The notes beneath the pieces were generated by a model, which did no database searches, had not been told where the DNA came from, and saw nothing but the letters and a program-made list of their open reading frames with translations. From Actinomyces oris (GTDB lineage: Bacteria > Actinomycetota > Actinomycetes > Actinomycetales > Actinomycetaceae): 64,000 nt of DNA. The stretch covers positions 126,191 to 190,190 of the forward strand of contig NZ_VICC01000001.1 in assembly GCF_006546825.1 (NCBI RefSeq), in the 5' to 3' direction. The position numbers and the translations under genes are program-made. This document shows, piece by piece, positions 1 through 64,000 of this stretch (positions within the stretch are counted from its first letter, which is position 1; every line of letters starts with the position of its first letter).

Positions 1-461
1 ACGACAACAATACCCAGCTTCATCGACCCTCCGAAGGCACCCACAGTGCAAACGACAACATTGCCGACGAGCCCGACGACGCCAGTGAGCGCCCAGGCCC
101 GCTGCGAGGCGGCCCTGTCCCGCTCGTCCCCCCGCTTCTCAAGCTCACGGACAACGAAGGTCTCGTATCCGCGCCTCTTGGCGACGATCAGGGCGACGTA
201 GACGAGCATCATGGCTGACGCTCCACTGGCGCCACCATAGAGAAAGCCGTTGGACATCGGGATCGTCAACGCCGCCACCCACAGAAGGGTCACGACGGCG
301 ACAACGTAGACCATGCGCCCGACGACGGGCGGCCGCGGCTTGGCGTCCTTCAGGCCCGCCCGAGCACTCGGCGTCGAGTCGGAGGAGGACGAACCGGCGG
401 CCGCAGCGGAGGAAGGGGTGGGCGTGGGCGGCGTGAGCGGCGTGGGCTCTGACTCAGACAT
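1..461 (-). CDS. Partial small integral membrane protein, DUF2178-like (C-terminus beyond window edge)
   Basis: The reading frame is open from the ATG at 461-459 to the left edge of the window with no stop, 153 codons. A Ser/Thr/Pro/Ala-rich cytoplasmic N-terminus of about 40 residues is followed by a membrane segment (VYVVAVVTLLWVAAL), a second one around FLYGGASGASAMMLVYVALI, a charged loop containing GDERDRAASQRAWAL, and a third (VVGLVGNVVVCTVGAFGG). The charged DERD loop before a helix resembles small actinobacterial/firmicute DUF2178 membrane proteins that are usually encoded beside an XRE regulator. The start overlaps the end of the upstream regulator (TCTTCCATGTCTGA), so the pair is translationally coupled. 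The function is unknown; the family name is inferred from pattern and context only. Confidence 0.75.
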   Translation of the reverse strand, partial: MSESEPTPLTPPTPTPSSAAAAGSSSSDSTPSARAGLKDAKPRPPVVGRMVYVVAVVTLLWVAALTIPMSNGFLYGGASGASAMMLVYVALIVAKRRGYETFVVRELEKRGDERDRAASQRAWALTGVVGLVGNVVVCTVGAFGGSMKLGIVV

Positions 462-651
462 GGAAGATCTCCTCAACAGTGGTCTCGAAGTAGCGGGCGA
501 TGGCGATGGCCAAGGGAAGGGAGGGGTCGTACTTGCCCTTCTCGATGGAGTTGATGCTCTGTCTGGAGACACCCAGGGCGACTCCGAACTGGGCCTGGGT
601 GAGACCACGAGCCTCGCGCAGGCTGCGCACGTCGTTATCCACGGTCTTCAC
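454..651 (-). CDS. XRE/Cro-type helix-turn-helix regulator, 65 aa
   Basis: This 65-residue protein is essentially a single HTH domain: LREARGLTQAQFGVALGVSRQSINSIEKGKYDPSLPLAIAIARYFETTVEEIF. The sequence TQAQFGVALGVSRQSIN is the helix-turn-helix itself, and the family (YozG/PadR-operon type mini-repressors) usually controls its own operon with a membrane protein. It lies 27 nt downstream of another membrane-protein gene and overlaps the start of a DUF2178-like gene, so three genes probably form one leftward operon. It probably binds DNA as a dimer; the ligand or signal is unknown. The inverted repeats upstream of the operon (1111-1172) are the natural operator candidates. Confidence 0.9.
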   Translation of the reverse strand: MKTVDNDVRSLREARGLTQAQFGVALGVSRQSINSIEKGKYDPSLPLAIAIARYFETTVEEIFHV

Positions 652-678
652 CGCCCGGGGCGCGGCGAGACAACCGGC

Positions 679-1074
679 TCACGCCGCAGCCGCGTTCCGG
701 ACGGCACGCAGTCGCGGGGACAGCCACGCGACACCGACGATGGAGACACCGATCATGGCGGCGCCCATGAGGTGAACGACCAGCGGAAGTGGTCCGGCCG
801 AGAGATGACTGGTCGCCGGGAACACGAAGCTCACCATGATGCCGGTGGGGAGGGCGCAGACGAAACTGGTTTGCTGCTGTCCGAGCTTCTTGAGGAGCTC
901 GGACGCCTCCTCGGCACGGACCTCGGGCAGATGGCGAGCCGAGTACCGGTAGACGAGCAGGTAGAGGACGATCCCGGCGACGATGCCACCGACCACCCCG
1001 GCAACGAAGGTGACAGCGGAGGAGGTCGACGACGTGGCGGCCAGGACAGAAGGAGCGGAGACGGCGGAGAGCAT
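679..1074 (-). CDS. Small membrane protein of an XRE-regulated operon, 131 aa
   Basis: The protein has an N-terminal hydrophobic stretch, a strong membrane helix (VTFVAGVVGGIVAGIVLYLLVY), a charged segment with LPEVRAEEASELLKKLGQQ, and two further helices around SFVCALPTGIMVSFVF and MGAAMIGVSIVGVAWL. I chose the ATG at 1074 because AAGGG lies about 9 nt upstream; longer starts (TTG 1098, ATG 1083) lack a suitably spaced ribosome site. It is the first gene of a leftward operon with an XRE regulator and a DUF2178-like membrane protein. I do not recognise a named family, and no catalytic motif is visible. Confidence 0.7.
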   Translation of the reverse strand: MLSAVSAPSVLAATSSTSSAVTFVAGVVGGIVAGIVLYLLVYRYSARHLPEVRAEEASELLKKLGQQQTSFVCALPTGIMVSFVFPATSHLSAGPLPLVVHLMGAAMIGVSIVGVAWLSPRLRAVRNAAAA

Positions 1075-1110
1075 GGCGATCATCCCTTGATTAGCCAATC
1101 ACCCCGAGAG

Positions 1111-1172
1111 AGGGTGTCATGTTTGCTTGACATGTCTAGTGTGCTTGACAGGGCCGACCATGTCAAGCGTGC
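1111..1172. promoter_or_regulatory. Operator/promoter region of the XRE-membrane protein operon
   Basis: The word TGCTTGACA occurs at 1124-1132 and 1142-1150 and its complement TGTCAAGCGTGC at 1161-1172. They form nested inverted repeats: TGTCA(1115-1119)/TGACA(1128-1132) and TTGACA(1145-1150)/TGTCAA(1161-1166). Read leftward, the TGTCAA at 1161 is a perfect TTGACA -35 hexamer, but the -10 is weak. This arrangement suits autoregulation by the XRE protein encoded at 454-651. This is inference from repeats alone. Confidence 0.5.
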
Positions 1173-1233
1173 TTCACTCGAAGAGTCCGGGTCCCCCTGA
1201 CACCCCACCCCATACGAACTCATCAACAAAAAA

Positions 1234-1267
1234 TTCAGAATCGACGCGGCTCCGGGTCGATTCTGAA
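1234..1267. terminator. 12-bp perfect hairpin, possible terminator
   Basis: TTCAGAATCGAC (1234-1245) pairs perfectly with GTCGATTCTGAA (1256-1267) around a 10-nt loop. The left side is flanked by an A-tract, which would read as a U-tract on a leftward transcript; the right side is followed by GATTTTGT. It lies between divergent genes, so its role (insulator, attenuator or a remnant of an inserted element) is unclear. Confidence 0.45.
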
Positions 1268-1395
1268 GATTTTGTCGATCTGCTTGCGAGCCAGGCGGTG
1301 CACCGGGCGCACGCAGGCTAGCAGCGCGCCACCTTCACGCAAACGTTATTGCACACAATGTGCAAGAACAAAGGAGTATCGCTTAGCATCCCACC

Positions 1396-1764
1396 ATGGC
1401 TGAGCGCACGTACACCATTAATGCACCAATCGATCAAGTTCGATCAATCGTTACCGAGTTCTTCACTCAGGAGGGCTGGACCGTCGCGCCCTTCTCCACC
1501 GATACCCTCCAGATCACCCGCGGCAAGAAGGGCATGTCCATCGCCTTCGGCGCACTCATGGGCAGCAACTTCTATCTTTCGCAGAACCTTCAGTTCGGGA
1601 CCGGCCCGCACGGTGAGACCCTGGTGCGCTACCTGTCCTCGACGGGGTCGGCCATCATCGGCGGCGCCCTGGGCATGCGCAAGGCCGTCAAGACGCACGC
1701 CGAGTACGCCGAGAAGCTCGCCGACGCCCTGCAGGCCCGAGACATCCTCATGAGCATCCGGTAG
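1396..1764 (+). CDS. Small conserved-type protein of unknown function, 122 aa
   Basis: I do not recognise this protein with certainty. It begins MAERTYTINAPIDQVRSIV, continues with EGWTVAPFSTDTLQITRGKKG and has a Gly-rich helical stretch (GSAIIGGALGMRKAVKTH) before an alpha-helical C-terminus. The opening beta strand with an NAPIDQVRSIV helix recalls START/polyketide-cyclase-like folds, but this is only a fold guess. There is no signal peptide. The frame is closed by TAG at 1384, so ATG 1396 is the only reasonable start; AGGAG lies rather far (about 20 nt) upstream. A palindrome TTATTGCACACAATGTGCAA at about 1348-1367 may be an operator. Confidence 0.65.
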   Translation: MAERTYTINAPIDQVRSIVTEFFTQEGWTVAPFSTDTLQITRGKKGMSIAFGALMGSNFYLSQNLQFGTGPHGETLVRYLSSTGSAIIGGALGMRKAVKTHAEYAEKLADALQARDILMSIR

Positions 1765-1908
1765 CCGCCGGCTCCTGCGCGTCTCCCCTCGTCCCTATCC
1801 CCCCACTGCGCCTCCGGTCCTCCACTGCCCGGGGGCCACCTGCTGCGCAGCCCCCTCCCCCGATCCGACGTCTGCCCCGTCCACTCCCCCACCGGGCACA
1901 ATCGGGGC

Positions 1909-4900
1909 ATGACTCGCACCGGGCCGCAGGGCCACACGCAGCCCCCGCAGACCGACCCCATCAGGGCGCTGCTCGCCTCGCCGCCGGACCTGCCTGTGGT
2001 CGAGGTGCTGCCCGAGCTGCGGGAGCTCCTCTGCCCCAGCCTTTCCGCCTCCAACGACGCCGGCGCCTGCCTGGTCCTCACCGCCCCACCCGGCACCGGT
2101 AAGACGACGCTCGTCCCGCCGCTTCTGGCCGACGTCCTTACCGACGTCCCTGCCGGCACCCCGGGGCGCGCCCAGGAACGCCGGCCGGGCCGCGTCGTCG
2201 TCACCCAGCCGCGACGCATCGCCGCCCGCGCGGCCGCCCGCCACCTGGCCGACCTCCTGGGAGAGGAGGTCGGCGGCATCGTCGGATACGCGGTGCGCGG
2301 GGAGCGGCGCGCCGGCCCGGACACGCGGATCGAGGTCGTCACCGCCGGGCTCCTCCTGCGCCGTCTCCAGCGGGACCCGGAGCTGAGCGGCGTCGACGCC
2401 GTCATCCTCGATGAGGTCCACGAGCGCTCCTTGGACAGCGACCTGCTCCTGGCCCTCCTGGCGGACGCGCGCGCCGCCCTGCGCGAGGACCTCACCCTCG
2501 TGGCCATGTCCGCCACGCTCGACGCCGACCGCCTGCGCCGCATCCTGGGCGGCTCGTCGGGCAGTTCCTCGGGCGGTGCCGCCCCACTGGTGGAGGTGCC
2601 CGGGCGCCTCCACCCCCTTGAGGAGGTGTGGGCGCCGCCGGAGCGCACCGGTCGCCTGGGGCCGCGCGGGGTGCCGCGGGAGTTCCTCGCCCACATCGCC
2701 GCCACCGTGGAGCGGGCCCTGGACGAACGCTCCGGTGACATGCTGGTCTTCCTGCCCGGGGCCCGCGAAGTCGACGACGTCGTCTCCCGTCTGCGCGGTG
2801 CGGCTCCCGAGGGCGTGGACGTCCTGCCGCTGCACGGTCGCCTGCCCGCGAGCGCCCAGGATGCGGCCCTGGCCCCGAGCCCGGCGGGGCGGCGGCGCGT
2901 CGTGGTGGCCACGAACGTGGCCGAGTCCTCGCTGACGGTGCCCGGGGTGCGGGTGGTGGTGGACTCCACGCTGGCGCGCGAGCCGCGCCTGGACGTGGCC
3001 CGCTCCATGAGCGGCCTGGTGACGGTGGGGGTCTCGCGGGCGGCCGGGGTGCAGCGGGCCGGGCGGGCGGGGCGCGAGGGGCCCGGCGTCGTCTACCGCT
3101 GCTGCTCGCCCACGGACTGGGCGCGCTCGCCGCTGGCTCCAACCCCGGAGATCCTCTCGGCCGACCTCACCGGTGCGGCCCTGGAGCTGGCCGTGTGGGG
3201 AGTTCCCGACGGCGCGGGACTGGCCTGGGTCGATGAGCCGCCGGCTGCGGCGCTGGCGGCAGCACGGGAAGCGTTGGAGCACCTGGGCCTGGCCGGCGCC
3301 GATGGCGTGACGCCCCTGGGGCGGGCGGTGGCCGGGCTGCCCGCGGGCGTGCGTGAGGCGCGGGCCCTGCTGGCGACGACGCCGGTCCTGGGGGCGCGGC
3401 GGGCGGCGCGGGCGACGGCGCTGCTGACCGCCGACCTGCGCGCGCCCGGCGGGGACCTGACAGCCCTGGCCCGACAGGTGCGCGGTGGCGGTGCCGGGTC
3501 GGGGGCGTGGAAGGCGGAGGCACGCCGACTGGAGCAGGCCTGCCGGCGCGCCACCTCAGAGCAGTCCGGGGCCCCCGAGGACCCGGGCTCCGCGAGCAGT
3601 GGACCACAGGCTCCGGGCGCAACAGAGGCAGCCGGTTCGCCGGGCACGGGCCGAGACCGGGAGACTCCCGGACGGCCCGAGGATCCGGCCGCCGCGAGCA
3701 GTGGACCGCAGGCACCTGACGCGTTGGGGATCTCCGGCTCGCCGGCCACGGGCCGGGAGGATGCGGGCCGGCCCGGAGGCGTCGGCGGGGATGCTCCCGG
3801 GAGCAGCGAGGGCGCCGGGGCGCACGACCTGGAGTCGGCGGTGGCACTGGTGGCCGGGACGGCGCAGCCGCAGTGGATCGCGCGACGTCGGGGGCCGGCC
3901 CCGCAGGCGGGCAAGGAGGCGCACTACGCGAGCGTCGCCGGGACCGGGCTGCGCCTGCCGGCGGGCTCGGCGCTGGCGGAGTCCGAGTGGCTGGCGGTGG
4001 CGGGCGTGGACCTGACCAGTGGGCGCGGCGACGCACTCATCCGGGCCTCGGCTCCCCTCGATGAGCAGACGGCCCTGGAGCTGGCCGGGGCCTGGCTGAC
4101 CGAGGAGGAGCGCACCATCTGGGAGGGCGGACGCCTGCGCACGGAGCGCCTGCGCCGCCTGGGGGCCATCACGCTCACCACCACCCCGGGGCCGCCGCCG
4201 GGTCCGGCGCAGGTGGCGGAGGCCGTCGTCGCACGGGTGCGCGCCGCCGGGGCCGATGCCGGCCTGGCCGTGCTGCCCTGGGATGAGGAGGCCCTCGGCC
4301 TGCGCGCCCGCCTGGCCCTGCTGCACGAGCACCTGGGCGAGCCCTGGCCGGATGTGAGTGGTGCGGCCCTGGTGGAGCGGGCCGAGGAGTGGCTGGCCCC
4401 GACGGTGACGAGCCTGGCCGGGCAGGCCGGAGGGTCAGGCGGGTCGGGTAGGCCCGGTGAGTCGGCGGCGTCGGGCCCGGGGAGTCGCCGTTTCAGCCTG
4501 GAGCAGCTGGACGTGGCCCAGGCGCTGCGGGCGCTGCTGCCGTGGCCGCAGGCGGCACGCCTGGACGAGCTGGTGCCCGAACGCATCGAGGTCCCCTCCG
4601 GCTCACAGGTGCGGGTGGACTACACGGGGGTGGCCGGCAGGGCGGCCGGGACAGCTGGCTCGGTGGGTTCAGCAGGCCCGGCCGAAGCCGGGCAGGTGGG
4701 TCGGCCGGTGCTGGCGGTGCGGGTCCAGGAGTGCTTCGGCTGGGAGGCCACGCCGCGGATCGTGGAGGGCCGGGTGGCGGTGCTGCTGCACCTGCTCTCT
4801 CCGGCGCGCCGGCCGGTGGCGGTCACCGACGACCTGGCCTCCTTCTGGGAGCAGGGCTACCCGCAGGTCCGCGCCGAGATGCGGGGCCGCTACCCCAAGC

Positions 4901-4962
4901 ACGCCTGGCCGGAGGACCCGTGGAACGCGCCCGCCACGAGGGGGACTGGACGGCGTCGGTAG
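1909..4962 (+). CDS. hrpB: ATP-dependent helicase HrpB (DEAH/RHA family)
   Basis: A 1017-residue DEAH-box helicase of the HrpB group, cytoplasmic, presumed to unwind RNA in an ATP-dependent way. Motifs run in order: Walker A PPGTGKTT (60-67), motif Ia TQPRRIAARAA (99-109), motif II DEVH (168-171), motif III SAT (201-203), motif V VVVATNVAESSLTVPG (331-346) and motif VI QRAGRAGR (382-389). The C-terminal HrpB-specific region ends GRYPKHAWPEDPWNAPA, typical of the family. It is about 200 residues longer than the enterobacterial protein because of Ala/Pro/Gly/Ser-rich inserts at about 550-640, 830-855 and 905-925. The start fits a leaderless mRNA (CACAAT, 6 nt, ATG). It is encoded alone between unrelated genes. 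In bacteria its precise role is poorly defined. Confidence 0.95.
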   Translation: MTRTGPQGHTQPPQTDPIRALLASPPDLPVVEVLPELRELLCPSLSASNDAGACLVLTAPPGTGKTTLVPPLLADVLTDVPAGTPGRAQERRPGRVVVTQPRRIAARAAARHLADLLGEEVGGIVGYAVRGERRAGPDTRIEVVTAGLLLRRLQRDPELSGVDAVILDEVHERSLDSDLLLALLADARAALREDLTLVAMSATLDADRLRRILGGSSGSSSGGAAPLVEVPGRLHPLEEVWAPPERTGRLGPRGVPREFLAHIAATVERALDERSGDMLVFLPGAREVDDVVSRLRGAAPEGVDVLPLHGRLPASAQDAALAPSPAGRRRVVVATNVAESSLTVPGVRVVVDSTLAREPRLDVARSMSGLVTVGVSRAAGVQRAGRAGREGPGVVYRCCSPTDWARSPLAPTPEILSADLTGAALELAVWGVPDGAGLAWVDEPPAAALAAAREALEHLGLAGADGVTPLGRAVAGLPAGVREARALLATTPVLGARRAARATALLTADLRAPGGDLTALARQVRGGGAGSGAWKAEARRLEQACRRATSEQSGAPEDPGSASSGPQAPGATEAAGSPGTGRDRETPGRPEDPAAASSGPQAPDALGISGSPATGREDAGRPGGVGGDAPGSSEGAGAHDLESAVALVAGTAQPQWIARRRGPAPQAGKEAHYASVAGTGLRLPAGSALAESEWLAVAGVDLTSGRGDALIRASAPLDEQTALELAGAWLTEEERTIWEGGRLRTERLRRLGAITLTTTPGPPPGPAQVAEAVVARVRAAGADAGLAVLPWDEEALGLRARLALLHEHLGEPWPDVSGAALVERAEEWLAPTVTSLAGQAGGSGGSGRPGESAASGPGSRRFSLEQLDVAQALRALLPWPQAARLDELVPERIEVPSGSQVRVDYTGVAGRAAGTAGSVGSAGPAEAGQVGRPVLAVRVQECFGWEATPRIVEGRVAVLLHLLSPARRPVAVTDDLASFWEQGYPQVRAEMRGRYPKHAWPEDPWNAPATRGTGRRR
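3574..3777 (+). repeat. Two tandem 102-bp (34-residue) imperfect units inside hrpB
   Basis: Units 3574-3675 and 3676-3777 both encode EDP...ASSGPQAP...GSP.TGR...GRP. The duplication is in frame and lies in a linker insertion of the helicase, outside the motor motifs. Copy number is likely to vary between strains. Confidence 0.75.
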
Positions 4963-5170
4963 GCGGGGGCGAAGCTCACCCCGGGCCGTCCGGGGACGGT
5001 GGGCGACGAGTGCCGCAACGGGAAACGAGTACCGCGGCGGACCGGGGCTACCGGTCCTGTCAGTCCTGCCAGCACCACTGGGGCCCGCCGAAGGGCCCCG
5101 ACCCCGGGGCCGTTCACGAACCGCCCCGGCCGGCTCACCAGCCCGGAGGGCAACCAGCCGGGCAGGGGCC

Positions 5171-5632
5171 TCACCAGGTGGAGGCGTCCAGGCGGCTGAA
5201 GCGGAAGCCGGTGGGGTTGCGCTCGGTGTCGGGGTCGGCGTCGGGCACCACGTATCCGACGATCTGGAGGTTCCAGGTGCCGCGCCCACCCCACAGGGTG
5301 GCCGTGGTGCGGGTGCGGCCGCGCACCACCGGGAAGCCGGCGATGGTGTCGGGCTGGACGGAGACCACCTCGTGGTCGTGGTAGCGCATGGCGCCGTTGG
5401 CGATGTCGCCGAGCCACTCGACCTTGGGCTGGGGGTAGCCGGTCATGTGGGTCAGGACGCAGTAGTCGGTGAGCAGGGCATCAATCGCCTTGGTATCAGC
5501 GGCGACCATGGCGTCGCACAGGAGCGAATAGAGGTCAGCGGCCGCACGCGGCGCGATCTCGGAGGCGTGGGGGTGCGGGGCCTGAATGCGGGAACGGGAC
5601 AGGGTTCGGGATTCGTGGGGACGGCGACTCAT
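5171..5632 (-). CDS. NTF2/SnoaL-like domain protein, 153 aa
   Basis: The pattern AAADLYSLLCDAMVAADTKAIDALLTD, then VLTHMTGYPQPKVEWLGDIANGAMRYHDHEVVSV and RTRTTATLWGGRGTWNLQIVGYVV matches the NTF2-like (DUF4440/SnoaL-like) cone fold: a helix pair, a conserved W in the loop, then long strands. Such proteins may be small hydrolases or isomerases or ligand-binding proteins; no catalytic residue can be assigned. I start at ATG 5632 because the upstream 38 codons are Arg/Pro-rich and show no domain. TACTCT lies 7 nt before this ATG, compatible with a leaderless start. It is a single leftward gene next to the integrated element. Confidence 0.8.
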   Translation of the reverse strand: MSRRPHESRTLSRSRIQAPHPHASEIAPRAAADLYSLLCDAMVAADTKAIDALLTDYCVLTHMTGYPQPKVEWLGDIANGAMRYHDHEVVSVQPDTIAGFPVVRGRTRTTATLWGGRGTWNLQIVGYVVPDADPDTERNPTGFRFSRLDASTW

Positions 5633-5917
5633 AGGCCAAGAGTACGGCCCGACGTCGAATACATGAGGGACCAAGAGCTCCGGCGGCCGGGTCGGGGCAC
5701 GGGGCCGCAGCGAGCGGCAACGGGCCGCATGAGGCGGCGACTCCACGAGGGTGAGGATCTACTGGCCGGGGGTTGTGCGTACTGGACGAGCCCCCGACCC
5801 CCGTGGAGTACACCCGCCCCTCCCCCAGTGACCCCGGCCCTCGTGCAGTACAGGCGTCTCACGACGTCGAGCAGCCACCGGCCATCAACACGGGCAGCGC
5901 CGCAACCGGCAACGCGA

Positions 5918-5956
5918 AGGGCCCGCCGTACAGCTCCTGGCTGCTCGGCGGGCCCT
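5918..5956. terminator. Hairpin next to attL, probably the original tRNA-Ser terminator
   Basis: AGGGCCCGCCG (5918-5928) pairs with CGGCGGGCCCT (5946-5956), 11 bp with a 17-nt loop. It sits 3 nt outside the left copy of the tRNA-derived 45-bp repeat, exactly where the terminator of the tRNA-Ser gene would have been before integration. Confidence 0.6.
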
Positions 5957-5959
5957 CCC

Positions 5960-6004
5960 GTGGCGGTAGCGCTGGGATTCGAACCCAGGGTGGCTATGAA
6001 CCAC
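5960..6004. other. attL: left copy of the 45-bp tRNA-Ser core
   Basis: This copy contains the encoded CCA, acceptor 3' strand, T-arm and variable-arm sequence of tRNA-Ser (reverse orientation) but stops there; the sequence beyond 6004 no longer matches the tRNA. It is identical to 14687-14731 over 45 of 45 bases, with mismatches immediately on both sides. Confidence 0.92.
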
Positions 6005-6110
6005 GTAGTAGCAGAGGGTTGCAGCACGGTCCACCCCTTTCGCTTTTCGGCACTATCTCAACGTTTCTGCTACAGCGAAGCACTAGGTAACTGCGAGTAG
6101 TTGGCGAGAG

Positions 6111-6130
6111 TTGTGGGCAATATGTGGGCA
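6111..6130 (+). repeat. Putative integrase arm-type site, left (P' arm)
   Basis: TTGTGGGCAATATGTGGGCA occurs here, 106 nt inside attL, and again at 14582-14601, 85 nt inside attR, in the same orientation. Each copy holds two TGTGGGCA words. Short repeated sites flanking the core on both arms are characteristic of attachment sites used by tyrosine integrases with an arm-binding domain. Confidence 0.6.
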
Positions 6131-6147
6131 CGGTCTATGCTCTTGGC

Positions 6148-6897
6148 GTGGACGAGACGTTCTGGGCTGCCGCCGGAGTCGTTGTGGCGCTGGTCGTGGG
6201 CCTTGGCGGCATCGGCTTGTCGTTGTGGAGCATCATCACTGCACGTACGGCGAACAGGACCGCCGAGGAAGCAAGCGGTGCTGCGGCTGAGGCGAACCGG
6301 CTCGCAGCGAAGGTGCATGCAGACAACCTCAAGCTGCAAGCGCCAATCCTTGTTGTGAAGACCTTCGCCCCTGGAGACACCGGAGTGCAGGTCGTGGTGC
6401 ACAACTACGGCTCCGGCCCGGCAGTCTCGGTAAGCATCCGCTTCGATGACGACGACACTAACGACCGCTTCCCGCCGTTCGCACCAGGCACGATGCGGGT
6501 GATTGAGGCTGGCGGGGACGGCGTGTTCTGGGCCCCCGTCAGGAGCGATGAGTATCTCGCTCGCGTGGGTCCCGACGGCCGTATACGCATCAGGTGGGCG
6601 AATCAGCTTGGGCAGTATCAGGAGGAACGATCTGCCACGCGAGCGGCCGCCAGGGGACTCTTCAACGCGATGCTTCGTCGCAGCATGCAACAGCTTCGTG
6701 AGTCGGATGACTCTCAACACCTCGAGTCGGACGAGCACGGCCAGGACGGCACCAAGCAGAGCAGCGCGGGAGAGAGCACAGGCAACGGGACTCAGGATGT
6801 CACGGAAACTGACCACGACTCCGTCGAATCCGGAGAGACCTCATCATCCGCTCCGGCGCCGCAAGACGGGATTCCCCCTCAGCCCCTTCCTCAGTGA
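6148..6897 (+). CDS. Single-pass membrane protein of the integrated element, 249 aa
   Basis: The protein has an N-terminal transmembrane helix (FWAAAGVVVALVVGLGGIGLSLWSII, about residues 4-30), then an Ala-rich helical segment that looks coiled-coil (TAEEASGAAAEANRLAAKVHADNLKLQAP), a beta-rich cytoplasmic domain (PILVVKTFAPGDTGVQVVVHNYGSGPAVSVSIRFDD), and a long acidic, Ser/Thr/Gln-rich disordered tail from about residue 180. I prefer GTG 6148, which lies 6 nt after TATGCT (leaderless type); an in-frame GTG at 6124 would lie within the arm-type repeat. It is the only rightward gene at this end and is not part of the main leftward block. Its function is unknown; exclusion or membrane-sensing roles are possible but unsupported. 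Confidence 0.7.
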   Translation: MDETFWAAAGVVVALVVGLGGIGLSLWSIITARTANRTAEEASGAAAEANRLAAKVHADNLKLQAPILVVKTFAPGDTGVQVVVHNYGSGPAVSVSIRFDDDDTNDRFPPFAPGTMRVIEAGGDGVFWAPVRSDEYLARVGPDGRIRIRWANQLGQYQEERSATRAAARGLFNAMLRRSMQQLRESDDSQHLESDEHGQDGTKQSSAGESTGNGTQDVTETDHDSVESGETSSSAPAPQDGIPPQPLPQ

Positions 6898-7069
6898 TTC
6901 CAAGGGATTATCCGTTTCCGAGGAATCGCGAAGAGCGCGAACTGACCACCACCCCACTTCCCGACCACACGGAAGCACCTCCAGTTTTCCGCAGCATCAC
7001 AGGCAAAAGTCCAAGTCTGGAGATTGCCAGACCCGTACACAGAAAAAACAACAGCATCTCACGGTAGTG

Positions 7070-7103
7070 GGGCGGGGTGGGGTACGGGGTCCCCACCCCG
7101 CCC
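7070..7103. terminator. 13-bp GC hairpin between convergent genes
   Basis: GGGCGGGGTGGGG (7070-7082) pairs perfectly with CCCCACCCCGCCC (7091-7103) around an 8-nt loop. It lies between the rightward membrane-protein gene and the leftward small-gene block, so it could terminate both transcripts. No U-tract follows directly; on the leftward strand a T-run appears about 25 nt on. Confidence 0.65.
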
Positions 7104-7160
7104 ACTTCCTCGAGTCGAACGTCTGTGCGACGGTTACGAGCGAGATGGCGCGCGGTGGTG

Positions 7161-8003
7161 TCAGCGGTAGATCTGTTCGAGGTCGCGCCAAGCGCTCTTG
7201 ATCTCTTGCAACCGCTCGACGGTGAGCTCGACGCCGTCGTCCATGGTGATCCTGCCGCCGTTGGGCACGAGGCTCTGGCCGGATTCGGAGAAGGCTGGCT
7301 CTTTGACCAGGACGTTCACGGGCAAGTCGATCCCGTTATGTCCGTGCTGGACGCCGGTGTAGGCAGGCAGATCCTCGCGCACCCGTATGAGTGTGCGCTG
7401 GCGCTCGAGCAGGGCGTGTTGCTTGGACAGGTCGAGCTCGGGAACCGCGATCTGCTCGGGGACGAATCCCATGGCCCTGTTCCGGGTTTGAAGCGCCGTG
7501 ATGAGACGGGGCAGCCCGACGTTGGCGTCGAACTGCGCAGCAGCGTTCCTGCACTGCGTCTCTGCCGAGTTCAGAGCTTCCTGATACGCATCGGCTGCGG
7601 ACTGGAACTCAGCTCTTGCGTTGGCGATGATCTTGTCGGCGTGCTCGATCATCAGGTCGCAGAGGCGGCGGTAGCTCTCCTCGAGGGCGGCGTGGGTGGC
7701 GGTGGCGGTAATGGAGGCGGCGTGGTTCTCCCGGTGGGCCCGGTCCACATTCGGGGTGGCGTCGAGTCCCTCGGTATCGCCGGCCAGGATCTTGTTCTTG
7801 AGGGCTTGGGCGTCAAGGAGCTCGGCGCTCTTCAGGTTCTGTTCACACGCCTCCTTGCTGGCGGCGACGTGGGTCTCCTCCCACTGGATCTCGAGGGCGT
7901 CGATCTTCCTGGCCAGGGCGACGACGTCAGCCGGGAAGATCCGTTCGTCGGTGGGGAGCACGGAGATGTTCTGGCGGTCGATGGCGGTGCTGTTGCGCTG
8001 CAT
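7161..8003 (-). CDS. Helical/coiled-coil protein of unknown function, 280 aa
   Basis: I do not recognise a family. The sequence is strongly helical: residues from about 15 to 70 (FPADVVALARKIDALEIQWEE..., SKEACEQNLKSAELLDAQAL) and about 100 to 150 (ALEESYRRLCDLMIEHADK, AEFQSAADAYQEALNSAETQ) look like coiled coils. A more variable C-terminal part includes NGGRITMDDGVELTVERLQEIKSAWRDL. No signal peptide or membrane segment is present. I start at ATG 8003, which has GAGGAG 6 nt upstream. It is the last gene of the leftward block and follows the preceding gene within 10 nt, so it is co-transcribed. Cysteines occur only as scattered residues, arguing against a metal site. Confidence 0.8.
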   Translation of the reverse strand: MQRNSTAIDRQNISVLPTDERIFPADVVALARKIDALEIQWEETHVAASKEACEQNLKSAELLDAQALKNKILAGDTEGLDATPNVDRAHRENHAASITATATHAALEESYRRLCDLMIEHADKIIANARAEFQSAADAYQEALNSAETQCRNAAAQFDANVGLPRLITALQTRNRAMGFVPEQIAVPELDLSKQHALLERQRTLIRVREDLPAYTGVQHGHNGIDLPVNVLVKEPAFSESGQSLVPNGGRITMDDGVELTVERLQEIKSAWRDLEQIYR

Positions 8004-8011
8004 GGTTCTCC

Positions 8012-8308
8012 TCACAGGGTTGGCATGGCCGCGGCTAGGTCAGAGGCCGTGGCGGTGGTGTTCGGGGACGTGAGGCGCTTGGCAACCTGCACCGCTCCGG
8101 AGTAGGCCGAGAAGATGCGGTTGTTGGCGGCATTGACGTCCTTGGCCGTGTAACCCTCTGCGAGGAGGGCGCGGCTCACCTGGCGGGCGTAGTCGGTGAC
8201 GGCTTCGTCTCCGCTTGCGAGCAGGTCGGTGGTGGTGGGGCGTCTGATGTCTGCGGCGATCTCTTCCAGGTGCCGCTGAGTGAATCGGAGTGTGGGCGGT
8301 GGTGTCAT
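8012..8308 (-). CDS. Small helical protein of unknown function, 98 aa
   Basis: A 98-residue protein (MTPPPTLRFTQRHLEEI... ending DLAAAMPTL) predicted to be mostly helical, with segments RQVSRALLAEGYTAKDVNAANNRIFSAYSGAVQVAKRL. AGGAAA precedes the ATG at a normal distance. It ends 8 nt before the next gene and its TGA lies just ahead of that gene's ribosome site, indicating one transcript. No recognisable motif; the family and function are unknown. Confidence 0.75.
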   Translation of the reverse strand: MTPPPTLRFTQRHLEEIAADIRRPTTTDLLASGDEAVTDYARQVSRALLAEGYTAKDVNAANNRIFSAYSGAVQVAKRLTSPNTTATASDLAAAMPTL

Positions 8309-8402
8309 GGTGTGTTTCCTTTCAGCCGTGCTGCGGTACGGGCAGCGGGGTTGTGTGGGATCGGACGGTGTCGGTCCCCGGCATGGTCCGGGGAGCCGGC
8401 AC

Positions 8403-8831
8403 CTACTTGGTGGTGACGTCGAGCAGCGCCGTCGTGGCGTCCTGCTCGGTGACGGCGGGGCGGGCCGCGGTGCCGGCGGCCCACATTGCTGCGGCCGTGC
8501 TGAAGCCGTCTGGGGCGCTGGCGGAGGCGGCGTTGGCGAGGGCCTCGGCGCCCAGGGAGGCCAGGGCGTCGAACTCTGCTGCGGCCTTGACGCGCTCGTT
8601 CCGGGTGGCGGTGAGGGCGTCGAGCATCTCCGTGCGTAGCCGGCGCCTGTCGGCGGGGTCGAGGTCGGCCAGGTCGGCGGCGAGCGTGGCCACGGCTGGG
8701 GCCTCGGAGATGAGTGTGAGGCCGGCGCAGCCCGTGGCTGCGAGGACGTCGAGCTGATGGCGGTGGGTGCCGCCGGTGAGGTCGTCTATGGCGTCTCGAA
8801 GGTGGGTGAAGGCAGGGGTGTTGGGTCGCAC
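8403..8831 (-). CDS. Small helical protein of unknown function, 142 aa
   Basis: I do not recognise this 142-residue protein. It is Ala-rich and mostly helical (AFTHLRDAIDDLTGG, LAADLADLDPADRRRLRTEMLDALTATRNERVKAAAEFDAL). I chose GTG 8831 because AAGGAA lies about 8 nt upstream, and because this leaves a 28-nt gap to the end of the replication gene rather than a long overlap. It belongs to the leftward block of the element. Confidence 0.7.
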   Translation of the reverse strand: MRPNTPAFTHLRDAIDDLTGGTHRHQLDVLAATGCAGLTLISEAPAVATLAADLADLDPADRRRLRTEMLDALTATRNERVKAAAEFDALASLGAEALANAASASAPDGFSTAAAMWAAGTAARPAVTEQDATTALLDVTTK

Positions 8832-8859
8832 GGTGGGGGTTCCTTCCTGGTGTTGTTGG

Positions 8860-9990
8860 TCAGGCCCGGGCGAGAGCTCGGGCAGGTGCGCGTCGGGGTG
8901 GCGTGGCCACGGCGGCGATCTCATCGGCCCGGCAAGCGGGGCACACGCCGCTGCGGGTCAGGGGGCGGTCATGGGTCGGGCAGTACCGGTCCGGGCTGCG
9001 GTTGCGGGACGGTGGCGGCGTGGCCACGGCGGCCCGTAGCGCGCGCACCAGCAGCCCAGGACCGGCGTCGGGTGGCAGGTCACTCAGGAGCAGCTGGATG
9101 TCCCGGGCACGCCATCCCCGAGCGGTGAGCGGAGCCACCAGCATCGCCACGTCGACGCGCAGCCCGATAGCGCACCGATGGCGACGGACGACGTCGACGG
9201 CGTCCCGACTCTCGCCCGGATCCCCCGCGCTCGCGGCCCCGGCGGAGCCGGCGGCCGTTGAGGTGCTCTCCTCCCGCCCGCCGTCGTCGAGCTCGTGCCC
9301 GCGCTCCGGTTGGTTGAGGGGGGTAGGGGGGAGGGGGATTGTTTGATCTTGGTCTGATCGGAGGACATGGTGTCCTCCCTGGAGTGCAGATTTGTCCTCC
9401 CTGGAGCACTCAGAGGGGACATGGTGTCCGCCCTGGGTGGGGTTATCCACAAGCGCCGCTGGGTTCAGGGAGGACATGGTGTCCTCTCTGGCGTGGTTAT
9501 CCACAGGGCTCGTGGTGGTCGGAGACGCTGTTGTGGTGTCCTCGGGGCGATCGGTACTGGCACCGATGGGGATGGTCTCACCACTGGCGGTGAGGACCTG
9601 GACGTCATCGGCACTGGCACCGATAACGGGTGGGATGGTGAGGGTGTAGCGGGGTGCGCGGTGCTGGGAGGCCTTGGCGGTGAGGGCGAGGAATCCGGTG
9701 GCCTCGAGCCGGCCCATCGCTCGCCGTACGTTGCGCCGGCTCATCCCGGTGGCTTCGGCGAGGCGCTGCTGGGGCGCCCAGGCGTCGCGCACGTCGCCGG
9801 CTCGGCGAGCCAGGACGCACGCGACGTGCCGGGCGGAGGGCTCCAGCGGGCTTGTGGGCGCCTCGACGGCGTCCAGCCACTCCCACTTGCTCGCAGCGAT
9901 CGCAAGGTTCCTGCCGGAACTGCGGCGGCCACTGGCGGCTACCGCAGCAGGCCCCATCGGCAGGGCCGCGAGCGCGGGGGTGGTGGTCAT
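8860..9990 (-). CDS. Winged-helix replication initiator-like protein, 376 aa
   Basis: The N-terminal half carries a helix-turn-helix: SARHVACVLARRAGDVRDAWAPQQRLAEATGMSRRNVRRAMGRLEATGFLAL (about residues 52-103), the arrangement seen in plasmid and element replication proteins with a GntR/MarR-like winged helix. Residues 145-215 form a low-complexity linker encoded by repetitive palindromic DNA. The C-terminal half has a helical region (DVAMLVAPLTARGWRARDIQLLLSDLP) and a putative zinc ribbon, YCPTHDRPLTRSGVCPAC. The ATG overlaps the preceding stop by ATGA. Within this gene are two perfect DnaA boxes and iteron-like repeats, so I infer that it is the element's initiator with an internal origin. 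A plain transcription regulator is the alternative. Confidence 0.75.
   Translation of the reverse strand: MTTTPALAALPMGPAAVAASGRRSSGRNLAIAASKWEWLDAVEAPTSPLEPSARHVACVLARRAGDVRDAWAPQQRLAEATGMSRRNVRRAMGRLEATGFLALTAKASQHRAPRYTLTIPPVIGASADDVQVLTASGETIPIGASTDRPEDTTTASPTTTSPVDNHAREDTMSSLNPAALVDNPTQGGHHVPSECSREDKSALQGGHHVLRSDQDQTIPLPPTPLNQPERGHELDDGGREESTSTAAGSAGAASAGDPGESRDAVDVVRRHRCAIGLRVDVAMLVAPLTARGWRARDIQLLLSDLPPDAGPGLLVRALRAAVATPPPSRNRSPDRYCPTHDRPLTRSGVCPACRADEIAAVATPPRRAPARALARA
9360..9545. other. Putative replication origin: iteron-like palindromes and two DnaA boxes
   Basis: A palindrome built on GGACA-TGG-TGTCC occurs at 9360-9378 (8-bp arms), 9416-9429 and 9470-9486, with half-sites TGTCCTCCCTGG at 9393-9404 and TGGTGTCCTCGG at 9534-9545. 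The centres near 9369, 9423, 9478 and 9535 are spaced about 54-57 nt. Two perfect DnaA boxes TTATCCACA lie at 9443-9451 and 9497-9505, each between repeats. Iterons plus DnaA boxes inside a rep gene are known from RepA_N-type plasmids. No AT-rich unwinding segment is obvious nearby. Confidence 0.7.
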
Positions 9991-10472
9991 GCGTCGTGCT
10001 CCTCGAGGTCTCGAGGGTCGTCGGGCATGAGGATGGGGGCGTAGACGGCGATGGTGGCCGGGGTTGTGGTGAAGGTAGGGGCGCCGTGGGTGAGGGTATG
10101 GAGTGCGGCTGTGGCTATTCGTGGGAGCTCGTCGGCGGGTAGGTCGGCGGCGGCGAGTGCCTCGATGCGGTCTGCGGTGTGGAGGTTGATGGTGCCGATG
10201 CGGCGGCGGATGCCTTCGGGGGCGTTGTCGTCCTCGACGTAGCGGATGGGCTGGGTGTCCCGCTCGATGGTGATGGCGGGCGTTGCCAGGGCGTGGGCAA
10301 GGTCGTCACGGGTGGTGGTGTCGACGGTCAGGCCGACGGCCGGCGCGACCACGTGGCATGTGGGGCGGAGAGTGGTGGGGCCTGCGGTGGCTGGTGGCCG
10401 TGGAGCGGCTGTGGGGAGGTCGAACATGGGTACGTCCTCCCATGGGGCGGGGGCTGGTCTGCGGCGTCTCAT
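9987..10472 (-). CDS. Unknown protein of the element, 161 aa
   Basis: Begins MRRRRPAPAPWEDVPMFDLP and continues with a mixed alpha/beta pattern (DDLAHALATPAITIERDTQPIRYVEDDNAPEGIRRRIGTINLHTADRI). The start overlaps the preceding stop as TTATGA, and the end overlaps the start of the replication gene, so this is a strictly coupled chain. Upstream in-frame codons are Arg/Pro/His-rich and look non-coding. The sequence IRYVEDDNAPEGIRRRIGTI suggests a small globular domain, but I cannot name it. Confidence 0.7.
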   Translation of the reverse strand: MRRRRPAPAPWEDVPMFDLPTAAPRPPATAGPTTLRPTCHVVAPAVGLTVDTTTRDDLAHALATPAITIERDTQPIRYVEDDNAPEGIRRRIGTINLHTADRIEALAAADLPADELPRIATAALHTLTHGAPTFTTTPATIAVYAPILMPDDPRDLEEHDA

Positions 10473-10912
10473 AAGGTCGCCATCTCCTGGTGGGTGGTCG
10501 CTGCTGGCTGCGTGGCGGCGGTGAGTGCTTCGAGCTCTTCGTCGAGGCGGGCGGTAGCTGGGATGGCGACACCGATGACCTGGCAGTCCTGGTGGTCTAG
10601 GTGTGGGCACTGCATGGCGACTGTCGTCCACTGGTCGGCGTGGGCGGCGACGTCGAAGGCGCATACGGCGATGGCGGGCAGGTCGGAGATCAGTAGGTCG
10701 GGGGCGACGCGCAGGAGGACTGCGTGGCCGTGCTGGATGTGGATGGTGGCGACGTCACGGAGCGCTCGCTGCTTGTGGTTGGGGAGCTCGTCGAGGAAGT
10801 ACTCGGTGCTCTGCTGGCGCACGCCGAACTTGATGCCGAGGGCGTCGAGCGTGGCCATGCTGTCGACGGTGGGGCAGGCGGTGGTGGGGGTGGCGTAGTA
10901 GTGCAGGCTCAT
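10469..10912 (-). CDS. Unknown protein of the element, 147 aa
   Basis: The sequence MSLHYYATPTTACPTVDSM is followed by LGIKFGVRQQSTEYFLDELPNHKQRALRDVATIHIQHGHAVLLRVAPDLLISDLPAIAVCAFDVAAH and a helical C-terminus. ATG 10912 has a consensus AGGAGG 8 nt upstream. The frame stays open to an ATG at 11062 that overlaps the preceding stop by ATGA and would add 50 residues beginning MTLTTPALAAPTAS; either start, or both, could be used. A CPHLDHQDC segment could bind metal. Family unknown. Confidence 0.7.
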   Translation of the reverse strand: MSLHYYATPTTACPTVDSMATLDALGIKFGVRQQSTEYFLDELPNHKQRALRDVATIHIQHGHAVLLRVAPDLLISDLPAIAVCAFDVAAHADQWTTVAMQCPHLDHQDCQVIGVAIPATARLDEELEALTAATQPAATTHQEMATL

Positions 10913-11024
10913 AGGGGTTGCCTCCTGGTGCGGGTTGAGGGGTTCTCCAAGGCGGGTGGGGATGGGGTGGTTGGGAACTCCGTGGGTGCCGGCCGTCGGG
11001 CCGGAGTGTTCAGCCCTGCTGCTC

Positions 11025-11054
11025 GCGGTTGGGGCCGCGAGCGCGGGGGTGGTG
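11025..11054 (-). repeat. 30-bp repeat encoding a shared TTPALAAP N-terminus (copy also at 11975-12004)
   Basis: A 30-bp sequence is identical at 11025-11054 and 11975-12004; a 23-bp part recurs at 9963-9985. All three sit just after an ATG and encode TTPALAAP-like N-termini of three different leftward proteins. The similarity extends through the start codon. Confidence 0.7.
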
Positions 11055-11058
11055 AGGG

Positions 11059-11520
11059 TCATCGTGGTGTCCACGTCCCTGCGGTCTGGTAGGCCTCGAG
11101 GGCACGGGTGTAGGTATCCAGGGCTGTGCGTAGGTGCTGGGCTGCCTCGGGTGAGTCGATGACGACGTCGGGGATCACGAGGACGGGGGCGTCGAGGTTG
11201 CAGATCGCGGTGATTCTCACGGGTGTGTTGACGCCGGTGCCGGGGACGGGGCCGAGGTCGGCGATGTGCTGGCCGGGGAGGCAGGCGGTGGGGTGGCACC
11301 ACGGCAGGTGGCCGGTGGGGGATGAAGCCGTTGGCGTGGGCTCGGCGTCGTCGGGGTTGCCCCATCGTCCGCGGCCGTGGTCGTCGTTCGTGGTCACGGA
11401 GCTTGTCGTGGCCACGGGCGAGTCGAGTCGTCCTGAACCGGCGAGGACGTCCGGGCGGGCGCCTTCGGGGTGGGAGTAGCTGGGTGTGCTGGCGGGGGTG
11501 CAGGTGGTTGGGGGTAGCAT
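11059..11520 (-). CDS. Unknown protein of the element, 153 aa
   Basis: After a Thr/Pro/Ser-rich N-terminus of about 70 residues comes LPWCHPTACLPGQHIADLGPV and a strand-rich section (VRITAICNLDAPVLVIPDVVIDSPEAAQHLRTALDTYTRALEAYQ). The WCxxxxC...H pattern near the middle resembles small actinobacterial plasmid-associated proteins such as DUF6907, but this is a loose resemblance. It is followed without a gap by the next coupled gene. The exact start is uncertain: ATG 11520 has no strong ribosome site. Confidence 0.6.
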   Translation of the reverse strand: MLPPTTCTPASTPSYSHPEGARPDVLAGSGRLDSPVATTSSVTTNDDHGRGRWGNPDDAEPTPTASSPTGHLPWCHPTACLPGQHIADLGPVPGTGVNTPVRITAICNLDAPVLVIPDVVIDSPEAAQHLRTALDTYTRALEAYQTAGTWTPR

Positions 11521-11547
11521 TGTGGTGATCCGATCTACTGGCTTGGG

Positions 11548-12015
11548 TCAGGCCCCCGCGTTGCTGACTGGCGCGGGGGTCGTCTTGTTGGTTGTCCTGC
11601 TGCGGCTTCGGCTGCGGTGCGAGCGCGGGACGGCTGCGGTGGTGGGTTCTGGTGCTGTGCGGCCGTGGTTGAGGCGGGCGCGGATGGTGTCGAAGCCGGT
11701 GCGGCGGATCCGCCAGTGGCCGTTGTCGGGCAGCTGGTAGGCAGGGAGGAGCCCGGTGCGGCACATGGCTTCTACGGCTTGGCGGTTGGTGCGCATGATG
11801 CGGGCGGCCTCGGCGGTGGTCAGGTCGCAGCCTCGGGCGGCCTCGAGGGCGCGGGCGGCTGCGGCGTTGAGGGCGGGGGTGTCGAGCTCGTAGGCGTTGG
11901 TCAGGCCCAGAAGTGCCAGAGCCGTACGCGCATCGACGGGGTTGACGGCTGGGGCGAGGTCGGCCGGTGTTGGTGCGGTTGGGGCCGCGAGCGCGGGGGT
12001 GGTGCCGGTGGTCAT
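11548..12015 (-). CDS. MerR/excisionase-fold HTH protein, 155 aa
   Basis: The middle of the protein holds LTTAEAARIMRTNRQAVEAMCRTGLLPAYQLPDNGHWRIRRTGFDTI (about 64-110), a textbook HTH_17/AlpA-type winged helix with the recognition helix NRQAVEAMCRTG and the GHWRIRRTGF wing. The C-terminal 40 residues are Arg/Ser/Thr-rich and basic. The N-terminus MTTGTTPALAAPTAP is shared with two other genes of the element. It is encoded 18 nt downstream of another HTH_17 protein. It may be a second excisionase or a transcription activator of the block. Confidence 0.75.
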   Translation of the reverse strand: MTTGTTPALAAPTAPTPADLAPAVNPVDARTALALLGLTNAYELDTPALNAAAARALEAARGCDLTTAEAARIMRTNRQAVEAMCRTGLLPAYQLPDNGHWRIRRTGFDTIRARLNHGRTAPEPTTAAVPRSHRSRSRSRTTNKTTPAPVSNAGA

Positions 12016-12033
12016 CGTGGTGCGCCTGTCGGG

Positions 12034-12273
12034 TCAGGCGTCGGCCAGGACGCTGGCGGGGTCGGTGACGCACTCGGCGAGGTAGTTGTCGAGGTCCTCG
12101 AGGCGGTAGCGGATCTTGCCGCGTTTGCCGCCTCCGAGCTTGAGGTAGCGGGGGCCTCGGCCCTGGAAGCGCCAGCCGGCGAGTGTCTGGGGTGCGTAGC
12201 CGAGGTAGTCGGCGGCTTCCTTGGGTGACAGGGTGCCCGACAGGCCGGACAGCGGGGCAGCGGGATCAGGCAT
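12034..12273 (-). CDS. AlpA/Xis-like HTH_17 protein, 79 aa
   Basis: The sequence GTLSPKEAADYLGYAPQTLAGWRFQGRGPRYLKLGGGKRGKIRYRLEDLDNYLAECV is the classic HTH_17 excisionase fold: helix-turn-helix SPKEAADYLGYAPQTLAGW and the wing YRLEDLDNYL. I start at ATG 12273, which has GGAGG 5 nt upstream; a start at 12285 is also open. It is the first gene of the leftward block and is divergent from the XRE gene, so it probably acts as excisionase or as activator for the block, under control of the repressor. Confidence 0.85.
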   Translation of the reverse strand: MPDPAAPLSGLSGTLSPKEAADYLGYAPQTLAGWRFQGRGPRYLKLGGGKRGKIRYRLEDLDNYLAECVTDPASVLADA

Positions 12274-12285
12274 GGCAACCTCCAT

Positions 12286-12396
12286 ATCGAATGACCTGAT
12301 TCGAGATCAGTGTCATACTAACACGTTTTTCGTGTTGCTCTAACATTGATATCGTGTTGTCTATGCGGTATTGCAGTCAACAGTTACGATTGCAGG
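12286..12396. promoter_or_regulatory. Divergent control region between AlpA-like and XRE genes
   Basis: Two inverted repeats are present: CTGAT-TCGAG-ATCAG (12296-12310) and AACACG-TTTTT-CGTGTT (12320-12336), plus a third CGTGTTG word at 12353-12359. The region is AT-rich against the element background. TACGAT (12385-12390) lies 6 nt before the GTG at 12397. This looks like a lysogeny-type switch with operators for the XRE protein. Confidence 0.65.
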
Positions 12397-12915
12397 GTGG
12401 CTAAGGTGGATGACGAACGCATCGGCGCGCTTGTTGCTCGCGCGCGAGCGGAAGCAGGACTGTCACAGTCGGCTTTGGCTGAACGTGTGTCCTCGACTGA
12501 TGGCATGGCGTGGACCCAGACCACGGTGTGGAACATCGAGCACGGGGAGCGGGCCTTACGTGCTTCAGAGCTCCCAACTTTGGCTGTGGCACTAGGAGTG
12601 ACCGTCGACCTACTCCTGCGCGGAGTCGGTGGTCCTTACACGGCTCGCGCAGCGATCCGAGACCTCAAACGGGCGCACGAAGAGCTGGGGTGGAGGCTTG
12701 CCGACTTCGCAACTGCGCGAACAGAGGTAGCAGACCTTGATGCCGAGGATGCCGAAACCCTTGGCGACCTAGATCCTGAGGATGCGAGCGCAGCGCTAGC
12801 CTCTTACACACTCCGAAGCGCCGCCGAAGTAGCAGCAACCAGTGTTTCTGAACTGTGGGCCGAAGAGAGGGCGGGTAACGCCCCTCTGACCGGTGAGGAC
12901 ATCTTGAACATGTGA
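12397..12915 (+). CDS. XRE-family repressor of the integrated element, 172 aa
   Basis: The N-terminal HTH_XRE domain is clear: RIGALVARARAEAGLSQSALAERVSSTDGMAWTQTTVWNIEHGERALRASELPTLAVALGVTVDLLL (about 6-72). The C-terminal half is helical and acidic (DLKRAHEELGWRLADFATARTEVADLDAEDAETLGDLDPEDAS) and may dimerise or bind an inducer. No Ser-Lys autocleavage motif of LexA-like repressors is visible, so derepression may need a partner protein, as with Stl of phage satellites. The GTG start is 6 nt after TACGAT, suggesting a leaderless transcript. It is divergent from the AlpA-like gene and upstream of the integrase on the same strand. Confidence 0.85.
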   Translation: MAKVDDERIGALVARARAEAGLSQSALAERVSSTDGMAWTQTTVWNIEHGERALRASELPTLAVALGVTVDLLLRGVGGPYTARAAIRDLKRAHEELGWRLADFATARTEVADLDAEDAETLGDLDPEDASAALASYTLRSAAEVAATSVSELWAEERAGNAPLTGEDILNM

Positions 12916-13278
12916 GTCCTGCTGGCGGGGTGAACTGGGTTGTGGGCTCCCGCTGCGGGTGGTGGGGCGTGTCGTGCGCGTCCTGCTAGTGGGGGCGTGC
13001 TCGCACGTCTCCGTGAGAGGCCCACCGTCGGCCGCCGGCCCCGCTACAGGCATGGGGGCGTGGCCACGGGCGGTCCTCTCGGGTGAGGTGGCCGGCGGCT
13101 GCCTCACAGCGCCGGAGGCGGGTGGTCGGTCCCCCGCCACGGCCCGGGACTACGGCGCACGCCGCCAGGCCCGGAAGGTGCCCCGGCGCAGTCCCGGGCA
13201 CCCCGCATCCCCTACCGCACGACGGCCACCCCAGTAGGCGGCTGACGAAGCTGGTGGGGCAGTCAGGAAGGGCCGACA
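12916..13278. other. Non-coding 363-nt gap upstream of the integrase
   Basis: No convincing gene is seen on either strand; frames here are Arg/Pro-rich and lack ribosome sites. The stretch is GC-rich and could fold into several hairpins. It separates the repressor gene from the integrase gene and may hold the integrase promoter or an untranslated RNA. Confidence 0.4.
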
Positions 13279-14622
13279 GTGGCGACCATAGAGGCGTACA
13301 GGACAGCGAAGGGCGAGAAGCGGTGGAGGGTGCGCTACCGCACTCCGGAGCGCCGTCAGACCGACAAGCGCGGTTTCAGGAGGAAGGCGGACGCGGCGGC
13401 CTTCGCGGCGTCCGTCGAGGTATCCAAGTCCATGGGGGCCTACGTGCCCGCGAGCGCGGGGCGGGTGACGGTCGGTGACCTGTCCGGGCCGTGGCTTGAG
13501 CGGAGGCGTGGCGTGGTCAAGCCGAAGACGGCGGTGATGGATGAGTCTGCGGTGCGGGTGCACGTGCTGCCGCGCTGGGGTGGTGTGGCCGTGGGTGATG
13601 TGCGGGCCTCGGCGGTGCAGGCGTGGGTCAGTGAGCTCGTGGCCGGCGGGGCGGGGTCGTCGACAGTGCAGGCGGCGCATGGGGCGCTGCGGAAGATCTT
13701 GCAGGATGCGGTGACGGATCGGCAGATCGTCGTGAACCCGGCTGCCGGTGTGCGCCTGCCGAAGGTGGTGCGGCGTCGTCGGACGTACCTCGACGTCGAG
13801 CAGCTGGCGCGGTTGGCCGTGTGCGCCGGGGAGCTGGGGCCGGTGTTCCTGGTCCTGGGGTGGACGGGGCTGCGGTTCGGTGAGCTGGCCGGCTTGCGCG
13901 TGGAGGACGTCGACGTGCTGCGGAGGCGGCTGACGGTGCGTAGGACGGTGTCGGAGGTGGCCGGGCGGCTTGTGGAGGGGACGCCTAAGACGGCGCAGGG
14001 AATCAGGTCGGTGCCGTTCCCGGCGTTCCTGGCGCCGGTGGTTGGGGCGCAGCTGGCGGGGAAGGCACCGGATCGTGAGGCCTTCTCCTCGCCCCTGGGC
14101 GGGCCTCTGCGGGGCAACTACATCCGTCGGCGGTTCTTGGCGCCCGCCCGGGCGCTCGCGGGTACCGCTGTGGAGCGTGTGCAGGCTGCGGTGGGCGTGG
14201 CCACGAGTGCGCGGGGGCCTGTCTACGGGGAGGCGACGGTAGCGGCTGTGAGGGCCTGGCAGGCCCGTCACGGGCTGGCGGCCACGGGTGCGGTGGACGT
14301 GGCGACGTGGGAGGCGCTGGAGGCCGCTGAGGGGCTGGAGGGGCCGGCGCTGGTGCTTGAGGAGGGGGCCAGGGACTTCGGGGCTCTGACGCTGCACGAT
14401 CTGCGGCACACGGCGGCGTCGTTGGCGATCAGCTCGGGTGCGAACGTGAAGGCGGTTCAGACGATGTTGGGGCACCGGTCGGCGGCGATGACGCTCGACG
14501 TCTACGCAGACCTGTTCCCTGATGACCTGGACGCCGTGGCCGGTGCTCTTGATGCTTTGGGTAGCGCCACGACGTCGGAGATTGTGGGCAATATGTGGGC
14601 AATTCGGCCCGTGGCGGTGTGA
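13279..14622 (+). CDS. int: Tyrosine recombinase (integrase) with an inserted peptidoglycan-binding-like domain
   Basis: A 447-residue site-specific integrase, GTG start. An N-terminal arm-binding segment (about 1-55) is followed by a core-binding domain (62-160) and the catalytic domain. Catalytic residues are R199 (TGLRFGEL), K237 (GTPKT), H373 and R376 (LHDLRHTAA), H399 (LGHRS) and Y409 (DVYADLFP). Between the lysine and HxxR motif, residues 297-350 read AVERVQAAVGV...GPVYGEATVAAVRAWQARHGLAATGAVDVATWEAL, which is the pattern of a PG_binding_1 domain, not part of normal integrases. The catalytic set is intact, so it is probably active. It lies next to attR, as expected, and would cut in the tRNA-Ser 3' half. 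Confidence 0.93.
   Translation: MATIEAYRTAKGEKRWRVRYRTPERRQTDKRGFRRKADAAAFAASVEVSKSMGAYVPASAGRVTVGDLSGPWLERRRGVVKPKTAVMDESAVRVHVLPRWGGVAVGDVRASAVQAWVSELVAGGAGSSTVQAAHGALRKILQDAVTDRQIVVNPAAGVRLPKVVRRRRTYLDVEQLARLAVCAGELGPVFLVLGWTGLRFGELAGLRVEDVDVLRRRLTVRRTVSEVAGRLVEGTPKTAQGIRSVPFPAFLAPVVGAQLAGKAPDREAFSSPLGGPLRGNYIRRRFLAPARALAGTAVERVQAAVGVATSARGPVYGEATVAAVRAWQARHGLAATGAVDVATWEALEAAEGLEGPALVLEEGARDFGALTLHDLRHTAASLAISSGANVKAVQTMLGHRSAAMTLDVYADLFPDDLDAVAGALDALGSATTSEIVGNMWAIRPVAV
14582..14601 (+). repeat. Putative integrase arm-type site, right (P arm)
   Basis: Second copy of TTGTGGGCAATATGTGGGCA, inside the 3' end of the integrase gene where it encodes IVGNMWA. It is 85 nt from attR and matches the copy at 6111-6130 in sequence and orientation. 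Confidence 0.6.
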
Positions 14623-14638
14623 TCGGCCGGGAACTAGG

Positions 14639-14679
14639 AAGGCCCGTCACCGCGACTTTTCGTTGCGGCGACGGGCCTT
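14639..14679. terminator. Bidirectional hairpin between integrase and tRNA-Ser
   Basis: AAGGCCCGTC (14639-14648) pairs with GACGGGCCTT (14670-14679); an inner CCGC/GCGG extension shortens the loop. It can end the rightward integrase transcript and the leftward tRNA transcript. Because it lies inside the element, it replaces the tRNA terminator displaced to 5918-5956. Confidence 0.7.
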
Positions 14680-14686
14680 TCCCGTG

Positions 14687-14731
14687 GTGGCGGTAGCGCT
14701 GGGATTCGAACCCAGGGTGGCTATGAACCAC
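14687..14731. other. attR: right copy of the 45-bp core, within tRNA-Ser
   Basis: This copy overlaps the 3' half of the intact tRNA-Ser(CGA), from the encoded CCA through the T-arm into the variable arm. It restores the functional tRNA after integration. It is identical to 5960-6004. Confidence 0.92.
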
Positions 14732-14776
14732 ACAGACTTTCGAGATCTGCACCTTCGGCCGCTCGGACACGCTACC
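14688..14776 (-). tRNA. tRNA-Ser(CGA), CCA encoded
   Basis: Read leftward from 14776, the acceptor strand GGTAGCG pairs with CGCTACC, followed by discriminator G and encoded CCA. The D-arm, an anticodon loop CTCGAAA with anticodon CGA, a long class II variable arm (GTGGTTCATAGCCACC) and the T-loop GTTCGAATCCC are all present. The long variable arm and CGA anticodon identify a serine tRNA reading UCG. It is the integration target of the adjacent element. Confidence 0.97.
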
Positions 14777-14908
14777 TCGCCCACGAGGTTACACGGACGT
14801 TGCCCCGCTCCCCAACGCGACGTCCTGCGGTATCAGTCACGACCGACGTCGCTCCCGGCCGGCCCAGCGACCCCACCGAGCCCGGCAGGCCCAGCCGGCG
14901 GGGCCCCG

Positions 14909-15502
14909 TCAGCGGCGGTCGGCGAAGAAGGCGGTCAGGAGGTCCTGGGACTCCTGGGCGCGCAGGCCGGCGCGCACCTCAACCTGGTGGTTGGCGCGGG
15001 TGTCGCGCACGACGTCGCGCACCGAGCCGCAGGCCCCGGTCCTCGGCTCCCAGGCCCCCAGGACAAGTCGGGCCACCCGGGCCAGGACAATGGCGCCGGC
15101 GCACATGGTGCACGGCTCGAGGGTGACCACGAGGGTGCAGCCGTCCAGGTGGGAGTCGCCCAGAGCGGCGCCGGCGGCACGCAGGGCGCGAATCTCGGCG
15201 TGCGCCGTCGGGTCGTGCTCGGCCTCGCGGGCGTTGGCGGCCTCGGCCAGGACCGCCCCCTCCGGCGAGAGCACGACGGCACCCACCGGCACCTCCCCAG
15301 CCTCACCAGCCGCCCGGGCCAGTTCCAGGGCGCGCAGCATGGCGGCGTCGATGACCGGGCCGGCGGCCGGGCTGAGGGTCGGCTTGATGACCGTGCCGCC
15401 ACCCCGCCCCGCGGCGACGCCCGCCCACCCGCCGGGCGCGCCGGCGTCGGAGCCCGGGCTGAACGGGCTCGGCGGCTGCGCAGAAGAAGGTGAAGACGTC
15501 AC
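14909..15502 (-). CDS. tadA: tRNA-specific adenosine-34 deaminase TadA
   Basis: Converts adenosine 34 of tRNA-Arg(ACG) to inosine in the cytoplasm. The zinc-site motifs are HAEIRAL (H101, E103) and PCTMCAGAI (P130, C131, C134), with the nucleotide-pocket stretch GEVPVGAVVLSPEG before them. The deaminase core starts near residue 52; the first 50 residues are a Ser/Pro/Gly-rich extension not found in short homologues, so a downstream start cannot be excluded. The GTG start lies 6 nt after GATAAT (15509-15514), fitting leaderless transcription. It is encoded beside, but not co-transcribed with, the tRNA-Ser gene. Confidence 0.93.
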   Translation of the reverse strand: MTSSPSSAQPPSPFSPGSDAGAPGGWAGVAAGRGGGTVIKPTLSPAAGPVIDAAMLRALELARAAGEAGEVPVGAVVLSPEGAVLAEAANAREAEHDPTAHAEIRALRAAGAALGDSHLDGCTLVVTLEPCTMCAGAIVLARVARLVLGAWEPRTGACGSVRDVVRDTRANHQVEVRAGLRAQESQDLLTAFFADRR

Positions 15503-15670
15503 GAATTCATTATCTCGTTATAGGCTCCCGACGACATGCCCGGGCTCGGACAGTCGCCTGCCCCCGCGGCCCCCGGCGGCCCCGGCGCCGCACCCCGGGC
15601 CAGCACCCCAAGCCCCGCCACGATCCCATAGAAGCCCCCGCGAAGACCCCACGAAGAACGGAGCAGGTCG

Positions 15671-17905
15671 GTGAGCCGGTCCCCCGAATCGAGCGATGAG
15701 AGCGAGTCCGCGCCAGACGGCCCCTCCAAGGACTCAACCCGGCCGGCCCCGTCGTCGGACCGCTTCTCAGTGCTGCGGCTCCCCGGCGGGTCCCTCCCCG
15801 GCGCCCTGCTCGGCAAGCTGCCCGGCAAGGAGCCCCTCAACCCGGTGGTGTTCTTCGTGTCGGCCACCATCATCGCGATCGTCGCTCTGGCCGCGCTCGT
15901 CGCCCCCAACCTCGTCAAGAGCGCCTTCGGGGCGGCCGTGACCTGGACGAGCCGTTGGTTCGGCTCCTTCTACATCCTGCTCATCACGGCTGCGCTCGTC
16001 TTCATCCTGGGCCTGGCCTTCTCCCGCTTCGGGCGCATCCGCCTGGGCCCGGACAACTCGACGCCCGACTTCTCCACCTTCGCCTGGACGGCCATGCTCT
16101 TCGCCGCCGGCATCGGCACCGAGATCCTGTTCTTCGCCGTCGCCGAGCCGGTCGACCAGTACGTGCACCCGCCCACCGGCGACGCCCAGGCCATCCCCCC
16201 GGCCGCCCGCGCCCGCGAGGCCATCGTCCTGTCCCTGTTCCACTACGGCATCTCCGGCTGGGGCCTGTACGCCCTGGTGGGCCTGGCCATGGCCTACTTC
16301 GCCTACCGACGCCGCGACACCCTCACGCTGCGCTCCACCCTGCGCCCGCTGCTGGGGCGGCACACCGAGGGCGTCATCGGTGACATCGTCGACGCCGCGG
16401 CCCTGGTCGGCGGGGTCTTCGGCATCGCGGCCTCGCTGGGGGTCGGCGTCGTCCAGCTGAACGTGGCCCTCAACATCCTGTTCGGGCTGCCGCAGGGCTT
16501 CCCCACCCAGATCGGGCTGACCGCCCTGGCCGTCATCATGGCCACCGTCTCGGCCGTCTCCGGCGTCGACCGGGGCGTGCGCGTCCTGTCCACCATCAAC
16601 GTGCTGCTGGCCATCGGCCTGGCCCTGTGGGTGCTCGTCACTGGTGACGCAGCCTTCCTCATCGACGCGCTCATCGGCTCCATCGGCGACTTCTTCACCC
16701 GCTTCCCGCAGCTGACGCTGGAGACCTACGCCTACAACCGCCCCGAGGACTGGCTCAACGCCTGGACCCTGTTCTTCTGGGCATGGTGGATCGCCTGGGC
16801 GGCCTTCGTGGGCATGTTCCTGGCCCGCATCTCACGCGGGCGCACCATCCGGCAGTTCGTGCTCGGCAGCCTCCTGCTGCCCTTCAGCTACATCCTCATG
16901 TGGGTGGCGATCTTCGGCAACCACGCCCTGGACCTGGTCATCCGCGGCAACGGCGAGTTCCGGGACATCACCCTGGAGCGCCCCGAGCAGGGGCTGTACT
17001 GGATCCTGGAGCACCTGCCGGGCCAGAAGATCCTCATCGCCCTGGCGCTGTTCGTGGGGATCCTCTTCTACGTCACCAGCGCCGACTCCGGCGCCCTGGT
17101 CATGGCCAACCTCTCCAGCCGCATCCGCTCGGCGCGCCAGGACGCCGCCGCCTGGCTGCGGATCTTCTGGGCAGCCCTGACCGGGATCCTCACCATCGCG
17201 ATGCTCGTGGCCGGCGGCATCCCCATCCTGCAGCAGGCCACCATCGTCATGGCGCTACCCTTCTCCGGGGTCCTCATCCTCATCATGTACACCCTGTGGC
17301 GCTCCCTGAGCACCGAGGACACCTACAACCAGGCCCTGAGCCGGGCCGACCGCAACCGGGCCCTGGGCTTCAACGGCTCGGCCGCGGGGCTGGAGCAGAC
17401 GCCCTGGCGCGAGCGCCTGACGCACACCCTCAACTCGGTCTCCCCCGACGAGGCCGGCAACGCCATGGAGCGGCGCATCGTGCCGGCTCTGGAGGCGGTG
17501 GCCACCGAGCTGCGCAAGGAGAACGTCTCCGCCGAAGTCTTCGTCGAGGGCCCCGAGGCGCAGGACCCCGACGACGAGCGCACCTTCCTGGGGCGCGCCA
17601 GCCTGGTGGTCTCCTCCCACCCGGCCACCGACAGCGGCGAGGAGCAGTCCAGCTCCATCGACTCCTTCCGCTACGTGGTGCGCATGGTGGTCACGCCGGT
17701 GCCCGCCTACGGCTTCGCAGTCCACGAGGCCGACGACCTCACGGTGCGCCTTGAGGTGCGCCCGCACAGCGGCGGCCAGGGCTACGACGTCGTCGACTGG
17801 AACTCCGACCAGGTGGCCCACGACGTCCTCGACCACTACGAGCGTTGGCTGGAGTACGTGGGCACCTCCGAGAAGAGCGAGTCCCGGTTCTCCCGCCGGC
17901 TCTGA
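15671..17905 (+). CDS. betT: BCCT-family choline/betaine transporter, BetT-like
   Basis: A 744-residue secondary carrier of the BCCT family, expected to import choline or glycine betaine with a cation gradient for osmoprotection. About twelve transmembrane segments cover residues 58-560. Family signatures are visible: the FAAGIGTEILFFAVAEP stretch in the third helix, GVVQLNVALNILFG, and the Trp-rich segment WTLFFWAWWIAWAAFVGMFLARISRGRTIRQF. After the last helix comes a cytoplasmic domain of about 170 residues, as in BetT proteins where it senses osmotic strength. A Ser/Pro-rich N-terminal tail precedes the first helix. The gene is monocistronic and followed by a dispersed palindromic repeat. 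Substrate choice between choline and betaine is inferred. Confidence 0.88.
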   Translation: MSRSPESSDESESAPDGPSKDSTRPAPSSDRFSVLRLPGGSLPGALLGKLPGKEPLNPVVFFVSATIIAIVALAALVAPNLVKSAFGAAVTWTSRWFGSFYILLITAALVFILGLAFSRFGRIRLGPDNSTPDFSTFAWTAMLFAAGIGTEILFFAVAEPVDQYVHPPTGDAQAIPPAARAREAIVLSLFHYGISGWGLYALVGLAMAYFAYRRRDTLTLRSTLRPLLGRHTEGVIGDIVDAAALVGGVFGIAASLGVGVVQLNVALNILFGLPQGFPTQIGLTALAVIMATVSAVSGVDRGVRVLSTINVLLAIGLALWVLVTGDAAFLIDALIGSIGDFFTRFPQLTLETYAYNRPEDWLNAWTLFFWAWWIAWAAFVGMFLARISRGRTIRQFVLGSLLLPFSYILMWVAIFGNHALDLVIRGNGEFRDITLERPEQGLYWILEHLPGQKILIALALFVGILFYVTSADSGALVMANLSSRIRSARQDAAAWLRIFWAALTGILTIAMLVAGGIPILQQATIVMALPFSGVLILIMYTLWRSLSTEDTYNQALSRADRNRALGFNGSAAGLEQTPWRERLTHTLNSVSPDEAGNAMERRIVPALEAVATELRKENVSAEVFVEGPEAQDPDDERTFLGRASLVVSSHPATDSGEEQSSSIDSFRYVVRMVVTPVPAYGFAVHEADDLTVRLEVRPHSGGQGYDVVDWNSDQVAHDVLDHYERWLEYVGTSEKSESRFSRRL

Positions 17906-18006
17906 GGCGCGCGCCGGCGCCCGCTGTCGGGGCTGCCCCGGCCCCGCTCGCCGTCTCCCGGCAGCCCCGGCCCACCGCCGTCTCTCAGTGCACCCCCAAC
18001 ACTGGC

Positions 18007-18130
18007 GGGGACATTCGACGCGGCCGGGTGCGTGTCGTTCCGGGCGGGTACGTTCGACGCCGTCAGGGACAGGAATCCCGTCCCCGCACGCGCAGGATGC
18101 CCCCGCCCGGGAGAAAAGGTCCCCGCCGGA
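18007..18130. repeat. Dispersed palindromic repeat, copy 1
   Basis: Lies between the convergent betT and aldo/keto-reductase genes. The core is at 18065-18085 (GGGAC-N9-GTCCCC), preceded by GGGGACATTCGACGCGGCC and the GCCGTC arm, and followed by CACGCGCAGGATGCCCCC. It is in the same orientation as copy 11. Confidence 0.85.
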
Positions 18131-18172
18131 TGCGGCCGCCGGTAGCCAGATGCGGCCACCAGCGGCCCGAGG

Positions 18173-19036
18173 TCAGTCCGCCTCGACCGTGTAGGAGGCG
18201 AGGCGCTCCTGGAAGGCGGGGTCGTAGTGGTTGACGACGCCCTGCCCCTCGTCGAGGGCGGCGATGGCCCGCATGTCGGCGTCGTCGAGCTGGAAGTCGG
18301 TGACGTCGAGGTTGGTGACCATGCGCTCGCGGTGGACCGTCTTGGGGATGACGATGATGTCGAGCTGGATGAGGTAGCGCAGGGCCACCTGGGCGGCAGT
18401 CTTGCCGTGCTTCTCGCCGACGGCGGTGAGCACCGGGTGGGTGAAGATGTTGCTGCGGCCCTGGGCCAGCGGGCCCCACGACTCCAGGGCGGTGCCGTAC
18501 TTGGTGTACCAAGCGCGGTTGTCGGCCTGCTGGTTGAAGACGTGGGTCTCCATCTGGTTGACGGCCGGCGGCACCTCGACGTGCTGCGCCAGGTCCACGA
18601 ACCGGTCGGGGAAGAAGTTGGAGACGCCAATGGCGCGGACCTTGCCTGCGGCCAGGGCCTTCTCCATGGCGCGGTAGGTGCCGTAGTAGTCGCCGAAGGG
18701 CTGGTGGACGAGCAGCAGGTCGATGTAGTCGGTGCCCAAGCGGCGCAGGGAGCCGTCAATGGAGCGGGCGGCACGCTCCTCCCCGGCGTTGGAGATCCAC
18801 ACTTTGGTGGTCAGGAAGATGTCCTCGCGGGGCAGTCCGCTGGCGGCGACGGCCGCGCCCACGCCCTCCTCATTGCGGTAGGCCTGGGCGGTGTCGACGT
18901 GGCGGTAGCCGACCTCGAAGGCCTCGAGCACGGCCCGCTCGGTCTCCTCCGGCGGGGTCAGGAAGACGCCGTAGCCGATCTGCGGGATGTCGACGCCGTT
19001 GTTGAGAGTGATGGTGGGGGCGGAGCCGTTGGCCAT
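18173..19036 (-). CDS. Aldo/keto reductase (AKR5-type, 2,5-diketo-gluconate reductase-like)
   Basis: A 287-residue NADPH-dependent aldehyde/ketone reductase with a TIM barrel. The catalytic tetrad is D48 (YRHVDTA), Y53 (QAYRNEEGVG), K78 (LTTKVW) and H111 (LLLVHQPF). NADP-binding signatures AIGVSNFFPDRF and IPKTVHRERMVTNLDVTDFQL are intact. The length and motif order match bacterial AKR5C/AKR5G enzymes that reduce methylglyoxal, 2,5-diketo-gluconate or other small carbonyls; the true substrate cannot be read from the sequence. It is transcribed alone, bracketed by copies 1 and 2 of the palindromic repeat. Confidence 0.93.
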   Translation of the reverse strand: MANGSAPTITLNNGVDIPQIGYGVFLTPPEETERAVLEAFEVGYRHVDTAQAYRNEEGVGAAVAASGLPREDIFLTTKVWISNAGEERAARSIDGSLRRLGTDYIDLLLVHQPFGDYYGTYRAMEKALAAGKVRAIGVSNFFPDRFVDLAQHVEVPPAVNQMETHVFNQQADNRAWYTKYGTALESWGPLAQGRSNIFTHPVLTAVGEKHGKTAAQVALRYLIQLDIIVIPKTVHRERMVTNLDVTDFQLDDADMRAIAALDEGQGVVNHYDPAFQERLASYTVEAD

Positions 19037-19171
19037 GAGTTCTCCTTCGATGCGGTCGGTGTCAGCAACCTAGCCCCGCAGGCGGGCGCGATGTCGTCCC
19101 TTTCGCGCCGGGCCCAACTGGCACGTGTGGGCCGCCCGACGTGCGCGTGGCGCCCTGGCCCGGCCACCGAC

Positions 19172-19306
19172 GGGGACATCCTGCACGGCCGGGGACTCTT
19201 CCTTCCCACCGGGGGCATCTCACGCGTGCGGGGACCGGAATCCAGTCCCCGGCGGCGTCGAATGCCCCGACCGGAGCAGACCGCACCCAGCCGCGCGGAA
19301 TGTCCC
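19172..19306. repeat. Dispersed palindromic repeat, copy 2 (part of a roughly 460-bp composite repeat)
   Basis: The core GGGGAC-N9-GTCCCC is at 19230-19250. The repeat is in the opposite orientation to copies 1 and 11. It is directly followed by about 150 bp and a MITE-like hairpin; the whole segment from about 19160 to 19620 is repeated at about 24790-25250 with roughly 85-90% identity by eye. Confidence 0.85.
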
Positions 19307-19449
19307 TGGCCGCACAGCACGGGATGGGGCCTGCGGGCGGACCCGCCACCCGCGCGAGAGACGTTAGGTGTATGGCCCAGGTTTGGTCGGGGTATGCATC
19401 GGGATGCGGCGGCGCGCGGTGGCCGAAACGGCACCTACAGCGGGCCCGA

Positions 19450-19569
19450 TGTCCAAATCGGATACAAAGAACTTGGCTGGAGTGAAACGGGCGAAACGAA
19501 ACCGCATGATTCCGCGGTTCTGTTGCAGGCCCGAAGAACGCGAAGCGTCCTTTGTATCCGATTTGGACA
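19450..19569. repeat. MITE-like hairpin element, copy 1
   Basis: TGTCCAAATCGGATACAAAG (19450-19469) and its exact reverse complement (19550-19569) bracket an 80-nt interior. The interior contains GAAACGGGCGAAACGAAACC and the words GCGGTTCTGTTGCAGGC. The two ends are perfect 20-bp inverted repeats. No ORF with coding character lies within it. Confidence 0.85.
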
Positions 19570-19623
19570 CATGCAGTCACCGCAGCGCGACTCCGGCGGC
19601 AACTCCGACGCCAGCGGTGAAGG

Positions 19624-20982
19624 TCAGTCGCGGGCGCGCAGCACCTGCCCCAGGCTCTGCTCGCCCGCAAGTGCCCCGGCTCGGGCGGAGACGACGACGG
19701 CCAGGCAGGTGGTCGCCAGGGTCGCCGCGCACACGAGGCCCAGCGTCGCCCAGGGGAACCCCACCACGATGCTGGCCAGCGGCCTGTGCATGGCCTCCGC
19801 CACCAGAACGGCCGTGGACAGGGTGACGAACAGGCCGAGGACGGTCGCGGCGGCGGCATGGAGAACTCCCTCGAGGACCTCAATGGCCAGGACATCGCGC
19901 TCCATGGCCCCGGCTGCGCGCAGAAGCGCGGCGTCACGGCGACGTCGGCCCGCGCTCATAGCGATGACGGCCACGCCCCCGGTCCAGGACACGAGGAAGG
20001 GCAACCCGAACACGGAGGTGAAGCCCGTGACGGTGATCTCGGAGGAGGCCGATGCCGGGCCGAAGGCGATGGCGACCAGCCCGATCGTCACCACGAAGGG
20101 CAGGACGGTGGCCGCCGAGCGGCGCGACTCCAGGGCGCAGGTGCGTCCGGCGACGTGCCAGGCGACACCGGGATCCGGAATGAGAGCAGCGAGCAGGCGC
20201 TCCAGGGCCGGGCTGATCCAGCCGCACAGGAGGCACACGAACATCAACCCACACAGGACGCCGCCGAAAAGGCTCATGAAGACGTCCTGATTCTCCCCAC
20301 TGCGGATGACGAGGAACTCGGCGACCCACCCAGCCGCGGCGGCAGCAGCCCAGAACAACCGCAGGAGACCCTTGAGGACTCGTCCCGCACTCCACTGTGC
20401 TCTCTGCCCACCCGACCCGAGCAGGAGCAGGGCCTCTGGAGTGTGTGAGGCCCGTTTGGCGGCAGCTCGACCACCTATGACGAGGGTGCCGGCGCTGATG
20501 ATCGCGGTCCAGATGAGGTCGGCGGGTTTCCACTGAGGCACCGCGCCGGGCAGGGCGGCCCCGTCGGAGATGAGCCGGTGCATCATGAACCGGCTGATGG
20601 GCAGGCTCAACGGCACCGCGACAAGAGAGGCAAGCGTCCCAAGGGCGAAGAGCTGGCCCTGGATGACCAGGCGAACCATGGAGGGGCTCATACCCAGGGC
20701 CTTCCACAGCCCGTGGTCGCGCTCACGCTGGGAGACCGCGAGGCTGCTGGTAGAGGACAGAACAGTCACGGCAGCAAAGACGACCCCAATGATGATAATG
20801 CCTGAGACGGATTCGGCCCCATCAATCATCATGGGGTCTCCAGCAGCCTCCGCAGCGGCGAAGGCTCCATGGGCGACCCGGAACTGACCGGCGATGGCAG
20901 AGGCGGCCACGACGGCGACGACAGCGGTCCACGCCCAGGAGCCGGCGTGGCGGCGAAGGTCGGACAGGAGCAGGCGGATCAT
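19624..20982 (-). CDS. ABC transporter permease, FtsX/MacB-like, 452 aa
   Basis: The protein begins with a helix (WTAVVAVVAASAIAGQF), a short extracytoplasmic loop, then two FtsX-type modules of three to four helices: SGIIIIGVVFAAVTVLSSTSSLAVSQRERDHGLWKALGMSPSMVRLVIQGQ carries the conserved RERDHGLWKALGMS signature, and a second copy reads AGRRRRDAALLRAAGAMERDVLAIEVLEG. It would form the membrane part of an exporter with the overlapping ATPase gene (ATGA overlap at 20979-20982). The neighbouring two-component system suggests a stress-induced exporter of antimicrobial peptides, lipids or peptides; the substrate is not determinable. Confidence 0.85.
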   Translation of the reverse strand: MIRLLLSDLRRHAGSWAWTAVVAVVAASAIAGQFRVAHGAFAAAEAAGDPMMIDGAESVSGIIIIGVVFAAVTVLSSTSSLAVSQRERDHGLWKALGMSPSMVRLVIQGQLFALGTLASLVAVPLSLPISRFMMHRLISDGAALPGAVPQWKPADLIWTAIISAGTLVIGGRAAAKRASHTPEALLLLGSGGQRAQWSAGRVLKGLLRLFWAAAAAAGWVAEFLVIRSGENQDVFMSLFGGVLCGLMFVCLLCGWISPALERLLAALIPDPGVAWHVAGRTCALESRRSAATVLPFVVTIGLVAIAFGPASASSEITVTGFTSVFGLPFLVSWTGGVAVIAMSAGRRRRDAALLRAAGAMERDVLAIEVLEGVLHAAAATVLGLFVTLSTAVLVAEAMHRPLASIVVGFPWATLGLVCAATLATTCLAVVVSARAGALAGEQSLGQVLRARD

Positions 20983-21827
20983 CGGGAACCTCCGGCACCG
21001 CGGGCGGACAGGACAGCGTCGGAGACGGCAGCGGGGTCGCCCCCGGGGAGAGAGGCGACGAGGAGGCCGGCGTCCATGACAAGGACGTGCTGAGCCCGGG
21101 CGGCGGCTGCGGCATCGTGCGTCACCATGAGGACGGTGGCCGGCTTCGGGGCAGAAGCTGCGGGCACGACGCCAGGCACAGCACCGGGGCCTCCGGCGAG
21201 CTCGGCGAGCCAGTCGAGAACGGTCGCGGCGGCGACGACGTCGAGGGCGGCCGTGGGCTCATCCGCGAAGACGATGTCGGGGCGGGAGGCCAGAACGCGG
21301 GCGATGGCCACACGCTGACGCTCACCACCACTCATCTGATGAGGCAGGTGGCGGGCCTGCTCGCTCAAACCCACACGCTCGAGGGCATCGTCGACGGCGC
21401 TGCGGCTCAGGGGTTTGCGACGCAGGCGGCCGGGCAGGGACACGTTGTCGCGCGCGGACAGGGAGGTGACGAGGTTGTCATCCTGGAAGACGAAGCCGAC
21501 GTGCCGAGCCCGGAAGCGGGCAGCGGGCCGGGGACGTAGCGAACTCGTCCGGGTACCGAGGAGCTGGACGGTGCCGTCGGTGGGGGCATCGAGCCCGGCG
21601 ATGCACTGCAGGAGGGTGGACTTGCCACAGCCGGAGGCGCCGACCAGAGCGGTGAAGCTGCCGACGGGCAGGGAGAGGTCAACACCGTTGAGCGCGATGA
21701 CATCGGCGTTGCGGCGGCCCTGGACGCGGAAGACTCGGGTGAGTCCGGCTACCTCGATGGCCGGCGGTACCTGCGGCCCCTGATGGTCGGCACTGACTGC
21801 GGCGGGATGGCCCTGACGACGGATCAT
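20979..21827 (-). CDS. ABC transporter ATP-binding protein (LolD/MacB type), 282 aa
   Basis: Contains Walker A GASGCGKST, the Q-loop region FVFQDDNLVTSLSARDNVSLP, signature motif MSGGERQRVAIARVLASRPDIVFADEPTAALD with Walker B FADEP, and the H-loop MVTHDAA. The sequence fits ATPases paired with FtsX-type permeases. I start at ATG 21827, which overlaps the stop of the upstream small membrane protein (ATGA). It powers the permease encoded immediately downstream. Confidence 0.92.
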   Translation of the reverse strand: MIRRQGHPAAVSADHQGPQVPPAIEVAGLTRVFRVQGRRNADVIALNGVDLSLPVGSFTALVGASGCGKSTLLQCIAGLDAPTDGTVQLLGTRTSSLRPRPAARFRARHVGFVFQDDNLVTSLSARDNVSLPGRLRRKPLSRSAVDDALERVGLSEQARHLPHQMSGGERQRVAIARVLASRPDIVFADEPTAALDVVAAATVLDWLAELAGGPGAVPGVVPAASAPKPATVLMVTHDAAAAARAQHVLVMDAGLLVASLPGGDPAAVSDAVLSARGAGGSR

Positions 21828-22177
21828 GACAGCCCCCAAACCCCTGCGACCGCAAGGACGATCCAGATGAGGACGGATACCGCTCGGCTTCCCACCAGGG
21901 CGCCCAGCCCCCATCGCACGGCCGGACGCCTCAGCCAGGGCCCCACGATAATCAGCAGCGCGACCAGGACCGATGGCAGCCAGGTCCGCACCTCGGCGTC
22001 GCTCATCCTGGCCAGCGGGTCGTGCATCCAGATCGTCACCACCCCAAGCACCTCGGTGCGAGCGAGCCCTTGGAAACGGGCCGGTACCGGCGAGAGAAGG
22101 CCTGCGACGTCGACGGCGCAGGGATAGGACAGGGGCGAACGAAACAGGTCAAGGCTCATGCTCACCAGTTCACTCAT
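21824..22177 (-). CDS. Small two-helix membrane protein of the ABC operon, 117 aa
   Basis: Two hydrophobic segments are present, around WLPSVLVALLIIVGPWL and AVSVLIWIVLAVAGVWGL at the C-terminus; the N-terminal half is soluble. I start at ATG 22177 (MSELVSMSLDLFRS); a GTG at 22195 is also in frame. It is the first gene of the leftward ABC operon and overlaps the ATPase start by ATGA. It may be an accessory subunit; no family recognised. Confidence 0.65.
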   Translation of the reverse strand: MSELVSMSLDLFRSPLSYPCAVDVAGLLSPVPARFQGLARTEVLGVVTIWMHDPLARMSDAEVRTWLPSVLVALLIIVGPWLRRPAVRWGLGALVGSRAVSVLIWIVLAVAGVWGLS

Positions 22178-22216
22178 CACCGGTCGCTGGCGCACTGGTA
22201 CCCGCTCCCGTCTTCA

Positions 22217-22229
22217 AGTCGGGCCGACT
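22217..22229. promoter_or_regulatory. Palindrome between divergent ABC operon and histidine-kinase gene
   Basis: AGTCGG-G-CCGACT (22217-22229) is an inverted repeat in the 180-bp divergent control region, well placed to bind the NarL-type regulator encoded at 23845-24738. TAGCGT at 22345-22350 lies 7 nt before the kinase ATG, a leaderless-type promoter. Confidence 0.45.
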
Positions 22230-22357
22230 CCACCTCACCCCCGGTCGAGCGCGCACCACCTCGGGAGTGCCAGCACCACCCCGGGGCGCACATGCGGCAA
22301 GTACTGGGGAGCCAGCACGAGTGCACCCCCAGGGCCGGGCCCGTTAGCGTCGTCGGC

Positions 22358-23830
22358 ATGACCTCAGCATCATCACTCGACCCCCTCTTCCCCGACCTTC
22401 CTACGACCGCACCCATAGGGGGCCCGGAGGACAGGACCATCCCCGTTCCATCTGCTGCCGACACATCCGCAACCGTCCCATCCGCGGCAGGCCCGCAGCC
22501 CGCCCCTTCCTCGCCGGAGCGCCATCCGAGCCAGAGCCTCCGGTGGATCAGCATCATCGGCTGGGAGTTCCTGCACGCCGCACTGTGGATGCCAATGGCT
22601 GTTCTCCTCGTGCCCTCCATCCTGCTGTTCCACCTGACAGTCCCCCTGGGGGCGTCGCTGGAGCGCGCCGTTGCACGCAGACTGGGAACCGACGCTCCGT
22701 CAGGCCGCAAGGAGAACCGGCGTAGGAGCCCGTGGCTGCTGGCACGCGTCGCTCACGTGGAGTTCTGGCGCCAGGACCTGCCCCTGTGCGTGGGAGGCAT
22801 GGCGTTGAGCACGGCGTCGTTCTTCCTGACCGCGCTCCTTGGAGCCCTGCTCACCGTCAGCGTGCTGGCGCCCTTCATGTCATCCTCTGAGGCCCCCATC
22901 AGGGTGGACCTCGGCGGCTCCGAGATAGCGGTATCCGGATTGCAGTCCGCCCCGCTGCTGCTACCAGTCGGCCTGATCGCCCTCAGCCTCCTTCTCGGCG
23001 CGCTCTGGGGACTGGGGAGACTACGGCTGCTGCTGGTCAAGGCGCTGTCGGGTGAACGCGAGACGCAGCGTCTCGAGCAGCTGACCGCCGAGGTCGGCCA
23101 CCTCACGGCCAGCCGAGCCACCCTCATGGACGCCTTCGAGGCCGAACGCACTCGCATCGAGCGAGACCTGCACGACGGCACCCAGCAGGAGCTCGTCGCC
23201 CTCGCCATGAACCTGGGCAGTCTGCGCCTGGCCGCTGAGTCCCTGCCCGAGGACGACGCCGCCTCCACGTCCCGGACCGCGCTGCTGGAGGGGATCGATA
23301 CCGCGCAGGACCGCGCGGAGTCCGCCCTGAAGGACCTGCGTGAAACGGTGCGCGGCATCCGACCGGCGGTGCTGTCCGAGCGCGGACTGGCACCGGCTCT
23401 GAAGGACCTGGCGGGACGGGCCCCGCTGCCGACCAGCGTCGTCGTCGAGGCGGAGAAGGCCGACCTGGCCCTGATCTCGCAGCCGGTGCGGACAGTCGTC
23501 TACTTCGCGGTGGCCGAGGCACTGACGAACACCTCCAAGCACGCCCGGGCCTCGCGCGCCACAGTCGCGCTGCGCTGCACGAGCGCCGGACTGAGCACCG
23601 TCATCACCGATGACGGGCGTGGCGGGGCCGACCCGGAGCGAGAGAACGCCACCGGCCTGCGCGGTATGGCGCAGCGGGTGGAATCCATCGGCGGGCGGCT
23701 GGAGGTGAGTTCTCCCGAAGGCGCCGGGACGCAGGTGACGATCACAGCACCGCTGACGCCTCCGTGGGGCACGGAGAACTCGCAGGACGGGCGGACGGAC
23801 GAGCCGCAGGACGACCATCCGGCCGGGTGA
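22358..23830 (+). CDS. Sensor histidine kinase, NarX/DesK type (HisKA_3), 490 aa
   Basis: About 60 Pro/Ser-rich cytoplasmic residues are followed by membrane segments at about 66-95, 143-172 and 198-218 that frame a small external loop, a coiled-coil linker (RETQRLEQLTAEVGHL) and the HisKA_3 domain with H272 in ERTRIERDLHDGTQQELVALAM. The HATPase domain shows the N-box AEALTNTSKHARAS, and the G-boxes DDGRGGAD and GLRGMAQRVESIGGRLEV. It autophosphorylates H272 and passes phosphate to the regulator encoded 14 nt downstream. ATG 22358 is chosen because the upstream frame has no coding character. The likely signal is the substrate of the divergent ABC exporter. Confidence 0.9.
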   Translation: MTSASSLDPLFPDLPTTAPIGGPEDRTIPVPSAADTSATVPSAAGPQPAPSSPERHPSQSLRWISIIGWEFLHAALWMPMAVLLVPSILLFHLTVPLGASLERAVARRLGTDAPSGRKENRRRSPWLLARVAHVEFWRQDLPLCVGGMALSTASFFLTALLGALLTVSVLAPFMSSSEAPIRVDLGGSEIAVSGLQSAPLLLPVGLIALSLLLGALWGLGRLRLLLVKALSGERETQRLEQLTAEVGHLTASRATLMDAFEAERTRIERDLHDGTQQELVALAMNLGSLRLAAESLPEDDAASTSRTALLEGIDTAQDRAESALKDLRETVRGIRPAVLSERGLAPALKDLAGRAPLPTSVVVEAEKADLALISQPVRTVVYFAVAEALTNTSKHARASRATVALRCTSAGLSTVITDDGRGGADPERENATGLRGMAQRVESIGGRLEVSSPEGAGTQVTITAPLTPPWGTENSQDGRTDEPQDDHPAG

Positions 23831-23844
23831 GGCAGGATGTGTCC

Positions 23845-24738
23845 ATGAGGATCCTGCTCGCCGACGACGCCGCCCTCCTGCGCGAGGGATTGGCCGGACT
23901 GCTGACCACGGCCGGGCACGAGGTCGTGGCACAGGTGGCCGACGCCGACGCCCTGCGCACCGAGGTCGGTCGTCTGGCCGCCGCCGGGGAGCTGCCCGAC
24001 GTCGTCGTCACCGATGTGCGTATGCCGCCGACTGGCACGGATGACGGGCTGCGTGCGGCGATCGACCTGCGCCGGACCTACTCGGGGCTGCCGGTGGTGG
24101 TGCTGAGCGCCTATGTGGCCGGCCCCTACGTGCAGGATCTGCTCGAGGAGACCGAGTCGCCGACCTCCCCGGCCGGGCCGGGAGCTCCCAGTGCTAGCAG
24201 CGGGGGCGCTGTGGGCTACCTGCTCAAGGAGCGCGTGGGGCGGGTGGCCGACTTCCTGCACTCGCTCGACATCGTCGTGGGCGGCGGGGTGGTCATCGAC
24301 CCGGAGGTGGTCTCCCACCTCATCAAGGCGGCCCGGGCCACCGGTTCCACGCAGGAGACCACACAGGTGGTGACCGGTTGCGGGACTGGTGAGGATGTGG
24401 GGGCGATGGTGGGTGCAGGATCGAGCGCGGCACCGACAGCGTCTGGTGCACGGGGGCCGGTGCCGGCCGCAGCAGCCTCATCGTCGACTCCCTCGGGTGG
24501 GATCGCGAGTGCGGCGCCGGGTGGAGCGGGCCTCGACCGGCTGACGCGGCGCGAGCAGGAGGTGCTCGAACTCATGGCGCAAGGGCTGTCGAACGCGCAG
24601 ATCGCCGAACGACTGGTGGTCTCCGACGGGGCGGTGGCCAAGCATGTGGCGAACATCTTCCGGGGGCTTGACCTGCAGCCCGGCGAGGAGAACCGGCGTG
24701 TGCGAGCTGTCCTGGCCTGGCTGCGCGCCCGAGCCTGA
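23845..24738 (+). CDS. NarL/FixJ-family response regulator with long linker, 297 aa
   Basis: The receiver domain begins MRILLADDAALLREGL; the acceptor is D57 in VVVTDVRMPPTG, and the conserved lysine lies in YLLKERVGRVADFL. The C-terminal GerE/LuxR domain reads LTRREQEVLELMAQGLSNAQIAERLVVSDGAVAKHVANIFRGL. Two low-complexity insertions are unusual: ESPTSPAGPGAPSASSGG within the receiver (just before the lysine) and about 70 Gly/Ala/Ser/Pro residues in the interdomain linker. It ends with the effector domain and probably controls the divergent ABC operon. Confidence 0.93.
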   Translation: MRILLADDAALLREGLAGLLTTAGHEVVAQVADADALRTEVGRLAAAGELPDVVVTDVRMPPTGTDDGLRAAIDLRRTYSGLPVVVLSAYVAGPYVQDLLEETESPTSPAGPGAPSASSGGAVGYLLKERVGRVADFLHSLDIVVGGGVVIDPEVVSHLIKAARATGSTQETTQVVTGCGTGEDVGAMVGAGSSAAPTASGARGPVPAAAASSSTPSGGIASAAPGGAGLDRLTRREQEVLELMAQGLSNAQIAERLVVSDGAVAKHVANIFRGLDLQPGEENRRVRAVLAWLRARA

Positions 24739-24799
24739 ACCTGGTCGCTCTCAGGCCTGAGCTCAGCCGTACACCCCGGGCCTGCGCCCGGCCGCCGAC

Positions 24800-24936
24800 G
24801 GGGACATCCTGCGCGGCCGGTGACTTTTCCTTCCAGCCGGGGGCATCTCACGCGTCGGGGGACCGGATTCCTGTCCCCGGCGGCGTCGAATGCCCCCGCC
24901 CGGTGCGGACTGCACCCGGCCGCGCGGAATGTCCCC
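24800..24936. repeat. Dispersed palindromic repeat, copy 3 (second composite repeat)
   Basis: Core at 24858-24878. It lies between the response-regulator and upp genes and is the nearest relative of copy 2, in the same orientation and with the same downstream MITE-like hairpin. Together the two composites are direct repeats about 5.63 kb apart. Confidence 0.85.
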
Positions 24937-25079
24937 GACCGTGCAACGCGGGACGGGGCCTGCGGGCGGACCCGCCACCCATGAGAGAGACGTTGGGTGT
25001 CTGGGACCGGTTGGGGCGGGGTTGTGCATCGGGATGCGGCGGCGCGCGGTGGCCGAAACGGCCCCTACAGCGGGCCCGA

Positions 25080-25199
25080 TGTCCAAATTGGATACAAAGG
25101 GCTTTGCCGGACTGAAACGGGCGAAATGAAACCGCATGATTCCGGGGTTCTGTTGCAGGCCTGAAGAACGCGAAGCGTCCTTTGTGTCCGATTTGGACA
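25080..25199. repeat. MITE-like hairpin element, copy 2
   Basis: TGTCCAAATTGGATACAAAG (25080-25099) and CTTTGTGTCCGATTTGGACA (25180-25199) form 20-bp inverted ends with two mismatched positions and exactly the same 80-nt spacing as copy 1. Interior differs from copy 1 at about ten positions. Confidence 0.82.
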
Positions 25200-25348
25200 T
25201 AACACAGTCAGCACCGCGAGATCTCAGCGGCGCCTCCGACGCCAGCGCTGCTTCCAGCCCGTCGGAGCGACATGACCCCGCCGTGGCGCGCACGAGACCA
25301 GCACGCGTTGTGACGGTGCGAACCCGGCTGCGGCATTAGGCTGTCCCC

Positions 25349-25987
25349 ATGCGCCTCCACGTTGCCGACCACCCCCTCATCGACCACAAGCTCTCCGTCC
25401 TGCGTGACGAGAGGACACCGTCGGCGGTCTTCCGCCAGCTGGTGGACGAGCTCGTCACCCTGCTCGCCTACGAGGCCACCCGCGAGGTGCGCACCGAGGA
25501 GGTCGAGATCCGCACCCCCGTGGCGCTGGCCCAGTGCCGCCGCCTGGCCGACCCGCGGCCGATCGTGGTGCCGATCCTGCGCGCGGGCCTGGGGATGCTG
25601 GAGGGCATGACCCGCCTGCTGCCCACGGCGGAGGTCGGCTTCCTGGGGATGAAGCGCGACGAGGACACCCTGGAGGTGGAGACCTACGCCAACCGCCTGC
25701 CCGACGACCTCTCGGGCCGCCAGTGCTTCGTCGTCGACCCCATGCTCGCCACCGGTCACACCCTCGTGGCCGCCATCGACTATCTGCTGGAGCGCGGGGC
25801 GCGCGACGTCACCGCGCTGTGCCTCATCGCCGCGCCCGAGGGGGTCAAGACGCTGGAGGATGCGGTCGGCGAGCGCGCGAACGTCACGGTGGTGACCGCC
25901 GGGGTCGACGAGCGCCTCAATGAGCACGCCTACATCGTGCCCGGTCTGGGCGACGCCGGCGACCGCCTCTACGGCATCGTCGACTGA
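25349..25987 (+). CDS. upp: Uracil phosphoribosyltransferase
   Basis: Salvages uracil: uracil plus PRPP gives UMP. The 212-residue protein is of normal length and shows the family hallmarks: [10 protein letters not shown] (78-87), the PRPP loop DPMLATGHT (130-138) and the uracil-binding C-terminus [15 protein letters not shown]. The start is preceded by TAGGCT (25337-25342) with a 6-nt spacer, so translation probably begins at the very 5' end of the mRNA. It is a single gene. Confidence 0.97.
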
Positions 25988-26087
25988 CGCACCGGCCCGC
26001 CGGCCGCGTCATTTCGCCGGTTTGGGCGGGAGGCTGGTGTGTCCATTCTGTGACCTCGAGCCATAGATTTCGTTAGGCTCGGGAGAC

Positions 26088-28160
26088 ATGACGACGGGGC
26101 ACTCACCTTCTGCTGGCGACTACGACGCGACGACGGCGCTCAGCAGGTTCGCCTCGCCGCAGGACCTCGAGCGGATCGCCGAGACCCGTCCCGATCTGCA
26201 CTCGATCCTGGCGACCAACCCGTCGATCCCGCCTCGGGTGCGCAAGATACTGGAGCGGTCCGACGACGCCGTCGTGCGGGAGGTGCTGGCGCGCCAGGCT
26301 GGTCGTGGCGCTCAGCCGGCGCCACCAACGCCGTCTCCTGTCCCGGGCGACATCGGCCCGATGGCTCCGACGATGGCGGTGGGGGCAGCTGCTGGGACGA
26401 TGGGGGCGGTGCCCCAGCAGGCGGCGCCCACCAGTTCCGGGTACGCGCAGGTTCCTCAGGAGTATGGCGGTCATCAGCTGGGGGCGTCCGGAGCGGCACC
26501 GCGGGGAGGGGCGCTTCATGGGTCCTCCGCTCAAGGGTATGGGGCCGTGGAGCCTCAGGGTCCGCAGGGCTCGCCCCCGCAGGTCTCTCAGGCGGCGCAG
26601 CCCGTTGCGGCGGCACAGGCCGTCGCGCTGCAGCCGGATGCCCAGGCGTATTCTGCGCCCTCGATGCAGGCGGCGGATCAGCCCCTGGACCAGCAGACCG
26701 CGATGCCGCCCGGGGTGCCGAGCCGGGGGCCGTCGGAACACAGAGTGGGCCTCGGCCAGGCTTATGACTCGGGGCAGGCATACGGTGCGGGTCAGCCGGT
26801 TGCACCGGCCTATGGGACACCGATGTATGCGCCGCCGGTGCAAGCCCCGAAGAAGCGCCGCCTGCTCAAGGTGGTCGCTGTCGTTCTGCCGGTCCTTCTC
26901 GTTCTGGGCGCTGGAGGTGCGGCCGCCTGGTACTTCTTGGGGCGCAGCGAGGTCTCCTTGGCATCTCCATTCGTGACCCCATCAGAGGCATGGCTGAAGG
27001 GTGCGAGCAAAGCCTGGAGTGCCGATGTCGCAGCCAACAAGGACCCCTACGTGATCGGTGGTCATTTTCTTACGCTCGACACGTCCGACGGCACTCTGAC
27101 CGGCTACACACCTCTGGGCGACAACATGGAGGAGGTGTGGCAAGCGACCCTCGACGACGAGGACCTGACATCCAGCTACCGACCCACGCCGGGCTTTCAG
27201 ACCTGGGGCAACAACACGCTCGTCTACAAGTCGTCCCTCATCGATATGAAAACTGGAAAAGTTTCTTCAGCCCCTTGGAAAGAGGGGAAGTCAGCGATTA
27301 TCGCCGACAACATCGCCATCTCCTGCAATTCGAGCGACAATTGCACCGCCTGGGACTCCCCGGCGAAGCAGAAGTGGACACGTAAGATCCCCGGGACTGG
27401 AGAGATGTCCTCCAAAACCTACTATCGCAATGATTCCACCCTTACCAGAGGAGGTCGGCGCTACGCCTGGGTGTACAACGCCATCATCAACATCGACAAC
27501 GGCGAGACACTCATCCTGGGCGGAGGCTCCAAGGTTGACTCTGACCTCACCAGCACCTTCTTCAAGGATGGTTGGGGGACCTTCGAGGTAAAGAATGGCG
27601 AGTCCGAGGCTGACGACACCGATAGCGATTCACCATGGTCAACCACGTACAAAGTGACGATATACGACTTTACGGGCAAGAAGCGGAGCAGCTTTACCGA
27701 GACAATCACATTAGACGAACAAGTTGTCATAGGCGAGAGCGAACTCATCACCGCCGAGGAGTACCGCACGTACTTCAAGGACCGGGACTATAGCAAAGCG
27801 AAACTGACATCAAAAGTCAACTCGAATGGGTGCATCACGAAACTCAAACCGAAAGATGGAAAGCCTATCAGCATCCAGCCACCCGACAACAGTAGCGGCT
27901 TATCCTACGACTGGATTTCACCACCATGTGCATCCGTCGCAACAAGCCCTCAGGGCAGCGACATCGTTAGATTGGCAACATTGGGCCGTGGCGATATCAA
28001 CGGGCTGACTATGCTTATGAACATCAAGACCGGCGAAGAGATCACCTTCAATGGGATCGACTGGAAGAACGGGGATTCGCTCATCATCGCCAAGCCTGAC
28101 CTCATCATCGGTTACAACAAGTTTGACGGCAAGGTCATTGGTTTCAAGCCTGCCCCCTAA
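26088..28160 (+). CDS. Membrane-anchored protein with LRV-like N-terminus and large extracellular domain, 690 aa
   Basis: Residues 10-70 (TTALSRFASPQDLERIAETRPDLHSILATNPSIPPRVRKILER) match the variant leucine-rich repeat motif seen in actinobacterial membrane proteins. Residues 72-253 are Ala/Gln/Pro/Gly-rich and disordered. A single transmembrane helix (259-284, LLKVVAVVLPVLLVLGAGGAAAWYFLG) follows KKRR, so the roughly 400-residue C-terminus should be outside. It is rich in short strands with Trp/Gly/Asp (GYTPLGDNMEEVWQ, FQTWGNNTLVYKS) suggestive of a beta-propeller-like fold, and has a Cys pair CNSSDNC. Base composition drops toward the 3' end. The last codons are duplicated by an insertion sequence that landed right at the stop codon. 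Function unknown. Confidence 0.85.
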   Translation: MTTGHSPSAGDYDATTALSRFASPQDLERIAETRPDLHSILATNPSIPPRVRKILERSDDAVVREVLARQAGRGAQPAPPTPSPVPGDIGPMAPTMAVGAAAGTMGAVPQQAAPTSSGYAQVPQEYGGHQLGASGAAPRGGALHGSSAQGYGAVEPQGPQGSPPQVSQAAQPVAAAQAVALQPDAQAYSAPSMQAADQPLDQQTAMPPGVPSRGPSEHRVGLGQAYDSGQAYGAGQPVAPAYGTPMYAPPVQAPKKRRLLKVVAVVLPVLLVLGAGGAAAWYFLGRSEVSLASPFVTPSEAWLKGASKAWSADVAANKDPYVIGGHFLTLDTSDGTLTGYTPLGDNMEEVWQATLDDEDLTSSYRPTPGFQTWGNNTLVYKSSLIDMKTGKVSSAPWKEGKSAIIADNIAISCNSSDNCTAWDSPAKQKWTRKIPGTGEMSSKTYYRNDSTLTRGGRRYAWVYNAIINIDNGETLILGGGSKVDSDLTSTFFKDGWGTFEVKNGESEADDTDSDSPWSTTYKVTIYDFTGKKRSSFTETITLDEQVVIGESELITAEEYRTYFKDRDYSKAKLTSKVNSNGCITKLKPKDGKPISIQPPDNSSGLSYDWISPPCASVATSPQGSDIVRLATLGRGDINGLTMLMNIKTGEEITFNGIDWKNGDSLIIAKPDLIIGYNKFDGKVIGFKPAP

Positions 28161-28169
28161 GGCAGCGCC
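28140..28169. repeat. Left 30-bp target-site duplication of the IS
   Basis: The 30 bases beginning GGTTTCAAGCCTGCC are repeated exactly at 29825-29854. The duplicated stretch includes the last six codons and the TAA of the preceding gene. Confidence 0.85.
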
Positions 28170-29824
28170 TCCTGAGTTGGCTCATTTAGTGTCGTGGTGG
28201 ATGTTGTGGAGGGTTTGGGTGAGGTCGGGTGGGAGGGGGTCAGCGGCTGTGAGGGTGTGCCCGGCGATGTTGATGGTGATGGTGCGGTAGCGGCGTGTGG
28301 TGGTGATCAGGCGTCTGATGGACCAGCCAGTGGTGGTCTCCGGCCAGTGGGCCATGGCAAGGGCTGCGGTGACGATGGTCAGGTGGGCCTCGATGGACTG
28401 GCGCAGGTGGTGGTAGATGGGGCGTGCTCGCAGGTCGGACTTGAACATACGCAAAGGACTTCTCGATGTTGTACAGGCGGTGGTAGGCGCTGACGACTGT
28501 CTCGGGGTCGGGGTTGGGCAGGTTGGTGACGTAGCCCTTCCACCCGGCCAGGGTGCGGGCCCTTTTCTCCAGGTCGCGGTTGATGCTCCGGGTGGCGCCG
28601 GACAGGTGCACGAAGCGGTTGCGCTTGACGGGGATCGTTCCTGCGACGGCTTTCTCGGCCTTGGCGACCTGGGTGTCGATCCCGCGTAGGGTGCGTCGGG
28701 CTCTGTCGGCGCTGTAGCGGTAGTAGATGGTCTCGTCGCGGCGCTGGTCACTGGGGCCGGCGGGCCAGGGCTGGGTCAGGGTCAGCCCGTCGGGGACGTC
28801 CTGGTCGGGGTGGTTGTCGTGCCAGGAGCTGATCACGTGGGGGACGCGCGGGGGTGCGTGAGCCCAGCACGTAGGACAGGCCGGCCCTGGCCAGGGCCTG
28901 CTTGTTGGCGGCGCTGATCATCCCGGCGTCAGCCACGACCACCACGTCGTCGAGGTCGTAGGCGTCCATGAAGTCGTTGATCATCGGGATCATGGTGGCG
29001 GTCTCGGCCTTGCTTGCCCTTCGAAGGCCCCGGCCCGTAGAGGGAACCCTGTCTCGTCGGTGAGCAGCCCTACCGTGATCTGCGGCTCCAGGCGTCTTTC
29101 CTTGGAGAAGCCCGGCTCGCGAAAGCCGTCGGCCTTGTCGGTCCCGGTAGTACAGGGTCATACGCGTCGAACAGGACCAGCGAGGCCCGGCCGATGCGGG
29201 CGTACCCGGCCAGCAGGCGTGACAGGTTCCGGGTGAAGTCCTCAGCGGCGTAGCTGGGCAGATGACGCTTGACTGTCGCGTAGGACACCGGTGACAGGCC
29301 CGCCTCGGTAAGGACCCGCAACGAGTCCTGCTTGCTGGTCGGCTCAATCAGTCTGGCGGTAACGAGCTGGCGGAAGACCTCGTCAGCACCATCGAGCCTG
29401 TCCAGCCCCACCGCCTTCCAAGCCACCTCCAGGGCCTCCAGGAGCACTCCCATCCGGTTGGAGGCGATAGGTGCCACGCACCCCGCCCCAGCCGGTTCCT
29501 GCGGCGCAGAACCTGCGTCGTTCTCACTGTTCAGGCCCAGCAGGTCGAAGCTGAGCTGGCCGGCGTTGAGCCGTTGCCTGGCGACCTCCTTGAGCACCGC
29601 CAGCTCAGCGTCATCATGGGCCGAGCCAATGTGCTCGATGCTGCGCGCCCCCTTCCGGAAGGAGTGCACAATCTGCACCGCACGGGCCCCCGACGCCGTC
29701 CTGACCGTGCGAACGTACGGACTCATACCCCCACGTTAGTGCGCACCCCAACCCACGCAACCCCCACAATCCCAACAACAACCAGCCCCCAAGCAACCCA
29801 ACCACCCCACAATGAGCCAAGTCA
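28170..29824 (-). mobile_element. Degenerate IS1634-family (IS1549-like) insertion sequence, 1.65 kb
   Basis: The ends carry imperfect inverted repeats: TGAGTTGGCTCATT (28173-28186) and AATGAGCCAAGTCA (29811-29824), 13 of 14 matching. The 30-bp flanking duplication is longer than most insertion sequences produce but typical of the IS1549/IS1634 group, which is known for long, variable duplications. The single transposase gene fills the element but is broken by several frameshifts, so this copy should be immobile without help. Confidence 0.85.
28182..29726 (-). pseudogene. Frameshifted IS1634-family transposase
   Basis: Read leftward, the protein starts MSPYVRTVRTASGARAVQIVH...IEHIGSAHDDAELAVLKEVARQRL, the typical N-terminus of this family. 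The homologous sequence then jumps between frames near 29155, 29140, 29015, 28845 and 28450: ETATMIPMINDFMDAYDLDDVVVVADAGM (with the catalytic-type VVADAGM), TIYYRYSADRARRTLRGIDTQ, and finally SFRMFKSDLRARPIYHHLRQSIEAHL. All conserved blocks are present in order, so the decay is recent and caused by small indels rather than large deletions. Sequencing error cannot be excluded for some of the shifts. Confidence 0.85.
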
Positions 29825-29848
29825 GGTTTCAAGCCTGCCCCCTAAGGC

Positions 29849-29876
29849 AGCGCCGCAGCGGCACTGATGCGGCGCT
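29849..29876 (+). terminator. Orphaned terminator of the 690-aa membrane-protein gene
   Basis: AGCGCCGC (29849-29856) pairs with GCGGCGCT (29869-29876) and is followed by TTC. It begins inside the right copy of the 30-bp duplication, so before the insertion it stood directly behind the stop codon now at 28160; the insertion sequence has moved it 1.69 kb away. Confidence 0.6.
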
Positions 29877-29881
29877 TTCAG

Positions 29882-29977
29882 TGACGTTCCGCATGGTCGG
29901 GCGCGGTCTACTCCAGCCTGGGACGCCTCACTCACAGGGCGCCCGGACTCCTGTCCCCGACGGCGTGGAACGCCCTC
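29882..29977. repeat. Dispersed palindromic repeat, copy 4 (degenerate)
   Basis: A decayed copy: GACGTTCCGCATGGTCGG... GCGGTCTACTCCAGCC ... GGACTCCTGTCCCCGACGGCGT follows the same order as copies 5-8 but several GGGGAC words are mutated. It runs into the 3' end of the methyltransferase gene. Confidence 0.6.
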
Positions 29978-30794
29978 ACTCTCGCAGCTCCACGCCTCCC
30001 CTGGTCAGAAGGTCGTGTACCCGCGCGGTGGAATAGCCCGATTGAGTCGAGATCTGCTGAACTGACGCCCCCTTCGCATATTCATCTGCCAGGATCCGGG
30101 CGACGTGATCCGAGAGCCAGTCGCTCATCTGCTCATTGAGCTCCACGTCCGGCAGAGAATCGATATCGCCGCCGGCGTACCCCCGCTGAGCCTTACCCTG
30201 CGGCGTGATCTCTTCATCCGACTCATTGCCCCACACGGACCAGCCCGGTCGCGCGTAGCGGGCGAACATCTCCAGGTACGGACCCGGCGAGCATGACTCA
30301 ATGAGGTCGTACTGCTCGTCGGGCTTGCGGCTGTGCTCGCGCTTGCGCGTCTCGATCATATTGACCGTTGAGCGCCCCGGTGCCAACGTTCTCATCGACC
30401 CTTTGACACCGAACAGGATCGGCTCCGTGACATTGCGAAAGTAGAAGCCAACGCCGCGGCCGTCCGGTCCACCGTCCTTGCGCCGCTTCGCCCAGATAAT
30501 GTTCGAGACGTAGCGGAATCCCCACGCCTGCATCACCTCCAGGCCCTCCGGAAGCAAGGCGTTGGGAACCCACAGGTACAGGTGGGCATTCGCCGCGGTC
30601 ACGTCACCGACCGGGAGCTCCTTGATCTCCTGGAGGGACATCGTCCCGTACCTGCCCAGACGGCGGTGCTCGGGAGCGACCTTGCCGGTCCGATTGGTGA
30701 ACCGCCACGGAGGGTCAGCCAGAACGGTCTGGAATCCTCCTTCCACCGAGGGAAGAGGAGCAATTTCCGTAGAAGAACCCAGAGCCTTGGACAC
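29976..30794 (-). CDS. MT-A70-family DNA adenine-N6 methyltransferase, 272 aa
   Basis: The catalytic DPPW motif is at residues 27-30 (VLADPPWRF), followed by the family's LYLWVPNALLPEGLEVMQAWGFRYVSNIIWAKRRKDG, GFYFRNVTEPILFGVKG and the SAM-binding region KPDEQYDLIESCSPGPYLEMFARYARPGWSVWGNE. These define bacterial MT-A70 (Ime4-like) enzymes that methylate adenine in DNA. The C-terminal 60 residues contain a helix-turn-helix (YAKGASVQQISTQSGYSTARVHDLL) that may give sequence specificity or DNA binding. No restriction enzyme gene is adjacent, so it is an orphan modification enzyme, perhaps from a lost prophage or for self-protection. Start is GTG. Confidence 0.92.
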   Translation of the reverse strand: MSKALGSSTEIAPLPSVEGGFQTVLADPPWRFTNRTGKVAPEHRRLGRYGTMSLQEIKELPVGDVTAANAHLYLWVPNALLPEGLEVMQAWGFRYVSNIIWAKRRKDGGPDGRGVGFYFRNVTEPILFGVKGSMRTLAPGRSTVNMIETRKREHSRKPDEQYDLIESCSPGPYLEMFARYARPGWSVWGNESDEEITPQGKAQRGYAGGDIDSLPDVELNEQMSDWLSDHVARILADEYAKGASVQQISTQSGYSTARVHDLLTRGGVELRE

Positions 30795-30982
30795 CCGTTA
30801 GATGTACCAGAGATAGATCTGGTTTGTCACTCATGGATCTTTTCTGCCCGAGTGGACACCGTTCCCCGCTCCCTCCCTCTCCAATCTCGACTCTCGCGCG
30901 GCTCCCCACCGAGGTCCAGCAGGACTGGATCAGATCGCGCGCTTCCGCGGCGGCCAGAGGCGACGACGCCTCCACCACAGGC

Positions 30983-31159
30983 GGGGACATTCCATGCGGC
31001 CGGGTGCGGTCCGCTCCAGCCGGGGACAGTCCGCGCGTTCGGGGACAGGATTCCCGTCCCCGACGGCGTCGAACGTCCCCGCCCACACAGAAATGTCCCC
31101 ATCCGCGACGACATGTCCCCACCCGCAACGACATGTCCCCGGACGCGCAGAGTGCACCC
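30983..31159. repeat. Dispersed palindromic repeat, copy 5 (with internal 21-bp triplication)
   Basis: Core GGGGAC-N9-GTCCCC at 31041-31061. The right arm is expanded: a 21-bp unit ending ATGTCCCC is present three times (31081-31140), giving a longer copy than the others. It lies between the divergent methyltransferase and small-peptide/kinase genes. An AT-rich stretch follows at about 31222-31268, likely holding the promoter of the next operon. Confidence 0.85.
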
Positions 31160-31324
31160 GCCCGCGGGGCTGCGCGACGGAAACATCCCGCCCCGGCGTC
31201 GCACGGCACGCCCCACCCACCACTAAAGACTTATAAATATTACTGTTTCGCGAAGTCATTCAACATAAGAGAACTCTCATGCTCACCTGTGGTCCCTCTA
31301 GGACTGGCTCGTGACAGTTGATGC

Positions 31325-31474
31325 ATGAACACCTCACGCCGCATCCTCGCCCTGGCTCTGCTCATGCTCGTCCCTGTGGCGCTGGCGCTGGCCGCCGAGT
31401 TCATGGCCGTCGTCCCCGGCCCGCCCGCGCAGCCCAGCCCGGTCCACCTGACCTCTGCTGGTCACGGGAGCTGA
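31325..31474 (+). CDS. 49-residue peptide with signal-peptide-like helix
   Basis: MNTSRRILALALLMLVPVALALAAEF... has a basic N-terminus, a 17-residue hydrophobic core and a plausible signal-peptidase site after LALAA, leaving a 25-residue Pro/Ser-rich tail ending HLTSAGHGS. The stop TGA overlaps the ATG of the histidine kinase gene as TGATG, so the two are translationally coupled. Coding potential is supported by this coupling and by third-position GC. It may be a sensor accessory subunit or a secreted peptide; function is unknown. Confidence 0.6.
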   Translation: MNTSRRILALALLMLVPVALALAAEFMAVVPGPPAQPSPVHLTSAGHGS

Positions 31475-33114
31475 TGCCGATGACCACCGTGCCCTCGTCT
31501 CCTCCGCCACTGGCCGCCGACCCGGTCTCCGGCCCCTCGGTACCCGCACGACTGCGCATCGTCGCCTGGATGCTGTTCGTCGTCGCCCTGGGGCTGACCA
31601 GCATGATCGTCTCCGTACGCTCCACCCTCATGGCGGACATCTCCCGCTCCGCCAACGCCGACGTCGCCCACGAGGTCAAGGAGCTGCAGAACTTCGCCTC
31701 CACCGGCGTCGACCCGCGAACCTCCCAACCCTTCACCTCCACCACCCGCCTCATGGAGGTCTACCGGGACGGCCAGCAGCTCACCGACCGCGAGGCCGTC
31801 ATCATCTACAACCACTCCACCGGCCAGGCCACCCAGGCCTCCGGCGCCTCCGCCCCGACCCTGGACCTGACCAGCACGGACCCCCTGTTCGTCAAGATGC
31901 TGCAGTCTCCGTCGGGCGCCACCTCCTACGGCAGCGGCGAGGTCCGCTGGGCCTGGGTCGAGATCGAACCCGACAAGCCCTCCCAGCACCTGTCCGTCAT
32001 CACCATGAGCTTCACCGCCTCCCGCGTGGACCAGCTCAACGCCACGATCTGGCTCATGGTCGGTATCAGCGCGGCCGTCCTGGTCCTCACCGGCGTCGTC
32101 GGGCTGCTCGTGGCGCGCCAGATCCTGCGTCCCCTGCACGACCTGCGCGCCGCTGCCGCCTCCGTCTCCACCCAGGACCTCAACCGTCGCCTGCCCGTCA
32201 AGGGTCGAGACGACATCGCCGGCCTGACCGAGGAGTTCAACGGCATGCTGGACCGCCTCCAGGAGGCCTTCGACGGCCAGACTCAGTTCGTCCTGCGCGC
32301 CCACCAGGAGATCTCCGGACCCCTGGCCGTCATGGACGCGCGCCTGGCCAGCCAGCCGGCCACCCGCACCGTCCTTCAGCAGCGCAGCCAGATCGCCGAG
32401 CTGCAGCGGGTCCTCGACGACCTCCAGTCCCTCACCCAGGCCGAACGGCGCGACTTCGCCCACCTGACCCCGGATGTCGAGGTCTCCGAGCTGGCCCGCA
32501 CCCTGTGCGACGACGTCGAGTCCATGGCCCCGGGCCGCTGGAGCTTCGACCTCAGGGCCCGCGGCACGGCCACACTCGACGTCGAGCGCCTGCGTCAGGC
32601 CACCGCTCACCTCGCCCGCAACGGGCTGCAGCACGGCGACGGCCCCCTCACCCTCACCATCGCCCCCAGCACCGACGGCTACGGCCGCAGCGGCCTGGAG
32701 ATCTCCGTCACCGACGAGGGCCCCGGCCTGGCCGACGACGACGTTGACTGGCTCTTCGAGCGCTTCACACACGGCGAGGCCGACGGCAGGCCACGCGGCA
32801 GCGGGCTGGGTCTGGCCATCGTGCGGGCCATCGCCGACGCCCACGACGGCACCGTCTTCGCCGTCTCCGCCTCGGGCCAGGGCGCCACCGTCGGCCTGCG
32901 CATCCCGGCCGACAGCTCCTGGCGCCTCTCCTCGGACCATGATCCCGCCGTCGTCGTCTCTCCGGCCACCGCCCCCTCCTCACGCACCTCCGCGGCCACG
33001 GCACCCCGGGTGAGCGACGGTGAGCCGGCGGCCGCCCACAATGACGGCGCCCGGGACGACCGCCCCCGCGACGACCGCGCGCACGGCGACTCGGGAGAGG
33101 AGGCCGGCTCATGA
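31474..33114 (+). CDS. Membrane sensor histidine kinase without adjacent regulator, 546 aa
   Basis: Two transmembrane helices (about 27-46 and 191-214) flank a roughly 145-residue extracytoplasmic sensor domain. A HAMP domain (RQILRPLHDLRAAAASVS...GRDDIAGLTEEFNGMLDRL) is followed by a HisKA region in which the phospho-acceptor lies in FVLRAHQEISGPLAVMDA; the usual SHELRTPL is altered to AHQEISGPL but the His is kept. The HATPase domain shows N-box LARNGLQHGDGPL, DEGPGLADDD and GSGLGLAIVRAIADAHDG. A disordered acidic tail ends the protein. No response regulator is encoded nearby. It overlaps the SLC13 carrier gene by ATGA, hinting at sensing of carboxylates. Confidence 0.9.
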   Translation: MPMTTVPSSPPPLAADPVSGPSVPARLRIVAWMLFVVALGLTSMIVSVRSTLMADISRSANADVAHEVKELQNFASTGVDPRTSQPFTSTTRLMEVYRDGQQLTDREAVIIYNHSTGQATQASGASAPTLDLTSTDPLFVKMLQSPSGATSYGSGEVRWAWVEIEPDKPSQHLSVITMSFTASRVDQLNATIWLMVGISAAVLVLTGVVGLLVARQILRPLHDLRAAAASVSTQDLNRRLPVKGRDDIAGLTEEFNGMLDRLQEAFDGQTQFVLRAHQEISGPLAVMDARLASQPATRTVLQQRSQIAELQRVLDDLQSLTQAERRDFAHLTPDVEVSELARTLCDDVESMAPGRWSFDLRARGTATLDVERLRQATAHLARNGLQHGDGPLTLTIAPSTDGYGRSGLEISVTDEGPGLADDDVDWLFERFTHGEADGRPRGSGLGLAIVRAIADAHDGTVFAVSASGQGATVGLRIPADSSWRLSSDHDPAVVVSPATAPSSRTSAATAPRVSDGEPAAAHNDGARDDRPRDDRAHGDSGEEAGS

Positions 33115-34682
33115 CCACCGCGACTGACGCCGTCGTCTCCTTCGAGACCGATGTGCCCACCGTGCGCGAGACCCTGCCGCTCTCCCTGGCCGGGAGCGGC
33201 GAACCGACCCCGGACCGACGTCTGCCGTGGCGGCGCATCGTCTCCGCCGCCCTCGCCGTGTGCCTGTGCGCGGCCGTGGGCGTGGCCGCCTGGCGCGCCG
33301 GCGGCGCCGAGGGAAGCCTGACCGTCACCGGCGCGATCACCCTCATCATCTTCATCGCCTCGGTGTGGGCCTGGGCCTTCACGAGCGTGGACGACACCTA
33401 CATCTCCCTGGGTGCCGCCACCGCCCTGGTCCTCACCGGTGCCCTGAGCCCGGACGAGATGTTCGCCAGCCTCGGTGACGACACGATCTGGTTGCTGGTG
33501 GCGGCCTTCGTCATCGCCGTCGGGGTCAGCGCCTCGGGCCTGACGGGCCGCCTGGCGGCGTGGCTGGTGACCGGCACCGACCACCCGCGCATCCTGCTCC
33601 ACCTGGTGACGGCCGCGATCGTCGCCACCGTCTTCGCGGCACCCTCCACCTCGGGCAGGGCCGCCCTGCTGCTGCCGGTGTACACGGCCCTGGCCGGCGC
33701 GCTGCGCACCGGGTCGGGAGACGACGACGCCCTGGCGGCCTCCCGCAAGCGGCTCGTCCACGCCCTGTCACTCATCTTCCCCACCGTCATCCTGCTGTCC
33801 GCGGTCGGCTCCTTCCTGGGGGCGGGCGCCCATCTGGTGACCTCCCACATCGTGGCCTCGGCCGGTGGACAGGAGTTCTCCTTCGCCGGCTGGCTGCTGC
33901 TGGGCCTGCCTTTGGCGGCCCTGTCCAGCCACCTGTCCACCGAGCTCATCGTGTGGCTGTTCACCCGCAAGGAGGACATGCGCCGCCGGGTGCGCGTCGA
34001 CATCGCCGACCTCGCGGCGGCCTCCCCGACCCCGGTCACCGGCCCCCTGACCCAGGCCGAGAACCGGGCCGCCCTGCTCGTCGGCACGGTCGTGGTGCTG
34101 TGGTGCACCGAGGCCCTGCACGGGATCGACCCGGCCATCGTGGCCCTCATGGGGGTCCTGGTGACCTCGCTGCCCGGTTACGGCTCGGTGGCTCTGCGCA
34201 AGGCCCTGGCCAAGGCGCCCTGGTCACTGCTGGTCTTCATGGCGGCCACCCTCGCCATGGGGGACGCGCTGGTGTCGACCGGCGCCGCGAAGTGGGTGGC
34301 GACCTCGGCCTTCAACGCCGTGAGGATCCACTCACCCTGGCCCTTCATGCTGGTGGTCGTAGCGCTCTCGACGGCGTCGCACCTGGTCATCCAGTCGCGG
34401 TCGGCCCGCTCGGCCGTCCTCATCCCGATCGTCGTGGCCCTGGCGCCGGCGGTGGGGGTCAGCCCGGCCGCGGCGGCCTTCGCCTCGACCGCCGCCGCGG
34501 GCTTCTGCCACACGCTGCCGTCCTCGGCCAAGCCCGTGGCCATGTTCTCCGACATCGAGGGCATGGAGACCTTCTCCCCCGATGACCTGCGGCGCCTGTC
34601 GCTGATCCTCGGCCCCCTCATGGTGGTCCTGGTCATGGCGTGCAGCGCCTGGCTGTGGCCGCTGCTGGGCCTGAGCTGGTGA
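33111..34682 (+). CDS. DASS/SLC13-family anion transporter
   Basis: A 523-residue carrier with about eleven to twelve hydrophobic segments. The order LGAATALVLTGALSPDEMFASLGDDTIWLLVAAFVIAVGVSASGLTGRLAAWL, then VFAAPSTSGRAALLLPVYTALAGAL and, in the second half, VIQSRSARSAVLIPIVVALAPAVGVSP is the inverted two-repeat layout of divalent anion:sodium symporters (CitT/SLC13). The expected substrates are dicarboxylates, citrate-like acids or sulfate. Canonical SNT motifs are replaced by STS and QSRSARS, so specificity may be unusual. The start overlaps the kinase stop, and a glycerate kinase follows 77 nt downstream, hinting at a role in hydroxy-acid uptake. Confidence 0.85.
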   Translation: MTTATDAVVSFETDVPTVRETLPLSLAGSGEPTPDRRLPWRRIVSAALAVCLCAAVGVAAWRAGGAEGSLTVTGAITLIIFIASVWAWAFTSVDDTYISLGAATALVLTGALSPDEMFASLGDDTIWLLVAAFVIAVGVSASGLTGRLAAWLVTGTDHPRILLHLVTAAIVATVFAAPSTSGRAALLLPVYTALAGALRTGSGDDDALAASRKRLVHALSLIFPTVILLSAVGSFLGAGAHLVTSHIVASAGGQEFSFAGWLLLGLPLAALSSHLSTELIVWLFTRKEDMRRRVRVDIADLAAASPTPVTGPLTQAENRAALLVGTVVVLWCTEALHGIDPAIVALMGVLVTSLPGYGSVALRKALAKAPWSLLVFMAATLAMGDALVSTGAAKWVATSAFNAVRIHSPWPFMLVVVALSTASHLVIQSRSARSAVLIPIVVALAPAVGVSPAAAAFASTAAAGFCHTLPSSAKPVAMFSDIEGMETFSPDDLRRLSLILGPLMVVLVMACSAWLWPLLGLSW

Positions 34683-34759
34683 GGCCGGGCGCCCACCGCG
34701 CCCCGGGCCCGCCCCATCCCTTGAGAACCCCGCACACATCGCAACCCTGGAGGAAAGTC

Positions 34760-35956
34760 ATGCCCACGTCCGTTCCCACCCGCATTCTCGTCGCCCCCTC
34801 CGGATTCAAGGAGAGCCTGTCCCCCGAGGGGGTGTGCCAGGCGGTGGCCGCCGGGGTGCGCCGTCTCCTGCCCGGCGCCGTCGTCGTCGAACTGCCCCTG
34901 GTCGACGGCGGTGAGGGCTCGGCGGCCACGATGGCCCGGGCCACCGGCGGCGACCTCGTCACCACCCGCGTCACCGGCCCCGTCGGTGAGCCGGTCGACT
35001 CCTACCTGGCCCGGCTGGGCGGATCGGCCCAGGGGACCTGGCTGGTGGAGATGGCCGCGGCGGCCGGCCTGCGCCTGGTGCCCGCCGGGATGCGCGACCC
35101 CGGCGCCACGACGACCACCGGTGTCGGAGAGCTCATCGCGGTGGCACTCGATAACGGGGCCCGGCGCATCATCATCGGCTGCGGCGACTCGGGGACCTGC
35201 GACGGCGGGGCCGGCGCGCTCGTCGCCCTGGGCGCCCGGCTTCTGGACGCAGGCGGCGATGAGGTCGACCCGATCGGCTCGAACCTGGCCCGGATCCAGC
35301 GGATCGAGACCTCCGGCATGGATCCCCGACTGCGCGACGTCGAGGTCCTCGTGGCCGGCAACATGCACAACCTCCTCACCGGTGAGCGCGGTGTGGCCCG
35401 CGTGTTCGGGCCGCAGAAGGGGGCGACCCCCGAGCAGGTGGAGGCCCTCGAGGCGGGCCTGGTCCACTGGGCTGGTCTGCTCACCGAGGCCTTCCCGGCC
35501 CAGGCGGCGCACCGCGACCTGCTCACCGGGCCTGGAACCGGCGCCTCGGGCGGCTTGGGGGCCGGGCTCGCCGCGGGGCTGGGGGCCAGACTGTGCTCGC
35601 GCTTCGACGTCCTCATGGATGCCGACCTGTGCGGCGTCGACCTGGATACCCAGATCGCCCGAGCCGACCTGGTCATCACCGCCGAGGGCGCCGTCGACTT
35701 CCAGACACCGCGCGGCAAGATCCCCGCCGAGGTGGGACGGCGGGCCAAGCTGGCCGGCAAGCCGGTCATCGCGCTGGCCGGTTCCATCGGCGAGGGGTCC
35801 GAGGCCGTCCACGCCGCCGGGATCGACGCCGTCATGGGCATCATCCCGGTCCCCATGGACCTGACCGAGGCCGTCTCCCGCGCCGACGAGCTCGTCAGCG
35901 ACGCCACCGAGCGAGCGCTTCGCCTCATCCTCCTGGGGGCCGCCATCGCCGCCTGA
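34760..35956 (+). CDS. glxK: Glycerate kinase, GarK/GlxK family
   Basis: Phosphorylates D-glycerate to 2- or 3-phosphoglycerate using ATP (the class to which GlxK/GarK belong mostly yields the 2-phosphate). Family signatures are all present: APSGFKESLSPEGVCQAVAAG (residues 10-30), LPLVDGGEGSAATM, IIIGCGDSGTCDGGAGALVALG, the FGPQKGATPEQVEALEAGL block and GLGAGLAAGLGARL, followed by DLVITAEGAVDFQTPRGKIPAEV. At 398 residues it is of ordinary length. A strong GGAGG precedes the ATG. It follows the SLC13 carrier and may use its imported substrate. Confidence 0.94.
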   Translation: MPTSVPTRILVAPSGFKESLSPEGVCQAVAAGVRRLLPGAVVVELPLVDGGEGSAATMARATGGDLVTTRVTGPVGEPVDSYLARLGGSAQGTWLVEMAAAAGLRLVPAGMRDPGATTTTGVGELIAVALDNGARRIIIGCGDSGTCDGGAGALVALGARLLDAGGDEVDPIGSNLARIQRIETSGMDPRLRDVEVLVAGNMHNLLTGERGVARVFGPQKGATPEQVEALEAGLVHWAGLLTEAFPAQAAHRDLLTGPGTGASGGLGAGLAAGLGARLCSRFDVLMDADLCGVDLDTQIARADLVITAEGAVDFQTPRGKIPAEVGRRAKLAGKPVIALAGSIGEGSEAVHAAGIDAVMGIIPVPMDLTEAVSRADELVSDATERALRLILLGAAIAA

Positions 35957-35977
35957 CCCCGCCGTCCCCGAACCGGC

Positions 35978-36114
35978 GGGGACATTCCACGCGGCCGGGT
36001 GCGGTCCGCTCCAGCCGGGGACAGTCCGCGCGTTCGGGGACAGGATTCCCGTCCCCGACGGCGTCGAAGGTCCCCGTCCGCAAGGAAATGTCCCCGGACG
36101 CGCGGAGTGCACCC
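35978..36114. repeat. Dispersed palindromic repeat, copy 6
   Basis: Core at 36036-36056, between the glycerate kinase and the type I R-M operon. Its sequence is nearly identical to copies 5, 7 and 8, including the arm GCGGTCCGCTCCAGCC and the end word GCGCGGAGTGCACCC. Confidence 0.88.
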
Positions 36115-36236
36115 GCCCGCGCCGTAGGCCTCGACCATGAGTGTGCGCCCTCACACCAGCCACCCGGCTCACCGCGCCTCCGGCGACCGGTACGTAGCCT
36201 TCCCAACCAGCGCAGGTCGGCCAGCAGCACAAACAA

Positions 36237-36265
36237 GCGGCCCCGCATCTCAGGTGCGGGGCCGC
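36237..36265. terminator. 11-bp GC hairpin upstream of hsdM
   Basis: GCGGCCCCGCA (36237-36247) pairs with TGCGGGGCCGC (36255-36265) around TCTCAGG. It probably insulates the R-M operon from upstream transcription. Confidence 0.6.
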
Positions 36266-36424
36266 CGGAGTAGCCGCACCGGTCCAAGCCCGATGCTCGC
36301 TGTCTGGCGAAGACTGTAGTCACCATCCTTCCTGGACCTCAACCTCAGCGCGTGGTCATCGGACGTCCTCAGTTGGTGGGATACTTCTGCCCGATCCCCC
36401 ATCCTGACGACGAAGAGGCCGACT

Positions 36425-37984
36425 GTGAGTAGAGAGACTGAGCGCGCTGCGCTTCACCGTGCGATCTGGCAGGTTGCCAACGACCTGCGCGGGAGCGTGG
36501 ACGGATGGGACTTCAAGGCCTACGTCTTGGGCTTTCTTTTCTACCGGTTCATCTCCGAGAACCTCGCCGAGTACATCAACGCCGGCGAGCGCGAGGCCGG
36601 AGACCAGGACTTCGACTACCGCTTCCTGTCTCACGCCGACGCCGAGGGTGCCCGCGAGGGCATCATTGAGGAGAAGGGCTTCTTCATCGCTCCGGGGGAC
36701 TTGTTCGACAACGTGCGCGAGCGAGCACCGCGCGACGAGAACCTCAACGAAACCCTCTCGCGCATCTTCAAGAGCATCGAGGCCTCGGCGACCGGCACGG
36801 GCTCGGAGTCCGACCTGCGGGGCCTGTTCGACGACGTGGACGTCAACTCCAGCAAGCTGGGCCGCACGGTGGCTCAGCGCAATGACAAGCTCACCCGGCT
36901 CATGCAGGCGATCGGGGACCTGGACCTGTCTTACGGGGAGTCCTCGATCGACACGTTCGGCGACGCCTACGAGTACCTCATGACGATGTACGCGTCGAAC
37001 GCGGGCAAGTCGGGCGGTGAGTTCTTCACCCCGCAGGAGGTCAGCGAGGTGCTGGCCCGCATCACGGTCATGGGTAAGGAGAGTGTCAACCGCGTCTACG
37101 ATCCGGCCTGCGGCTCGGGCTCCCTGCTACTGAAGTTCGCAAAGGTGCTCGGTAAGGAGAACGTGCGCGGAGGGTTCTTCGGCCAGGAGATCAACCTGAC
37201 TACCTACAACCTGTGTCGGATCAACATGTTCCTGCACGACATCAACTTCGCCGACTTCAGCATCGCCCACGGGGACACGCTCACGGATCCGGCGCACTGG
37301 GACGATGAGCCCTTCGAGGCGATCGTCTCCAACCCGCCGTACTCGACGAAGTGGATCGGTAAGGACGATCCGGCTCTCATCAACGACCCGCGTTTCTCCC
37401 CAGCGGGTGTGCTGGCCCCGAAGTCGAAGGCGGACCTGGCCTTCACCATGCACATGCTGTCCTGGCTGGCAGTGGATGGGACGGCGGCGATCGTCGAGTT
37501 CCCGGGTGTGCTCTACCGTGGCGCCGCTGAGGCCAAGATCCGCCAGTACCTGGTGGAGCACAACTATGTCGACGCCGTCATCCAGCTTCCACCGGACCTG
37601 TTCTTCGGGACGAATATCAAAACCTGCATCATCGTGCTCAAGAAGTCGAAGCAGGACAACAACGTCCTGTTCATGGACGCCTCAAAGCAGTTCGTGAGGC
37701 AGGGCAACAAGAACAAGCTCTCGACGGAGAACCAGGAGATGATCCTGGAGACGCTCTCCAAACGGGCCGACATCGATCATGTGGCCGCACTGGTGAGCGC
37801 GGAGGCAATCAGGGAGAACGGTTTCAACCTGTCGGTGTCCTCCTATGTGGAGGCGGAGGACACTCGCGAGGAGGTCGACATCGTGGAACTCAATGCCCGG
37901 ATCAAGGAGATCGTGGAGCGACAGGCTGCGCTGCGGGCGAGTATTGATGAGATCGTCGCCGACCTCGAAGGCGGTGCCCGGTGA
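36425..37984 (+). CDS. hsdM: Type I restriction-modification DNA methylase subunit HsdM
   Basis: The 519-residue adenine-N6 methyltransferase subunit of a type I enzyme; with HsdS it modifies, and with HsdR it restricts. The N-terminal helical HsdM_N domain (about 5-165, starting ALHRAIWQVANDLRGSVDGWDFKAYVLGFLFYRFI) is followed by the Rossmann methylase: SAM motif I DPACGSGS (226-233) and catalytic motif IV NPPY (303-306, VSNPPYSTKW). Start is GTG with AGAGG upstream. It overlaps hsdS by 4 nt, as expected for an operon. Confidence 0.97.
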   Translation: MSRETERAALHRAIWQVANDLRGSVDGWDFKAYVLGFLFYRFISENLAEYINAGEREAGDQDFDYRFLSHADAEGAREGIIEEKGFFIAPGDLFDNVRERAPRDENLNETLSRIFKSIEASATGTGSESDLRGLFDDVDVNSSKLGRTVAQRNDKLTRLMQAIGDLDLSYGESSIDTFGDAYEYLMTMYASNAGKSGGEFFTPQEVSEVLARITVMGKESVNRVYDPACGSGSLLLKFAKVLGKENVRGGFFGQEINLTTYNLCRINMFLHDINFADFSIAHGDTLTDPAHWDDEPFEAIVSNPPYSTKWIGKDDPALINDPRFSPAGVLAPKSKADLAFTMHMLSWLAVDGTAAIVEFPGVLYRGAAEAKIRQYLVEHNYVDAVIQLPPDLFFGTNIKTCIIVLKKSKQDNNVLFMDASKQFVRQGNKNKLSTENQEMILETLSKRADIDHVAALVSAEAIRENGFNLSVSSYVEAEDTREEVDIVELNARIKEIVERQAALRASIDEIVADLEGGAR

Positions 37985-39192
37985 GCCATATCGATGACCT
38001 CATCCGCGACCTCTGCCCCGACGGCGTTGAGTACAAGCCACTTGGCGAAGTCGGCCGTCTACTTGGAGGCTTGACAGGAAAAACCAAGGCGGATTTCATC
38101 GACGGTACAGCTCGGTACGTGTCGTACAAGAACGTATATTCGAACCTCGAAGTCGACGTGACCGCAGACGATTTCGTCAGAATCAGCGATTCAGAGACAC
38201 AAAACACCCTCCAGATTGGCGACATACTTTTCACTGGATCCTCAGAAAACAGAGAAGAAGTCGGACTTACGTCCGTCATCACATCACTGCCCCCAGAGCC
38301 ATTATACCTCAACAGTTTTTGCATCTGCTTTCGACCCACCGAAAACTTCACCCTACTTCCTGAATTCGCAAAGCATCTTTTTCGATCAGCCGCCATTCGA
38401 CATCAGGTCATCAAGACAGCAACAGGCGTAACAAGAATAAACATTTCTCGCAAAAATCTCGCAAAGATACAAGTCCCCCTACCGCCAGTCGAAGTACAAC
38501 AAGAGGTCGCGAGGATACTAGACCAGTTCACCCAACTGGAGGCGGAGCTGGAGGCGGAGCTGGAGGTCCGCAAACAACAGTACAGTCATTACCTTAACCA
38601 CTTCTTCTCACCGAACGCAGATACACGCATGAGAACGCTCAAAGATGTGGGCCCCATTCGAATGTGCAAGCGTATTTTGAAGAGACAGACATCCCAAAAA
38701 GGCGACGTTCCCTTTTATAAAATTAAGACATTTGGTGGCACGGCAGACGCCTATATTTCACGCAACCTCTATGAGGAATACAAAGAAAGGTATTCTTTTC
38801 CGAAACCCGGAAGCGTTCTCATTTCCGCCGCCGGAACAATAGGAAGAGCCGTCCCCTACGACGGAAGAGACGCCTATTTTCAGGACTCTAATATCGTTTG
38901 GATCGAAAACGACGAAACGGTCGCCTTGAATCGCTATCTATTCTATTATTACAAGATTGCCGACTGGAAAACCGATGGCGGAACGATTAAGCGACTCTAC
39001 AATGACAGAATTCTAAATACTGCCGTTCCTGTCCCACCTCTTTCTGAACAGCATCGGATAGTCGATTATCTCGACAAGTTTGACGCCCTCATCAATGACC
39101 TGACCTTAGGCCTCCCTGCGGAGATCGAGGCTCGTCGCAAGCAGTACGAGTACTACCGCGACCGCCTCCTCACCTTCCCTGAAAAGAACTGA
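37981..39192 (+). CDS. hsdS: Type I restriction-modification specificity subunit HsdS
   Basis: A 403-residue DNA-recognition subunit with the usual two target recognition domains, each followed by a conserved helix: IQVPLPPVEVQQEVARILDQFTQLEAELEAELEVRKQQYSHYLNHFF (about 160-207) and VPVPPLSEQHRIVDYLDKFDALINDLTLGLPAEIEARRKQYEYYRDRLL (about 348-396). TRD1 spans about 20-160 and TRD2 about 208-345; both are clearly AT-richer than the helices, with codon use unlike neighbouring genes, the usual mark of exchanged specificity domains. Its GTG start overlaps the hsdM stop. The recognised sequence cannot be predicted by eye. Confidence 0.96.
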   Translation: MSHIDDLIRDLCPDGVEYKPLGEVGRLLGGLTGKTKADFIDGTARYVSYKNVYSNLEVDVTADDFVRISDSETQNTLQIGDILFTGSSENREEVGLTSVITSLPPEPLYLNSFCICFRPTENFTLLPEFAKHLFRSAAIRHQVIKTATGVTRINISRKNLAKIQVPLPPVEVQQEVARILDQFTQLEAELEAELEVRKQQYSHYLNHFFSPNADTRMRTLKDVGPIRMCKRILKRQTSQKGDVPFYKIKTFGGTADAYISRNLYEEYKERYSFPKPGSVLISAAGTIGRAVPYDGRDAYFQDSNIVWIENDETVALNRYLFYYYKIADWKTDGGTIKRLYNDRILNTAVPVPPLSEQHRIVDYLDKFDALINDLTLGLPAEIEARRKQYEYYRDRLLTFPEKN

Positions 39193-39196
39193 CATC

Positions 39197-40135
39197 ATGA
39201 GCGGAAAACACATCGAGCTCTTCCTCGTTGACGGGGAGCCAGGTGGCATCACGACTGCGAACGTCTCGGGGTGGACCGGTCATATCCTCTCAGGCCCTCG
39301 CACAGCCCTCACTCGCATCCTCACTCGAGACGAGGCTCACCGCAACGGCGTCTATCTCCTGCTTGGTGACGACCCTGATGCGATCGAGAACATCGCCTGT
39401 TATATCGGGAAAACCGAGGACTTCTCTGCTCGATTCCTTGACCACAACCGCAAGAAGGAATGGTGGGACCGAGCCATCCTCGTCAGCAGCCGTGACGACT
39501 CCTTCAACGAAGGACACTGGGGCTACCTCGAAGCTCGTCTTGTCGAAATCGCTAACACTGCCAAGCGCTGTTCGCTACCCGACAACACCCAGACACCACA
39601 GCCCCGGAAGCTCTCGGAGGCTCAACAATCAGACGCCGAGGCATTCCTCGACCAGGTCCGCGGCGTTCTCCCGGTCCTCGGTGTCAGCATCGTACGCAGC
39701 ACCAAGACGCTCCCCGGAAGGCAACCTCTTCCCCAGGACATCGACTCCCCCGTCTTCACGCTCGCTGTCCCCAAGCGGGACATCCATGCCCAAGCCCGCG
39801 TCATTGGGGCCGAGTTCATCATGCTGGAAGGATCCCGCGTCGTCGGGGAATGGACCAACAAGGGGAGTTCTCAGAGCACCCGTCGCGTCTACGAATCCTA
39901 CCGCGCACGACACACCAAGCTTGTTGATGACGGGAGCATCGCCGTCGATGGTGTCACCGGCACCCTCACACGGGACATCCCTTTCCCCTCACCATCCACT
40001 GCCGGGTCTATCGCCACCGGTCGATCTTGCAACGGTCGTACCGCCTGGAAGTGGACAGGCGGCACCTACGGTGACTGGGAGAACCGCGACATGCCCACTG
40101 TTCCCATCTCCCCAGCAGAATCTCTCCACTCCTGA
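39197..40135 (+). CDS. GIY-YIG nuclease-fold protein with DUF4357 domain, inside the hsd operon
   Basis: The N-terminus contains a GIY-YIG-type catalytic core: GVYLLLGDDP (51-60), IACYIGKTEDFSARF (66-80) and HNRKKEWWDRAILVSS with E108-containing helix GHWGYLEARLVEIA. The C-terminal part (about 205-285) with GAEFIMLEGSRVVGEWTNKGS and SIATGRSCNGRTAWKW resembles DUF4357, often fused to GIY-YIG domains near type I R-M systems. It lies 4 nt after hsdS and 15 nt before hsdR, so it is co-expressed with the enzyme. Its role is not established; it may aid restriction, act on foreign DNA, or regulate hsdR. Confidence 0.85.
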   Translation: MSGKHIELFLVDGEPGGITTANVSGWTGHILSGPRTALTRILTRDEAHRNGVYLLLGDDPDAIENIACYIGKTEDFSARFLDHNRKKEWWDRAILVSSRDDSFNEGHWGYLEARLVEIANTAKRCSLPDNTQTPQPRKLSEAQQSDAEAFLDQVRGVLPVLGVSIVRSTKTLPGRQPLPQDIDSPVFTLAVPKRDIHAQARVIGAEFIMLEGSRVVGEWTNKGSSQSTRRVYESYRARHTKLVDDGSIAVDGVTGTLTRDIPFPSPSTAGSIATGRSCNGRTAWKWTGGTYGDWENRDMPTVPISPAESLHS

Positions 40136-40150
40136 CGAAAGCGTTCTCCC

Positions 40151-43100
40151 ATGACCATTCGTGAAGCCTCGGCCATCGGCGTCGAACCGGTCGTCGTGAC
40201 CAGTGAGAGCACCGTCGTCGGACTCTATGAGCCCGAGGAGACCGACCGCACCGGCTACCAGTCGGAGGCCGAACTGGAGGCGGCCTTCATCCGCCAACTG
40301 CAGGCCCAGGCCTACGAGTACGTCACCTTCTCTTCGGAGGACGAGCTCATCGCCAACCTGCGCACCCAACTCGAAACCCTCAACGACTACGCCTTCACCG
40401 ATGAGGAGTGGGAGCGCTTCTTCGCCCAGTCGATCCGCACCCGCTCAGGGGGCGGGGACGAGATCGCGGAGAAGACGCGTCGCATCCAGGAGGACCACGT
40501 CCAGACCCTCATCCGGGACAACGGCGAGGCCAAGAACATCCGGCTCATCGACAAGCAGCACATTCACAACAACCGCCTGCAGGTCACCAACCAGTACGTC
40601 GTCGATACCGGCGCCCACCACACCCGCTATGACGTCACTGTCCTCGTCAACGGCCTGCCGCTGGTGCATATCGAGCTCAAGCGCCGCGGCGTGCCCATCC
40701 GCGAGGCCTTCAACCAGATCAACCGCTACCAGCGTGACTCCTTCTGGGCGGGCGCCGCCCTGTTCGGCTACGTCCAGATCTTCGTCATCTCCAACGGCAC
40801 CCAGACCAAGTACTACTCGAACACCACCCGCTTCGACCACGTCACCGAGTCCACTCGGGGCAAGCGCGAGTCCAAGGCCGCCAACTCCGACTCCTTCGAG
40901 TTCACCTCCTGGTGGTCCGACGCGGCGAACAAGCCGATCACGGACCTGGTCGACTTCACCCGGACCTTCTTCGCCAAGCACACGCTGCTGGCTCTACTGA
41001 CCCGCTACTGCGTTTTCACCACCGCGCAGAAGCTGCTGGTCATGCGGCCCTACCAGATCGCCGCGACCGAGGCGATCCTCCAGCGGATCCTCACGGCGTC
41101 GGCCAACAAGCAGACCGGCACCGTGGCAGGCGGCGGCTACATCTGGCACACCACCGGCTCGGGCAAGACCCTCACCTCCTTCAAGACCGCCAAACTGGCT
41201 GCCGGGATGGAGGGGATCGACAAGGTCATCTTCGTCGTCGACCGCAAGGACCTGGACCACCAGACCATCAAGGAGTACAACCGCTTCGCCGAGGGGACGG
41301 TCTCCGCGAACCAGTCTACCAACCAGCTGAGCAGGCAGATCAACGACCCGGATACGAGCATCATCGTCACCACGATCCAGAAGCTCTCCAACTTCGTGGG
41401 GCGCAACCGTAAGCACGCCATCTACACCGGGCACGTCGTCCTCGTGTTCGACGAGTGCCACCGCAGCCAGTTCGGGGACATGCACACGGCCATCACCAAG
41501 GCCTTCCGCAACTACCACCTCTTCGGGTTCACGGGCACGCCGATCTTCGCGGCGAACTCCGGCTCCAGCGGGAACGTTCAGCTGCGCACCACCGCGCAGG
41601 CCTTCGGCGACCAGCTGCACACGTACACGATCGTGGACGCGATCCGAGACAAGAACGTGCTGCCGTTCCGCATCGACTACATCGACACGATCAAGATGCC
41701 CGACGCTGTGCGCGACGGGCAGATCAGTGGCATCGACACCGAGCGGGCGCTGCTGGCGCCCGAGCGGCTGGCCCAGGTGGTGGGTTACATCCGTGAGCAC
41801 TTCGACCAGAAGACGCGGCGCAACTCCTCCTACACGCTGGGGCAGAGGCGGGTGCTGGGCTTCAACTCGCTGTTCGCGACGGCGTCGATCCGGGCGGCGC
41901 GCGCCTACTACATGGAGTTCAAGCGGCAGCAGGAGGGGCTGGCCTCGGACCGGCGCCTGAGCGTCGGCATCGTCTACTCCTACGCGCCTAACACCGATGC
42001 GCCCGGTGAGACGCTGGCCGATGAGGCCGTGGACCCCTCGCAGCTGACCGCCGACGACCGTGCCTTCCTCGATGAGGCGATCCGCGACTACAACGCGCAG
42101 TTCGGCACCGCCTACGACACGAGCGCGCAGGGCTTCGAGGGCTACTACGAGGACATCTCTCGGCGGCTGGCGGAGCGGACCATCGACCTGGTCATCGTGG
42201 TCAACATGTTCCTCACCGGGTTCGACTCCAAGACGCTCAACACTCTGTGGGTGGACAAGTCGCTGCGCACGCACGGGCTCATCCAGGCGTTCTCGCGCAC
42301 GAACCGGATCCTCAACTCGGTCAAGACCTACGGGAACGTGGTCTGCTTCCGGGACCTGCAGGAGGACACCGATGAGGCCATCGCCCTGTTCGGCAACAAG
42401 GCCGCCGGCGGGCTGGTGCTCCTCAAGCCGTACAAGGAGTACCTGGAGGAGTATCTGGAGAAGATTGGCGAACTGCGGGCCAGGTTCGAGCCGGGGCAGA
42501 TGATCGCCTCGGAGGCCGAGCAGAAGGAGTTCATCCGGCAGTTCGGGAAGATCCTGCGGCTGCGCAATATCCTGGCGAGCTTTGACGACTTCGGAGACGA
42601 CGACGTCATCGGCGAGGCTGAGTTCCAGGACTACCGCAGCGTGTACGTGGACCTGTATACCGAGATGCGGCGGGCGGCCAACGTGGAGAAGGAGGTCGTC
42701 AACGACGACCTCGTCTTCGAGATCGAGCTGGTCAAGCAAGTGGAGGTGGGAGTCGACTACGTCCTCATGCTGGTGGAGAAGCACCGCGAGGAGGCGGGCG
42801 ACGGCGAGGACAAGGAGATCCCGGTGGAGATCCGCCGGGCAGTGATGTCCAGTCCCAGTTTGCACAACAAGCGGGACCTCATTGAGGAGTTCGTGCACGC
42901 GGTGTCAGCCTTCGGGGACGTGGACGAGCAGTGGCGGGCGTTCATCGAGCAGCGGCGCAGCGAGGAGCTGGCGGCGATCATCCGAGATGAGAAGCTGCGC
43001 GAAGGGCCGGCGAAGGCGCTGGTGGAGGCCGCACTGCGGAACGGGTACGTGCCCACCGAGGGCACCGCGATCACAAGAATCCTGCCGCCCACCCCCAGAT

Positions 43101-43207
43101 TCCGCAGCTCTGCCGGCGACAGCCACGACGAGAAGAAGCGCCGCGTCCAAGCCGCCCTGGCCGCGTACGTTGAGAGGTTCCGGGGATTAGGCGGCGGAAA
43201 CAAATAG
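40151..43207 (+). CDS. hsdR: Type I restriction endonuclease subunit HsdR
   Basis: The 1018-residue motor and nuclease subunit of the type I enzyme. The N-terminal PD-(D/E)xK nuclease core is D161 ... E175-L-K177 (RYDVTVLVNGLPLVHIELKRRG). The superfamily 2 helicase motor follows: Walker A TTGSGKT (334-340), DECH box (434-437, VLVFDECHRSQFGD), FGFTGTPIF motif III, and NMFLTGFDSKTLNTLWVDKSLRTHGLIQAFSRTNR (motifs V-VI). A helical C-terminus binds the HsdM/S complex. All catalytic residues are intact, so the system is predicted to be functional, translocating DNA and cutting far from the site. Confidence 0.97.
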   Translation: MTIREASAIGVEPVVVTSESTVVGLYEPEETDRTGYQSEAELEAAFIRQLQAQAYEYVTFSSEDELIANLRTQLETLNDYAFTDEEWERFFAQSIRTRSGGGDEIAEKTRRIQEDHVQTLIRDNGEAKNIRLIDKQHIHNNRLQVTNQYVVDTGAHHTRYDVTVLVNGLPLVHIELKRRGVPIREAFNQINRYQRDSFWAGAALFGYVQIFVISNGTQTKYYSNTTRFDHVTESTRGKRESKAANSDSFEFTSWWSDAANKPITDLVDFTRTFFAKHTLLALLTRYCVFTTAQKLLVMRPYQIAATEAILQRILTASANKQTGTVAGGGYIWHTTGSGKTLTSFKTAKLAAGMEGIDKVIFVVDRKDLDHQTIKEYNRFAEGTVSANQSTNQLSRQINDPDTSIIVTTIQKLSNFVGRNRKHAIYTGHVVLVFDECHRSQFGDMHTAITKAFRNYHLFGFTGTPIFAANSGSSGNVQLRTTAQAFGDQLHTYTIVDAIRDKNVLPFRIDYIDTIKMPDAVRDGQISGIDTERALLAPERLAQVVGYIREHFDQKTRRNSSYTLGQRRVLGFNSLFATASIRAARAYYMEFKRQQEGLASDRRLSVGIVYSYAPNTDAPGETLADEAVDPSQLTADDRAFLDEAIRDYNAQFGTAYDTSAQGFEGYYEDISRRLAERTIDLVIVVNMFLTGFDSKTLNTLWVDKSLRTHGLIQAFSRTNRILNSVKTYGNVVCFRDLQEDTDEAIALFGNKAAGGLVLLKPYKEYLEEYLEKIGELRARFEPGQMIASEAEQKEFIRQFGKILRLRNILASFDDFGDDDVIGEAEFQDYRSVYVDLYTEMRRAANVEKEVVNDDLVFEIELVKQVEVGVDYVLMLVEKHREEAGDGEDKEIPVEIRRAVMSSPSLHNKRDLIEEFVHAVSAFGDVDEQWRAFIEQRRSEELAAIIRDEKLREGPAKALVEAALRNGYVPTEGTAITRILPPTPRFRSSAGDSHDEKKRRVQAALAAYVERFRGLGGGNK

Positions 43208-43335
43208 CAAATTTCTAACAACAAAACTCAACACGGCAGCAACTTCTTCAGAAACAGTTTCATTAGGAACTTATTTCACCTTCAAAATACTCAACCCCAG
43301 CCGGAATACACATAAAGCAGCAACAAGTATTATTC

Positions 43336-43354
43336 TCTGTGAGTTACTCACAGA
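43336..43354. promoter_or_regulatory. 19-bp perfect palindrome upstream of the AT-rich unknown gene
   Basis: TCTGTGAGT-T-ACTCACAGA is a perfect inverted repeat in the 250-bp AT-rich intergenic region (43208-43459). The rest of that region has no gene on either strand. It is placed about 105 nt before the ATG at 43460 and could be an operator for a dimeric regulator. Confidence 0.55.
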
Positions 43355-43459
43355 AGTTACAAACTATCATGTTTACGCAGACCAAAAGTTACTTTCGCCT
43401 CGTCATAAACTAGTCGGTTAAGTTCTCCATATCATCGACTATCAACGCAGGAGTTTCAG

Positions 43460-44413
43460 ATGCCTTCAAAATACTCTAAAACGAAAGCCGTTTCGCGTCG
43501 TCGACTGTTCTTTAACGCGGGGAACGGAAAATTCTACCACATTCTTTCACTGTTTTTTAATGGCGACGGCGGATTTCAAGTAGTTCCCACTTGTCCACGA
43601 GCGGATGCATGGACGCTTGGCGAGATTCTCTGCGACTCTGCCGCACATTCTTTTTCTACCTACCCACGGAACTATCGCATTCGCGGAGATCTAGAACCAG
43701 GAAATCCTCTCAAACTTCACTACCACAAGAGTGGATTGGTTGAGATCCGAGGACAAAAAGAACAATCCAATCTAGTTGAGGTCCGCCAGTGGAAGCAAAG
43801 TCTCACGACTCTAACAAACATGCAAATTTTTTCATATACTATACTGGACTGGCGTCGCCTACCGTCATTCACTTCATGTGAACACGTAGTGAAGCGCGGA
43901 GACCTGCAAGTATGGACCGAAAAAAAGCCGCCTCACTCTACACTACATCTTGCTGCCACCTATTATTCTGGAAAACAGGCAAGAGAGCTAATGCAATCAG
44001 CTAAAGGCACACGCGAAGGTTTCTATGTAAAACTCAACTCGAAGAAGACGCTTCCATTCTTCCCGCTTTGGCCAGCAGGCCTTGAAGGAGGTATCATTAT
44101 TCACTGGACAACAGACCTTCGTGCCGATAGGTCAGACCTTACCGCAGTCTCTACGCTGGCTAGCGGAACATGGAAACAATGTAGTTCAGAAGGTGAGAAT
44201 TTCATTGTCGCAACTAGAGGGTCTGGGTTTCCATCACTCTCAGTGCTAAATAACAGACTAGTGAACATAATACATTATTCTTCAGACACTTCTGACATGA
44301 AAATAATTACTCGCAGTTGGAACAAAGGGACATCGAGACGCGTAACAGAGATTAAAGAGGAAGAAATAGCTACCGCGAAGGATGTCGCTGGGTTTGAGAG
44401 CGATCTCAGTTAG
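43460..44413 (+). CDS. Unknown AT-rich gene beside the type I R-M operon, 317 aa
   Basis: I do not recognise this protein. It has an AGGAG site 6-7 nt upstream and clear coding character but a base composition far below the surrounding genome, a sign of recent transfer. The protein is soluble, with a basic N-terminus (MPSKYSKTKAVSRRRLFFNA), a conserved-looking core GKFYHILSLFFNGDGGFQVVPTCPRA and KLHYHKSGLVEIRGQKEQSN, and a second half with FFPLWPAGLEGGIIIHWTTDL. No transmembrane helix, walker motif or HTH is evident. It is transcribed in the direction of hsdR 252 nt downstream of it. The position next to a restriction operon suggests a defence-related cargo gene, which is inference. Confidence 0.8.
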   Translation: MPSKYSKTKAVSRRRLFFNAGNGKFYHILSLFFNGDGGFQVVPTCPRADAWTLGEILCDSAAHSFSTYPRNYRIRGDLEPGNPLKLHYHKSGLVEIRGQKEQSNLVEVRQWKQSLTTLTNMQIFSYTILDWRRLPSFTSCEHVVKRGDLQVWTEKKPPHSTLHLAATYYSGKQARELMQSAKGTREGFYVKLNSKKTLPFFPLWPAGLEGGIIIHWTTDLRADRSDLTAVSTLASGTWKQCSSEGENFIVATRGSGFPSLSVLNNRLVNIIHYSSDTSDMKIITRSWNKGTSRRVTEIKEEEIATAKDVAGFESDLS

Positions 44414-44561
44414 GTTACTTAACTAATCGCACCAAATTTAAGCGATGAGCCTTACTCGCCGCCGTGAGAATCGTTGAAATCTATCCAGACTGAAGGATAA
44501 CCACCTCATCCTTCGGACATAACTCGGACATCCCTCGCTCCTTCTCTTTTCTCACAATATT

Positions 44562-44698
44562 GGGGACATTCCGCGCGGCCGGGTGCGGTCCGCTCCAGCC
44601 GGGGACGGCCCACGCGTTCGGGGATAGGATTCCCGTCCCCGACGGCGTCGAATGTCCCCGTCCGCACGGAAATGTCCCCGGACGCGCGGAGTGCACCC
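44562..44698. repeat. Dispersed palindromic repeat, copy 7
   Basis: Core at 44620-44640 (GGGGAT-N9-GTCCCC), between the convergent unknown gene and the response-regulator gene. It fills half of the 304-nt intergenic stretch, and its sequence is of the copy 5/6/8 type. Confidence 0.88.
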
Positions 44699-44717
44699 AG
44701 CCGCGACGACACACGTC

Positions 44718-45410
44718 TCAACCGCCGCTCTTGTACCAAGCGACGGCGATTTGGACGCGGTCGCGCAGGTGGAGCTTGGCCAGGATACGGCTGACGTTGC
44801 GGCGCACGGAGGCGGGCTGCAGCACGAGCCGCTCGGCGATCTCCTCGTTCGACATGCCCTCCGCAATGAGTCGGGCCACGTCGAGCTCCCTGGGCGTGAG
44901 CACCCCGAACCGCTCCCGCAGCCCCTCGCGCTGCGCCCCAGACAGCGCCCGTGGAACCCCACGCGCGATAAGTTCCTTGGTGACGCGCGGCGTCAGTACG
45001 GCATCGCCCTGAGCCACCGCCCGCACCGCCTGAGCCAGCTGCGCGGCGCGCACGTCCTTGAGCAGGAACCCCGAGGCCCCCACCTCCAACGCCCCGAAGG
45101 CGTAGTCGTCCTCGTCGTAGGTGGTCAGCACCAGGACCTTCACCGTCGGGAACCGCCGCGCCATCGCCCGGGTCGCGCTGATCCCGTCCATGCTCGGCAT
45201 GCGCACATCCATGAGCACGACGTCGGGCAGCCCCGTTGATCGGTTCAGCCGCTCCAGGACCTCCAGCGCCTCCTGCCCGTCACCGGCCTCCGCCACTACG
45301 TGAAGGTCCGGCGCCTTGCGGATCATGAGCGCCAGCCCCAGGCGCGCGTAGCGCTGGTCGTCCACGATCATGACCAGCGTCGGCCTCAACCCCTCCGATT
45401 CCACGCCCAT
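44718..45410 (-). CDS. NarL-family response regulator, 230 aa
   Basis: The receiver has the acidic pair in MIVDDQRYARLG, acceptor D68 (VVLMDVRMPSMDG) and the lysine in GFLLKDVRAAQL. The GerE effector domain reads LTPRELDVARLIAEGMSNEEIAERLVLQPASVRRNVSRILAKLHLRDRVQIAVAW. It is encoded 3 nt after the kinase gene stop. The full operon order is ABC ATPase, permease, kinase, regulator, all leftward, so it probably regulates the transporter in response to its substrate. Confidence 0.95.
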   Translation of the reverse strand: MGVESEGLRPTLVMIVDDQRYARLGLALMIRKAPDLHVVAEAGDGQEALEVLERLNRSTGLPDVVLMDVRMPSMDGISATRAMARRFPTVKVLVLTTYDEDDYAFGALEVGASGFLLKDVRAAQLAQAVRAVAQGDAVLTPRVTKELIARGVPRALSGAQREGLRERFGVLTPRELDVARLIAEGMSNEEIAERLVLQPASVRRNVSRILAKLHLRDRVQIAVAWYKSGG

Positions 45411-45413
45411 GCC

Positions 45414-46718
45414 TCAGCCCTCACCGCGAGTTCTCGGCACCGTTGCCGTCACCAGCCAGCCGCCGTCGGACTCGGGCCCCCAGTCCAGCGATCCTCCCAC
45501 AGCCTCGACCCGGTCCTGCAGCCGCAGCAGGCCCGTCCCTTCCGCAGGTCCACCACGGCGGCCATCGTCCTCCCCGCCCCTACCGCCTGAGGAGCCGTCG
45601 TTGCGAACTGTCACCGTGACAGCCGACTCGCCGTGGTCCCAGGACACCTGCACCTGCGATAGCGCGGGGGCGTGCCGCACCGCGTTGGTGAGCGCCTCCC
45701 GGGTGAGCGCGAAGCACAGCTCGGCCTGCCCGGCGTCGTCGGCCCGCTGCCCGGTCTCGGTGAAAATGACCGTGACGCCCAGTGACCTCACCCGGCCGAC
45801 GACGCTCCTGATCTCATCCCAGGTCCGGCGCCCGGCACCGTCCCAGTCCAGTGAGTCCGCCGGCTCATCCTCGGCGTCGGCCAGGGCCCTCACCGCCCGG
45901 CGAGTCTGCTCCAGGCACTCCCGCGCCACCTCGTTGATGCCGCCGAGCGCCTCATCGATCTCCGGGTCGGCCCCACCGGCCAGCCCCTCGGACAGGGCGA
46001 TGATCGTGGTCAGGCCGTGCCCCACGGAGTCGTGGAGCTCGGCGGCGATATCGGCCCGGTTCACCGCGCGGTCGCGCTCGGCCCGCAGCGCCCGGAAGCG
46101 CTCCCGCTCGGCTTTGGCCCCGGCTTGCGCCGCTCGCCAGTTCGCGACACTGCGCGCCATCATTGCCGCGATGACCGTCAGCAGAACGGCGACCACCTGG
46201 CTGAGCCACTCCTCCATCAGGACCTCGGGCGGGGCCACCAGGACCGCACTGGCCGTCGCCATAAGGAAGGCCGCACCGATCACCGCGAGGTGCTGCCACA
46301 GCGGGAGCCGGCTCACCGCGCTCCCCAGCGCCACCAGCACCGGGAAGAGAAAGAAGTTGTTGAGCCCCAGCGCCGAGGCCACCACATACACGGCACACTC
46401 AGCCAGAAAGACCGCCAGCGCGTACCTGCGTCGCGCAGTAAGGAGCGCCGTGGACCCCATGACCGCCACGATGAGAATCGCGAAGCCGATTCTGGTTGGA
46501 GCGATCCCTGCAACCAGGTCGCCGTCGCCGACACGGCCGGTCAGCACCGCGCTACCGATCATGCCGCCTTGGTAGGTGGCGCACAGGATGAGGAGCAGCG
46601 TGGACAGAATGCCGGGGCCGGCCTGCGCGGGCGCCGGCTGGCGCACCCACTCCCCCAGCGTCCGCCAGTCGACCCGCACCCTCATGGCCGACGACGAACC
46701 GCGCTCTGCACCGGACAC
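45414..46718 (-). CDS. Sensor histidine kinase, HisKA_3 type, 434 aa
   Basis: Five to six transmembrane helices occupy residues about 34-185, with very short loops, the intramembrane-sensing architecture. The HisKA_3 site is H229 in RADIAAELHDSVGHGLTTIIAL. The HATPase domain contains FALTREALTNAVRHAPALSQ, VRNDGSSGGRGGEDDGRRGG (a Gly-rich expanded G-box loop) and GTGLLRLQDRVEAVGGSLDWG. I start at GTG 46718 because GGAGGG lies 6 nt upstream; upstream codons look non-coding. Pairs with the regulator encoded 3 nt downstream. Confidence 0.92.
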   Translation of the reverse strand: MSGAERGSSSAMRVRVDWRTLGEWVRQPAPAQAGPGILSTLLLILCATYQGGMIGSAVLTGRVGDGDLVAGIAPTRIGFAILIVAVMGSTALLTARRRYALAVFLAECAVYVVASALGLNNFFLFPVLVALGSAVSRLPLWQHLAVIGAAFLMATASAVLVAPPEVLMEEWLSQVVAVLLTVIAAMMARSVANWRAAQAGAKAERERFRALRAERDRAVNRADIAAELHDSVGHGLTTIIALSEGLAGGADPEIDEALGGINEVARECLEQTRRAVRALADAEDEPADSLDWDGAGRRTWDEIRSVVGRVRSLGVTVIFTETGQRADDAGQAELCFALTREALTNAVRHAPALSQVQVSWDHGESAVTVTVRNDGSSGGRGGEDDGRRGGPAEGTGLLRLQDRVEAVGGSLDWGPESDGGWLVTATVPRTRGEG

Positions 46719-46851
46719 CGGTGTCCCTCCTCCCCCGTTGCGTCCGTACCCTACGCCCCGAGATCTGAACCCGGACCGCAGCCGGCGGGCCGCGAGCGGC
46801 CAACCCACTCGGTCCTAGCGATCTGCTGCCCCTCCCACCTCCGGCCCATCG

Positions 46852-48243
46852 TCACTCGGCCGCCAGGACGGCGCCGATCGGGGTCCGGGTGGCGCCCGGG
46901 ATCGGAGCGAGCAGCACCGCGGTCAGGGTCAGGAAGGACAGGAGGGCCACGAGCAGCACTGGCCCGACGCCGGGGCGCACTACCAGCGGCATCCCCGCCC
47001 TGGCGTAGAAGAGGGACTCGCCGGCCGTCGTCACCACCAGTGGCACGAGCGAGATCAGCAGGGCCGTCCCCACGTACAGTGCCGCCTCGACGACCACTTG
47101 CCGGAGCACGCCCCGCACCGTGCTCCCGGCGCAGCGCAGCACCGCGAGCTCACGCTGCCGGGACCGGGAGGACATGCCGACGACGGCCACGGCCCCCAGC
47201 AGCGCCGTCACCCCAAGGATCGCCGCCAGCACCAGTGAGTCCACCTGGTTGATCGCTACGTTCAGGTGCGCCGCCTCCACCACTGCCTGCACCGTGGCGA
47301 GACTGGTCGTGAGTGCCCCGGTGAAGGAGATCGCCAGGGCCAGCAGGCCGATGGCACTCGCCGACGACTCGCTGCGCCACAGCGCCGAACGGCGCGCAAT
47401 GAGCCACGGCCCACCCAGCCGTACCAGCGGCGCCGACCACAGCCTCAGCAGCCCCGGGATGAGAACGGGTGCCAGCATCACTACAAGGACCGCGAGCAGG
47501 AGGGAGGCCAGGATCGCCTGGCCACCGCCTGTCGGCCATCCATCGATCTTCCTTCCGGGCGGAGCCAGGAAGGCGACGAGCAGCTGTCCCGCGCATACGA
47601 GCGCCCACACTCCGGCCAGGATTCGTCGCCCCACACCCATGCGGCGTCGCCCACCCGGGGCGGCGTCGCGAACTGCCTCCACGGCGGGCGTTCTCACCGC
47701 GGCGCGTGCCGGGCCCACGGCTCCCAGGAGCGCGACGGCGACCACAACCACCACGGTGAGCAGCAGCGTCGTCGGTGTCTGGGCGACCTCGATCCGCCCC
47801 ATACGCGCCGCTGCCAGGCGGGTGAGCACCGAAGCGAAGGGCTGGGCCGCCACCTGCCCCAGCAGAGTCCCAGGCACACAGGCCACTAGGCCCAGCACCG
47901 CCACGGTGGCGAGGACGGCGGCGAGCACCTGCCGGGGCCGGGCGCCGGCCAGCCGCCACAGGGCCCAGTTCGTGCGCAGTGCCTGCACGCAGGACTGCCC
48001 GACGACGGCCACCACCGGGACCGTCACCATCGCCGTATAGAAGGCGACCGAGACACCCGGAGCCGTGAGCTCGGCCGGGTCCACGCCCGCCGCCCGCGCC
48101 GCGGCGACGACGTCGGGTCGGGTGACAGTCATGCGGTGCACCAGGCAGACGTTGACGAGTCCCGCGGCCAGAGCCAGCACCGCCACCGTCCCCGACCAGG
48201 CCCGCCACTGGGTAGCCAGGGCACGCAGCGTGTAGCGGGTCAT
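46852..48243 (-). CDS. ABC transporter permease, FtsX/MacB-like, 463 aa
   Basis: Eight to ten hydrophobic segments in two FtsX-type modules. The first begins YTLRALATQWRAWSGTVAVLALAAGLVNVCLV; conserved signatures ALWRLAGARPRQVLAAV and ELAVLRCAGSTVRGVLRQVVVEA mark the coupling regions with the ATPase. The start overlaps the ATPase stop as ATGA. It is 111 nt upstream of the kinase start allowing for GTG 46718 at the other side, so all four genes likely share a promoter upstream of 49103. Substrate unknown; bacitracin-type or lantibiotic exporters use the same layout. Confidence 0.87.
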   Translation of the reverse strand: MTRYTLRALATQWRAWSGTVAVLALAAGLVNVCLVHRMTVTRPDVVAAARAAGVDPAELTAPGVSVAFYTAMVTVPVVAVVGQSCVQALRTNWALWRLAGARPRQVLAAVLATVAVLGLVACVPGTLLGQVAAQPFASVLTRLAAARMGRIEVAQTPTTLLLTVVVVVAVALLGAVGPARAAVRTPAVEAVRDAAPGGRRRMGVGRRILAGVWALVCAGQLLVAFLAPPGRKIDGWPTGGGQAILASLLLAVLVVMLAPVLIPGLLRLWSAPLVRLGGPWLIARRSALWRSESSASAIGLLALAISFTGALTTSLATVQAVVEAAHLNVAINQVDSLVLAAILGVTALLGAVAVVGMSSRSRQRELAVLRCAGSTVRGVLRQVVVEAALYVGTALLISLVPLVVTTAGESLFYARAGMPLVVRPGVGPVLLVALLSFLTLTAVLLAPIPGATRTPIGAVLAAE

Positions 48244-49103
48244 GCCGCAGCTCCCGTCTGGTTGACGGCGGCCAGCAGCTCGTCGGGGGTGGCGCCGCGG
48301 CGGCGGTCGACGATACGGCCGTCGCGCATGATGAGCACGCTCTCGGCCAGGGCCGCGGCCCCCAGGTCGTGCGTGACGAGGATGACGGCGGCCCCGTCGT
48401 CGGCCAGGCGTCGCAGCTCGGCGAGCACGAAGGCGGCCGAGCGGGTGTCGAGGGCCCCGGTGGGTTCGTCGGCGAAGACGACCGGTGGACGGCGGTAGAG
48501 GACCCGTCCCAGGGCGACGCGCTGCTGCTCGCCGCCTGAGAGCGTGGTCGCGACCGCGTTGGCGCGCGGCTCCAGTCCCAGCCCGACCAGGACTTCCCGC
48601 ACCCGTGCCGAGTCGGGGCGCCGGCCGGCCAGGGTGTCGGAGATCGTGATGTTCTCCCGCACCGTCAGGTAGGGCACGAGGTTGTAGGCCTGAAAGACGA
48701 AGCCCACCCGGTCGCGGTAGAGCTCGGACACCCGCGCCGCCGGGAGCCCGCCGAGGTCACGCCCCATGAGCGAGACGCGCCCCGACGTCGCCGGCTCCAA
48801 CCCAGCCAGGCACAGCAACGCCGTGGACTTGCCCGAGCCGCTGGGACCGACCAGCGCCGTCAATTGCCCTGGCATCATGGCGCAGGAGATGCCGTGCAGG
48901 ATCTCAATCGGTTCCCCGCCGGGGGTCGGGAAGGACTTGTGCAGATCGCGCGCCTCCACAGCCGGCGGAGCGACCGAGCGCCCGGTACCGGCGGCACCGC
49001 CCTCCCCAGCCGCGCCGCCCGGGCGCCCGAGGCCCCCGGTTGTGCGTCCCCGCACTGGTTGAGCCAACCGGTCCGACTGTGTCCGTTCACGTCGAGCTGC
49101 CAT
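48240..49103 (-). CDS. ABC transporter ATP-binding protein, 287 aa
   Basis: Walker A GPSGSGKST, Q-loop FVFQAYNLVPYLTVRENI, signature LSGGEQQRVALGRVLYRRPPVVFADEPTGALD and H-loop VTHDLG are intact. The first 50 residues are Gly/Ala/Arg-rich and probably not part of the folded domain; internal starts are possible. It belongs to the MacB/LolD branch that serves FtsX-type permeases and is the first gene of the second transporter/two-component operon. Confidence 0.93.
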   Translation of the reverse strand: MAARRERTQSDRLAQPVRGRTTGGLGRPGGAAGEGGAAGTGRSVAPPAVEARDLHKSFPTPGGEPIEILHGISCAMMPGQLTALVGPSGSGKSTALLCLAGLEPATSGRVSLMGRDLGGLPAARVSELYRDRVGFVFQAYNLVPYLTVRENITISDTLAGRRPDSARVREVLVGLGLEPRANAVATTLSGGEQQRVALGRVLYRRPPVVFADEPTGALDTRSAAFVLAELRRLADDGAAVILVTHDLGAAALAESVLIMRDGRIVDRRRGATPDELLAAVNQTGAAA

Positions 49104-49257
49104 GGCCCTGCGCCGTCCTCTCCCCTGTGAATCCGCCGGTATCGCTGGACGCCGTCGGACGCCCGCGGTTCAACCTAGGCGGCCACCTCGGCTCCCGGGC
49201 CCACAGACCGCGAACTGTCCACAGATGATGACAACCGGCCCCACGGGCAGTGTGGCG

Positions 49258-49394
49258 GGGGACATTCCACGCGGCCGGGTGCGGTCCGTTCCAGCCGGGG
49301 ACAGTCCGCGCGTTCGGTGACAGGAATCCGGTCCCCGACGGCGTCGAACGTCCCCGTCCGCAAGGAAATGTCCCCGGACGCGCGGAGTGCACCC
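49258..49394. repeat. Dispersed palindromic repeat, copy 8
   Basis: Core at 49316-49336 (GGTGAC-N9-GTCCCC), between the ABC ATPase start and the 3' end of metQ. The remaining part of this 488-nt stretch (49395-49591) has no gene I can support. Confidence 0.87.
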
Positions 49395-49591
49395 GCCAGC
49401 ACCGCATGCCCTCGCCTCACCACGCCGCGCGCACTCAGCCGCCACACCCGCCCGAGCCACGCATCCGCCCACCCGCGCACCCAACCCCGCCCGCACTCAC
49501 ACGAAGGGCCGGTCGCAGTCGGCCTCTCGACCAACCACAACCGGCCCCGCGCACGGCCCCGTAACAGGCCCTCAGCCGCAGCCTGACGACG

Positions 49592-50449
49592 TCAGAACGC
49601 CGCGACGACCGCTCCGTCGGGCCAGGTCTTGTTGATGTAGTCACGCAGCTTGTCGTCGTTGAGGAGCTTGGCGAGCTTCTTGAGGTGCTCGTTGTCCTTG
49701 TCCTCCTTGCGCACGACGAGCTGGTTGGGGTACTCCGAGTCCTTGCCGCCCTTCTCCAGGACGAGCGCGTCCTTCTTGGGGTTCAGCCCGGCGTCGATGG
49801 CGTAGTTGCCGTTGATGACCGCGGCCTCGGCGTCCGGCATCGACTTGTAGACCTGGGCGCCGTCAACCGTGGTGAACTTCAGCTTCTTGGGGTTGGAGGT
49901 CACGTCGGTGTCGCTAGGCAGCTCGGCGGACTTGTCCAGCTCAATGAGCCCGGCCTGGGCCAGGAGCTTGAGCCCACGCGCCGTATTGGCCGGGTCATTG
50001 TTGAGGACGATCGTGCCGCCCTCCTTGATCTCCTTGACGTCCTTGTAGCCCTTGGAGGTGTAGATACCCATGGGCTCGATGTGGACGTCGGCGATGGAGA
50101 CGAAGTCGTAGCCCTTCTCCTTGTTCTGCTGAGCCAGGAAGTTGGGGGTCTGGTAGAAGTTGGCAGCCAGCGAGCCGTCCTCCAGCGAGGAGTTGGGCGT
50201 CTGGTAGTCGTTGATCTCCTTGATGTCCAGCTTGATACCAGAGCCCTTGGTGAGGTTGTCCTGAACCCACTTGAGGATCTCGACGTGGGGCTTGGGGGTG
50301 GCACCGATGGTGATCGTGGCGGTGTCGCCGTCGACCTTGATGCCCTTGACCTCGCCCTTACCGGACTTGGAGCAGGCGGCCAGGGTGAGGGCGGCGGCGG
50401 TGGCCAGGCCACCGGCGATGACGGTGCGCCGGGAGATGACGGAGGACAT
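49592..50449 (-). CDS. metQ: Methionine ABC transporter substrate-binding lipoprotein MetQ
   Basis: A 285-residue NlpA/MetQ lipoprotein that captures methionine (D or L) outside the membrane. The signal sequence MSSVISRRTVIAGGLATAAALTLAAC ends in a lipobox with C26, and its RR pair could make it a Tat substrate. The mature part shows the family stretch VKGIKVDGDTATITIGATPKPHVEILKWV, then EINDYQTPNSSLEDGSLAANFYQTPNFLAQ and IADVHIEPMGIYTSKGYKDVKEIKEGGTIVLNNDPANTARGLKLL. It follows metI, with a 128-nt gap, in a leftward metN-metI-metQ operon. Confidence 0.96.
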   Translation of the reverse strand: MSSVISRRTVIAGGLATAAALTLAACSKSGKGEVKGIKVDGDTATITIGATPKPHVEILKWVQDNLTKGSGIKLDIKEINDYQTPNSSLEDGSLAANFYQTPNFLAQQNKEKGYDFVSIADVHIEPMGIYTSKGYKDVKEIKEGGTIVLNNDPANTARGLKLLAQAGLIELDKSAELPSDTDVTSNPKKLKFTTVDGAQVYKSMPDAEAAVINGNYAIDAGLNPKKDALVLEKGGKDSEYPNQLVVRKEDKDNEHLKKLAKLLNDDKLRDYINKTWPDGAVVAAF

Positions 50450-50577
50450 GGTGGTTCCTTTCGCGGGGCCGGGCGGCCCCCAGTGACGGGAGAGAGGAAA
50501 GTCTTGAACAGTGCTGGGGCCGACGGCGCAGCCGCCCGGTTCCAGGCGGATGAGCGCCTACCCGGCTGGTGATCGCC

Positions 50578-51294
50578 TCAGCGGTGGTTCACCAGCCGGC
50601 TGAGCATGTCGCCGACCAGCTGGATGATGCCGACGATGCCGACAATGACAACCACGGTGATGACCATGACGTCCACCTGGTTGCGCTGGTACCCGTACTG
50701 GATGGCGAGGTCACCCACGCCGCCACCGCCCACGGCGCCGGCCATGGCGGAGTAGCCCAGGAGGGTGATGATGGTGACGGTGGCCGACTGGATGAGGATC
50801 GGCAGGGCCTCGCGCACGAGGACCCCCCAGGTGATCTGCTGCCCGGAGGCCCCCATCATGAGGGCGGCCTCGACCTTGCCGCGGTCGACGTCGTTGATGG
50901 CCGTCTCCACCAGGCGCGCGTAGAAGGGGATCGCACCGATGGTCAGCGGCACGCAGGCCGCCTGCCACCCCAGAGAGGTGCCCACGAGCAACCGGGTGAG
51001 CGGGATGAGGGCCACCATGAGGATGATGAAGGGCATGGAGCGCCCGATGTTGACGATCTGGGAAAGCACCCAGTACAGGGTCGGGTTGCGGAACTGGCCC
51101 CGCTTGCCGGTGGAGACCAGGGCCAGCCCCAGCAGAAGCCCGAGGATGACTGTGACGGCCCCGGAGACGAAGGTCATCGACAGGGTCTCCACGAGGGCGT
51201 AGCCGAGCTTGTTCTGGATGGCCGGGTTGTCGAACCAGGTGCGGCTGCTCGGCGCGGCGGCGGCCTGGCTCAGCGGAAGGAGGATCGAGTTCAT
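50578..51294 (-). CDS. metI: Methionine ABC transporter permease MetI
   Basis: The 238-residue permease has about five transmembrane helices and the MetI signature sequence YALVETLSMTFVSGAVTVILGLLLGLALV, followed by FIILMVALIPLTRLLVG and the EAA loop EAALMMGASGQQITWGVLVREALPILIQSATVTIITLLGYSAMAGAVGGGGVGDLAIQYGYQRN. It forms the membrane channel with MetN. The ATG overlaps the metN stop (ATGA), and GGAGG precedes it. The C-terminal stop is at the end of a helix ending LSRLVNHR. Confidence 0.96.
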   Translation of the reverse strand: MNSILLPLSQAAAAPSSRTWFDNPAIQNKLGYALVETLSMTFVSGAVTVILGLLLGLALVSTGKRGQFRNPTLYWVLSQIVNIGRSMPFIILMVALIPLTRLLVGTSLGWQAACVPLTIGAIPFYARLVETAINDVDRGKVEAALMMGASGQQITWGVLVREALPILIQSATVTIITLLGYSAMAGAVGGGGVGDLAIQYGYQRNQVDVMVITVVVIVGIVGIIQLVGDMLSRLVNHR

Positions 51295-52358
51295 GAGCGG
51301 ACCTCCGCAACAATACCGGCCTTGCGCAGGGTGCTCACGGCCTGTTCGGTGTCGGACGCGGGGACGGTGACGGCCAGGCGCCCGATCTGGGCCTGCCCGA
51401 TCGTCTCGAAGACGCCGGCGGCGATGTCCCCACCGAGCTCGGCCACCATCGACATGAGGGCGACGGCGGCCGGCTGGCCCGGGTGGGCGGTGATGGAGAC
51501 GTCGATGACGCTCTCGCCGTTGGCGACGGCGGCCTCGGGCACCTTCGGGAAGGGCACGATCTCGCGCGAGAGCCGGGAGTCGACGTCGAGCACGATGTCC
51601 TCCAGGCGGCCGCTCTCCACGATCTTGCCGGCCTCGAGCAGGCTGACGGAGTCGCAGACCTGGCGGACCACGCTCATCTCGTGGGTGATGATGATGACGG
51701 TCAGGCCCAGGGTGTCGCGGACGTTCTTGATGAGGTCGAGGATGGAGCGGGTGGTCTCCGGGTCCAGGGCGGAAGTGGGCTCGTCGCACAGCAGGACGGC
51801 CGGGTCATCGGCCAGTGCCCGGGCGATGCCGACGCGCTGCTTCTGGCCGCCGGAGAGCTGGGAGGGGTAGGAGCCGCCGCGGTCGGCCAGGCCCACGAGG
51901 TCGAGCATGCGCTTGACGACCGGGTGGCGCCTCCCGCCGGGGACACCCGCGAGCGCCAGCGGGTAGGCGATGTTCTGCGCCGTGGTGCGCTGGTCCAGGA
52001 GGTTGGCGTGCTGGAAGACCATGCCGATGCGACGTCGGGCCTCGCGCAGCTGACTGGACGACAGGGCGGTCATGTCCTGGCCGGCGACGCTCACGTGGCC
52101 GCTGGTGGGGCGCTCCAGGGAGGTCAGGCAGCGCACGAGCGTGGACTTGCCGGCCCCGGAGGTGCCGACGATGCCGTGGATGGAGCCGGCGGCGACGTCG
52201 AGGCTGAGCCCGTCCAGGGCGCGCACCTCCTTGCCGCTGCGCAGGCGGTAGACCTTGTGGACGTCGCGCAGGGAGATCATGGGCTCGCTTGGAGAGCCGG
52301 ACACGTCACCGTCTTCGGACCGGCCGGACTCGGCGGTCGACTGTTCACTGGTTGTCAC
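51291..52358 (-). CDS. metN: Methionine ABC transporter ATP-binding protein MetN
   Basis: The 355-residue ATPase with Walker A GTSGAGKST (65-73), Q-loop FQHANLLDQRTTAQNIAYPL, LSGGQKQRVGIARALADDPAVLLCDEPTSALD and the H-loop ITHEMSVVRQVCD. A C-terminal NIL domain of about 80 residues (VIDVSITAHPGQPAAVALMSMVAELGGDIAAGVFETIGQAQIGRLAVTV) binds methionine and inhibits transport. I start at GTG 52358 preceded by GGAGGA; longer starts add a Pro/Arg stretch without domain. First gene of the operon. Confidence 0.95.
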   Translation of the reverse strand: MTTSEQSTAESGRSEDGDVSGSPSEPMISLRDVHKVYRLRSGKEVRALDGLSLDVAAGSIHGIVGTSGAGKSTLVRCLTSLERPTSGHVSVAGQDMTALSSSQLREARRRIGMVFQHANLLDQRTTAQNIAYPLALAGVPGGRRHPVVKRMLDLVGLADRGGSYPSQLSGGQKQRVGIARALADDPAVLLCDEPTSALDPETTRSILDLIKNVRDTLGLTVIIITHEMSVVRQVCDSVSLLEAGKIVESGRLEDIVLDVDSRLSREIVPFPKVPEAAVANGESVIDVSITAHPGQPAAVALMSMVAELGGDIAAGVFETIGQAQIGRLAVTVPASDTEQAVSTLRKAGIVAEVRS

Positions 52359-52812
52359 GTATTCCTCCATCGTTCCTGGCGGAAGCACCCGCACCATGAA
52401 GGGGGTTGCTGCAATGTCGTCGAGCCAGGTCTCTCGGTTGCTCTGGATGGCCACCAGTAACTTACGCAGCGCCGCCTTGGCGACGCAAGCGAGGCCACCT
52501 TCAAGGGACCGAGGTCACGCCCACATCGACGGCATTCCCGAAGTACGAGACGAGCCGAGCCGGGCGGGACGGGGCGGTGCGACCCGGGTTGCACGGGGCC
52601 CACTGGCCGGCCCGCTTTCGGCCCGGGCCGTTCGGGCCCCACTGGCCGGCCGGCTTTCGCTCCGCACGTGCGCCCCACCCGGCCATCACCCACCGCTCAG
52701 CCCGGACCTCAGTCCGCCCGCCGCCAGCGCTCCCGCAACATCCTGGCTATTCCCAGGTCACGTGTCGGCGCCGCTACTCGCGCCGCACAGGGCAACGTGT
52801 TTGGATCTGCTC
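52359..52812. other. Non-coding 454-nt stretch between metN and the hydrolase gene
   Basis: No gene seen. The stretch contains a repeated GGCCCACTGGCCGGC-type pattern near 52592-52650 (two 33-bp GC-rich imperfect units). Promoters for metN (leftward) and the hydrolase (rightward) should lie here. I looked for a SAM riboswitch or a methionine-repressor box and could not support one. Confidence 0.5.
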
Positions 52813-53808
52813 ATGAGTGCGACCTTGGAGCCGACCGCCCCCGACATCCTGGGAGAGCCGTGGGTGGCCCGCCGTATCCCGGTGACCGAGTCACCCACGA
52901 AGGCGCCCGGCGCCGACCACGCCGTGCTCGTCTTCCAGCGTGAGGCGGCCGGCCGGGCCAGCCGGCCCCGGCACTCGCGCGCGGTCCTCTACCTGCACGG
53001 CCGCAGCGACTACTTCTTCCAGACCCACCTGGCCCAGGCCTACCTCGACGCCGGCTTCGAGTTCTACGCGCTGGACCTGCGGGCCTGCGGGCGGGCCGGT
53101 GTCGGACACCCCTCCCCGCACGACGTGCGCGACCTGCGCGTCCATGACGAGGAGATCGCCGAGGCCCTGCGCATCATCCGCTCCGAGCACGGGCACGACG
53201 TCGTCGTCCTCAACGGGCACTCGACCGGCGGGCTGCAGGCGGTCATCTGGGCGGCCGACCACCCCGGGACCGTGGATGCGCTCGTCCTCAACTCCCCGTG
53301 GCTGGACCTGCGCGGGTCGGCGCTGGTGCGCTCCTACGGCTCGGCCTTCGTGGACCTCCTCTCGCGCCGGGACCCCGAGCGCATCATCGGTGAGCCGGGC
53401 AGCGGCGATGAGGACAACTACGTGGCGGCCCTGCACCGGCGCTGGCGCGGCGAGTGGGACTGGGACCTGGCGCTCAAGCCGGCGCCGTCCTTCCCGGTGC
53501 GGGCCGGGTTCCTGGCGGGGATCCGGCGTCTGCAGCGCGAGGTCCACCACGGGCTAGGGATCCGGGTGCCAATCCTCGTGTGCTGCTCAACGGCCAGTGG
53601 CGGCGTCAAGGCGAGCCTGGAGGAGGCGCAGCGCTCCGACGTCGTCCTCGACGTGGAGCAGATCATCGACCGCTCCCAGTACCTGGGCGACGACGTGACC
53701 GTCCGCCAGATCCCCGAGGGCGTCCACGACCTGGCCCTGTCCGGGCCGCTGGCGCGCGCCGAGTACCTTCAGGCCGTCATGCGCTGGCTGGACAACCGCC
53801 TGCACTGA
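52813..53808 (+). CDS. Alpha/beta-hydrolase fold protein, 331 aa
   Basis: The nucleophile elbow GHSTGGLQ (with the catalytic Ser), the strand VLYLHGRSDYFFQTHLAQAYLDAGFEFYALDLRACGRAG and the C-terminal HDLALSGP (probable catalytic His) define a serine-aminopeptidase/monoacylglycerol-lipase-like S33 hydrolase. The catalytic Asp is likely in the DPERIIGEPGSGDEDNYVAAL or DVVLDVEQIIDR region. It probably cleaves a small ester or amide or a lipid; the substrate is unknown. I start at ATG 52813 (MSATLEPTAPDILGEPW), as upstream codons are Arg/Pro-rich. It is a single gene, divergent from metNIQ. Confidence 0.88.
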   Translation: MSATLEPTAPDILGEPWVARRIPVTESPTKAPGADHAVLVFQREAAGRASRPRHSRAVLYLHGRSDYFFQTHLAQAYLDAGFEFYALDLRACGRAGVGHPSPHDVRDLRVHDEEIAEALRIIRSEHGHDVVVLNGHSTGGLQAVIWAADHPGTVDALVLNSPWLDLRGSALVRSYGSAFVDLLSRRDPERIIGEPGSGDEDNYVAALHRRWRGEWDWDLALKPAPSFPVRAGFLAGIRRLQREVHHGLGIRVPILVCCSTASGGVKASLEEAQRSDVVLDVEQIIDRSQYLGDDVTVRQIPEGVHDLALSGPLARAEYLQAVMRWLDNRLH

Positions 53809-53846
53809 GCGCCTGCGCTGAGTCGCTGAGCCTCAGTCGCGGCGCC

Positions 53847-54545
53847 CTAGTCGCGGAGCGCGGTGAGATGCTCGGCGAACTCGTCGCTGACCCGTTCGAC
53901 GACCTCGAGGGTGTCGAGGAAGTCGGCCATGGTGCCGTACCAGGGGTCGGGCACGTTGAGGACGCTGCGGGAGGACCCGCCTGCGGCGACCGCCTCGACC
54001 TGCTGGGTGGAGGCCGGGTCGAGCTCGCGGTACATGCGGATGCGGTCGGGCTCGGCCCCCAGGCTTGCGGCGCGGCGCTGGAGGACGTTCCAGTGGGAGT
54101 CGGTCATGGCCAGCAGGAGGTCGGCCTCGGTGATCTCGGCGTCAGTGACGCGGTGGGCGGTGTGGGAGGCGATGGCGATGCCCGTGGCGCGCGAGACGTC
54201 GTCGGCGCCGACGCCGTAGCCGGCTTCGGTCAGGACGCGGCGGGCCCGGGAGTCGATGGGGTTGCCGCGCTCCTCGTCGGAGACGCCGGCGGAGGTGACG
54301 GTCACGCCGCCCGGCCCGGAGTCGGGGATGCCGGCGGCGGCGAGGCGGTCGCGCAGGACGATCTCGGCCATGGCGGAGCGGCAGATGTTGCCGGTGCACA
54401 CCATGACGACCCGGTAGGGGCCGGCGCCGCGGCGGCCGGGCAGCGAGGCGGGCGCCGGGGCGGCTGAACCGGCGGACGCAGTGGAGGAGGCTGAGGTGGC
54501 GGAGGCACGGGCGGTCGTTTCGGTGCTGGCGTCGGAGGAGCTCAC
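53847..54545 (-). CDS. Low-molecular-weight protein-tyrosine phosphatase, 232 aa
   Basis: The P-loop CTGNICRS (C50 nucleophile, R56) in VVMVCTGNICRSAMAE, the general-acid motif DPWYG and the AEIVLRDRLA helix identify a LMW-PTP, which dephosphorylates phosphotyrosine proteins in the cytoplasm. About 43 N-terminal residues are Ser/Ala/Thr-rich and disordered. I prefer GTG 54545, 6 nt after AAGGCT, over GTG 54563. In other Actinobacteria such phosphatases reverse tyrosine-kinase signalling. Monocistronic, followed by palindromic repeat copy 9 upstream. Confidence 0.93.
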   Translation of the reverse strand: MSSSDASTETTARASATSASSTASAGSAAPAPASLPGRRGAGPYRVVMVCTGNICRSAMAEIVLRDRLAAAGIPDSGPGGVTVTSAGVSDEERGNPIDSRARRVLTEAGYGVGADDVSRATGIAIASHTAHRVTDAEITEADLLLAMTDSHWNVLQRRAASLGAEPDRIRMYRELDPASTQQVEAVAAGGSSRSVLNVPDPWYGTMADFLDTLEVVERVSDEFAEHLTALRD

Positions 54546-54633
54546 GTCCCGAGCCTTACGCACACCGAGCTCGCCTGTCCACTGACCTGTCCACTGACGC
54601 AGCCTCCGGCGTCAGGAACGGGCGCTCGCCGAC

Positions 54634-54770
54634 GGGGACATCTCACGCGTGCGGGGACACTCTCTCCCAGCCGGGGACACCCTGCGCGTGCGGGGACCGG
54701 ATTCCTGTCCCCGACGGCGTCGAATGCCCCCGTCCGGAAGGACACGCACCCGGCCGCGCAGAATGTCCCC
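54634..54770. repeat. Dispersed palindromic repeat, copy 9
   Basis: Core GGGGAC-N9-GTCCCC at 54692-54712, in the reverse orientation relative to copies 1 and 11 (its right arm GACGGCGTCGAATGCCCC is the complement of their left arm). It fills the gap between the phosphatase start and pheA end. Confidence 0.88.
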
Positions 54771-54929
54771 GCAGGCACAAGGTGAAGCGTGCGCGCGGTC
54801 GTAGGGTAGGTCGCGAGGTCGTGCCTTCAACCCTCGACAGCGCGGCATAAGGCTCGACCGCGACGGCGAGGCCTGCGCGCCGGTGTTGTACAGGCGGACT
54901 GCTCGGCCGGGCAACTGCTCGGGCCCCGG

Positions 54930-55874
54930 CTAGAGCGCGCGGCCGTCGAGGACGTCGGCGACCCAGGAGCGGGCCACGACGAAGTCCTTGTCGCTGGTGC
55001 CGGCCAGGACCGCCGTCGGGCGGGCGTCCAGCCGCGGGTAGGAGCCCAGGAACCGCACCACCGGGCAGGTGCGGTGCAGCCCGATGAGGGCGGCCTGGAC
55101 CCGCTCCTCGCGCACGTGCCCCTCGACGTCGATGGAGAAGCGGTAGCGCCCCAGGGAGTCGCCCACGGGCCGGGACTCGATGCGCGAGAGGTTGACGCCG
55201 CGGGCGCTGAACTGCTCGAGCATATCCAGCAGGGCGCCGGAGCGGTCGTGCGGGAGGTGGACGAGCAGGGTGGTCTTGTCGGCGCCGGTGGGCTCGCCGA
55301 CGCGGCCGGGCCGGGTCACCTTGACGAAGCGGGTGACGGCGTCGGGGTTGTCCGCCACGCCCCCGGCGATGACCTCCAGCCCGTACTGCTTGGCGGCCAG
55401 CGGGTTGCACAGGACGGCCTGGAAGCCGGTGTCCCCCTCGGTGGTGGCCAGCGCGCGGGCGGGCGCCGAGGTGGAGGTCCCGGCCACGTAGACGGCCTCG
55501 GGCAGGTTCTGGTGGACCCAGCCGCGGCACTGGGCCCAGGCGTGCGGGTGGGTGGAGATGGCGCGCACGTCCTCCAGGCGGGTACCGGGGCGGCCCGCCA
55601 GGACGAAGGTGATCGGCACGGCCATCTCGGCGGCGATGACCAGGGGCGTGGAGGCCACGAGGTTGTCCAACGTGGCGTTGACCCCGCCCTCGACGGAGTT
55701 CTCAATGGGCACGACGGCGGCCTCCACCGTGCGCTCGCGCAGGTGGTCCAGGGCGGTGGGCACGTCCGGGCAGGGGTCGAGCTCGACGTCGACGGGGGCG
55801 ACCTGGCGCAGCGCCATCTCGGTGAAGGTGCCGGCCGGCCCCAGGAAGGACCAGAGCGGAGCGGGAGCAGTCAT
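54930..55874 (-). CDS. pheA: Prephenate dehydratase
   Basis: A monofunctional 314-residue prephenate dehydratase: converts prephenate to phenylpyruvate in phenylalanine synthesis. The catalytic TRF motif is at 181-183 (DAVTRFVKV) and the ENSVEGGVNATLDNL block (58-72) is conserved. The C-terminal ACT domain (about 200-280), with GALLDMLEQFSARGVNLSRIESRP, binds phenylalanine for feedback control (ESRP at 233-236). The ATG lies 6 nt after TACCCT, a leaderless-type promoter. It overlaps no neighbour and is transcribed leftward. Confidence 0.97.
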   Translation of the reverse strand: MTAPAPLWSFLGPAGTFTEMALRQVAPVDVELDPCPDVPTALDHLRERTVEAAVVPIENSVEGGVNATLDNLVASTPLVIAAEMAVPITFVLAGRPGTRLEDVRAISTHPHAWAQCRGWVHQNLPEAVYVAGTSTSAPARALATTEGDTGFQAVLCNPLAAKQYGLEVIAGGVADNPDAVTRFVKVTRPGRVGEPTGADKTTLLVHLPHDRSGALLDMLEQFSARGVNLSRIESRPVGDSLGRYRFSIDVEGHVREERVQAALIGLHRTCPVVRFLGSYPRLDARPTAVLAGTSDKDFVVARSWVADVLDGRAL

Positions 55875-56087
55875 GGGCACAGGGTAGCCAGTCCGGGCGG
55901 TCGGGCCGGGGGCGGCTTGCTCCGTGGAACGCGGGGCCCTCCCGCGACGGCGCCGGTCCCGCCGCTTGGCCTGGTCAGGAGGGAACAGCCCAGGTCCGGC
56001 CAGAGCCGGGCTCCCCCAGACTCCCCCGCCGGGATGCCGCCTCCTGACACCCTCCCGCGACGGCGGCGGGCCTGGCAGGCTGGAGCC

Positions 56088-57029
56088 ATGAGTGTCTTCC
56101 GCAAGCACGACGACGGCCCGGTCTCCACCGCCCTGGAGGCTCAGGGCCTGACCTGGCTCGCCGAGGCGATGGCCGACGGCGGGGCACACGTGGTGCCGGT
56201 GACCAGCGGCCCGGGCTGGCTGGAGGAGCCACGCCTGACGACGACCAGCGTGACGCCGACCGGGGCGGAGGCCTTCGGTCGGGCGCTGGCCGTTACCCAC
56301 GCGGCGGGCGCTCCGGCCTTCGGGGCGGCGCCTCCCGGCTGGGACGGCCGGGCGCAGATGGGCCGCTCGGACATCCGGTTGCGGCCGCACGCCGTCGAGG
56401 AGGGCGAGCCGCGCCGCTGGGGCGAGTTCTACGCCGAGGACCGGATCCTGCCCTACCTGCAGCCCAGTCGGGACAACGGCTCGATCAGCGTGGGCGGGGC
56501 CCGTATCGTCGAGCGGCTGTGCGAGCGCCTGCGCGACGGCGACTTCGACACCGACCAGCCGGCCCTCGTGCGCGCCGGCGCCCGCGAGCGCGGCGCCCGG
56601 GTCGCGGTGGCCCGCACGCACGGGGACCTGTGGTGCGGCAATGTCCTGTGGACCCCGGCCGATGAGGCCGCCCAGTGGGCGCCGCCGCGGGCCGGGCTCG
56701 GACCGCAGGAGCCCGACCCCGGGCAGACACCCGCGGGCGGGGCGGCTGACGGGGCAGCCGGGCCAGCCGGCGGGCCGACGGTGGTCGGCGTGCTCATTGA
56801 CCCGATGGCGCAGGGCGCGCACGCCGAGACCGACCTGGCGGCCCTGGGCGTGTTCGGGCAGCGCTACCTTGATCGCATCTACGCGGCCTACCACGAGGTC
56901 TCGCCGCTGGCGGAGGGCTGGCGCGAGCGGGTGGGCCTGCACTCCTGGCACATCCTCATGATTCACGCCTTCCTCTTCGGCGGGGGCTATGGCGGGGAGG
57001 CGGTCGCCGTGGCCCGCCAGTACCTGTGA
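56088..57029 (+). CDS. Fructosamine kinase family protein, 313 aa
   Basis: Matches the fructosamine-3-kinase/aminoglycoside-phosphotransferase-like family: substrate lobe VARTHGDLWCGNVLW contains the catalytic-type HGDLWxxN, followed after a low-complexity insertion (about 208-239) by GVLIDPMAQGAHAETDLAALGVFG (metal-binding DP...). Phosphorylates protein- or sugar-bound ketoamines for repair of glycation. An Ala/Pro/Gly insert splits the catalytic loop and metal motif in a way not seen in short homologues. A CAGGCT box 6 nt before the ATG suggests leaderless start. Ends 26 nt before the next gene, which has its own promoter. Confidence 0.9.
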   Translation: MSVFRKHDDGPVSTALEAQGLTWLAEAMADGGAHVVPVTSGPGWLEEPRLTTTSVTPTGAEAFGRALAVTHAAGAPAFGAAPPGWDGRAQMGRSDIRLRPHAVEEGEPRRWGEFYAEDRILPYLQPSRDNGSISVGGARIVERLCERLRDGDFDTDQPALVRAGARERGARVAVARTHGDLWCGNVLWTPADEAAQWAPPRAGLGPQEPDPGQTPAGGAADGAAGPAGGPTVVGVLIDPMAQGAHAETDLAALGVFGQRYLDRIYAAYHEVSPLAEGWRERVGLHSWHILMIHAFLFGGGYGGEAVAVARQYL

Positions 57030-57055
57030 GCCGCCAGGCACCGTAGGCTGGTCGG

Positions 57056-59527
57056 GTGAGACCTCGACGACGTCAACAGCGCCTGGTGCGCGGGGTCGTG
57101 TACGCCCTCGTGCTGCTGGTGGTCATCGGCATGATCCTGGCGGTGGTGGGGCCGACCCTCGCCGCCGCGGCTCCAACGGCGCCGGAATCCGAGGCAGCGC
57201 CGGCGTCTCAGGGGACATCGGCACCTACGACTGATGCCGCCTCGTCTTCGCGGCCGGCGCCGGTCGTCGTCCTGGCGACGAACAATCTCACCTGGGCGGA
57301 CCTGCAAGCACAGGCCTCCCGCGAGGGCACCGGTGAGAGTTCCGCTTCTTCCGGTGCCGGCTCGGCGGCCGACCACCTGCTGACCTTCGCCTGGCGGGGC
57401 GAGCCGATGAACCTGTCCGTGCGCACCCCGGCGGACCGCACCTGCCCGGCCGACGCCTGGCTCACCCTGGGCCGGGGCAAGCGCGCGAGCGCCATCGAAC
57501 CGGCCGCTTCCTGTGTCGGCTCCACCGCCGCGATCCCTCGCGACACCCCCCTGGTCGGGGCGCTCGGGCAGGACGTCTCGATCCGGGCCGTCGGCCCCGG
57601 CACACAGCTGGCCACAGGAGCACCTGGGGGCTCAACGACCAGGCCCGCCCCCGTGGCGCCCTCGGTGGCCCAGGCCCTGACCGCCGACGCGGACCTCACC
57701 ATCATCGACACCGCGAGCGCTGCCACCACCGACGCCGAGCGGATCGCCTCCCTCGACGCGGCCCTGCGCACGGTCCAGGAGCAGTCGCGCCCCGGCACCC
57801 GCATCATCGTCGCCTCCCTGGCCGACGACGATGCCCCCGGCCCCCAGATGGCGGTCCTGCCCGCGGGCACGAGGAGCGCGCGCGGCGCCTCCGACGGTCT
57901 TGTCGTCGGCGACTCCACGCATCAGGCGGGCCTGGTCCAGCTGACCGACCTCACCCCGACTCTCGTCTCCGCCCTGGCCGGCCGCCGCGACCCGGCCTTC
58001 GACGGCCACGCGCTCACGCTGCCCGAGACCGGCCGCGCGGGCGTATCAACAGCCGGCGCAGGCGCCGCCACCGGGGACGCCCGCATCTCGCGGCTCGCCG
58101 ACGACGCCCTGCACGCTCGCGCCTCCCAGGCCACGGTCATGCGGGCCGGTGCCCTGCTCATGGGCCTGGCCGTGGCGCTCCTGGTCTGGGCGGCCGTCGC
58201 GCTGCGCGACCCGAAGGCGAGCCGGCGCGAGGCTCTCCGCCGCCTGGTCACGTGGGTGGCCGTCTACCTCAGCGCCCTGCCGACGGCCTTGCTGCTGGTC
58301 AATGCCGCCCCGTGGTGGCGCGTGGGGGCCCGGGCAGGCTCCCCCTCGGGGTGGGCCTCACTCGTCGCCGTGGCCGCGGCCGCCCTGGTCGCGGCCGGAA
58401 TCGTGGGACTGGCCGCCGGGATCGTGGCGCTGGTACGGCGGCACCGGCGGCCCCACCCTGCTGCCTCACCGAATCCTTCACCTTCAGCGCTCGGCGCCAC
58501 GGCTGCCACTGAGCCGGCCGGATCCGCCAGCGCCCTCGGCACCCAGGGGGAGACCGCGGCCGAGCCGCAGCCAGACGAGGCCGACGGCCCCGCACCCGCC
58601 TCGTCGTCTCCGTCCCCCAACGGGGCGAGCCTGACGGCGCTGCTGGTCGCGGCGGCGATCCCGCTGGCCTGGCTGGTCGACGCCGCCGCGGGCGCACCCC
58701 TGGCCTTCAACAACCCTCTGGGCATGAACGCGGTGGTGGCGGGCCGTTTCTACGGGGTGTCGAACACGGCTTTCGCGCTAGTGGCCGGTGCACTCGTCGT
58801 CGTCATCGCCGGCGCCTGGGTGACGCTGGGCGGCGGGCGGCGAAGCGCACTGCTGGTGACGGCCCTGCTGGGCGGGGCGGCGCTGCTCGTTGATGGGGCC
58901 CCGCAGCTGGGCGCGGACGTGGGCGGTGCCCTGACGCTGGTGCCGACGCTGGCCTTCCTCGCTGCGGGCCTGGCGGGCCTGCACCTGAGCTGGCGGCGCT
59001 GGCTGGCCATCGGTGCCGCAACGGTCCTGGTGGTGGGCGGGTTCGCCGTCGTCGACCTCCTCCGGCCCGGTGGACCCACGCATCTGGGGCGCTTCGCCCG
59101 TCAGGTGGCCGACGGCTCGGCCGCCGGCGTGCTGGGACGAAAGGCCTACGCACTGGTCGGTCCCTTCGTCACGAAGCCGGTCATGGCGGCAGCCCTGGCC
59201 TGCGCCGTGGTCATCGTGGCCGCGGCCCTGTGGTGGGGGCGCCGGCAGGTGCGGGCCTGGCGCAACAGCACTAGCCCCTACGCCTGGCTCGCCCCCAACG
59301 CCCACAGGGACATTCCGCGCGTGGGGGGACCGGATTCCTGTCCCCAACCGCGTGGAATGTCCCCGTCCGGGCGATGGGTGACGACGGCGCTGAAGGCGCT
59401 GGGGGTGCTGACGCTCGTGGCCGTCCTGGTCAACGACTCCGGCGTCACGATGGCCGGCTTCATCCTGGCGGCCGCCGCCCCCGCCCTGCTGGCGCTGACG
59501 CTGGCCGGGAGCGAGTCGGCGCGCTAG
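57056..59527 (+). CDS. Large polytopic membrane protein with extracytoplasmic N-terminal domain, 823 aa
   Basis: A helix (about 12-40) is followed by an extracytoplasmic domain of about 330 residues, then nine to ten membrane helices from residue 360 on. The external domain ends GLVQLTDLTPTLVSALAGRRDPAFDGHAL, a tail reminiscent of the alkaline-phosphatase superfamily, so it may be a divergent phosphatase-like domain. The helical half includes LAFNNPLGMNAVVAGRFYGVSNTAFALVAGALVVV. Residues 752-769 (HRDIPRVGGPDSCPQPRG) are encoded by an in-frame copy of the dispersed palindromic repeat. TAGGCT precedes the GTG start by 6 nt. The gene end overlaps the next gene's stop codon. Confidence 0.85.
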   Translation: MRPRRRQQRLVRGVVYALVLLVVIGMILAVVGPTLAAAAPTAPESEAAPASQGTSAPTTDAASSSRPAPVVVLATNNLTWADLQAQASREGTGESSASSGAGSAADHLLTFAWRGEPMNLSVRTPADRTCPADAWLTLGRGKRASAIEPAASCVGSTAAIPRDTPLVGALGQDVSIRAVGPGTQLATGAPGGSTTRPAPVAPSVAQALTADADLTIIDTASAATTDAERIASLDAALRTVQEQSRPGTRIIVASLADDDAPGPQMAVLPAGTRSARGASDGLVVGDSTHQAGLVQLTDLTPTLVSALAGRRDPAFDGHALTLPETGRAGVSTAGAGAATGDARISRLADDALHARASQATVMRAGALLMGLAVALLVWAAVALRDPKASRREALRRLVTWVAVYLSALPTALLLVNAAPWWRVGARAGSPSGWASLVAVAAAALVAAGIVGLAAGIVALVRRHRRPHPAASPNPSPSALGATAATEPAGSASALGTQGETAAEPQPDEADGPAPASSSPSPNGASLTALLVAAAIPLAWLVDAAAGAPLAFNNPLGMNAVVAGRFYGVSNTAFALVAGALVVVIAGAWVTLGGGRRSALLVTALLGGAALLVDGAPQLGADVGGALTLVPTLAFLAAGLAGLHLSWRRWLAIGAATVLVVGGFAVVDLLRPGGPTHLGRFARQVADGSAAGVLGRKAYALVGPFVTKPVMAAALACAVVIVAAALWWGRRQVRAWRNSTSPYAWLAPNAHRDIPRVGGPDSCPQPRGMSPSGRWVTTALKALGVLTLVAVLVNDSGVTMAGFILAAAAPALLALTLAGSESAR
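59306..59364. repeat. Dispersed palindromic repeat, copy 10, in frame within a coding sequence
   Basis: A minimal 59-bp copy: GGGACATTCCGCGCGTGGG and its near-complement CGCGTGGAATGTCCCC surround the core at 59325-59345. It can fold on itself into one long hairpin. It is translated as part of a cytoplasmic loop between two membrane helices. Confidence 0.85.
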
Positions 59528-60405
59528 CTCTCGGCCGTCTCCGAGGTGGCCTGTGGGCTGTCGCCGTCGTGCGGCTTCTGGGCGGACCGGGCGACGTCGT
59601 CAGCCTTGGGCGGCTGCGGCACGGCGCGGTAGGCGATGAAGTGGTCCTGCTCGGCGGCCGCCCTCTCGAAGGAGGCGCGCGGCACCCGGTGGCGGCGCAG
59701 CTTGCGCCGGGTCACGGCCCGCAGGACGTCCTTGTACTGGGAGGCGCGGTGCATCGTTCCGGCCCGGTCGTTACCGGTGACGCGGTGGGTGATGTCGCAG
59801 GGGACCTCGATGACGGCGAGCCCGGCCACGAGGACGTCGATGGTCAGGCCGACCTCCACCCCCCAGCCGTCGGCCAGGGGCACCGCCTTCTCATAGGCCT
59901 CACGGCTCAGGCATCGCTGACCGGACAGCGGCGCCACGGGCAGCCACCCGGTGGACAGCGAGATGGCCCGCCTGGCGGCGCGCACGACCCGGCCGCGGCC
60001 GCCGGCCCCGGACTGCTTGGGGGGAACTGCGATGGACATGTCGGCCACGCCGTCGACGACCGGGGGCACCAGCTCGGCGCAGGAGGCGGCTGAGTCCCCC
60101 AGGTCGGCGTCGATGAACAGCAGCAGCCGGGCGGGACCGTCGGAGTAGTCGCGCATGGCGACGACGGAGGCACCGGTCTCCATCGCGGAGGCCTTCCCGC
60201 GTGAGACGGAGTGGCGGACCGTCACGGCGCCGGCGGCGCGGGCGTGGTCCTGGGTTCCGTCGGTCGATCCGTCGTCGACGACGATGACGAGGTCCACTCG
60301 CGGGATGGAGCGGCAGGCCCGGACGGTGGTGGCGATGCGCTCAGCCTCATCCTTGGCAGGGATGACCACGGCAACGCGCTGGTCGGGCCGCTTGGTGGAA
60401 CTCAC
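59524..60405 (-). CDS. Family 2 glycosyltransferase, 293 aa
   Basis: GT-A fold: NTP-sugar site VAVVIPAKDEAERIATTVRAC, VIVVDDGSTDGTQDHARAAGAVTV and the DxD-type motif LLFIDADLGDSAASC, followed by the acceptor region RCLSREAYEKAVPLADGWGVEVGLTIDVLVAGLAVIEVPCDITHRVTGND. This resembles glucosyl-3-phosphoglycerate synthase/dolichol-phosphate-type GT2 enzymes; the acceptor is unknown. The stop overlaps the stop of the converging membrane-protein gene in a shared CTAG. A disordered tail follows the domain. Confidence 0.9.
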   Translation of the reverse strand: MSSTKRPDQRVAVVIPAKDEAERIATTVRACRSIPRVDLVIVVDDGSTDGTQDHARAAGAVTVRHSVSRGKASAMETGASVVAMRDYSDGPARLLLFIDADLGDSAASCAELVPPVVDGVADMSIAVPPKQSGAGGRGRVVRAARRAISLSTGWLPVAPLSGQRCLSREAYEKAVPLADGWGVEVGLTIDVLVAGLAVIEVPCDITHRVTGNDRAGTMHRASQYKDVLRAVTRRKLRRHRVPRASFERAAAEQDHFIAYRAVPQPPKADDVARSAQKPHDGDSPQATSETAES

Positions 60406-60908
60406 TCCCCCAGGGTATCCAGACTCCCGGCCTCCAGCCGATACCTGAGCACCTCGTTATCGCGCGCCTTTTTTGTGAGGCCCGTCAAGTTCTGCGATCT
60501 CGTGCCATGCGGCGCGGAATCCTCGGGCTCCGCGCACAGCACAGGCACGCCGGCCACGCCCCGCGCGCATCGCGCCGGTCACTGCGACACGCCGATGAAC
60601 CACGAGGTGGGCACCCTTCGCCGCTTTCAGACTTTCCTGAGTGATTTTGTGTCAAACCTTCAGCATGGGACCACGGTCCCCGGAGAAACTGAGAAATCTT
60701 GCAGCAATGAATCACGTTTCCTCATTCGGGCGCTAGAGTCACGTGTTTCGGCATGTCACACCCGGTTCTCATGGCACAGTGGAGACAAGGAGCCCGTCAA
60801 CGGAGCCGGGTTCCGCCGGCGCATCTCGCGTCCTTCCGTGTGTCGGGGCGACTCCCCTGCCGCCCCGGCACACCTTGGTCCTCACCAGCCCTGCACCCTT
60901 TGTGCAGG
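60406..60908. other. Non-coding 503-nt stretch between glycosyltransferase and DUF885 genes
   Basis: No gene is supported. The DUF885 gene ends at its right edge and the glycosyltransferase promoter should lie on its left side. A C/T-rich ...GCGCGCCTTTTTTGTGAGG (60461-60480) looks like a poly-T after a weak hairpin and may terminate a rightward transcript. A lower-GC patch lies at about 60630-60740. No riboswitch or small RNA could be assigned. Confidence 0.5.
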
Positions 60909-62933
60909 TCAGTGCAAGGCGCTTGCGAGCAGATCGAGCCCCACGCTGCCCAGATCGATGCCCCGGTTGTGGAAGGCACGCAGGTCCAGCTCACCACCCT
61001 CGGTGCGGGCCTGCGCCTGGGCACTGCACCGACCGGCCTGCCAGACCCGCTCCCCCACCGCGTAGGCCAGCGGCTGAGCCGGCCACCCCAGGTGCCGGGA
61101 GACCTCGAAGCGCAGGCGCCCCTCGGAGATCACGGTGTGGTGGCGCAGCACGGCGGTGACGGTCGCCCGGTTCCACTCGCGGCAGGCCCCCGGGAGGGCG
61201 GCGACGTCGTCGGGCACGGGGAGCCGGGAGTGGACGCCCAGGTCCACGAGGACCCGGGCCAGGCGCCAGCGGCGCGCCGCCAGGCGGCCGAAGCGGTCCT
61301 CGGGCGTGGGCATGAGCCCGAGCTCGTCGGCGAGGGACTCGGCGTACAGGCCCCAGCCCTCGTCGCAGCCGGGCACGAAGCCCAGGTAGCGCTGCCAGGC
61401 GGTCAGGCGCGTGCTGGTGGCGTGGGCGCCGACGTGGACGTGGTGGCCCGGGACCGACTCGTGCAGGACCGTGGTCCGCTCCATCCACGGCCACACCAGC
61501 TGCTCGCCGTCGGCCAGGGAGCGCATGACGATGCCGGGCCGACGCTCCCCGCCGGTACCGCGCGGCTCCTCGTAGTGGACGGCGCCGTCGCCGGGCTCCC
61601 CGAGGCGCACCCGGGGGCGGCCCAGGCCGTCGGGCGGATCGAGGATCCGGCCGACGACGGCGTCCCAGGCCTCGTCGGCGACCTCCTGCGCCCAGATCGT
61701 GTAGTCCTGCGCGCGCACAGCGCGGGTGGGGTCGGCGCGCAGGTGCCGGTTGAGGCTGCCGGCATCGGCGCCGGGGCCCAGGACGTCGGCGGCGATGGCG
61801 TCCTGCTCGGCGATGACCCGCTCCAGCTCCTCGGTGGCCCAGGCGTAGGTCTCCTCGGGGTCCACCCGGGTGCCCAGGACGCGCCGCATCCACAGGGCGT
61901 GGCGCTGCGGGCCGACCCCCTCGGCCTGGGGCGCCCGCGGTGAGAGCGTCGTGCGCAGGTGGGAGGCGAAGTCCAGTGCGGCGCGGCGAGCGACGATGTC
62001 CGCCTCCTGGAGCTGGACGTGCAGGGTGGCCGGCAGGTCCTCGGGCAGTCCCAGGGTCCGGCGTCGGGCGAGGTCGCGCGCCTGCCCGGCGACGACGTCG
62101 ACCTGACTGAGCGGGGCGATCGCACCAGCCTCGGCGGAGGCGGACAGGGAGGCAGCCAGCCCCTCCAGGGCAGTGGGCAGCGCCTCCAGTCGGGTGCGGT
62201 GCAGGTTCCAGGCGTCCTCCCACTTGGCCTCGGCCTCGGCGAGGTCCGCCTCCTCGGAGCCGGCGCGGTCGGGGGCCTCGGGGGGCCGGTGCAGCTGACG
62301 AGCGATCTGCTGGAAGGGCGAGGAGAGGAAACCGAGATTGCCGCCCTCCTCCCCGGCGGAGATGAACTGGATGGAGGTCTCCAGACGCTCCAGGAGGTGG
62401 CGGCGCAGGAGCTCGTCGGAGCCGGTCGAGTGCTCGACGGCGGCCACGCGGTGACGCAGGGAGCGCTCGGCACTGAGACGCTCGACCAGCCCCGCGGGCG
62501 AGTAGTCGGGAAGGATGGTTCCGCCGGGCAGGCCGGTGCGGGCGGCCGCCTCGGGGTCGTGGGCGCACAGGAGCAGGGCGTACTCGTCGGCAAGGTCGCG
62601 CAGGACGACGCCGGCCGCCGCAGTCTCGGAAGGCGAGTGGACCGAGGAGCGGGTGGCGGACTGGGCGGAGGTGTGGGCGGCGGGCGCCGCGGAGGCTGCC
62701 GCCTCGACCTCGCGCACACTCAAGGGGGCGCCGGCCGTGCGGACGGCCCGCCAGGTTCCTGAGCTCGGGTGCTGTGGATGGACCGGTGGCCGCTCGGGCG
62801 GCCCGGTGCTCACTGGGCTGGTGGCGGGGGCGGGCGTGACGTCCGCCGTGCCGGCAGGGGCGTCCTGCGCGTGGGAGCCGCCGGGAGGTGCAGCGGGTCC
62901 GGTTGGAGAGTGCTTCGAGGAGTGATCGGTCAT
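60909..62933 (-). CDS. DUF885-family metallopeptidase-like protein, 674 aa
   Basis: The zinc-site motif HESVPGHHVHVG (491-502), preceded by VLHESVPGHH, and EGWGLYAESLADELG (525-539) identify DUF885, a family of putative zinc peptidases related to M1/M32-type folds. A helical N-terminal domain (about 105-330) precedes the catalytic part. The first 100 residues are a Pro/Ala/Ser-rich, unstructured extension, so the real start may lie further in. No signal peptide is evident, so it is cytoplasmic. It probably trims peptides; natural substrate unknown. Transcribed leftward, as a single gene. Confidence 0.88.
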   Translation of the reverse strand: MTDHSSKHSPTGPAAPPGGSHAQDAPAGTADVTPAPATSPVSTGPPERPPVHPQHPSSGTWRAVRTAGAPLSVREVEAAASAAPAAHTSAQSATRSSVHSPSETAAAGVVLRDLADEYALLLCAHDPEAAARTGLPGGTILPDYSPAGLVERLSAERSLRHRVAAVEHSTGSDELLRRHLLERLETSIQFISAGEEGGNLGFLSSPFQQIARQLHRPPEAPDRAGSEEADLAEAEAKWEDAWNLHRTRLEALPTALEGLAASLSASAEAGAIAPLSQVDVVAGQARDLARRRTLGLPEDLPATLHVQLQEADIVARRAALDFASHLRTTLSPRAPQAEGVGPQRHALWMRRVLGTRVDPEETYAWATEELERVIAEQDAIAADVLGPGADAGSLNRHLRADPTRAVRAQDYTIWAQEVADEAWDAVVGRILDPPDGLGRPRVRLGEPGDGAVHYEEPRGTGGERRPGIVMRSLADGEQLVWPWMERTTVLHESVPGHHVHVGAHATSTRLTAWQRYLGFVPGCDEGWGLYAESLADELGLMPTPEDRFGRLAARRWRLARVLVDLGVHSRLPVPDDVAALPGACREWNRATVTAVLRHHTVISEGRLRFEVSRHLGWPAQPLAYAVGERVWQAGRCSAQAQARTEGGELDLRAFHNRGIDLGSVGLDLLASALH

Positions 62934-63744
62934 AACAAGCAGGCCTTTCGCTTCACTCGCCGCATGGCGGGCGGGCCCGGCGGCGACATTGCCGTCTCAC
63001 CAGGGTGCCAGGAAGCGGAACAAAGGTCCATAGGCGTCGCAGATCTGACGGCGAAGAAGATTGGATGAATTGGTGGGCGCTCCACCCTGTTCGAGGGCGG
63101 CGGGCGCGGCTGGGAACTGGTGCTGGTGCTGGTCCGGTCCCGAGGCGCTTGACTCAACGACGAGCCCGAGCCGGGACCTCGGTAGCGGATGCGGGGAGTC
63201 GGGACTCCCCGCCCCCTCCTGCCAGCACGGACACCCAAGGGGCCGGCCGGCGATCGCGGGTGGCTACCGGGTAGCGGTCGCGGGGCATCGATGGCGGCCG
63301 GCCGATGAGCAGGAGCGAAGCAGGCTGACGCGCATGGCCGTCGACCGCGGCGCGAAGCCGCAAACGGGACGGGTCATCAGTGCTCCTCTCATCCTGGACG
63401 GGCCGGGACGCCCCGGCTCGGGGCGCTCGCCGTGCTGTTGTTGTGCCGTGATGGGCGTGACACGATTCAAGGACGCCGCGGCAGCGGTGTCAAGGATCTG
63501 CGGCCGCGGTTCACCCATACCGATATCCGCGCAGGTCAGAGGCCTCTTAGTGATCGTCATGCATCGCTGCGCTGCCGCCGTTGGCAGCGCTCACAGGAGG
63601 GTGTTCCCCGCCGTCGAGTCGCATCCACCAGACCCGGACCGACCGCATGGTGGTCACTCGTCATTGACAGCGCGTGCCAGGTGTGCGCAACGCGGCCCCA
63701 CCCCCATCCTCCCCGTCGCCTCCCGGACCGGCGCCAGTACGGCC
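62934..63744. other. Non-coding 811-nt stretch
   Basis: Open frames here have Arg/Pro/Gly-rich products and no ribosome sites, so I call no gene. Near 63570-63595 an 8-bp hairpin GCGCTGCC/GGCAGCGC is flanked by conserved-looking pieces (CACCCTCC) on the leftward strand; a structured RNA is possible. The region carries the promoter of the DUF885 gene on its left. Confidence 0.4.
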
Positions 63745-63880
63745 GGGGACATTCCGCGCGGCCGGGTGCGTGTCCTTCCGGGCGGGGGCATTCGACGCCG
63801 TCGGGGACAGCAATCCCGTCCCCACACGCGCGAGACGTCCCCGGCCGGAAGATAGTGTCCCCGCACGCGCAGGATGCCCC
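63745..63880. repeat. Dispersed palindromic repeat, copy 11
   Basis: Core at 63803-63823. It carries both complete arms and ends AGGATGCCCCC, in the orientation of copy 1. It is the best representative of subfamily I. Confidence 0.88.
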
Positions 63881-63972
63881 CACATGCCAGCGAGCTCTCG
63901 GAGACACGGCGTACGTTGGTCGTACCCAATGCCGCGCGCCTTCCGCTGAGTCGGTGGCACCAGCGCCCGCGG

Positions 63973-64000
63973 ATGGCGCCCGACAGCACCACCGCCGACA
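63973..64000 (+). CDS. Possible 5' end of a gene truncated by the window edge
   Basis: ATG 63973 opens MAPDSTTAD and stays open to the end. Nine codons are too few for a secure call; no ribosome site is evident, but the upstream region is free of other genes and a gene must begin near this edge. Confidence 0.2.

Follow-up and report, generated by a model that had tools for sequence, protein, structure and literature searches.

A PG_binding_1-type domain within the catalytic domain of an Actinomyces oris tyrosine integrase

Described systems and the window integrase

The PG_binding_1 fold normally belongs to cell-wall proteins. Such a domain (PGBD) is present in the cell-wall enzymes SleC, DD-peptidase, AP3 endolysin and SleB, whereas the one considered here lies inside a recombinase; in the protease CtpB a PGBD-type domain is C-terminal and serves dimerization, whereas ours is an internal insertion. 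The enzyme that carries it is a tyrosine integrase, which we regard as cytoplasmic because it is a DNA recombinase, and it is encoded in a window (the whole stretch of 64,000 nucleotides analysed) of the Actinomyces oris genome.

Catalytic-domain insertions of other kinds are known among the tyrosine recombinases. The Tn1549/Tn916-type integrases (IntTn916 subgroup; PDB 6en2, 6emz) have a beta-hairpin, H248-P263, between the second and third strands (PMC5871717, PMC8138268, both available in part), whereas the insert of the window integrase is modelled as a helical PGBD that follows residue 294, just before the HxxR helix. The integron integrase also has a catalytic-domain insertion, called essential for integron function in the accessible portion of PMC8138268; a PGBD nature of that insertion is not described in that portion, and we liken it to ours by description only. 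The integrase of the Gordonia phage Schmidt is homologous to the window integrase (43.9% identity over the 73% covered, in a match that skips part of the query). The uninserted actinobacterial loci in our 64-sequence alignment have the same catalytic residues as the window integrase, and the Kocuria, Microbacteriaceae and other loci examined are without the insert, their linker being either short or furnished with smaller extensions.

A precedent for this architecture was not found in the open-licence literature searched, the coverage of which is incomplete: judged from titles and abstract openings, none of it describes a PGBD inside a tyrosine recombinase. In the recombinase survey PMC8138268 the word "peptidoglycan" does not occur in the available main text, the two Pfam codes appear in the accessible part of PMC3581485 only in sentences that have nothing to do with each other, and a search for literature on the integron helix returned no paper. 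Pfam itself names the two parts separately, as PF00589 and PF01471. The arrangement constitutes a natural domain insertion in the catalytic core of a recombinase that leaves the active-site residues intact, and it marks a spot next to the HxxR helix that accepts an insertion and through which regulation could enter.

The integrase, its insert and the integrated element

The window integrase has arm- and core-binding-type domains in its N-terminal part, followed by a split catalytic domain (Table 1). The latter matches PF00589 (Phage_integrase) at 54.3 bits against a curated cut-off of 27.1 (E 1.8e-14). Six residues, R199, K237, H373, R376, H399 and Y409, are invariant across the 64 aligned sequences; these correspond to the catalytic set of the family (R-K-H-R-H-Y), every member of which is intact, as the initial annotation had maintained. 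In the PHROGs comparison, integrase families match the two outer parts of the 447-aa protein and endolysin families cover its middle, and in NCBIfam no model scored above its cut-off for any of the four carrier proteins scanned. An antisense open frame of 441 aa (window 13150-14475, minus strand) overlaps the integrase gene and is probably a by-product of the high G+C content.

The initial annotation had recognized a PG_binding_1-like segment between K237 and the HxxR box, and this is borne out by the profile search: PF01471 matches the integrase with 39.9 bits (gathering cut-off 23; E 4.9e-10), a score far beyond chance for a scan of 24,736 models. The match spans residues 315-347, or positions 25-57 of the 57-position profile, and when residues 285-370 were searched alone they reached 41.7 bits. 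AlphaFold2 models the inserted domain at high confidence, with a mean pLDDT of 93.7 within the full protein and of 89.4 in isolation; the insert is thus predicted to fold alone, which answers the structural question raised at the outset. Its three modelled helices, at 297-304, 318-330 and 341-351, fit the residues 297-350 originally assigned to it. In the model, the insert is preceded by the helix that comes ahead of the HxxR box and followed by the HxxR helix (K), and the former (residues 279-294) is equated, by its modelled position, with helix J of Tn1549 Int. The initial annotation had allowed for ordinary integrase sequence aligning with the segment; the uninserted relatives are instead without it and place no ordinary sequence opposite it.

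A fold search with the domain gave 23 rows, of which at least one, 1rr7, is an unrelated chain and another, the secretion-system chain 4g54, was left uncounted. The matches include SleC (9h68), the DD-peptidase 1lbu, the AP3 endolysin 5nm7, SleB (6tci) and CtpB; we call the remaining chains PGBD-type on the basis of their titles, the CtpB paper and general background on the fold. The possibility that the insert is an artefact, produced by a frameshift, a misassembly or a chance pattern, has a negligible probability in view of the PF01471 E value and the presence of the same architecture across 31 genomes; a chance pattern in particular was rejected on the E value and bit score. The insert is a genuine PG_binding_1-type fold, and the integrase whose catalytic domain it interrupts is intact in other respects.

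Table 1. Features of the window integrase and of the element that contains it
Feature	Window coordinates	Strand	Basis
Tyrosine integrase CDS, 447 aa, GTG start	13279..14622	+	Pfam, alignment, structure model
Helix preceding insert, residues 279-294	14113..14160	+	structure model
Inserted segment, residues 296-367 (TAV...GARDF)	14164..14379	+	missing from uninserted relatives
PG_binding_1-type three-helix fold, about residues 296-352	14164..14334	+	Pfam, AlphaFold2, fold search
Integrated element, 8,727 bp between the starts of the two repeats	5960..14731	.	repeats, empty site
Far attachment repeat, 45 bp, equal to tRNA-Ser 3' end	5960..6004	.	repeat search
Near attachment repeat, 45 bp, overlapping tRNA-Ser gene	14687..14731	.	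repeat search, empty site in sisters
tRNA-Ser (CGA), integration target	14688..14776	-	
Replication-initiation-like protein with HTH_36	8860..9990	-	Pfam, PHROGs
Second HTH_17 protein, excisionase-like match weak	11548..12015	-	Pfam, PHROGs
HTH_17 small protein, excisionase-like	12034..12285	-	Pfam, PHROGs
HTH_31 repressor-like protein	12346..12915	+	Pfam, PHROGs

The gene ends next to a tRNA-Ser gene, and the 45-bp repeat is perfect at both ends of the element. Among the eight loci compared, both flanks join at the 45-bp core in the sister genome G007, which thus provides an empty site, and a second sister genome, G026, is also without the element. Perfect repeats and an empty site in sisters indicate, at the level of sequence, that the window integrase is a tRNA-targeting enzyme that has worked. 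Six element proteins have neither a Pfam nor a PHROG match at E <= 0.01, defence-gene models matched none of the seven element proteins compared with them, and none of the proteins searched from the window element matched a phage major head protein. The search for attachment repeats covered the surroundings of tRNAs at 11 further carrier loci, of which five hold a tRNA. Exact repeats were found in three of these five (tRNA-His, 46 bp; tRNA-Thr, 72 bp; tRNA-Arg, 49 bp), so insert carriers do integrate into tRNA genes; no repeat was found in the other two, L272 and L238, where the flanks are short or truncated. Sister elements in the genomes G043 and G008 contain phage major head protein genes (L273:3302-4516 and L274:12745-13653) and are only about 8 kb in size; a head protein gene in an element of this size suggests that they are phage-satellite-like.

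Distribution and evolutionary history of the insert

The insert was found at the same place in integrases of 31 genomes, one per species, belonging to two families: four of the 213 genomes of the window's family and 27 of the 200 of a second family. A set of 199 genomes (the window's included) held five carriers beyond the window's own. In the second-family search 35 of the 200 genomes passed, 27 of which were read with the insert and one of which, G629, has it on a contig that ends before the HxxR box; seven of the 35 had short matches (373 aa), and both of those examined were without it. In one second-family genus 12 of the 13 genomes match, G629 included; in Isoptericola, of the same family, eight of the 18 genomes match, the carrier G145 among them. 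PF01471 matches all 31 insert-bearing proteins at E <= 0.1 and 30 of them at E <= 1e-4. The survey of actinobacterial integrases that the initial annotation had called for thus located the same insertion in two families, and its suggestion of a recent event fares less well: a recent single insertion was rejected on the presence of the insert in both families and in 12 of the 13 genomes of one genus, and dN/dS values below 1 in all of the pairs compared (see below) tell against it as well. The insert is not unique to the window integrase, nor is it of recent date. The match in G795 (L238) holds an in-frame TGA, so the gene may be decayed, and only the piece after the stop codon was used.

Broader samples, in which four candidates were scored per genome so that carriers were possibly missed, yielded little. 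Nine of 396 genomes in the order sample matched at E <= 1e-95, the class sample (394 genomes) gave at least two full-length matches among the matches listed, and the single match in the phylum sample (396 genomes) was the window's own. With four candidates per genome, no carrier was seen outside the order in either the class or the phylum sample. Of the 289 loci that were fetched, the HxxR-Tyr segment is present in 276; the insert occurs in 52 of these records, representing the same 31 genomes, many of them fetched twice, and 224 are without it, from which we conclude that the domain is dispensable for enzymes of this kind.

A search of IMG/VR with the single integrase sequence returned no relative. 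With the alignment A1, 148 viral stretches were found to encode relatives, and an HMM of the insert detected it in none of the 80 that were kept; in genome_contigs, the same HMM detected it in one of 80 loci, the locus of the carrier G145. We preferred this HMM result to measurement of the spacer, which was impossible on nine of 220 frames and misplaced the lysine in some others. An exact, and strict, degenerate pattern of the insert's C-terminal junction had no match in viral_contigs. Compared alone with a phage collection, the insert matched 17 records, each of which is annotated as an endolysin, a peptidase or a lysin. The 240-position integrase profile phrog_7685 aligns with both the PGBD (positions 12-51) and the HxxR-Tyr segment (181-226), so a further arrangement of PGBD plus recombinase may exist in phages; in a set of 19 genomes, no single match was found to join the two.

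In trees built without the insert (quick searches), the carriers fall in two groups, one comprising the three carriers that belong to the window's genus and the other the second family with G795; the sister of the second group as a whole is an uninserted row, L205. An AU test rejects a single carrier clade (p 9.6e-5, log-likelihood 81.8 lower), a result for 12 carriers and 20 others, hand-chosen from 81 rows, that long branches may influence. Yet the insertion point and the junction motif G[ADC]xDF are common to all 31 carriers of both groups, and the motif is absent from all 192 rows (183 distinct) that represent other loci. Backbones that do not form a clade, combined with a common junction, suggest that one module has passed between integrase lineages. 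In regional comparisons with the window integrase (8 of the 81 rows skipped, one being the reference), 25 of 27 second-family rows resemble the window integrase more in the insert (about 30-47% identity) than in the N-terminal half (27-33%), and the remaining two, L235 and L258, resemble it equally in both. By these sequence comparisons, the insert most likely arose once in an integrase and later moved between integrase genes via recombination; convergent capture by separate integrase lineages is a possible alternative. That the insert sits on two different backbones is a sign of modular evolution within a catalytic domain.

The dN/dS ratio of the PGBD was below 1 in all of 16 hand-chosen pairs, the PGBD comprising only about 55 codons. 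In the 15 second-family pairs it ranged from 0.12 to 0.85 (median 0.41), compared to 0.05-0.19 for residues 1-170, 0.08-0.37 for residues 171-294 and 0-0.11 for residues 368-430, and the PGBD was the fastest-evolving of the four regions in every one of these pairs. For the single pair belonging to the window's genus the PGBD value was 0.36, versus 0.42, 0.39 and 0.15 for the other three regions, and the PGBD was not the fastest. The domain is retained, yet no other part of the protein is as loose in the second family. The linkers around it vary greatly in length among carriers. Smaller extensions at the same linker were observed in other relatives (L139, L121, L117 and others), an indication that the site is tolerant of length; in L255, L256, L260 and L261, all of one genus, the PGBD itself is expanded between the first helix and the second.

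A candidate role and the putative chromosomal copies

What might such a domain do inside a recombinase? We tentatively propose, giving the idea slightly less than an even chance, that it sits on the catalytic domain as a module for docking other proteins or for assembly, which is close to the protein-protein or regulatory module that the initial annotation had considered. The domain would not bind the cell wall; it would instead dock a neighbouring protomer, an excision factor or a host protein onto the catalytic domain, and such docking could influence the assembly or the direction of the recombination complex. In the accessible part of the CtpB paper this fold acts as a dimerization motif (PMC3808539), and removal of the Tn1549 hairpin is reported, in the text available, to impair cleavage and strand exchange (PMC5871717); it is these two precedents together that favour a docking or assembly role. 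The fold and its position, its natural use, its retention, the dN/dS below 1 and the transfer of the module all speak for this role. On the other side, the fast evolution of the PGBD in the second family and the variable linkers also fit a loosely tolerated domain, G008 has a visibly degraded PGBD motif yet its element is bounded by a 72-bp repeat, and 224 of the 276 loci are without the insert.

The same observations bear on a less probable, though credible, explanation, that a self-folding domain without a dedicated function sits as a passenger in a length-tolerant linker and leaves catalysis undisturbed; the initial annotation, too, had allowed for an insertion tolerated at a surface loop. 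Extensions of other kinds at this linker in some relatives, a PGBD less constrained than any other region in all 15 second-family pairs, and hypervariable linkers on its two sides are as expected of a passenger. A fold and a junction that do not differ among the 31 carriers are not, and neither is the insert's presence on two integrase backbones and in 12 of 13 genomes within a single genus. In our analysis, docking or assembly would be favoured over a tolerated passenger.

The good PF01471 match and the genuine cell-wall enzymes among the structural matches lend some colour to a third proposal, in which cell-wall precursors in the cytoplasm, or recycled muropeptides, are ligands of the domain, so that integration or excision would be coupled to the state of the envelope. 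We think this improbable, since the fold is a non-binding module elsewhere, as in CtpB (PMC3808539, the part available), and since second-family copies of the domain change rapidly. That the insert is a working precursor or muropeptide sensor which gates a DNA recombinase is a claim to which we would give very little credence; if the sensor reading were true, the excision of the element and a near-core recombinase of one genus would respond to the state of the envelope.

The domain could alternatively touch DNA beside helix J and modify site recognition, in the manner of the beta-hairpin of Tn1549 Int. It directly follows the helix equated with helix J, which is among the DNA-contacting elements of Tn1549 Int, and that enzyme's own catalytic-domain insertion touches DNA (PMC5871717, the portion available). 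Nonetheless, basic residues are not in excess over acidic ones in the PGBD core of 27 of the 31 carriers, and the window's core, cut short in that count, has four basic and six acidic residues when recounted; a DNA-contact extension is accordingly quite improbable. Docking or assembly is thus the role we continue to favour for the domain.

The copies in Isoptericola and in the genus with 12 of 13 matching genomes seem to be placed differently from that of the window. No tRNA was found within the stretches fetched for these two genera (mostly 1.5 kb per side; 6 kb at eight loci), and the neighbours of the integrase are common to different species. In both genera an epimerase-family gene (PF01370 in L265), which we read as GalE, lies near the integrase. 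This suggests that the integrase there may be a resident chromosomal recombinase and not part of a young mobile element, and a near-core enzyme, beside which no tRNA was found, in the genus with 12 of 13 raises the question of a host function. A KfrA_N-family gene (L265:4839-5867; Pfam-tested in L265 only) is found downstream of the integrase in five of five Isoptericola loci, L264, L265, L266, L275 and L276, either directly 3' of it or one small frame away, and its product may be a partner of the integrase.
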